DNA of 24,485 bases from a virus. Shown in pieces: positions 1 through 24,485 of the stretch. How positions within the stretch are numbered: position 1 is the stretch's first letter; each line of letters starts with the position of its first letter. A model generated the notes under the pieces. That model saw only the letters and a list, made by a program, of their open reading frames with translations, was not told the origin of the DNA and did no database searches. The stretch spans positions 1-24,485 of IMG/VR virus record IMGVR_UViG_3300035698_012721. One strand, 5' to 3'. Made by a program: the position numbers and the translations under genes.

Positions 1-1293
1 AGTTACAGCTCCAGAAAAAGTAGTTGCTTGTGCACTATCAATATGCATTGCAAGAGTAGCATTTGTATATAAACTAAAGTCATGACTCACAGTTGCTTCC
101 ATCCATGTCCCTACTGGATAACCTCCACCTGATAAATTAAGTCTAGTCCCTGGCTCAAGAGTAAAGTTTCTTTCAGCTCCAGCAATATTAGATGTGCCAA
201 ACATTGTATAACCACCAATTCTACATCCCCATGACTGTGTTGAACCAGGTGATGCTGCAAACAAATATACACTTGGGCTATAATATAGCTTCGCACCCAT
301 ATCAAGATGTAAATCTATTGATTCAAGATAAAGCTTATCTGTATTTAAACTAGCTACCCTAGCAGTATTAGAATAAAAATCTAATGTATCTGTTCTTCCC
401 GCAAGATCAGCATATATACCAGTATCACCATCACCCCATAAAATAGCTTTTGTACCTGCAAGAGTTATACTATCTGTTGAATATAATCCAGCCATTGTAA
501 AATATTCAGTTTCTTTTAACTTAGCAGATGTAACCGCATCATCATCCAATTTAGCAGTAGTAATATTACCATCTGCAATCTTACCTACTGTTACTGCACC
601 AGATCCTATTTTTCCAGCTGTTACAGCTAAATCTGCTAACTTAGGAGTTGTTACAGATCCATCTGCAATTGTTCCTGTAGTCAAAAGAAAAATATTAGAA
701 TCAAGAGATAGAAACTCCCTATCATCTACATTTGCAGTAATGACTAAACCTGCTCTTGATACATATCCTATATATACACAATCAGAAGATAATCCTACTT
801 TAGTATCAGATAACTCTAAATCATATCCATCTTCCCATTTATAAAAAAGTCTTTTCCCAGTTATAGGATGTAAAGAATAATTTGTAGGGTTGGTAGTTGT
901 ATTACTATCACAATACAAAAGATATTTCATCCCTATATACTTTGTATCACCATCAGCAATAGGAATATCTGTACATCCTACAGATTTAGGAGTTGGAGTA
1001 GTTCCACCTACTCCATCATCAGTTACTTCATCTGGATCTGTAGAATCATATTCTACTGTAGCATCAGAAATCTCAAAACGTTCTCCAGCTTTATAAGCTA
1101 TACCAGTTCCAATATTGAAAGTACCATCACCATTATCAGTAATTTCAAAAGGTGTACCTGTCTGTTGATAAACAATACCATCAGTAAAACACTCATCCAT
1201 TCTTTCTTTAATAGCTTCTTCTTTAGAAGTTTGCATCCATTCTAAATTATCTACTAATATTTCTTGACCATCATTAACTGGAAAACGTTTCAT
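1..1293 (-). CDS. Second tail fibre, paralogue of the preceding one (partial, C-terminus off the window)
   Basis: ATG at 1293 with AGGAG seven bases upstream (1301-1305, overlapping the TAG of the previous gene). The frame stays open for all 431 codons to the window edge. The first 200 residues match the neighbouring fibre throughout (MKRFPVNDGQEILVDN, EEAIKERMDE, SLHPITGKRLFY, SSDCVYIGYVSRAG). The stalk here has five decapeptide repeats (residues 211-260) instead of eleven. The following part (STDSITLAGTKAILWGDGDT, IYADLAGRTDTLDFYS, KLYYSPSVYLFAAS) is beta-rich and unlike the first fibre, consistent with a different receptor-binding tip. Whether it also ends in an S74 chaperone cannot be seen. 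It was probably formed by duplication of the first fibre's N-terminal region or by domain exchange. Confidence 0.85.
   Translation of the reverse strand, partial: MKRFPVNDGQEILVDNLEWMQTSKEEAIKERMDECFTDGIVYQQTGTPFEITDNGDGTFNIGTGIAYKAGERFEISDATVEYDSTDPDEVTDDGVGGTTPTPKSVGCTDIPIADGDTKYIGMKYLLYCDSNTTTNPTNYSLHPITGKRLFYKWEDGYDLELSDTKVGLSSDCVYIGYVSRAGLVITANVDDREFLSLDSNIFLLTTGTIADGSVTTPKLADLAVTAGKIGSGAVTVGKIADGNITTAKLDDDAVTSAKLKETEYFTMAGLYSTDSITLAGTKAILWGDGDTGIYADLAGRTDTLDFYSNTARVASLNTDKLYLESIDLHLDMGAKLYYSPSVYLFAASPGSTQSWGCRIGGYTMFGTSNIAGAERNFTLEPGTRLNLSGGGYPVGTWMEATVSHDFSLYTNATLAMHIDSAQATTFSGAVT
514..663 (-). repeat. Five 30-bp coding repeats in the second fibre
   Basis: Residues 211-260 read DGSVTTPKLA, DLAVTAGKIG, SGAVTVGKIA, DGNITTAKLD, DDAVTSAKLK: the same ten-residue unit as in the first fibre, in register with it at residue 211, but five copies instead of eleven. 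Confidence 0.85.
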
Positions 1294-1303
1294 TTATTTT
1301 CTC

Positions 1304-3136
1304 CTAATTATCTTTTCCTTCTAATTCTTTAACTCTACCATTTAAATCTTTTACTAGTTCACAAAGATAAGCTATTACAGAATTATGTGTAGCATCATAA
1401 CCATTTTTTTCAGTCATCCTAATATATGGAAACTGCTTAAATTTTTCTTTATTCTTATCATTTAAAATATAGCCTAATCTTTTTATACTTTTCTCATCTT
1501 CTGTTTTATACCTATAAGAAGCAAGTCTAGGTAAACATCCATAATCTAATTTACCTTTATAATATTCAATATCTTTCTTTATAGAATACTTACTGACTGA
1601 AGGATATCCTGCTGCCCATACATCATCATAATAATTAACTGAATCTCCTACATCATGAATATTTGGTGTATTTGTAATAACATCACCTTGAACTTGTATG
1701 TTTCCATAAAAAGTTGTATCTTGCACACTATCTATCTTTATAGCTTCTACACTACCTGTAAAAATAGATATTGTATTTGCTGCAGAAAGATTAAGGTAAT
1801 TTGCTCCTGTAGGTTCTAAGAATAGTTTTGCACCTGATGCAACCCCAACTCCCCAAACTGTCTTATCCATATAAAAGACTTGTGATCCATCAACATAAAA
1901 ATCAATTTGTGTTGGCAAACTTGAAACTATGTAAGTATTTCCAACATTTAAATAAAGCTTTTTAGTTGCAGTAATCTTTACATCTAAAGTACTATCAAAC
2001 TCTATACTTGTAGTACTTATCTGTACAGATTCATTATTATTTATATATAAACTCATCGTATCTACTGCATTTGAAACTATATAAGTATCTAAATCACTAT
2101 GAAGATATAAACGTTTTGCAGTTGTTACTTTGATATGTCCAGTAGAAATAAGTCCAGCTACTGTATATTCTTCTGTTTCATCTAACTTAGCAGCAGTAAC
2201 TGCATCATCTTCTAACTTTATTGTTGTAACAGCTGCAATACCTATTTTACCTGTAGTAACAGCTAAATCACCTATTTTTCCTTCTGTAACAGAAAGTGCA
2301 GCTATTTTAGTTTCTGTTACTGCACTTGCAACAATTTTTCCCGCTGTTACAGCATTCGAAGCAATTTTATCAGCTGTTACTGCATCATTTATTATTTGTG
2401 TAACTCCTACTGCACTTGCTGCAATTTTTGCTGTAGTTACAGCAGTACTAGCTATCTTAGCTGTAGATACTGCAAGATCAGCTATCTTAGCTGTAGATAC
2501 TGCACCATCTACTAAATTAATTGTAGCTGTTAATATTGTATCAGAATTTAAAGATAATGCATCCTGACTTGCTATACTAAATATTATAATTGCTCCTGCT
2601 CTTGTTGCATAACCTATATAAACACAATCAGAAGAAAGTGCTACTTTAGTATCAGCTAATTCAATCTCATACCCATCTTTCCAACTATAAAAAAATCTCT
2701 TTCCTGTGTTTGGATGTAAAGAATAATTAATAGGAGTTGTAGGAGTACCACTATTAGCATACAATAAATATTTTATCCCTATATATTTTGTAGCTCCATC
2801 AGTTATCGGTATACTCTGAGAACCAGTCGATTTAGGTGTTGGTGTTGTACTACTTAAACCATCACTAGTTGTTTCATCAGGATTATCAGCATCATAAGTC
2901 ACAAGAGAAGAAATCTCTATTCTTTCTCCACTCTTATAAGCTACACCAATTCCAACTGTAAAAGTATCATCTCCATTATCAGATAATTCAAAAGGAGTAG
3001 ATCCTGCTACAAGCAAAATACCATCTGTAAAAAGATCGTCCATTCTTTCTTTAATAGCTTCTTCTTTGGCTGTTTGAAGCCATTCCATATTATCTACTAT
3101 TATCTCTTGACCATCATGTAAGGGTAGTCTTTTCAC
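1304..3136 (-). CDS. Tail fibre with decapeptide-repeat stalk and S74 chaperone domain
   Basis: Receptor-binding fibre of 610 residues. Residues 1-200 form a domain shared with the next gene (KRLPLHDGQEIIVDN, EEAIKERMDD, TTPTPKSTG, NYSLHPNTGKR, SSDCVYIGY), probably the virion attachment end. Residues 211-320 are eleven consecutive ten-residue repeats (pattern xAVTTAKIxx). Beta repeats then occur (AKRLYLHSDLDTYIVSNAVD, KKLYLNVGNTYIVSS). The C-terminus (about 500-610) looks like the S74 intramolecular chaperone: SKYSIKKDI with S515 and K520 at the catalytic Ser-Lys places, RLGYILND, and a terminal coiled segment (HNSVIAYLCELVKDLNGRVK). The chaperone is expected to fold the trimer and cleave itself off. 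The start is GTG at 3136, with GAGGT six bases upstream. The ASP-x-ARG of the usual motif is replaced by K-Y-S, so autocleavage is uncertain. Confidence 0.8.
   Translation of the reverse strand: MKRLPLHDGQEIIVDNMEWLQTAKEEAIKERMDDLFTDGILLVAGSTPFELSDNGDDTFTVGIGVAYKSGERIEISSLVTYDADNPDETTSDGLSSTTPTPKSTGSQSIPITDGATKYIGIKYLLYANSGTPTTPINYSLHPNTGKRFFYSWKDGYEIELADTKVALSSDCVYIGYATRAGAIIIFSIASQDALSLNSDTILTATINLVDGAVSTAKIADLAVSTAKIASTAVTTAKIAASAVGVTQIINDAVTADKIASNAVTAGKIVASAVTETKIAALSVTEGKIGDLAVTTGKIGIAAVTTIKLEDDAVTAAKLDETEEYTVAGLISTGHIKVTTAKRLYLHSDLDTYIVSNAVDTMSLYINNNESVQISTTSIEFDSTLDVKITATKKLYLNVGNTYIVSSLPTQIDFYVDGSQVFYMDKTVWGVGVASGAKLFLEPTGANYLNLSAANTISIFTGSVEAIKIDSVQDTTFYGNIQVQGDVITNTPNIHDVGDSVNYYDDVWAAGYPSVSKYSIKKDIEYYKGKLDYGCLPRLASYRYKTEDEKSIKRLGYILNDKNKEKFKQFPYIRMTEKNGYDATHNSVIAYLCELVKDLNGRVKELEGKDN
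2177..2506 (-). repeat. Eleven 30-bp coding repeats (10-residue units) in the fibre stalk
   Basis: Residues 211-320 of the S74 fibre are exactly eleven ten-residue units, from GAVSTAKIAD to DAVTAAKLDE, with no spacer. The core is (A/S)V(S/T)xxKI; the fourth (GVTQI) and eighth to ninth units are diverged. The period is 30 bp with strongly similar but not identical DNA. Confidence 0.85.
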
Positions 3137-3138
3137 TT

Positions 3139-3759
3139 TTATACCTCTTCAAAATGTACCCAATCTGGATTTTTAAAATCAGCCCCACAACGTAAACCTA
3201 AATCTCTTCCAATCTGAGCAAGTTCTTCATAATCAGGTACTTCATTATTATTAACATTTACTTTAGTCCAAATAGGTTTGCCTTCATATAAAACAGCTAT
3301 ATCAAAAGCTGTTACTAAACCTCCAGGACGTTTAGGAATATGTTTACTCTTATGAGTCCAAGTAACTTTGTAAGAATTTTCTTTTTCACTTATTAAATAC
3401 ATACCTGCTTGTTTTCTTAAATTATTTGTTTTTGCAAAACTTTCTCTTCCTTGAGCAAATAAAGCTCTTTGCATTAACTTTGTTCTGTCTGTACAAGTAA
3501 CTATAATAGGAATACCAATACCTAAAGCTCTACGATAAAACTCTTTTAATTTTTCATAAAGTGTAGGAGTTAAGCTATTTAAACTAACTCTCTTTAATGC
3601 AGTAATTTCTAATTCAATGATTGCTTCTTTAAATACAAGTTTCTCTTCTACAACAGGCACAACAATCTTTTCTTTTGGTTCAAGAGAAGGTAAAGGTTTA
3701 AATTTTTCTTTTCTAAACAAGTTTTTTATCCACTCAATAATCTTAGTAATATTTATCAC
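3139..3759 (-). CDS. Endolysin, M15-family L-Ala-D-Glu or D-Ala-D-Ala type peptidase
   Basis: Peptidoglycan peptidase of 206 residues (215 if started at ATG 3786). In 215-residue numbering, zinc ligand signatures are SKH (H149), TAFDI (D162) and the C-terminal DWVHFEE (H211), matching the SxH...AxD...HxE layout of VanY/CwlK-like M15 enzymes. Between H149 and D162 there are 12 residues, about six more than the compact SxHxxGxAxD motif. GTG at 3759 is chosen because AGGAGG lies eight bases before it; the alternative ATG gives MFGIEEVRV in front. No signal peptide or separate cell-wall binding domain is seen, so release depends on the holin. The N-terminal 70 residues (basic, Pro-rich) are not assigned. 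Substrate bond is inferred from the family, not proven. Confidence 0.85.
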   Translation of the reverse strand: MINITKIIEWIKNLFRKEKFKPLPSLEPKEKIVVPVVEEKLVFKEAIIELEITALKRVSLNSLTPTLYEKLKEFYRRALGIGIPIIVTCTDRTKLMQRALFAQGRESFAKTNNLRKQAGMYLISEKENSYKVTWTHKSKHIPKRPGGLVTAFDIAVLYEGKPIWTKVNVNNNEVPDYEELAQIGRDLGLRCGADFKNPDWVHFEEV

Positions 3760-3767
3760 TACCCTTA

Positions 3768-3773
3768 CCTCCT
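3768..3773 (-). promoter_or_regulatory. Ribosome binding site deciding the endolysin start
   Basis: AGGAGG on the minus strand lies eight bases before GTG at 3759 and inside the reading frame that begins at ATG 3786. The ATG at 3786 has no good site upstream. The consensus site therefore supports the GTG start. Confidence 0.7.
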
Positions 3774-3785
3774 CTATCCCAAACA

Positions 3786-4139
3786 TTAATCAACCACAAT
3801 TTCTGAAACAGGTATACCCAATTTGTCAGCAATAGGCTTTAAAATCTTAATAAGCTTATTGTGCAAAACGTCATCTGCTTTAGTCTTAGTCCATTTAACA
3901 ATAGTCCTAGCAAGCGTGTATATACCTGCAAGTATACCACTAATCACCATTATCTTAACCATCAATGCATCAGGAATAAAACCCCATAGATTCAGAATAA
4001 TAGGTACAGCTTGTGACAATACTGCAAGCCAAAATTCACTTGTCCAAATGCCTTTAGAATTCATTTTTGTCTCCTTAATTTTTTTAATTAGCTTTTTAAT
4101 AGATAAAAAAGCTTTAATGTACATCCACCACTTCTTCAT
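3786..4139 (-). CDS. Holin, with two candidate starts
   Basis: Small membrane protein (117 residues) next to the endolysin, expected to open the inner membrane for lysis. Two hydrophobic segments are visible at about 37-55 (WLAVLSQAVPIILNLWGFI) and 58-81 (ALMVKIMVISGILAGIYTL then ARTIV), followed by a charged C-terminal tail. The sequence around IWTSEFWLAVLSQA resembles several phage holin families. The ATG at 4139 has AAGGAGG (4144-4150) four bases upstream. A second in-frame ATG at 4064 (residue 26) has AAGGAG (4071-4076) six bases upstream and would give a 92-residue form lacking the basic leader MKKWWMYIKAFLSIKKLIKK. The leader is strongly positive, like antiholin N-termini. Its stop overlaps an upstream alternative start of the endolysin as TAATG. 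Confidence 0.7.
   Translation of the reverse strand: MKKWWMYIKAFLSIKKLIKKIKETKMNSKGIWTSEFWLAVLSQAVPIILNLWGFIPDALMVKIMVISGILAGIYTLARTIVKWTKTKADDVLHNKLIKILKPIADKLGIPVSEIVVD
4071..4076 (-). promoter_or_regulatory. Internal ribosome binding site for the short holin form
   Basis: AAGGAG followed by ACAAAA and ATG (4064) inside the holin frame. This near-consensus site at six-base spacing is unlikely by chance immediately before an in-frame ATG that starts a two-segment holin of usual size. Confidence 0.65.
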
Positions 4140-4257
4140 TTTACCTCCTTTTTATTGTAGTATCAAAACATTACTTTCTACCTCAGTACTAACTCCACTT
4201 CTTCATTTTACCTCCTTTTTATTGAAGCATCAAAACATTACTTTCTACCTCAGTACT
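4128..4257. repeat. 67-bp tandem direct duplication at the adhesin-holin junction
   Basis: Copy 1 begins at 4128 and copy 2 at 4195, with period 67. Over the 63 bases of 4128-4190 and 4195-4257 I count two mismatches. Each copy, on the minus strand, contains the adhesin C-terminus coding (STEVESNVL, then M or I, L, Q, stop), AAGGAGG, and ATGAAGAAGTGG. Copy 2 supplies the real adhesin end and copy 1 supplies the real holin start. Confidence 0.95.
4189..4206 (-). CDS. Five-codon decoy/leader ORF (MKKWS) before the holin
   Basis: The duplication places an ATG with a perfect copy of the holin Shine-Dalgarno (AAGGAGG, 4211-4217; four bases TAAA before ATG) just after the adhesin stop. It reads ATGAAGAAGTGGAGTTAG, the first four codons of the holin, and then stops, 67 bases upstream of the holin ATG and out of frame with it. 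It could act as a translated leader that engages ribosomes before the lysis genes, or be an inert duplication scar. Translation is plausible from the strong site; a function is conjecture. Confidence 0.5.
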   Translation of the reverse strand: MKKWS

Positions 4258-7200
4258 ACTACCACTTTCATAACCTAATAAACCATTATTAAAAATATTT
4301 GTTGCTTCTGCAGAAGTTAAGACTCTTTTAAATACTGCAACCTCATCAAAATAACCATTTACAAATCCAGTTTGCCCTATATCCATACATCCTATTCTTA
4401 TAACATTATCAGTCATTCCTGAATAACTAAAACCACTTGAACTTACTAATGTTCCAGTAGTACTATTAAGATATATAGCAGCAGAATTAGTAGCTGTATT
4501 CCACGTAAAAACAACATGATTCCAAATGCTGTTAAATTCAAAGACTGATGTCTCAAACTGATAGTTTCCACTCCCATCATCCACAACAATAGCTATACCA
4601 TCATCAGTACCATTTCTACATATTCTAAATTCATCATCCATATATATAAAAGTATAGTAATCATTTGAAGGTGATACATCTTGCCTAAACCAAAAACATA
4701 CAGAAAAACTTGAATCTGTTACATTTGTAGCAGTAGAAAGAGTTATATAATCATCTACACCATCAAAAAGGAAATTTCCTGTAGAATAAATACCTGGAAC
4801 AGTTACATTTGTATAATTAGGTTCACCTGCTGCTTTTAGTGCTCCATCAAGACTATTTTTTGATTGATCTATTGTAGGATTTACATCTTGATCCATAGGA
4901 TATGCAAATAAGCAATCTGCATCTTGTGTATAATTAGGACTAGGATAATTAGGAACAGGTATGGGTACAGTAACAGTATCAGAAGTAGAACCAATTGCTG
5001 TCCACCAACCATCAGGTAAAAGCATTTCATAAGTCTCTATATCAGACTGACCAAACCATTTAGCTACCCACCAAAATTTGTCTCCGAATTGACTCATTGT
5101 AGCAAAACCCTCTGCATAATATTCATCAAAAACATTATACATATGACCTAATCTCCAAACAGTAGGATTTGTTACATCCTTATCAACTAACTCTATCATA
5201 AGTAATTGATTATCTCCCCAAGCAGCTGGATAAGAAGAAGCAGGAGATTTATAAGTAGATACTAAATTCCATCCAGGAGTAGATTCAGGCATTCTTGCAA
5301 AGTGAAATCCATTACCATATCCCATATCAGGATGTTCAAACATTCTAATATCTCCTCTCATTACATCCCACCTTGTATCCCACGCATCCCCACCAGTTTG
5401 AATATCTGTAGCTTCTAACCAATCTGTTTTATTATTCTGAAATACATACATTAAATTACCATCGTAATCCCAACCCCAGCCACCATGAGTCTGATCAGGT
5501 GCAACTTTTTGAGGATTTGTAAAATCTAGATCCCATACATATACCCCATCAAATAATGTACCTATATCTAATCCTAAATCACCATCATCATAAGCTGAAT
5601 CATCCCAAGCAAAAGCAAGCAAAAGTAAACATCTACTTCCATCAGGAGACATATCTACCATATTAGGTGTAGGTAATTTTGATCTACCACCCCCTAAAGC
5701 TAGATAATCTGCATAATCTAAGGTACCTAAAATAGTATCAGTTTGTTTGTCATATGTTATAATAGCATGCATAGCATTAGTACCATTAAGATAAGGACCT
5801 TTAACCATCCAACACCAATACCTACCAGATTCATCACAATCACCTTCTACATCATTATGAATTATTCCCTGAGAAGGAAATTCAACAGAAAAATCATGTA
5901 CAGTTGTCGCAGTATCTGTTACTATATTCCACTCCATAAAAGACATACCATTTACAAGGTAAATTAAATCAGGATCAACTTTACTCCACCTTAATTCAGA
6001 ACTTTCTTGAGTATTTATAGATTGATTAGGTACACCATCAATAGTTGTCTTAGCAGGAAAAACCATAATAAGTTCATAAGTTATAGCATTATATAATAAA
6101 GAATCTGGATTTCCTACAGTTTTTTGAAATATTAAACGAGTTCCATCACAATTAAGAGGAGACCATCTACTATATATAGGTACAGCCATATCACTACCTG
6201 CATCACTTGCTTCAGTAACCCTAGAAAAAGTTGTATTAAATGTTGAATCTTTCCTGGATTCAAATAAATCAGGGTATCCAGAAGACTCATTTACAATGTA
6301 ATGAGTCTCAGTTACATTATAATCAAAAACTTCAACAGTTGGAGTAACAAAAGTTTCTGAACTTATTATATTAGTATAGGCTGTAGTTATAGCATCTCCA
6401 TTATATCCTCTTACTCTTATAAAATAAACAGAACTACCAAATAATCCTGTAAAAGTATAATTCTGACTTGCAACATTATTTGTAGAAACATTAGTAGAGA
6501 AAGATGCATCATCTGCAATTATAGCATCATAATTCGTTCCACCATTCCCCGTCCAAGTTACAGTCATACTCGAATATCCTACATCACTTACAGTTAATCC
6601 TGTAGGAGCATTAGCAAAGGTATATAATGATATAACATTAGATGAATCAGAATTTCCTTCTGTTACATATGCAACTACATAATATTGAAATAAAGTATTA
6701 TCATCTAAACCACTCTGATTCCAAGTTAGAGTATCAGCAGCTAATGTCTGCATAATACCACCTGTTGAACTATATACTTTAAATCCATCTTCACCTGTTA
6801 CATTATCCCAAGACCATGCAATACTTCCTGTACTTTGAACAACACCAGCAAAATTTGTAGGTGCATCAGGAAAAGGATTTGCTACTGTGGTTGTAGAAAC
6901 AGAAGAAGTAAATATTGTATAGACTGTATCTCCATTATATCCTCTTACCTTCCACCAATAAGTAGTCAACTCTAATAAACTAGCAAATGTAGTTGTCTGC
7001 TCACTCAAAGTATAAGTAGTTATAGTTGTTGAAAAATCTGTTGTTGTATCCATTATTATCTGATAACCTGTTCCATCACCAGACCAAGATAATGTAGCAC
7101 TTGAATAAAATACATCTACTATACTTAAACTAGTTGGAACATTAGCAAAAGTATATTTTAATATAGCACTAGAAGCAGAAGATTCTCCCTGTTCATCCCA

Positions 7201-8367
7201 AGACTTTATATAATATTGAAAGCTAGTATTAGCAGTTAAACTAGATTCTATCCAATAAGTTACTCCTATAGATAAAACTTGTACTACTGTATCTGAAGTT
7301 GAACTATATACTCTATATCCATCTTCTCCACTTATATCATCCCAACCCCATTCAATAGAACTTATACTTTTAACTGTACCAGAAAAACTTGTAGGTGTAG
7401 GTGGACCAATTGCCGTATATTCATCAGCACCTATATCCCAAATACCTGTTACTGTTTCTGAATCGATATCTACATCATATGGACTACCTAAATCTGTTCC
7501 AGCATTATACAAATCTGCAGCATTGTTTTTAATATGTAAATTTTCACTTGCTGCTACAGTACTTACAAAATTATCATAAGCATTTTTAACAGAAAGATTA
7601 TTAGATCCTGGCATTGCACTATTATCACTTATACAATTATATCCTGAAGAAGCTGAACCTGTATTATCATAAAAATCACCATAATCTATTGAATCAAATA
7701 TAGCATTACCTATCATCACATCTGTAGCATTATTTGTACGTATACCATGAGAACATTTAAAAAATGTATTATAATAAACTAATGTTCCTCCTCCACCATT
7801 AAGTCTAATACCTCCTTCAAATTCATCAGCACAACCATATATAATATTTCTATATATTTGAGAATTAGAATTATTACCTCCCTGTATTCCTTGAACATTA
7901 CTAGAATCATGACCATCTATAAGATTATATCTAATTGTAGTATTAGGATTATATGTTGTGATACCTGTAGAGCTACCCGAATCTCCTTTAGGATAAATCT
8001 GTAACCATTCTACAATTACATAAGCATCCTGTATAATAATAACTGTACCATCATCAGAACTAACTATACTGCTTTTTGTTATGTCCCATATACCATTATG
8101 TCTTAAACTCTCTGGAACTGTTATCTTAATATAATGATCTACATCAGTAGTTGAACCATTAATAGTAACACTGCCAGTCAATACACCATAAACTTCTACT
8201 ACTTCTGCAGTATCTAAACTTACAAGATTTCCATCAACATCATCTTCCCACTCCTGTAGTGTTTCATAATCTTTTCCTGAACCAACTGTACTTAAGTTAA
8301 CAGTTACAGCAAAAAGATTAGGTAGAAAGAATAAAGTAAATAATAAAGATAGAAATAGTTTTTTCAT
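4219..8367 (-). CDS. Giant modular adhesin: signal peptide, beta-helix, FnIII x4, propeller-like region, LamG
   Basis: Secreted-type or virion adhesin of 1382 residues. Residues 1-20 (MKKLFLSLLFTLFFLPNLFA) are a clear Sec signal. Residues about 21-318 look like a right-handed beta-helix: GSGKDYETLQEWEDDVDG, then strand ladders such as TIRYNLIDGHDSSN and IYRNIIYGCADEFEGG, ending in IWDIGADEY. Four fibronectin III domains follow (about 322-408, 409-497, 500-585, 586-676), arranged as two copies of a two-domain unit. Residues about 680-1120 contain propeller-like signatures (MVDMSPDGSRCLLL, HGGWGWDYDGNLMYVF). A C-terminal LamG domain covers about 1151-1366 (FLFDGVDDYITLST, IWNHVVFTWNTATNSAAIYL, GYFDEVAVFKRVLTSAE). 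AAGGGA overlaps the end of the previous gene, two bases upstream. Glycan binding is inferred from the LamG and beta-helix; which surface carries it is unknown. Confidence 0.75.
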   Translation of the reverse strand: MKKLFLSLLFTLFFLPNLFAVTVNLSTVGSGKDYETLQEWEDDVDGNLVSLDTAEVVEVYGVLTGSVTINGSTTDVDHYIKITVPESLRHNGIWDITKSSIVSSDDGTVIIIQDAYVIVEWLQIYPKGDSGSSTGITTYNPNTTIRYNLIDGHDSSNVQGIQGGNNSNSQIYRNIIYGCADEFEGGIRLNGGGGTLVYYNTFFKCSHGIRTNNATDVMIGNAIFDSIDYGDFYDNTGSASSGYNCISDNSAMPGSNNLSVKNAYDNFVSTVAASENLHIKNNAADLYNAGTDLGSPYDVDIDSETVTGIWDIGADEYTAIGPPTPTSFSGTVKSISSIEWGWDDISGEDGYRVYSSTSDTVVQVLSIGVTYWIESSLTANTSFQYYIKSWDEQGESSASSAILKYTFANVPTSLSIVDVFYSSATLSWSGDGTGYQIIMDTTTDFSTTITTYTLSEQTTTFASLLELTTYWWKVRGYNGDTVYTIFTSSVSTTTVANPFPDAPTNFAGVVQSTGSIAWSWDNVTGEDGFKVYSSTGGIMQTLAADTLTWNQSGLDDNTLFQYYVVAYVTEGNSDSSNVISLYTFANAPTGLTVSDVGYSSMTVTWTGNGGTNYDAIIADDASFSTNVSTNNVASQNYTFTGLFGSSVYFIRVRGYNGDAITTAYTNIISSETFVTPTVEVFDYNVTETHYIVNESSGYPDLFESRKDSTFNTTFSRVTEASDAGSDMAVPIYSRWSPLNCDGTRLIFQKTVGNPDSLLYNAITYELIMVFPAKTTIDGVPNQSINTQESSELRWSKVDPDLIYLVNGMSFMEWNIVTDTATTVHDFSVEFPSQGIIHNDVEGDCDESGRYWCWMVKGPYLNGTNAMHAIITYDKQTDTILGTLDYADYLALGGGRSKLPTPNMVDMSPDGSRCLLLLAFAWDDSAYDDGDLGLDIGTLFDGVYVWDLDFTNPQKVAPDQTHGGWGWDYDGNLMYVFQNNKTDWLEATDIQTGGDAWDTRWDVMRGDIRMFEHPDMGYGNGFHFARMPESTPGWNLVSTYKSPASSYPAAWGDNQLLMIELVDKDVTNPTVWRLGHMYNVFDEYYAEGFATMSQFGDKFWWVAKWFGQSDIETYEMLLPDGWWTAIGSTSDTVTVPIPVPNYPSPNYTQDADCLFAYPMDQDVNPTIDQSKNSLDGALKAAGEPNYTNVTVPGIYSTGNFLFDGVDDYITLSTATNVTDSSFSVCFWFRQDVSPSNDYYTFIYMDDEFRICRNGTDDGIAIVVDDGSGNYQFETSVFEFNSIWNHVVFTWNTATNSAAIYLNSTTGTLVSSSGFSYSGMTDNVIRIGCMDIGQTGFVNGYFDEVAVFKRVLTSAEATNIFNNGLLGYESGSSTEVESNVLMLQ
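6340..7404 (-). repeat. Duplicated fibronectin III pair inside the giant adhesin
   Basis: Residues about 322-499 and 500-676 are two copies of the same A-B pair. Domain A reads PTSFSGTVKSISSIEWGWDD in the first copy and PTNFAGVVQSTGSIAWSWDN in the second, each followed by a GEDG and a VYSST. Domain B starts FANVPTSLSIVDVFYSSATL and FANAPTGLTVSDVGYSSMTV, with RGYNGD near each end. This is a duplication of about 178 residues, now diverged. Confidence 0.75.
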
Positions 8368-8369
8368 AT

Positions 8370-11300
8370 TTAGTCCCTTGTAATACCATACCTTATCATT
8401 AATCTATCAACATCACCACTTACAGAAGTAGGCACTAAGAACAATCCATAGTCTGCTTGCATTGTAAAATCACTAGATGTACCGCCTATCCAGCTACCAG
8501 GTACTGCAGCAACATCTCCTGACCATATATCCGTTCCAGCTGCATTTGATCCAGATATTGAACGTTGTTCAAGCATAAACGTTACATTTGTACCTCCTAT
8601 ACATCTAGCAGTAATTGATGAAATAGTACATGCAAAACTTCTAAAAGGAGAAACTAAAATAGCCACTGTTCCTAAAGCATTTGGAGTTGTAATACTTATT
8701 GCATAATCTTCAGGATTAATTATTTTATTTCCATCCATTTTTATATATCCATCTACATCTATACTTGTTGAAATATCTATTTCAAAAGCAGTTTCATCAT
8801 CATAATACATTTGAACATCAATTGTATTATCACTCGAACCAGTAAAACTAAATGTTGATGCTATAACCCTAGTACCAAACTCACCATCATATTGTACATA
8901 AAAGTCTCCCTGACTATCTGCATTTATGGCACCTGCTGGATCACCAATTGCTACCCAAGAAGAATTAGATATAGCATATATGGTAGTTCCAGTAGCAAGT
9001 GTAGTACCTCTTGCAAATTTAAAAATATCCTTGTCAGAATAGAATCCTTCAATAAAATCTTCATCTGTCCCCCTTGCAAGTATCATATCATCAATTATTA
9101 CTGTCTTTGTTGAAAAATCTATTTCTCCTTGATATATAGATATCATTTTATTAGTAGTAACATCACTACCATATCCAATATTTAATGAATCATAAGGATG
9201 TTCATAACCTACATAAAAATCACTAGCGTTACCAAATGTTATAGGATAGCCATCGTTTGCTTTAAGATGCCCTGAAGCATTCTGTTCATACATAACAACA
9301 TTTTTTATAGAATTAGTTAAATAGAGATTTTTAGTATATAGTTTTTCTATTTCCCCAACATCTTCTACATATAAATCACCATCTCCACTTGCTTGTACTG
9401 CAGTACCTGCATCTCCAATTCTAACATAATCATCAACAAAACGTAAAGGGTAGCCTCCATTAATATTAATAGTAGGTGAAGAAGAAACAGTTTGAAATCT
9501 TATTGAATTTGCACTACTTCCATTATCCTGTAAAAGAAGACTTGTACCAGTCAATAGAATACCTGCATTATCTGAATTTAAAGTAAGTATACCTGAATTA
9601 TCGTGCAAGTACACATCGGTACCTCCTAAATAGACATAATCATTAACACCAACATAAATACTACTGCTTACTTCAACTATACCTTCTGCAAATATATCTC
9701 CTTCTCCACTTGCATAACTACCTGTACCTGTACTACCTACATGCAATATACCAGTTTGAAAAGTATATGAGCTTCCTCCAGTATTGAATTCAGCTCTATC
9801 ACCAGCAGAAGAATAACACATACTGAACCATTGAGTATTATCTACATCTGGATCTTGTTCACTATGTATAAAAACAGTAGGAGAAGTTTGATCTCCATGA
9901 TCAAAATTTTTGTAATATGTTTCACTTATAATAAAAGCATTATTATCAGTAGCACTACCTAATACAAGATGTAGACTATCATCATGACTTTTATCGAAGT
10001 GTAATCTAGGTCCACCAATTCCAGTATCTGTATTATAAAAAGTAATACCATACCCATTATAAAACCATTGACCCATAGAAGTTTTTACTTCTGCATCTAT
10101 ATAAAGTCTAGGGGTACCTAAAGTTATTTCTCCCCTATCATTAGCAGAAGAATAAGTTATCTCCATCCATTGAGTACTATCTACTATAACATCCTGATGA
10201 GAATAAATCCTTATAGCAGGATCAGTTTCAGAAGACCATTCATGATTTGCATCTTTATTAGCGTACGAAGTAACAAGTACTTTATTGTTTGTTGATACCA
10301 ATACTAGAGCATAATTTGTAGTATCTCCTAAGATATAAGAATTATCATTCCAATCTATTTCAATACTATCATCTAATGTAACCCCACCAGTGAATGTATT
10401 CTGTCCTGTAAAAGATTGATCTTCAACAAGACCAGCTACATATACTACAAGAGCTGCTGTAGATATATTTACATTTGCTTCTGCACCAGGATTTTCATCT
10501 ACTAAAAAGAAATTAGTAAAATCAACAGAAGCTGTCGGACTAGAAACCTCTACTCCATCTACTTGAATCTGGAGAGTTGAAGCTGCACCAGCTCCTGCAG
10601 GTGACCACAAAAAGTCATTTCTAAGATAGGTATTAGAAACAGTACCACTTGCTATACGTACAAAATCTGTACCATTCCATCTCAATAAATCCCCTGCAAC
10701 TAAAGTAGTACTATCTGTACTTACTAAGAATCCTTGATCTGTATATACATCTCCACCGAATACAAAATCATTTCCACCTGTTTCAAACTCTACTTGATCA
10801 TTAGCAGAACTATACGACATACTAAACCATTGAGTATTATCTACATCTGGATCTTGTGATGACTGAATGTAAAAGGTAGGATCTACTTCACCGGAATGAT
10901 CATGGTTCTTACTATAGTTAGGGAAAGATGTTAAGATCATTGCTTTATACGTAGGTGCTACTACCAAATCATGTCCCACAGTATCACCAAGTAAAAGACC
11001 CTCACCCTGTGCTGAAATATGTGATTCAAATAAAACACCACCTTTACCACTATTGATTCGTGCGTTAGATCCGTTATGAGATAAGCTCAACCACTGAGTA
11101 TTATCTACATCTGGATCTTGAACACTATGTACAAATATAATAGGATCATTACTCAGAGCACTATGATCATGATCTTTATTCTTATTAGCTACATCAGTAA
11201 TAATTATATTCCTATTTGCTCCACTAGATGTAGAATCAACAGATAGCATTAATCCATCATCAGAAGAATAACTAAATCCTCCAGCTATTGTAGAATTATC

Positions 11301-11519
11301 CGTATCTTTTGGACCCATTATACCAGTTACCATTATACTAGAGTCAATAACTTCAAAGAAAGCTGTACCTGTTGTAGTATCCTTGTACATAGTAAAGTTT
11401 CCACTAAGCTCTGCATATGCTTTATGAACAGTTGTTGAATATGTAACTTTCCACCAAGGTGAGGCTGATGCCATAGTCGTACAAGCTAACAATCCTAAAC
11501 CTAATAATATCTTTCTCAT
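8370..11519 (-). CDS. Large beta-rich adhesin/tail fibre with export signal and QDPDVDNTQW modules
   Basis: Probable receptor-binding fibre of 1049 residues. The ATG at 11519 is chosen over one ten codons upstream because GGAGG lies eight bases before it and the upstream stop forms TAATG. The N-terminus MRKILLGLGLLACTTMASA is a Sec-type signal: basic start, leucine core, ASA cleavage site, and also an LLAC lipobox at residues 10-13. Four modules of about 55 residues follow at about 112-165, 200-255, 418-474 and 535-588. Each begins with a charged (N/K)-K-x-x-D/H-H stretch and then has DP, an aliphatic strand and (Q)DPDVDNTQW. The remainder is short beta strands (YVYLGGTDVYLHDNSGILTL), as in beta-helical fibres. 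No enzymatic motif was recognised. Export signals are not expected on virion proteins. Confidence 0.7.
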   Translation of the reverse strand: MRKILLGLGLLACTTMASASPWWKVTYSTTVHKAYAELSGNFTMYKDTTTGTAFFEVIDSSIMVTGIMGPKDTDNSTIAGGFSYSSDDGLMLSVDSTSSGANRNIIITDVANKNKDHDHSALSNDPIIFVHSVQDPDVDNTQWLSLSHNGSNARINSGKGGVLFESHISAQGEGLLLGDTVGHDLVVAPTYKAMILTSFPNYSKNHDHSGEVDPTFYIQSSQDPDVDNTQWFSMSYSSANDQVEFETGGNDFVFGGDVYTDQGFLVSTDSTTLVAGDLLRWNGTDFVRIASGTVSNTYLRNDFLWSPAGAGAASTLQIQVDGVEVSSPTASVDFTNFFLVDENPGAEANVNISTAALVVYVAGLVEDQSFTGQNTFTGGVTLDDSIEIDWNDNSYILGDTTNYALVLVSTNNKVLVTSYANKDANHEWSSETDPAIRIYSHQDVIVDSTQWMEITYSSANDRGEITLGTPRLYIDAEVKTSMGQWFYNGYGITFYNTDTGIGGPRLHFDKSHDDSLHLVLGSATDNNAFIISETYYKNFDHGDQTSPTVFIHSEQDPDVDNTQWFSMCYSSAGDRAEFNTGGSSYTFQTGILHVGSTGTGSYASGEGDIFAEGIVEVSSSIYVGVNDYVYLGGTDVYLHDNSGILTLNSDNAGILLTGTSLLLQDNGSSANSIRFQTVSSSPTININGGYPLRFVDDYVRIGDAGTAVQASGDGDLYVEDVGEIEKLYTKNLYLTNSIKNVVMYEQNASGHLKANDGYPITFGNASDFYVGYEHPYDSLNIGYGSDVTTNKMISIYQGEIDFSTKTVIIDDMILARGTDEDFIEGFYSDKDIFKFARGTTLATGTTIYAISNSSWVAIGDPAGAINADSQGDFYVQYDGEFGTRVIASTFSFTGSSDNTIDVQMYYDDETAFEIDISTSIDVDGYIKMDGNKIINPEDYAISITTPNALGTVAILVSPFRSFACTISSITARCIGGTNVTFMLEQRSISGSNAAGTDIWSGDVAAVPGSWIGGTSSDFTMQADYGLFLVPTSVSGDVDRLMIRYGITRD
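9756..9917 (-). repeat. QDPDVDNTQW module, copy 4
   Basis: Codes for residues about 535-588 (YYKNFDHGDQTSPT then HSEQDPDVDNTQWFSMCY). The identical 26-bp core lies at 9832-9857. Confidence 0.7.
10098..10268 (-). repeat. QDPDVDNTQW module, copy 3 (diverged)
   Basis: Codes for residues about 418-474 (NKDANHEWSSETDPA then HQDVIVDSTQWMEITY). This copy has drifted: the DPDVDN core is DVIVDS, and the 26-bp DNA identity is lost. Confidence 0.6.
10755..10922 (-). repeat. QDPDVDNTQW module, copy 2
   Basis: Codes for residues about 200-255 (NYSKNHDHSGEVDPT then SSQDPDVDNTQWFSMSY). The identical 26-bp core lies at 10831-10856. Confidence 0.7.
11025..11186 (-). repeat. QDPDVDNTQW module, copy 1
   Basis: Codes for residues about 112-165 of the large adhesin (NKNKDHDHSALSNDP then HSVQDPDVDNTQWLSLSH). 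It contains a 26-bp stretch (11095-11120) identical to ones in copies 2 and 4. Confidence 0.7.
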
Positions 11520-11896
11520 TATGCTATCCTCCACTCTGATCCGTCCCAAAGTTCATTTTGACTTAATGTCGTATTAAATCCCCTTGAGCCAGCTGCTATA
11601 TTTGATGTACCTGGTCTTGTAGTTATTGTCCACACACCTGAAATAATTAACCAACCAGAAGAAGTATAGATTTCAAAAGATGTATAATCTGTATTAAACC
11701 ACATATCTCTTACTTCAGCTGAAACAACATCTCTCTCTGAAGTAGTGCCACCAATAACTTTAATCCTATACCCACCATCTACAATTTTGTCAAAGATACT
11801 CATTACATGAATAGCATTAAGCAAAGTCCTATCTCCAGGATCTACAGGAGTATACTTATTTGTTACCCTATCTCCACTATCAATTGATCTAGACAT
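11519..11896 (-). CDS. Small tail protein of unknown function, probable fibre/baseplate adaptor
   Basis: Protein of 125 residues between the gpI-like gene and the adhesins. The first half is polar and helical (DPGDRTLLNAIHVMSIFDKI). The second half holds two short beta units: one reads RDMWFNTDYTSFEIYTSSGW, the other is a glycine-rich stretch ending LSQNELWDGSEWRIA. Such 'D.W.N..t..leiY..ssW' units recur in phage fibre proteins as small strand-turn-strand repeats, so an adaptor or fibre role is inferred; I do not recognise a named family. AAGGAG lies five bases before the ATG. The stop overlaps the following adhesin start as TAATG, and GGAGG inside its last codons serves that start. No signal peptide is present, unlike the two following genes. 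Confidence 0.65.
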   Translation of the reverse strand: MSRSIDSGDRVTNKYTPVDPGDRTLLNAIHVMSIFDKIVDGGYRIKVIGGTTSERDVVSAEVRDMWFNTDYTSFEIYTSSGWLIISGVWTITTRPGTSNIAAGSRGFNTTLSQNELWDGSEWRIA

Positions 11897-11911
11897 AATC
11901 TCTCCTTTTGC

Positions 11912-13702
11912 TTAATTCACAGGTATATAAGGTTTCCAAATTGTAGAAGTTTGACCCCAATATAATCCCCCACCCCAGTAATCAGTTCCCCAAGCAACTA
12001 AAGAAGTTTCTGGTGCTACATACGATATATATACAGTCACATTTGCAGGTTTTATTTTACTTACAAACGATTCAATTAAAGCATGTCTAGTTGTCAAATT
12101 AAAAGCATTGTAAACAGTCAAATTTAAACCTAAAGCCTTACTCCATTTAGAATTGGGTTGGGGTGTAGGAGTTAATGTAAGTGCATCAGAACTTAATCCA
12201 TCTCCTTCATTATATAATGTCGATATATCACTACTTGGTAATGCATTCATAAAAAACATAATGTCACTAATAGAGCCATCAGCAAAATAATTAATATAAC
12301 CAGCAGATTTACCTATTAAAAGACGACCAGAATTAGATACACTTTCAAGATCTGCTAAAGCATAACTAGTTGAACTTAAAGTCTCTTTTACTCCATTAAC
12401 ATATAAATCTACATATGTATTTGTTCTATCAATTACTGCAGTAATCATATACCATTGATCATTATTCAAAACAGTAGTACCTGTTACAGCACAAAAATGA
12501 GATGTAGGCCATCCAGAATATCCTAAATTAACATAAACCTTTCCACTAACTACAGATAATCCTAGATAATGAGAATAACTAGAATTTTTAATAATGATAG
12601 GGAAAATAGTATTATCATCCATTTTAATCCAAGCATTCATAGAAAAATTACCTAAACCTGGATTAAGTACATTTCCACAATCAACATAATCTGCAGCTCC
12701 ATCTAAATGAAGACATTTATCTATAACACCTGCTTCACTAATATCCTCTGTATTTTTACCCCCCATCAACGTACCATGATAAGAATTAGTACCACTATCA
12801 ACTACCTGAGTACTATTTGTATCATCATACATTTTCCAATATCCTTCTAATGAAGAAGCTAATGCAGCTATATCTCTCAATCTATAATATAAAGAAGCAT
12901 CTGTAAAAGGATTTTCAGGTTGTACATAACTACTTCCATACGGTACATCTAGATCTTGTGTACTTCTAATTATCCAACCATACCTATTCCTAATATAATC
13001 GAGAGAAGGATCTAAACCTAAGATAGCTTTAATAAATCGCTTTAAAGCTCCTTCAGTGCCTCCATACAAATAAGCATTCCATAATTCAAGAAGTTCTCTC
13101 CTATATTCTATTACAGGTCTAGCAATATTTCTTTCATACTCCATAAGTTTACCTAAAGTATCATACAAACTAGAATCTTGTAATTTATAAAAATTGATTC
13201 CTTCACTTACACAATCAGTTTCTCTTTTAAAATCTTGAATTTCTCTCGCCCACAACTCTACAATTTTTAAAGTTTGTGTAATTCCTTCTTTAGCATATAT
13301 ACTATCATCAGGCATCAAACCATATAACATTTGCATGTCATTATACCAAGTAACTTTAGAAAGGTTAAATAATAAAGAATCACTCCAATCACTTAAATAG
13401 TCAAGAGAGTTCACTCTCACTCTATAATAAAATGATACATCCTCAAAAACTTCCATAGCTTTAAAAACAAAAGCTTTAAAGAAATAACCATTTTGATAAT
13501 TTAAAATATTATTACTCGTTTTAACTAAATGTCTAAGATTAGAAGAATTAAAAGTATCTACTATATCCATTTGCACTTCACAATCAAAATTACCTATAGA
13601 TTCCCCAACAGCAGGATTAATCCTCCAAGATATTGCATAAGTATCTCTTGTAGGTTTATAAGTCATTAAGTCTGATGGTACTATAACAGATGCCTGTGTC
13701 AT
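11912..13702 (-). CDS. gpI-like baseplate/tail protein with inserted LamG domain
   Basis: Wedge or tail protein linking baseplate to fibres. Residues about 1-115 look fibronectin III-like (FYYRVRVNSLDYLSDWSDSL). The stretch 117-250 matches the P2 gpI-type helical part (YGLMPDDSIYAKEG, YLYGGTEGALKRFIKAILGL). A LamG/concanavalin-type sandwich spans about 284-502: EGYWKMYDDTNST, CLHLDGAADYVDCGN, FSMNAWIKMDD, WYMITAVIDRTNTYVDLYVN, and YFADGSISDIMFFMNALPS. The tail-protein sequence then resumes (KWSKALGLNLTVYNAFNLTT) and ends in a Trp/Gly-rich segment (WGTDYWGGGLYWG). The insertion probably adds a glycan-binding surface. No Shine-Dalgarno precedes the ATG; the ATGA overlap with the previous gene suggests coupling. 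The gpI assignment comes from position and the helical part and is less certain than the LamG call. Confidence 0.75.
   Translation of the reverse strand: MTQASVIVPSDLMTYKPTRDTYAISWRINPAVGESIGNFDCEVQMDIVDTFNSSNLRHLVKTSNNILNYQNGYFFKAFVFKAMEVFEDVSFYYRVRVNSLDYLSDWSDSLLFNLSKVTWYNDMQMLYGLMPDDSIYAKEGITQTLKIVELWAREIQDFKRETDCVSEGINFYKLQDSSLYDTLGKLMEYERNIARPVIEYRRELLELWNAYLYGGTEGALKRFIKAILGLDPSLDYIRNRYGWIIRSTQDLDVPYGSSYVQPENPFTDASLYYRLRDIAALASSLEGYWKMYDDTNSTQVVDSGTNSYHGTLMGGKNTEDISEAGVIDKCLHLDGAADYVDCGNVLNPGLGNFSMNAWIKMDDNTIFPIIIKNSSYSHYLGLSVVSGKVYVNLGYSGWPTSHFCAVTGTTVLNNDQWYMITAVIDRTNTYVDLYVNGVKETLSSTSYALADLESVSNSGRLLIGKSAGYINYFADGSISDIMFFMNALPSSDISTLYNEGDGLSSDALTLTPTPQPNSKWSKALGLNLTVYNAFNLTTRHALIESFVSKIKPANVTVYISYVAPETSLVAWGTDYWGGGLYWGQTSTIWKPYIPVN
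12197..12853 (-). other. LamG domain coding segment inserted in the gpI-like gene
   Basis: Codes for residues about 284-502 of the gpI-like protein. The order of motifs (YWKMYDDT start, LHLDGAADYVDCGN, a WIK strand, QWYMITAVID, LYVNGVKETL, then SISDIMFFMNALPSSDI) is the usual LamG jelly roll as seen in viral and bacterial adhesins. Flanking sequence is non-LamG on both sides. Ends are approximate. Confidence 0.75.
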
Positions 13703-14442
13703 ATTTTAATAAAAACGCTACTGCTTATCTCCTCATATTCGCCATTTAATATTATAACTTTAATCTCTAAATTTCTTGGATCATAATTATCAGCAACAAC
13801 ATCTATATCAGATACACTCACAATTCTTTCATTATCAGGTACACTATTTTCTATATGTAATTCCATCAACCTATTTATAGCATTCAAAACAGAAAATTGT
13901 ATTCGTGCAGCTAAATAAGTATCTATTTTTTCTCCAATAGAATTACTTAATCCTGCACCATATTCAGCATCAAATAAATTAGTTCCTTGTAAAGTCAGTA
14001 AAGCTTTAACCAATTGTTGCTTAATCTTAGCTGTACCTTCAACTACTTTAATCCTACCTGCACCCTCATATTGTACATCTAAAAGTTTACCTGTATCATG
14101 ACATTTAGGACAATTACTTCTTAGAGAAGTATAAAAACCAAAATACTTTTTCTGTGGTACATAATTAATATCAGGATCAGGAAACTTTGTACCAACATCT
14201 ATAGAATTAGAACCAAATATTATTTTACGATTAGTACTAAAGTAAAAATTAGTAATTCCTACATCAGCCATAGCATAAAAACACATACCATCTACTTCAG
14301 TTACTTCTAAAATTCTAGTATGCTCTATATTCTGATTAGATTCATATAACAAATCAACATAAAAGTTAGGAGATGATCCCTGAATATCGAATATCTCAAC
14401 AACTTTATGATCACATGCAGAAAAGAAATCAAAATCCTTCAC
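13699..14442 (-). CDS. gp25/gpW-like baseplate wedge protein with extra N-terminal domain
   Basis: The C-terminal half (about 130-247) resembles the gp25/GPW family of baseplate wedge proteins: KIKQQLVKALLTLQGTNLFD, AEYGAGLSNSIGE, a helical middle, then NLEIKVIILNGEYEEISSS. The N-terminal 110 residues are beta-rich and not recognised. Between them lies CPKCHDTG (111-118), a CxxC knuckle that could bind metal, although I see only one such pair. At 247 residues it is nearly twice the length of P2 gpW or T4 gp25. The start is GTG at 14442, with AGAGG five bases upstream just after the J stop; no other in-frame ATG occurs before residue 53. Its stop overlaps the next start (ATGA). Confidence 0.7.
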   Translation of the reverse strand: MKDFDFFSACDHKVVEIFDIQGSSPNFYVDLLYESNQNIEHTRILEVTEVDGMCFYAMADVGITNFYFSTNRKIIFGSNSIDVGTKFPDPDINYVPQKKYFGFYTSLRSNCPKCHDTGKLLDVQYEGAGRIKVVEGTAKIKQQLVKALLTLQGTNLFDAEYGAGLSNSIGEKIDTYLAARIQFSVLNAINRLMELHIENSVPDNERIVSVSDIDVVADNYDPRNLEIKVIILNGEYEEISSSVFIKI

Positions 14443-14450
14443 AATAACCT

Positions 14451-15875
14451 CTATGTAACAGTAATAACAAAACTATCAGCATCAGTCCAAGCATATTCAA
14501 GTTTACTAAAAGAAAGATCTGCTACTCCTGTCCCTACAGACCTTCTACATAATTTAGTAAAAGGTAATATTATATTATCTATAAATGAATGTTGCTGTCT
14601 TAAATAATATACAAGGTCCGATTGTTCTAATCTTTTTCCTAAATAAAGTGTATTAATATAAGACATTAAAGTACTTTTTATTTGATTCTCTGCAGAAGTA
14701 GAATCTATTCCCGAATAAAGAGTAACACTAAACGATATATCAACATAAGTCTTTTCCCCTTCACGCACTAAAATATTAGAAGCAATAAGTTTATTAGTAT
14801 CTGTATCTAAATCATCTTGTATCTCACCAATCAAACTATTATATGAATATGATATATTATAAGGTTCTCCTACTGAAGGCGCACCAGATATCCAAACAAT
14901 CTTATCTAATGCCTGATTAGATCTCCTATATTCACTATAAGTATCTTTAACAACTGAGAAATGTGTATCCTCAATATAAGTGTTGGTTGTACCAACAATC
15001 TGTATAACTTCATTAAGAGGAAGATTATCAAAGAAAACAGTAAGTCCATTAATATTAGAAAAGACTTCAGCTTGAATATCATTCTCAAGAGTCTGTCCAA
15101 TTATTATAACATCTACTTCATTACCATAGGCATTTCTTATACAATTATCTTCTCCAGAAGTAAGTACTACAGCATCAACAACTCCAGTTATTGCCTCTAC
15201 AAAACTTGCATAACCTGGTGCAGTTCCCAAAAGTCTTCCTTGAGAAGCAGTTATAATTCTTTGTGACAATAATGTATTAGTTTCTTCATCAGTACCACTA
15301 GTTAAAACACTTTTATTAGTTACTCCATCTACTCCTGTTATACCAGATAATACAGTTATAGCATTAATAGCTACATTACTACCTATTCCAGCTAAAGAAG
15401 CTTCTATACTTACATTTGCTTCATATCTATTAGTTTCAGTATTTAATTGAGTAGCCGTATTCAAATAAACTGTAGTTGTTGTTATAAAAGAATAATAAGA
15501 ACCATCTGAATTTCTTTGAGTTGATACTGTTATTCCCCCACTACCATCTTCGGCACCAATACGAATAGAAGTAGTAGGTTTAGTTAATTTGTAAAAAGTT
15601 ACTGATCCTGTAGCTTTAGTAGCATCTTTTCTAGCAAGATTCCAATTAGCAGCTAAATCATTCAATTGATCATCTTCCATATCACTTGCATAATTAATTG
15701 AATAACTCTTTCTAATAAGTTCTAAATCATCATAACTTAATTCTAAGATTGTAGCTACTGGATCAATAACTACATCCTTAACTACATTACCAGAAGAAAC
15801 ATCAATATCAGGTCTATAAGTCTGTAAATAGTTTATTAACGATTGAGCGATTGCTTCCTTAGTTTTTGAAGACAT
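14451..15875 (-). CDS. Baseplate J-like wedge protein (gp47/gpJ-like)
   Basis: Baseplate wedge component that connects hub to fibres and transmits the trigger for sheath contraction. The 474 residues carry the family pattern in order: an N-terminal helical part with VVIDPVATILELSYDDLEL, then DLAANWNLARKDATKATGSV, the beta domain with ASLAGIGSNVAINAITVLSG at about 159-178, GVDGVTNKSVLTSGTDEETN at 181-200, LLSQRIITASQGRLLGTAPG, then YASFVEAITGVVDAVVL. This GTDEE..L..RI motif is diagnostic for baseplate J proteins. The C-terminus (TLYLGKRLEQSDLVYYLRQQ) also fits. GGGAG lies seven bases before the ATG. Unusually, it precedes the gp25/W-like gene rather than following it. Confidence 0.9.
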   Translation of the reverse strand: MSSKTKEAIAQSLINYLQTYRPDIDVSSGNVVKDVVIDPVATILELSYDDLELIRKSYSINYASDMEDDQLNDLAANWNLARKDATKATGSVTFYKLTKPTTSIRIGAEDGSGGITVSTQRNSDGSYYSFITTTTVYLNTATQLNTETNRYEANVSIEASLAGIGSNVAINAITVLSGITGVDGVTNKSVLTSGTDEETNTLLSQRIITASQGRLLGTAPGYASFVEAITGVVDAVVLTSGEDNCIRNAYGNEVDVIIIGQTLENDIQAEVFSNINGLTVFFDNLPLNEVIQIVGTTNTYIEDTHFSVVKDTYSEYRRSNQALDKIVWISGAPSVGEPYNISYSYNSLIGEIQDDLDTDTNKLIASNILVREGEKTYVDISFSVTLYSGIDSTSAENQIKSTLMSYINTLYLGKRLEQSDLVYYLRQQHSFIDNIILPFTKLCRRSVGTGVADLSFSKLEYAWTDADSFVITVT

Positions 15876-15877
15876 TT

Positions 15878-16840
15878 CTACTCTCCCTTAAGCTTCTGAG
15901 TTCCTTCTGGTACATCAGGTGCAGTTACAGGTATAACTAATGGAACAGGTGTTGGTCCACTTGGCACACCTAAAGCCGCAGTAGCATGCATATGTGAATT
16001 AAATGCTGTTACTAAATTATCCACTGTATTTCTCAATGATTGAATCTCACTAAATAAAGCCAATGTTGCAGTACCACACATCTCAGCTACATCTGCAGTA
16101 ACTTGTAACTTACCTATTGTAGCTACTTCAATATTTCCTGCACTATCTATTATAATAGTTTTGTTATTCTGCGTATCAAATAATCTTAAACGAATTGAAT
16201 TACCATTTGCAGATTTTATTTCAGTTGTAAATGCATCATTCCAAACTGTACCAATAGTTACTTTATATAAAATATTATCTACTGGTGAAGTTTCAATTTT
16301 TCCTGTTAAGGGACTCACTACATCTTCATCTACACCAGTTATAGGATTTTTCTTTTGTACTACTTGAGTTTGGTCTCTTATTATAAAATGTATACTACCC
16401 TTCTGATCTAAATACCATTCAGCACCCTGCTTTGATTTCCAAGCATATTCTCCTTCTATGATATTACGAAAATAATAACCAAAATCATTCATACCTAAAA
16501 CTTTTTTATAATAGTCTACAGGTGCAAAACCAAGAAGAACAGGAGAACCACTTTGTCTAGATCCACAGATAACTATATCACCAATAGAAGGTTTATATTG
16601 TAATCCCCAACCTCTTGACATATGTGTATATGTTAAAGGAATCCTAGATGAATTAGATTTTACACTTCCTGATATACCACCACGATCTAACCATTCAACT
16701 ATAAGAGTATTATAAAGATGCTTATCCTTGACCTTATCATTAGATTCATCTATCACCTCTTCAATTCTACCCAACTTAATATATTGAAAAGGATTATTTG
16801 AAGAATCTTTTTCTCCACCAGCAAACCAACTATTTAACAT
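15878..16840 (-). CDS. Baseplate spike protein with OB fold (gpV/gp45-like)
   Basis: Membrane-piercing central spike. Residues about 23-107 look like the OB fold of phage baseplate V proteins: LGRIEEVIDES, a strand LIVEWLDRGG, then GWGLQYKPSIGDIVICGSR and GSPVLLGFAP, with the characteristic 'P..GD.V...G....PV.LG' ending. A region of short beta repeats follows (NGNSIRLRLFDTQNNKTIII, DSAGNIEVATIG), consistent with a triple-stranded stalk. The C-terminus has HMH at 283-285 and a Pro/Gly-rich tail (GVPSGPTPVP), matching the 'HxH...G' motif in many spike tips. No lysozyme domain is inserted. AAGGA lies seven bases before the ATG, which is inside the end of the hub gene. The J-like gene follows after two bases. 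Confidence 0.8.
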   Translation of the reverse strand: MLNSWFAGGEKDSSNNPFQYIKLGRIEEVIDESNDKVKDKHLYNTLIVEWLDRGGISGSVKSNSSRIPLTYTHMSRGWGLQYKPSIGDIVICGSRQSGSPVLLGFAPVDYYKKVLGMNDFGYYFRNIIEGEYAWKSKQGAEWYLDQKGSIHFIIRDQTQVVQKKNPITGVDEDVVSPLTGKIETSPVDNILYKVTIGTVWNDAFTTEIKSANGNSIRLRLFDTQNNKTIIIDSAGNIEVATIGKLQVTADVAEMCGTATLALFSEIQSLRNTVDNLVTAFNSHMHATAALGVPSGPTPVPLVIPVTAPDVPEGTQKLKGE

Positions 16841-19076
16841 TATTACATCCTTGTTCTGAACGATATTTTAAATATGTAGTGTCTTTAGTATTTCTAATTA
16901 CCGTATCATTAGCAAAACTAGAAGCATTTATAGATTTAGATACTTTAGTTAATCTTTCTTTTAAAGTATTGAGTGCAGTATCTCTTTCATCCTTAACCTT
17001 AATTATCTCAGATTCATTTCTAGTACCTGAAAAAATAATTTTATTATAATTCTCTTTAATTTTAGCTGTTTCATTCTTTAAATAACTTTGCAAATATTCC
17101 TGTTGTTGTACTATAGAAGGATATAAATTAGAAGGAATTGCATCCCAAACTAACAAACCTTCAACATAATTAACTACATCATTATTAACATACATCTTTA
17201 CCTTTCCCCAAGTTAAATCTTCTACATTAGCTAAAATAAAATTCATCTGACTTAAAGACATAGATTGGATTTCTACTAGGTGAGTTAAGTATCCTTTTAA
17301 CTGATTAATATTATTTCCTTCAATCACATAAAAAGGTTTTCTCCTATAAGATAAATCTATAGTAGTAGAATAATCTGCACCTGCTACAAAATTATGTACT
17401 ACTCTATTTATATAATAAACACTAGTCCACCTATCAACATAACAAGAAGTACCTGGTTGTAAATTTGAATTACCTTCTAAAAACATAGATGCAGTATGAA
17501 GAGTAGAATTTTGTCTCCACAATCTCTGCTCTCCATAAGCAGCTAAACTTTCAGGTGTGATAAGGCCTACTTTAGATTCTTGAGCCATCATACGTACACC
17601 AAATTGTCTTCTATACTTATAAGGAGCTATAACTAATTTTCTTAAAAATTCATGTGTATAACCTCCCCATAAATAACTACCAGTAATAACTAAATCTGTA
17701 AATAAATTTCTATCATCCATAACCTGAGAATATTTACGCACATAAATATCTTTGTCAGCAGTAAAATGAAAATTGTTTTGAACAAAATTATTAAAAGTAT
17801 TTTGATCCTCATCATTACCATCATACATTTTAGGCAATTTTAAATTAGTAGGACCAAAATAAGGAATACCAGAAGGTAAAACATAAAACTCAAAGAAAGT
17901 ACTTTTTGCTATATTGTCTAATATTTGAGCATTCGATTTCCAATCACTTATAAGATAATCATAAGTACCAGAAGCAAATTGTATCGACCATACAGGTTGA
18001 TTAATACCCATTAATATAAAAGCAACATCACCAGAAGCTACCTTACCATCAACAGATTTTTTTGCTTTAACTCCATACCAACCTACAATTTTATCATTTT
18101 CATCATATAACTCTTTAATATAAGTTTCTACTCTTCTATCTATAGCTGTATTTAATGCCTTAAAAGAATCCGAAGTTTTAGTTGCTCCATTTTTATCATG
18201 TAATTCACTAAGACAAGATTTAGCTTCTGTAAATAAAGCAGAATCATTAAATATATCACAAAACGTTCTACCTAATATACCTTTAACAACTTCTTCAGGT
18301 TTCTTACCTGCCCAAGTTGATTGATAAAAAGTTATAGTATCTCCTTCTGATTCTACTGGATCTAAAGAAGGAAAAGCATTCGTTCTTGTAACTGATAATG
18401 CTTTAGTTACATCTTCACAACTTAAATTAATTCTTTTAGTTAATCCATCATCTTCTACATTTACAGTACTAACATAACCAGTAAAAACTAATTTTAAATT
18501 ATCTTCCCAATCAGGTAAATATATCTCAACTTCATCATTACTCTCAATAATACAATCACCCTCTTGAAAATATACATTAGGTGAACGTAATGGTGGAACA
18601 GGAGAAGAAGCAACATTCTTCATATAAAAAACATCGTCTGTATTATCTAGTGCAATGCTAGCTGTCCATGCACCTTGAGAAGATTGTGTAACAGTTATAG
18701 AAATAACTCTTTCATTTGCATAAGTAGGCGAAACATTAAAATTTGCTGCTCTTTCCCAAGTCTGGTCTATTAAATTCAAATTTGTCTTAGTATCTTTTTC
18801 TTTCTTAAATTGTGTACCATTTACAACTAAATAAAAATAATCTTCATCATTATCAAAATCTAATAATTTACCACTCTTCCTATTTATAAAAGATTGCAAT
18901 CTTAATCGCTCAGCATCTAAAAACTTTTTATTCAATCCATCCCAAGTATCCTTATCAGGCATTTCACCATATTCCATTATATAAGTTACTGCTGTAACAT
19001 AACTATCAAAAATTCTAGTCTTAGGTTTTTTAACAACAACTACACAAGATCTAGAATAGTGTTCAGTCTTAATCAT
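16830..19076 (-). CDS. Baseplate hub protein (gp27/gpD-like)
   Basis: Large protein (748 residues) expected to form the trimeric hub that joins tail tube to spike. Supporting signs: position directly before the OB-fold spike gene; a beta-rich N-terminal half with RVISITVTQSSQGAWTASIA, then a segment NDEVEIYLPDWEDNLKLVFT, GYVSTVNVEDDGLTKRINL and SCEDVTKAL, which is the 'boundary, units, then coordinate-system' pattern of gpD/XkdQ-type hubs; and a long C-terminal helical tail (residues about 630-748, many Lys, Glu and Asn). It is longer than gp27 or gpD, which are nearer 320-400 residues, so it has extra domains I cannot name. Its start overlaps the previous stop (ATGA); its end overlaps the spike start by 11 bases. 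Confidence 0.7.
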   Translation of the reverse strand: MIKTEHYSRSCVVVVKKPKTRIFDSYVTAVTYIMEYGEMPDKDTWDGLNKKFLDAERLRLQSFINRKSGKLLDFDNDEDYFYLVVNGTQFKKEKDTKTNLNLIDQTWERAANFNVSPTYANERVISITVTQSSQGAWTASIALDNTDDVFYMKNVASSPVPPLRSPNVYFQEGDCIIESNDEVEIYLPDWEDNLKLVFTGYVSTVNVEDDGLTKRINLSCEDVTKALSVTRTNAFPSLDPVESEGDTITFYQSTWAGKKPEEVVKGILGRTFCDIFNDSALFTEAKSCLSELHDKNGATKTSDSFKALNTAIDRRVETYIKELYDENDKIVGWYGVKAKKSVDGKVASGDVAFILMGINQPVWSIQFASGTYDYLISDWKSNAQILDNIAKSTFFEFYVLPSGIPYFGPTNLKLPKMYDGNDEDQNTFNNFVQNNFHFTADKDIYVRKYSQVMDDRNLFTDLVITGSYLWGGYTHEFLRKLVIAPYKYRRQFGVRMMAQESKVGLITPESLAAYGEQRLWRQNSTLHTASMFLEGNSNLQPGTSCYVDRWTSVYYINRVVHNFVAGADYSTTIDLSYRRKPFYVIEGNNINQLKGYLTHLVEIQSMSLSQMNFILANVEDLTWGKVKMYVNNDVVNYVEGLLVWDAIPSNLYPSIVQQQEYLQSYLKNETAKIKENYNKIIFSGTRNESEIIKVKDERDTALNTLKERLTKVSKSINASSFANDTVIRNTKDTTYLKYRSEQGCNNVK

Positions 19077-19807
19077 GTTGTAGCTACTCCTAATCCTGTG
19101 ATTTGCTTCCCTTTCGACAACTGTAACAACTTATCTGCAAACAAACTTTCAGTACTCCAATCTACCGCAAAATTAAAGTTATAATTAGCTTTTCTAACAT
19201 CATTAGCATCACGAGTATAACTAAATCTTGTAAAATGCCCACTATAAATATATCCATCGTGATAAATATAAGTTACAGAAAGATCTTTAGGGCTACTCCT
19301 AATTATTCTCTTCGTCATTGCAGCAATACTCAATCCTCTTAAGATACTACCTGTTATAGAAGCTAAAGATTGTAAACCCGAACTAACTAAACTTGTAGGT
19401 GACATCTTACCTGCTTTCTCACTTGAGTATAGTTGAAAAGCTTTAGTATTATTTATAGTTTCTTGTCCTACTGCAGCAGTTACTGCAACAGCTGCAGTAG
19501 CAGCAGGAATAATTCTATTATTAGCATTTAAAATATTACTAATATGTTTTTTATCTAATCTATATAATTGTTTCAAAACTGATAAAGAAAGTAAACCTAA
19601 ACTTTCAAATCCAGGTAATAATAAAACAGCACCAGATACATCCATACGTTCAGGTTGATCTCCCCAATGAGAGAAATTATATCCACCTACTGTTCTTGTT
19701 GTTTGAATAACCTTAGCAGAACTAATAGTTACTTTCACAGGAGCATCATGATCATTAAAGAAAGGCATTGGAAAAGGAACAAACAATAAAGGATTAGTTA
19801 TAATCAT
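19073..19807 (-). CDS. Baseplate hub-associated protein (tail/baseplate assembly)
   Basis: Protein of 244 residues between tape measure and hub, the slot that holds small hub-completion or tube-initiator proteins in contractile tails. The N-terminal part reads VKVTISSAKVIQTTRTVGG followed by a WGDQPERMDVSG stretch. This 'G..WG..P..m.vsG' pattern is common in hub-adaptor proteins. An Ala-rich hydrophobic stretch covers residues about 101-114. The C-terminal third (SVTYIYHDGYIYSGHFTRFSY) is beta-rich. No LysM or catalytic motif is seen. ATG follows the tape measure stop by one base, with GAGGT at the end of that gene serving as ribosome site, and its own stop overlaps the hub start as ATGA. The position is firm; the exact role is inference. 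Confidence 0.6.
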   Translation of the reverse strand: MIITNPLLFVPFPMPFFNDHDAPVKVTISSAKVIQTTRTVGGYNFSHWGDQPERMDVSGAVLLLPGFESLGLLSLSVLKQLYRLDKKHISNILNANNRIIPAATAAVAVTAAVGQETINNTKAFQLYSSEKAGKMSPTSLVSSGLQSLASITGSILRGLSIAAMTKRIIRSSPKDLSVTYIYHDGYIYSGHFTRFSYTRDANDVRKANYNFNFAVDWSTESLFADKLLQLSKGKQITGLGVATT

Positions 19808-19808
19808 C

Positions 19809-21689
19809 TTACCTCATCATAAACATTTTTAGTTGGTTTGTTACTTCACCATTAGAACTTATTAATTTTTCAATAATGCCAGTAGTATGTTCCATAAATT
19901 TATTAATTTGTTCACCAGCAAATCCAGCACCACTTTCAATCAATCCTGATGCAGGATTAACAAAATTAAGTGCAGCCTTACCAAGAACACTTGGATTATC
20001 TAATAAATAACTACCTAAATTTTTCCATTGCTCAGAATCAGCAGCAAAGTCTGCTATAGGCTTAACATTCTTTCTAGCATATTCTGAAGTGACAGCAAAA
20101 CTTGCTCCACCTGCAGAAACTCTCTTAAGTATTTCACTCATACTGCCTATATCCATTGTCATGATACCAATATTTTGTGCTTGTTTTACTACCTTATCTG
20201 ACTCTTCCTTAGTAACTTTTTCAAGATCCTTAATAAGCTTATTAAATCCTTTTTCATCACCAGCTTTAACAAGATTTATCATCTCATCAAATATCTTAAC
20301 CTTCTCACCACCTACTTTTGCTTCCATCTGCATATTACCAATAGTAGAAAGTCCTGGCAAACCTAAAGGGTTCTTTCTCATCATTTCTCTTAATCCTACA
20401 GGAGAAGTAACCATACCTCCTGCTGCTGCTTCCGATGTACGCATAGATAATCTAAGAAATTCAAAAGGAGACTTTTCAGCTTTAGCTCTAAATTGACCAA
20501 CTTGTTCAAGAGGTGGAAGACCTGCATCAGGTAAAATATTAGAAGACAATCCAAACCTTCTAGACAACATCATTAAACGCATTAAACTATCTGTAGATGC
20601 TCCTCTTTGTTCAGAAAGTATACCACTAAAAGTATCTATAGATATTACACCTGCTTTAAGAGAAGTACTAAAATGTTTTATGAATCTACCTGCTTCACCT
20701 ATATCAGCATTGTACTTTGCTAACATAGGAGAAAGTTGAGAAAACATTTGCATTGATTCTTTAGCAGATAATGTTCCTTTACCCTCTACCACTAAACTCT
20801 CAGATAATTTCTTAAAAGATCCTGCAAGCTTTTCACTAGATAATCCTAAATTAAATCTCATCATCATAAAGATTTTATTAGCTTCTTCAAGAGAAATATT
20901 ATATCTTTTCTGTATTGCTACACTAGCGATCACGGCTTCTCTAGAACTAGACATCACAGAAGCAACTTCACCTTTTGTACTAGTTGGTGTAAGCCCTGTT
21001 GTAAATCCCCCTCCAATACTTTTTGCAGCATTAACAGCTTCTTTTAAATCCATGCCAAAAGATTGTAAAGTTGTTAACATCTTTAAGGAATCATAGCCAC
21101 TACTAAAAAGTCCTTTTGTAGGAGGGGCACCAGCCTCTCCTAATATACCTGCTTCAAATCTTCGTCCGCCTTGAAGTTGGTTAACTGTACCTAAAAGTAA
21201 TTTAAATGCTCCAGCCATTAAAGCTATAGAAGATACGCCACCACCTATAACTTTCCACAAACCTCCTAGAGCTGAAGTAGTACCACCTAAGTTCTTTACA
21301 AAATCTCTTAAATTTATTTTACCTCTACTAAACTCACTAAAAGCTCTTTTAAACTCTTCTGCACTTACATTAGCTGTAGTGCCCATTGCTTTGGCTGCAG
21401 CATCTACCTTTTCAGATGTAGACTTTTGTTCCTTCATTGTGCTTATTAAAGCACGACTAGCTTTATTAACTTCTCGAGTGGCGTATTCTACGCCTCTCAA
21501 TTCTCTTATTCTTTCTTCTCCTACTCTTACATTATCAACTATAATCTGTGCTCTTCTTTTATCTTGAGTAATAAGCTTCTTTAATTGCTTGGCTGTTTCA
21601 CCAGAAGAAACTGCTAAAAGCATGAAATGCCTATTCATGTCCTTAAAAACTTCTTCTAATACCTTAAAATTCTTTGCTTCATCTGCCAT
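19809..21689 (-). CDS. Tail tape measure protein
   Basis: Sets tail length and is thought to be released into the host envelope at infection. At 626 residues it is the longest gene between chaperone and baseplate, and its sequence is helical and rich in Ala, Ser, Lys and Glu. The N-terminal 130 residues look like coiled coil (ETAKQLKKLITQDKRRAQII). A hydrophobic glycine-rich segment spans about residues 139-168 (GGLWKVIGGGVSSIALMAGA), as tape measures often have. No peptidase or lysozyme motif was recognised. At about 1.5 angstrom per residue a tail near 90-95 nm is inferred. The ATG sits inside the end of the chaperone extension (11-base overlap), with only a weak GAGAG before it, suggesting translational coupling. 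The short length for a myovirus tape measure is within the known range. Confidence 0.85.
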   Translation of the reverse strand: MADEAKNFKVLEEVFKDMNRHFMLLAVSSGETAKQLKKLITQDKRRAQIIVDNVRVGEERIRELRGVEYATREVNKASRALISTMKEQKSTSEKVDAAAKAMGTTANVSAEEFKRAFSEFSRGKINLRDFVKNLGGTTSALGGLWKVIGGGVSSIALMAGAFKLLLGTVNQLQGGRRFEAGILGEAGAPPTKGLFSSGYDSLKMLTTLQSFGMDLKEAVNAAKSIGGGFTTGLTPTSTKGEVASVMSSSREAVIASVAIQKRYNISLEEANKIFMMMRFNLGLSSEKLAGSFKKLSESLVVEGKGTLSAKESMQMFSQLSPMLAKYNADIGEAGRFIKHFSTSLKAGVISIDTFSGILSEQRGASTDSLMRLMMLSRRFGLSSNILPDAGLPPLEQVGQFRAKAEKSPFEFLRLSMRTSEAAAGGMVTSPVGLREMMRKNPLGLPGLSTIGNMQMEAKVGGEKVKIFDEMINLVKAGDEKGFNKLIKDLEKVTKEESDKVVKQAQNIGIMTMDIGSMSEILKRVSAGGASFAVTSEYARKNVKPIADFAADSEQWKNLGSYLLDNPSVLGKAALNFVNPASGLIESGAGFAGEQINKFMEHTTGIIEKLISSNGEVTNQLKMFMMR

Positions 21690-22436
21690 TTATTTCTCTC
21701 TCTATTTCACTCTCAAGTGAGTCAATATTAACAGGCTTCTTTTCGAATGTTTGTTCCATTCCCTTTATTTCATCTAAAGAGGCACCCTTACTTAATAATT
21801 GTTGTTTAAACCCTTCAGAAAAGTATTCTTTTTTAGATTTGTTTTCTTTTTCAGCTTGAGCTAGTTTAAAATTAAGCCAAGGCTTCAAAATATCTATGAT
21901 ATGTGTAATCTTATCAACTTCTTCAGATTCATCCTTTATAATGTTTTGAAAGGCCCAACCAATTTGTATATGAGTTAATTGATTCAATTGATTTGGAGTT
22001 ATCTTGAATAACTTACATATCTTATATAAAGCTCTTCCTATGTTTTCAACGTAGTTTTTTTTAAGTCTTCTTTTTTCTTTTGTGTAGCTTCTCTCAAATC
22101 AATATAGCAACTAAATAAAATACTTATAGTAGTTGCATCCATTTGGCCTAAGATTTCTTCCATTGCTTTAGATATGTTAGTTGCTTTATCTTTTTCTACC
22201 TTTGACCTAATTTCATCAAATCCTGTAGGATTAATACCATCAATTGAAACAATCGACTTAGCTAAAGTAGGTATCTTTTCTAATTCAAGCATAGTTAAAT
22301 CTGCTCTAGGTAATCCTTCAATGATTTGATTAACTTCATCTTGACTAAGTGTTCTTAGAATAATCTTGTGCTTGCCTAACTCGAACTCTTTTTCTTCTGG
22401 TGTACCTAATAAAGCATCTACTAACTTCATACTCAT
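21679..22436 (-). CDS. Tail assembly chaperone, -1 frameshift fusion form
   Basis: Predicted long form made when ribosomes slip back one base on the A run at 22056-22062. Zero-frame codons TTA AAA AAA then continue as AAC TAC GTT GAA in the -1 frame, which stays open to TGA at 21679. The fusion joins residues 1-127 to a 125-residue extension, 252 residues in all. Taken alone, the downstream ORF has only a TTG at 21987 with no Shine-Dalgarno, whereas the -1 frame is open right back into the chaperone gene, so it is best read as an extension (like lambda gpGT and P2 E+E'), not a separate gene. The extension is charged and helical (DEIKGMEQTFEKK) and presumably binds the tape measure. Its stop overlaps the tape measure start by 11 bases. 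Confidence 0.8.
22038..22436 (-). CDS. Tail assembly chaperone, short form
   Basis: Zero-frame product of 132 residues, in the position where dsDNA tailed phages encode the chaperone that coats the tape measure before tube polymerisation. It is acidic and helical, with MKLVDALLGTPEEKEFELG at the start and a lysine-rich end (QKKKEDLKK). The family is poorly conserved in sequence, so the call rests on position between tube and tape measure, size and the frameshift described separately. AGGAGG (22443-22448) lies six bases before the ATG at 22436; an out-of-frame ATG at 22440 is too close to the site. The zero frame ends at TAG nine residues beyond the run of As, after which the -1 frame stays open for 125 codons. 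Confidence 0.8.
   Translation of the reverse strand: MSMKLVDALLGTPEEKEFELGKHKIILRTLSQDEVNQIIEGLPRADLTMLELEKIPTLAKSIVSIDGINPTGFDEIRSKVEKDKATNISKAMEEILGQMDATTISILFSCYIDLREATQKKKEDLKKTTLKT
22056..22062 (-). promoter_or_regulatory. Programmed -1 frameshift slippery site A AAA AAA
   Basis: On the minus strand the chaperone gene reads GAC TTA AAA AAA ACT ACG. The heptamer A AAA AAA fits the X XXY YYZ rule for tandem -1 slippage of two lysine tRNAs. After slippage the next codon is AAC, in the frame of the downstream extension. I see no strong stem-loop or upstream Shine-Dalgarno-like stimulator at the usual distance, so efficiency cannot be judged. Confidence 0.75.
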
Positions 22437-22473
22437 ACATAACCTCCTGTATTAATTAAATTAATAATTTAAT

Positions 22474-22974
22474 TTATGTTGTGCCATAAGCACCAGTTAC
22501 TTTTCTAAATACAATTGTAGCATTCTGAATAATTGTAACATCACCCCTAGATATGTCTTGTGTTGCAGAATGGTTTGTTATCCAACAATCTTCAAAAGTG
22601 AGTGCAACTGATTCAGATTTATCAGCTTTCTGTCTAACAATTTGAATCTGAAAAGATGTAACTTGCTCAACCAAAGAAAAGTAAGGATCATCAGAACTAT
22701 TGTTTCCAAGAACGTTTAAAAGATCATTCCTCCAAACAGCAAGTGCAGTAACATCTAGCCTCTTATCCCTAACAAGATTAGGAATCATTGCTTTAGGTAA
22801 TTCAGACTCGCCACCTAGAGTAAAATGAGGAGTTACTTCTCTACTCTCAGAAGGATTTATTGACTGAATTGAACCTACCTCAACAAAAGTACCTTTAGCA
22901 TTTTCAACAAGAATACTAATTCTAGTAACTCTTTCAATGTTAGAAAATTTCGGATTGTTTGGTGTATCTGCCAT
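22474..22974 (-). CDS. Tail tube protein
   Basis: Major subunit of the inner tail tube, which stacks as hexamers and is the conduit for DNA. The 166 residues fit tube proteins of contractile tails. The call rests on position directly after the sheath and before the tail chaperone, on size, and on a beta-rich sequence. It contains EVGSIQSINPSESREVTPHF near the N-terminus and a late DISRGDVTIIQNATIVFRKV strand pair, as in tube proteins whose first strands start with a charged loop and end in a hairpin. A GGAGG lies nine bases before the ATG. No membrane segment or signal is present. An AT-only gap of 37 bases follows before the chaperone gene. Confidence 0.85.
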   Translation of the reverse strand: MADTPNNPKFSNIERVTRISILVENAKGTFVEVGSIQSINPSESREVTPHFTLGGESELPKAMIPNLVRDKRLDVTALAVWRNDLLNVLGNNSSDDPYFSLVEQVTSFQIQIVRQKADKSESVALTFEDCWITNHSATQDISRGDVTIIQNATIVFRKVTGAYGTT

Positions 22975-22994
22975 GATTTATGGCCTCCTATTTT

Positions 22995-24335
22995 TTATAC
23001 AGTATATAACCCAAAAGTTATATCTATCCACGTGAGTGTATACACAGGCTTAAATTCAAAATGTATCACTGCTTTTCTTCCATCCGCACTATCTTGTGCT
23101 ACTCTAATATTTCTACTCTCTACAAATACACTATCGTCTATTTTTTGTTCACAAAAACTCTTCACTGCAGCAACAAGTAAAGCATTTGTATTTGCTGTAA
23201 CATATTTTGAACCTATATAAGAATCAAGTAAAGTTCTAATATCTTTCTTAACTTGATTCTTAATAGAAACAACTTGTAACTCAATTTTATTTACATTAGC
23301 TGTATTTGTAGTTACTGCATGTCGAATCCTAAGTACACCACCTTTACTACCAACAACAGTTATTCCATTAGAAGCAAGATCATTCATTTCAGATTCTTTA
23401 TAAGGTGAAGTCTGAAGACTATCAATACCAGTTAATATTTTTCTTGTAAGAGGTTCAGCTTCATCATAGTTAGGATTAGCCATAATCCCCGCAAGGGCAG
23501 CACCTAAATATTGACCTGATACCTCTGTAGAAGCTTCTGTTTCCAATGTACTATCTTTTAAAGTTATCTTACAAACTGCAGGTGCCATTACAGTCACAAG
23601 TTCATTATTAAATGCAGCAGCTCTAACTTTTAAATTAGCTACAGAACTTGTCAAAGCTAATCCAGAAGTTAAAAATATTCTTTCTTTCTTCATCGTTTCA
23701 GAACTCATCTTATTTACATGAGAAAGAATATAAGCTTGCATTGTAGTAGATGTCATTCCTGGAGCAGATAATATATCTAAATCTTCTGCTTCTAATTTAT
23801 CAATTGCATTCTGCTGTTCTGTAACAGTACTATTAACTTGCTGTACACAAAGTACTTGAGAAGCTCCATTCTGAAAAGCAAGTTTAGCTGCAAGAGTAAT
23901 TTCACTTATAAAGCCATTATCTAATTCAGATCCATAAGCAGATCTTACATCATCAATAATGTAATACAAAGTAGGTGCATAATAAGTAGTACTCTTATCT
24001 CTCTTATAAGTAACATAATAAATAACTCCTACTGTAGGTTCTGATCCACCAGGAGACCAATCAATAGTTTCACCAGTAACAACATAATCAGTACCCAAAA
24101 CATAATCATAAAGTCCAGGAAGACTTCCTACACCTATAACAACACCAAGATCCCCAGTATCCAACCCAAGAGAATCTACTCCAGCTGCAACGCCTTTAGT
24201 AATCTCTACATTAGCAACTTGATAATTAGAGCTTCCTTTACCTGCAATACCCACAACTCTAGCAGAACCTAACAAAGCTACAGGTTGAGGCAATGCAACT
24301 TCTTTTACATATGCTCCTGGACCTTTATAAGTCAT
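22995..24335 (-). CDS. Tail sheath protein
   Basis: Contractile sheath subunit that polymerises around the tail tube and shortens to drive it through the host envelope. The N-terminus, TYKGPGAYVKEVALPQP followed by a GSARVVGIAGKG stretch, is typical of myovirus sheath proteins. So are the conserved C-terminal part, with a run of DSVFVESRNIRVAQDS, and the late beta strands ending in TWIDITFGLYTV. Length is about 446 residues, normal for compact sheath proteins. There are two in-frame ATGs. The upstream one (24341) directly abuts the GGAGG, whereas the one at 24335 has six bases of spacing, so 24335 is chosen. The tube gene follows after 20 bases, the usual sheath-tube order. Sheath identity is secure; subfamily was not determined. 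Confidence 0.9.
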   Translation of the reverse strand: MTYKGPGAYVKEVALPQPVALLGSARVVGIAGKGSSNYQVANVEITKGVAAGVDSLGLDTGDLGVVIGVGSLPGLYDYVLGTDYVVTGETIDWSPGGSEPTVGVIYYVTYKRDKSTTYYAPTLYYIIDDVRSAYGSELDNGFISEITLAAKLAFQNGASQVLCVQQVNSTVTEQQNAIDKLEAEDLDILSAPGMTSTTMQAYILSHVNKMSSETMKKERIFLTSGLALTSSVANLKVRAAAFNNELVTVMAPAVCKITLKDSTLETEASTEVSGQYLGAALAGIMANPNYDEAEPLTRKILTGIDSLQTSPYKESEMNDLASNGITVVGSKGGVLRIRHAVTTNTANVNKIELQVVSIKNQVKKDIRTLLDSYIGSKYVTANTNALLVAAVKSFCEQKIDDSVFVESRNIRVAQDSADGRKAVIHFEFKPVYTLTWIDITFGLYTV

Positions 24336-24452
24336 TTTCATCCTCCATTATAAAAAAACTGTTTATTAATACTCTTACAAATTTTTCCTATACATTCTAT
24401 ATACTATTAATAAAATTATAACCAAATTTAAACATATAATTATTTATAAATA
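24336..24452 (-). promoter_or_regulatory. AT-rich leader of the tail operon, possible promoter
   Basis: This is the longest intergenic stretch near the sheath and is almost purely A and T. On the minus strand it contains TATAAATA (24448 to 24441), matching the T4-type late promoter core, and further on TATAAT in the context GGTTATAAT. No good -35 hexamer is placed for the second motif. The first sits in the palindrome TATTTATAAATA, so it reads the same on both strands. No factor-independent terminator hairpin is visible. GGAGG lies six bases before the sheath ATG at 24335. A promoter here is plausible from position, but base composition alone could give these motifs. Confidence 0.3.
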
Positions 24453-24485
24453 TTAATCACCACCAAAAATAAATACTGGTGTTGC
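24453..24485 (-). CDS. C-terminal end of an upstream gene (partial)
   Basis: Read on the minus strand, the right edge is open for ten codons (ATPVFIFGGD) and ends at TAA. The stop lies 117 bases before the sheath start, a normal position for the gene before a tail sheath, often a head-completion or tail-terminator protein. Too little remains to assign a product, and ten open codons can occur by chance in AT-rich DNA. Confidence 0.35.
   Translation of the reverse strand, partial: ATPVFIFGGD

Follow-up and report, generated by a model that had tools for sequence, protein, structure and literature searches.

A virus record of 24,485 bases (the window) carries, in tandem and on its minus strand, two copies of the junction between an adhesin-like gene and a probable holin gene. 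Most probably this arrangement reflects one small tandem duplication between AAGTGG words, with the five-codon open reading frame (ORF) MKKWS as a by-product and an effect on the holin that is probably mild. As an event, it is a microhomology-bounded tandem duplication, and it looks like an ordinary slippage scar and not a control device. Read in this way, the junction is an example of a copying slip between genes that yields a ribosome site and a mini-ORF at no cost, and a caution against taking such mini-ORFs for regulators.

The record carries contractile-tail genes, including a sheath gene (22995-24341; named sheath homologues at about 25-28%) and a baseplate wedge gene (14451-15875; phrog_6, 1e-34). 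The adhesin-like ORF (4219-8367, minus strand), whose 3' end is duplicated, encodes 1382 residues with fn3 repeats and a C-terminal Laminin_G_3 domain and ends in a TAA stop at 4221-4219. It is followed on the same strand by the probable holin (3786-4139) and then by an endolysin with an M15-type peptidase (3139-3786; phrog_465, 3.8e-16), for which the Peptidase_M15_4 match (1e-4) lies just under the curated cut-off.

A direct-repeat search returned a 67-nucleotide repeat with 91% identity at a spacing of 67 (copies 4119-4185 and 4186-4252), and TRF reported an array at 4127-4267 with the same period and 93% matches. Read along the minus strand, the adhesin 3' end, an AAGGAGG sequence, and ATGAAGAAGTGG are each repeated at a distance of 67 bases. 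In a self-alignment at this offset, the best stretch of 63 columns contains 61 matches, exactly the two mismatches in 63 bases that the original prediction had given, as compared with a mean of 35 and a maximum of 38 in 200 dinucleotide shuffles of 3600-5600. This repeat is the best of its kind in the whole window (offsets 10-2000 scanned); ATGAAGAAGTGG has only these two minus-strand occurrences, and two of the three minus-strand AAGGAGG sequences lie within the duplication. The two adjacent copies extend to 73 columns, 68 of them identical, because AAGTGG is also present in the adhesin gene just before the first copy. Copy 1 (4195-4267, minus strand, aligned as 4267-4195) comprises the C-terminal codons of the adhesin, its stop, a Shine-Dalgarno (SD) sequence, and the MKKW codons, with AAGTGG at both ends; copy 2 (4128-4200, minus strand, aligned as 4200-4128) shares the middle AAGTGG with it.

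This hexamer occurs three times at the exact period and forms both edges of the repeated unit. The upstream occurrence lies within the adhesin gene (4262-4267, minus strand) and the downstream one in codons 3-4 of the holin ORF (4128-4133, minus strand); the middle one, at the start of the mini-ORF (4200-4195), is exactly 67 bases from each. When breakpoint pairs separated by 40-159 bases are drawn at random from this window, the chance of at least 6 bases of junction microhomology is 0.0033. Microhomology at the junction is a usual signature of spontaneous rearrangements (PMC3411829), and the AAGTGG-bounded unit is, judged from its sequence, the signature of slippage or illegitimate recombination. 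The original prediction was right about the duplication, but it did not report the AAGTGG boundaries at both ends, which support the slippage scar that it had offered as one of its readings.

The ancestor would have had a single copy of the junction, in which two AAGTGG words stood 67 bases apart, one in the last codons of the adhesin and the other in codons 3-4 of the holin. One event between these words, by replication slippage or illegitimate recombination, would have copied the tail of the adhesin, the ribosome site, and the holin start, and in each copy the adhesin tail, SD, and start do follow one another without a break, as they must after a single event. The mini-ORF would then owe its ATG and SD to the holin start and its stop to serine codons of the adhesin that fall into a different frame. 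With the stop inherited in this way, MKKWS arises at no further cost, complete with ribosome site and early stop; a duplication with a period of 67 at this place leads to an immediate stop. The observed junction departs from the simplest product of such an event. An unmodified junction is predicted to read AAGTGG-TAGTAGTACT, with TAG directly after the copied start, whereas AAGTGG-AGTTAGTACT is observed, in which the out-of-frame adhesin codons are AGT TAG. The three columns that differ just after the middle AAGTGG (TAG versus AGT) would have to come from a subsequent change or from a slip that was not exact, which counts against a single clean slip. A relative with one copy of the junction, which would show the ancestral state directly, was not found in the collections searched. 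Two further substitutions are both located in the adhesin tail and leave the 30 bases of SD and start untouched; so small a number does not demonstrate constraint on the ribosome site amid drift elsewhere.

Known small tandem duplications between short direct repeats in bacteria and phages share with this one a repeat-bounded unit at the exact period, two copies, and no mobile element. The present unit differs from them in spanning a gene junction, so that a ribosome site and a start codon were copied, and its microhomology of 6 bases is shorter than the 11 or more of the verified chromosomal duplications in PMC3411829. A survey of 1.38 Mb of phage loci, mostly distantly related and including this window, contained six other arrays with a period of at least 40 and a match of at least 85%. 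One array accounts for two of the six, being present in two records, and another two are neighbors within a single locus; comparable arrays occur about once per 200-300 kb, which suggests that small tandem duplications of this kind are uncommon but ordinary. The uncultured jumbo phage LR745208 has a perfect tandem duplication of 127 bases within a reading frame (L008:4756-5014), which is either a recent slippage scar or an error of assembly.

Of greater interest than the duplication is the dual-start-like layout of the probable holin. Besides the start at 4139 behind AAGGAGG, the ORF has a second in-frame start that the original prediction missed, ATG 4064 (MNSKGIW...), 25 codons further on, which sits behind AAGGAGACAAAA with AAGGAG six bases upstream (anti-SD duplex -9.2 kcal/mol). 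The long form (3786-4139, minus strand; 117 residues) has two hydrophobic helices and a charged N-terminal extension of 25 residues, MKKWWMYIKAFLSIKKLIKKIKETK, with a net charge of +8 and a helical moment that is ordinary for its composition (reached by 12.7% of shuffles); the short form (3786-4064, minus strand) has 92 residues. With an SD before each start, both forms are plausible from the sequence and the layout is dual-start-like. In an AlphaFold model of the long form (mean pLDDT 70), helices span residues 2-28, 34-52, 59-84, and 90-107; the structure model had no significant fold match, and no convincing holin family match was present in Pfam, PHROG, or NCBIfam. The assignment as a holin is probable and is based on the two hydrophobic helices and on the endolysin directly downstream.

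The mini-ORF ATG AAG AAG TGG AGT TAG (MKKWS and stop; 4189-4206, minus strand) has AAGGAGG four bases upstream of its ATG (SD1, 4211-4217, minus strand), and the long holin start has the same sequence (SD2, 4144-4150, minus strand). Both sites have an anti-SD duplex of -12.9 kcal/mol, surpassed among the sites listed only by a candidate GTG start of the endolysin (-13.3). The two start codons are 67 bases apart, which agrees with the earlier description of a five-codon ORF with the same strong ribosome site 67 bases ahead of the holin. That description had also noted that the period is not a multiple of three, and MKKWS is therefore out of frame with the holin. MKKWS starts 12 bases after the adhesin stop; the holin starts 49 bases after the stop of MKKWS and 79 after that of the adhesin. 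The likely side effect of the duplication is a longer gap between the adhesin stop and the holin start, 79 bases where there would have been 12. Ribosomes that finish the adhesin would now restart most easily on MKKWS, and the holin, with an identical SD of its own, would be initiated largely independently.

It is nevertheless conceivable that MKKWS is a functional translated leader, in which termination 49 bases before the holin makes its synthesis lower or later, or alters how much of the long form (4139) is made relative to the short form (4064). Its SD is as strong as that of the holin, its ATG follows the adhesin stop by 12 bases, and SD1 is predicted to be less accessible (0.37) than SD2 (0.64), though neither is closed. 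The ORF downstream has two in-frame starts with an SD before each, and an AAGGAGG-N3-9-ATG site that opens an ORF of 15 codons or fewer is rare (3 of 48 sites in 90 loci). We consider this reading unlikely, because every one of these features follows necessarily from the duplication itself, and because the holin, which retains its own full SD, is not dependent on reinitiation. The RNA structure is nothing special: the fold of 4290-4040 is no better than those of shuffles (minimum free energy z = 0.19), the junction RNA has no Rfam match, and the alternative structures by which an attenuator hides or exposes a downstream ribosome site are thus not seen. No terminator-like site was found in the junction region, and no signs of selection were found on the duplicate. 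Relatives that would show conservation were not found. The holin, endolysin, adhesin C terminus, and sheath as single queries, and the exact junction pattern, returned none in viral_contigs; no close relative of the holin, the adhesin end, or the junction was found in viral_contigs, genome_contigs, phages, or plasmids, and searches of the last two with the holin or with the junction DNA gave none; and the holin was absent at E <= 1 from all 38 whole records searched. Alignments of the sheath and wedge reached only distant myoviruses (best about 35% for the sheath and 32% for the wedge, IMGVR_UViG_3300009503_000039), and the endolysin had only weak matches of 37% or less. In genome_contigs, a first scan gave nothing and a second gave one short sheath-like match, in a Kerfeldbacteria MAG contig that shares no other protein convincingly with the window. 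The suggestion of a translated leader that times lysis is thus left unsupported by the RNA fold and by the two substitutions, and of the proposed "decoy start site" the start site with its SD is present, but "decoy" presumes a function. A function as a lysis timer is improbable, and it is more doubtful still that the duplication was kept because MKKWS brakes translation, tunes the ratio of the long charged holin (a possible antiholin) to the short one, and so sets the time of lysis. A functional MKKWS would amount to a lysis timer of a very simple translational kind.

The record is an IMG/VR virus record, and a metagenome assembler could have joined two strain variants of the junction head to tail; the copies differ slightly, as two strains might, and a search of viral_contigs with the exact pattern yielded no second assembly of the junction. 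We hold such an artefact to be quite unlikely, since the unit has true microhomology bounds and a diverged junction, unlike a simple bubble join. Adhesin arrays exist in phages, and copy 1 had also been proposed as the residue of a lost second adhesin with the same C terminus, here taken as deleted by recombination. The mini-ORF does start with MKK, like the adhesin signal peptide, but over 30 bases including the SD it matches the holin start and not the adhesin start, and the copies are not separated by any extra adhesin sequence. One duplication is the simpler account and, together with the microhomology, explains both edges; the lost adhesin was rejected as highly improbable. Almost no weight is given to the remaining reading, in which the short holin gains a promoter (TTGATA-17-TAAAAT, ending at 4138) from the copied segment. 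Consensus matches are present in both copies (10/12 for that ending at 4138 and 9/12 for its equivalent in copy 1), but the five matches in this AT-rich region compare with 5.6 expected in shuffles, and the promoter would already exist in the single-copy ancestor; it was rejected as a chance match.

Nothing directly comparable was found in the literature on holin leader peptides or on slippage duplications in phages. The probable holin shares with the dual-start motif of lambda S107/S105 and N4 gp62 (PMC12642591) two in-frame starts with their own SDs in a two-helix membrane protein beside an endolysin; the starts here are 25 codons apart as compared with two in those proteins, and the family match is lacking. 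MKKWS falls outside this motif because it is out of frame. It resembles the bar minigenes of phage lambda as a very short phage ORF. In cells deficient in peptidyl-tRNA hydrolase, the bar minigene, which reads Met-Ile-stop (AUA followed by UAA), is toxic (PMC8012679), whereas MKKWS has five codons, no AUA, and a UAG stop. In the RNA phage GA, as here, a lysis start lies close behind an upstream stop, but the GA lysis gene lacks an SD and relies entirely on ribosomes from upstream (PMC9955659), whereas the probable holin has a full SD. Were MKKWS to work at all, it would most resemble a minimal leader ORF.

Several observations concern the neighboring genes. The endolysin may start not at ATG 3786, where an SD is nearly lacking (-2.2 kcal/mol), but at a GTG near 3759 (minus strand), whose SD is the strongest of those listed (-13.3 kcal/mol). 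Laminin_G_3 is present in two minus-strand ORFs, one near the tail-tip genes (11912-13702; 7.4e-16) and the other the adhesin (4219-8367; 1.7e-17). The large ORFs of the tail-fibre region that begin at 8367 and 11521 (minus strand) have signal-peptide-like starts (MKKLFLSLLFTLFFLPNLFA... and MRKILLGLGLLACTTMASA...), which are unusual for virion proteins, and from these starts they may be secreted or host-derived adhesins. The ORF at 1304-3136 (minus strand) encodes a tail-fibre-like protein (phrog_892, 1.2e-16) with repeated AVTTAKIA-type motifs, mirrored by 30-base DNA repeats at 2225-2526, and its C-terminal stretch resembles an intramolecular chaperone.
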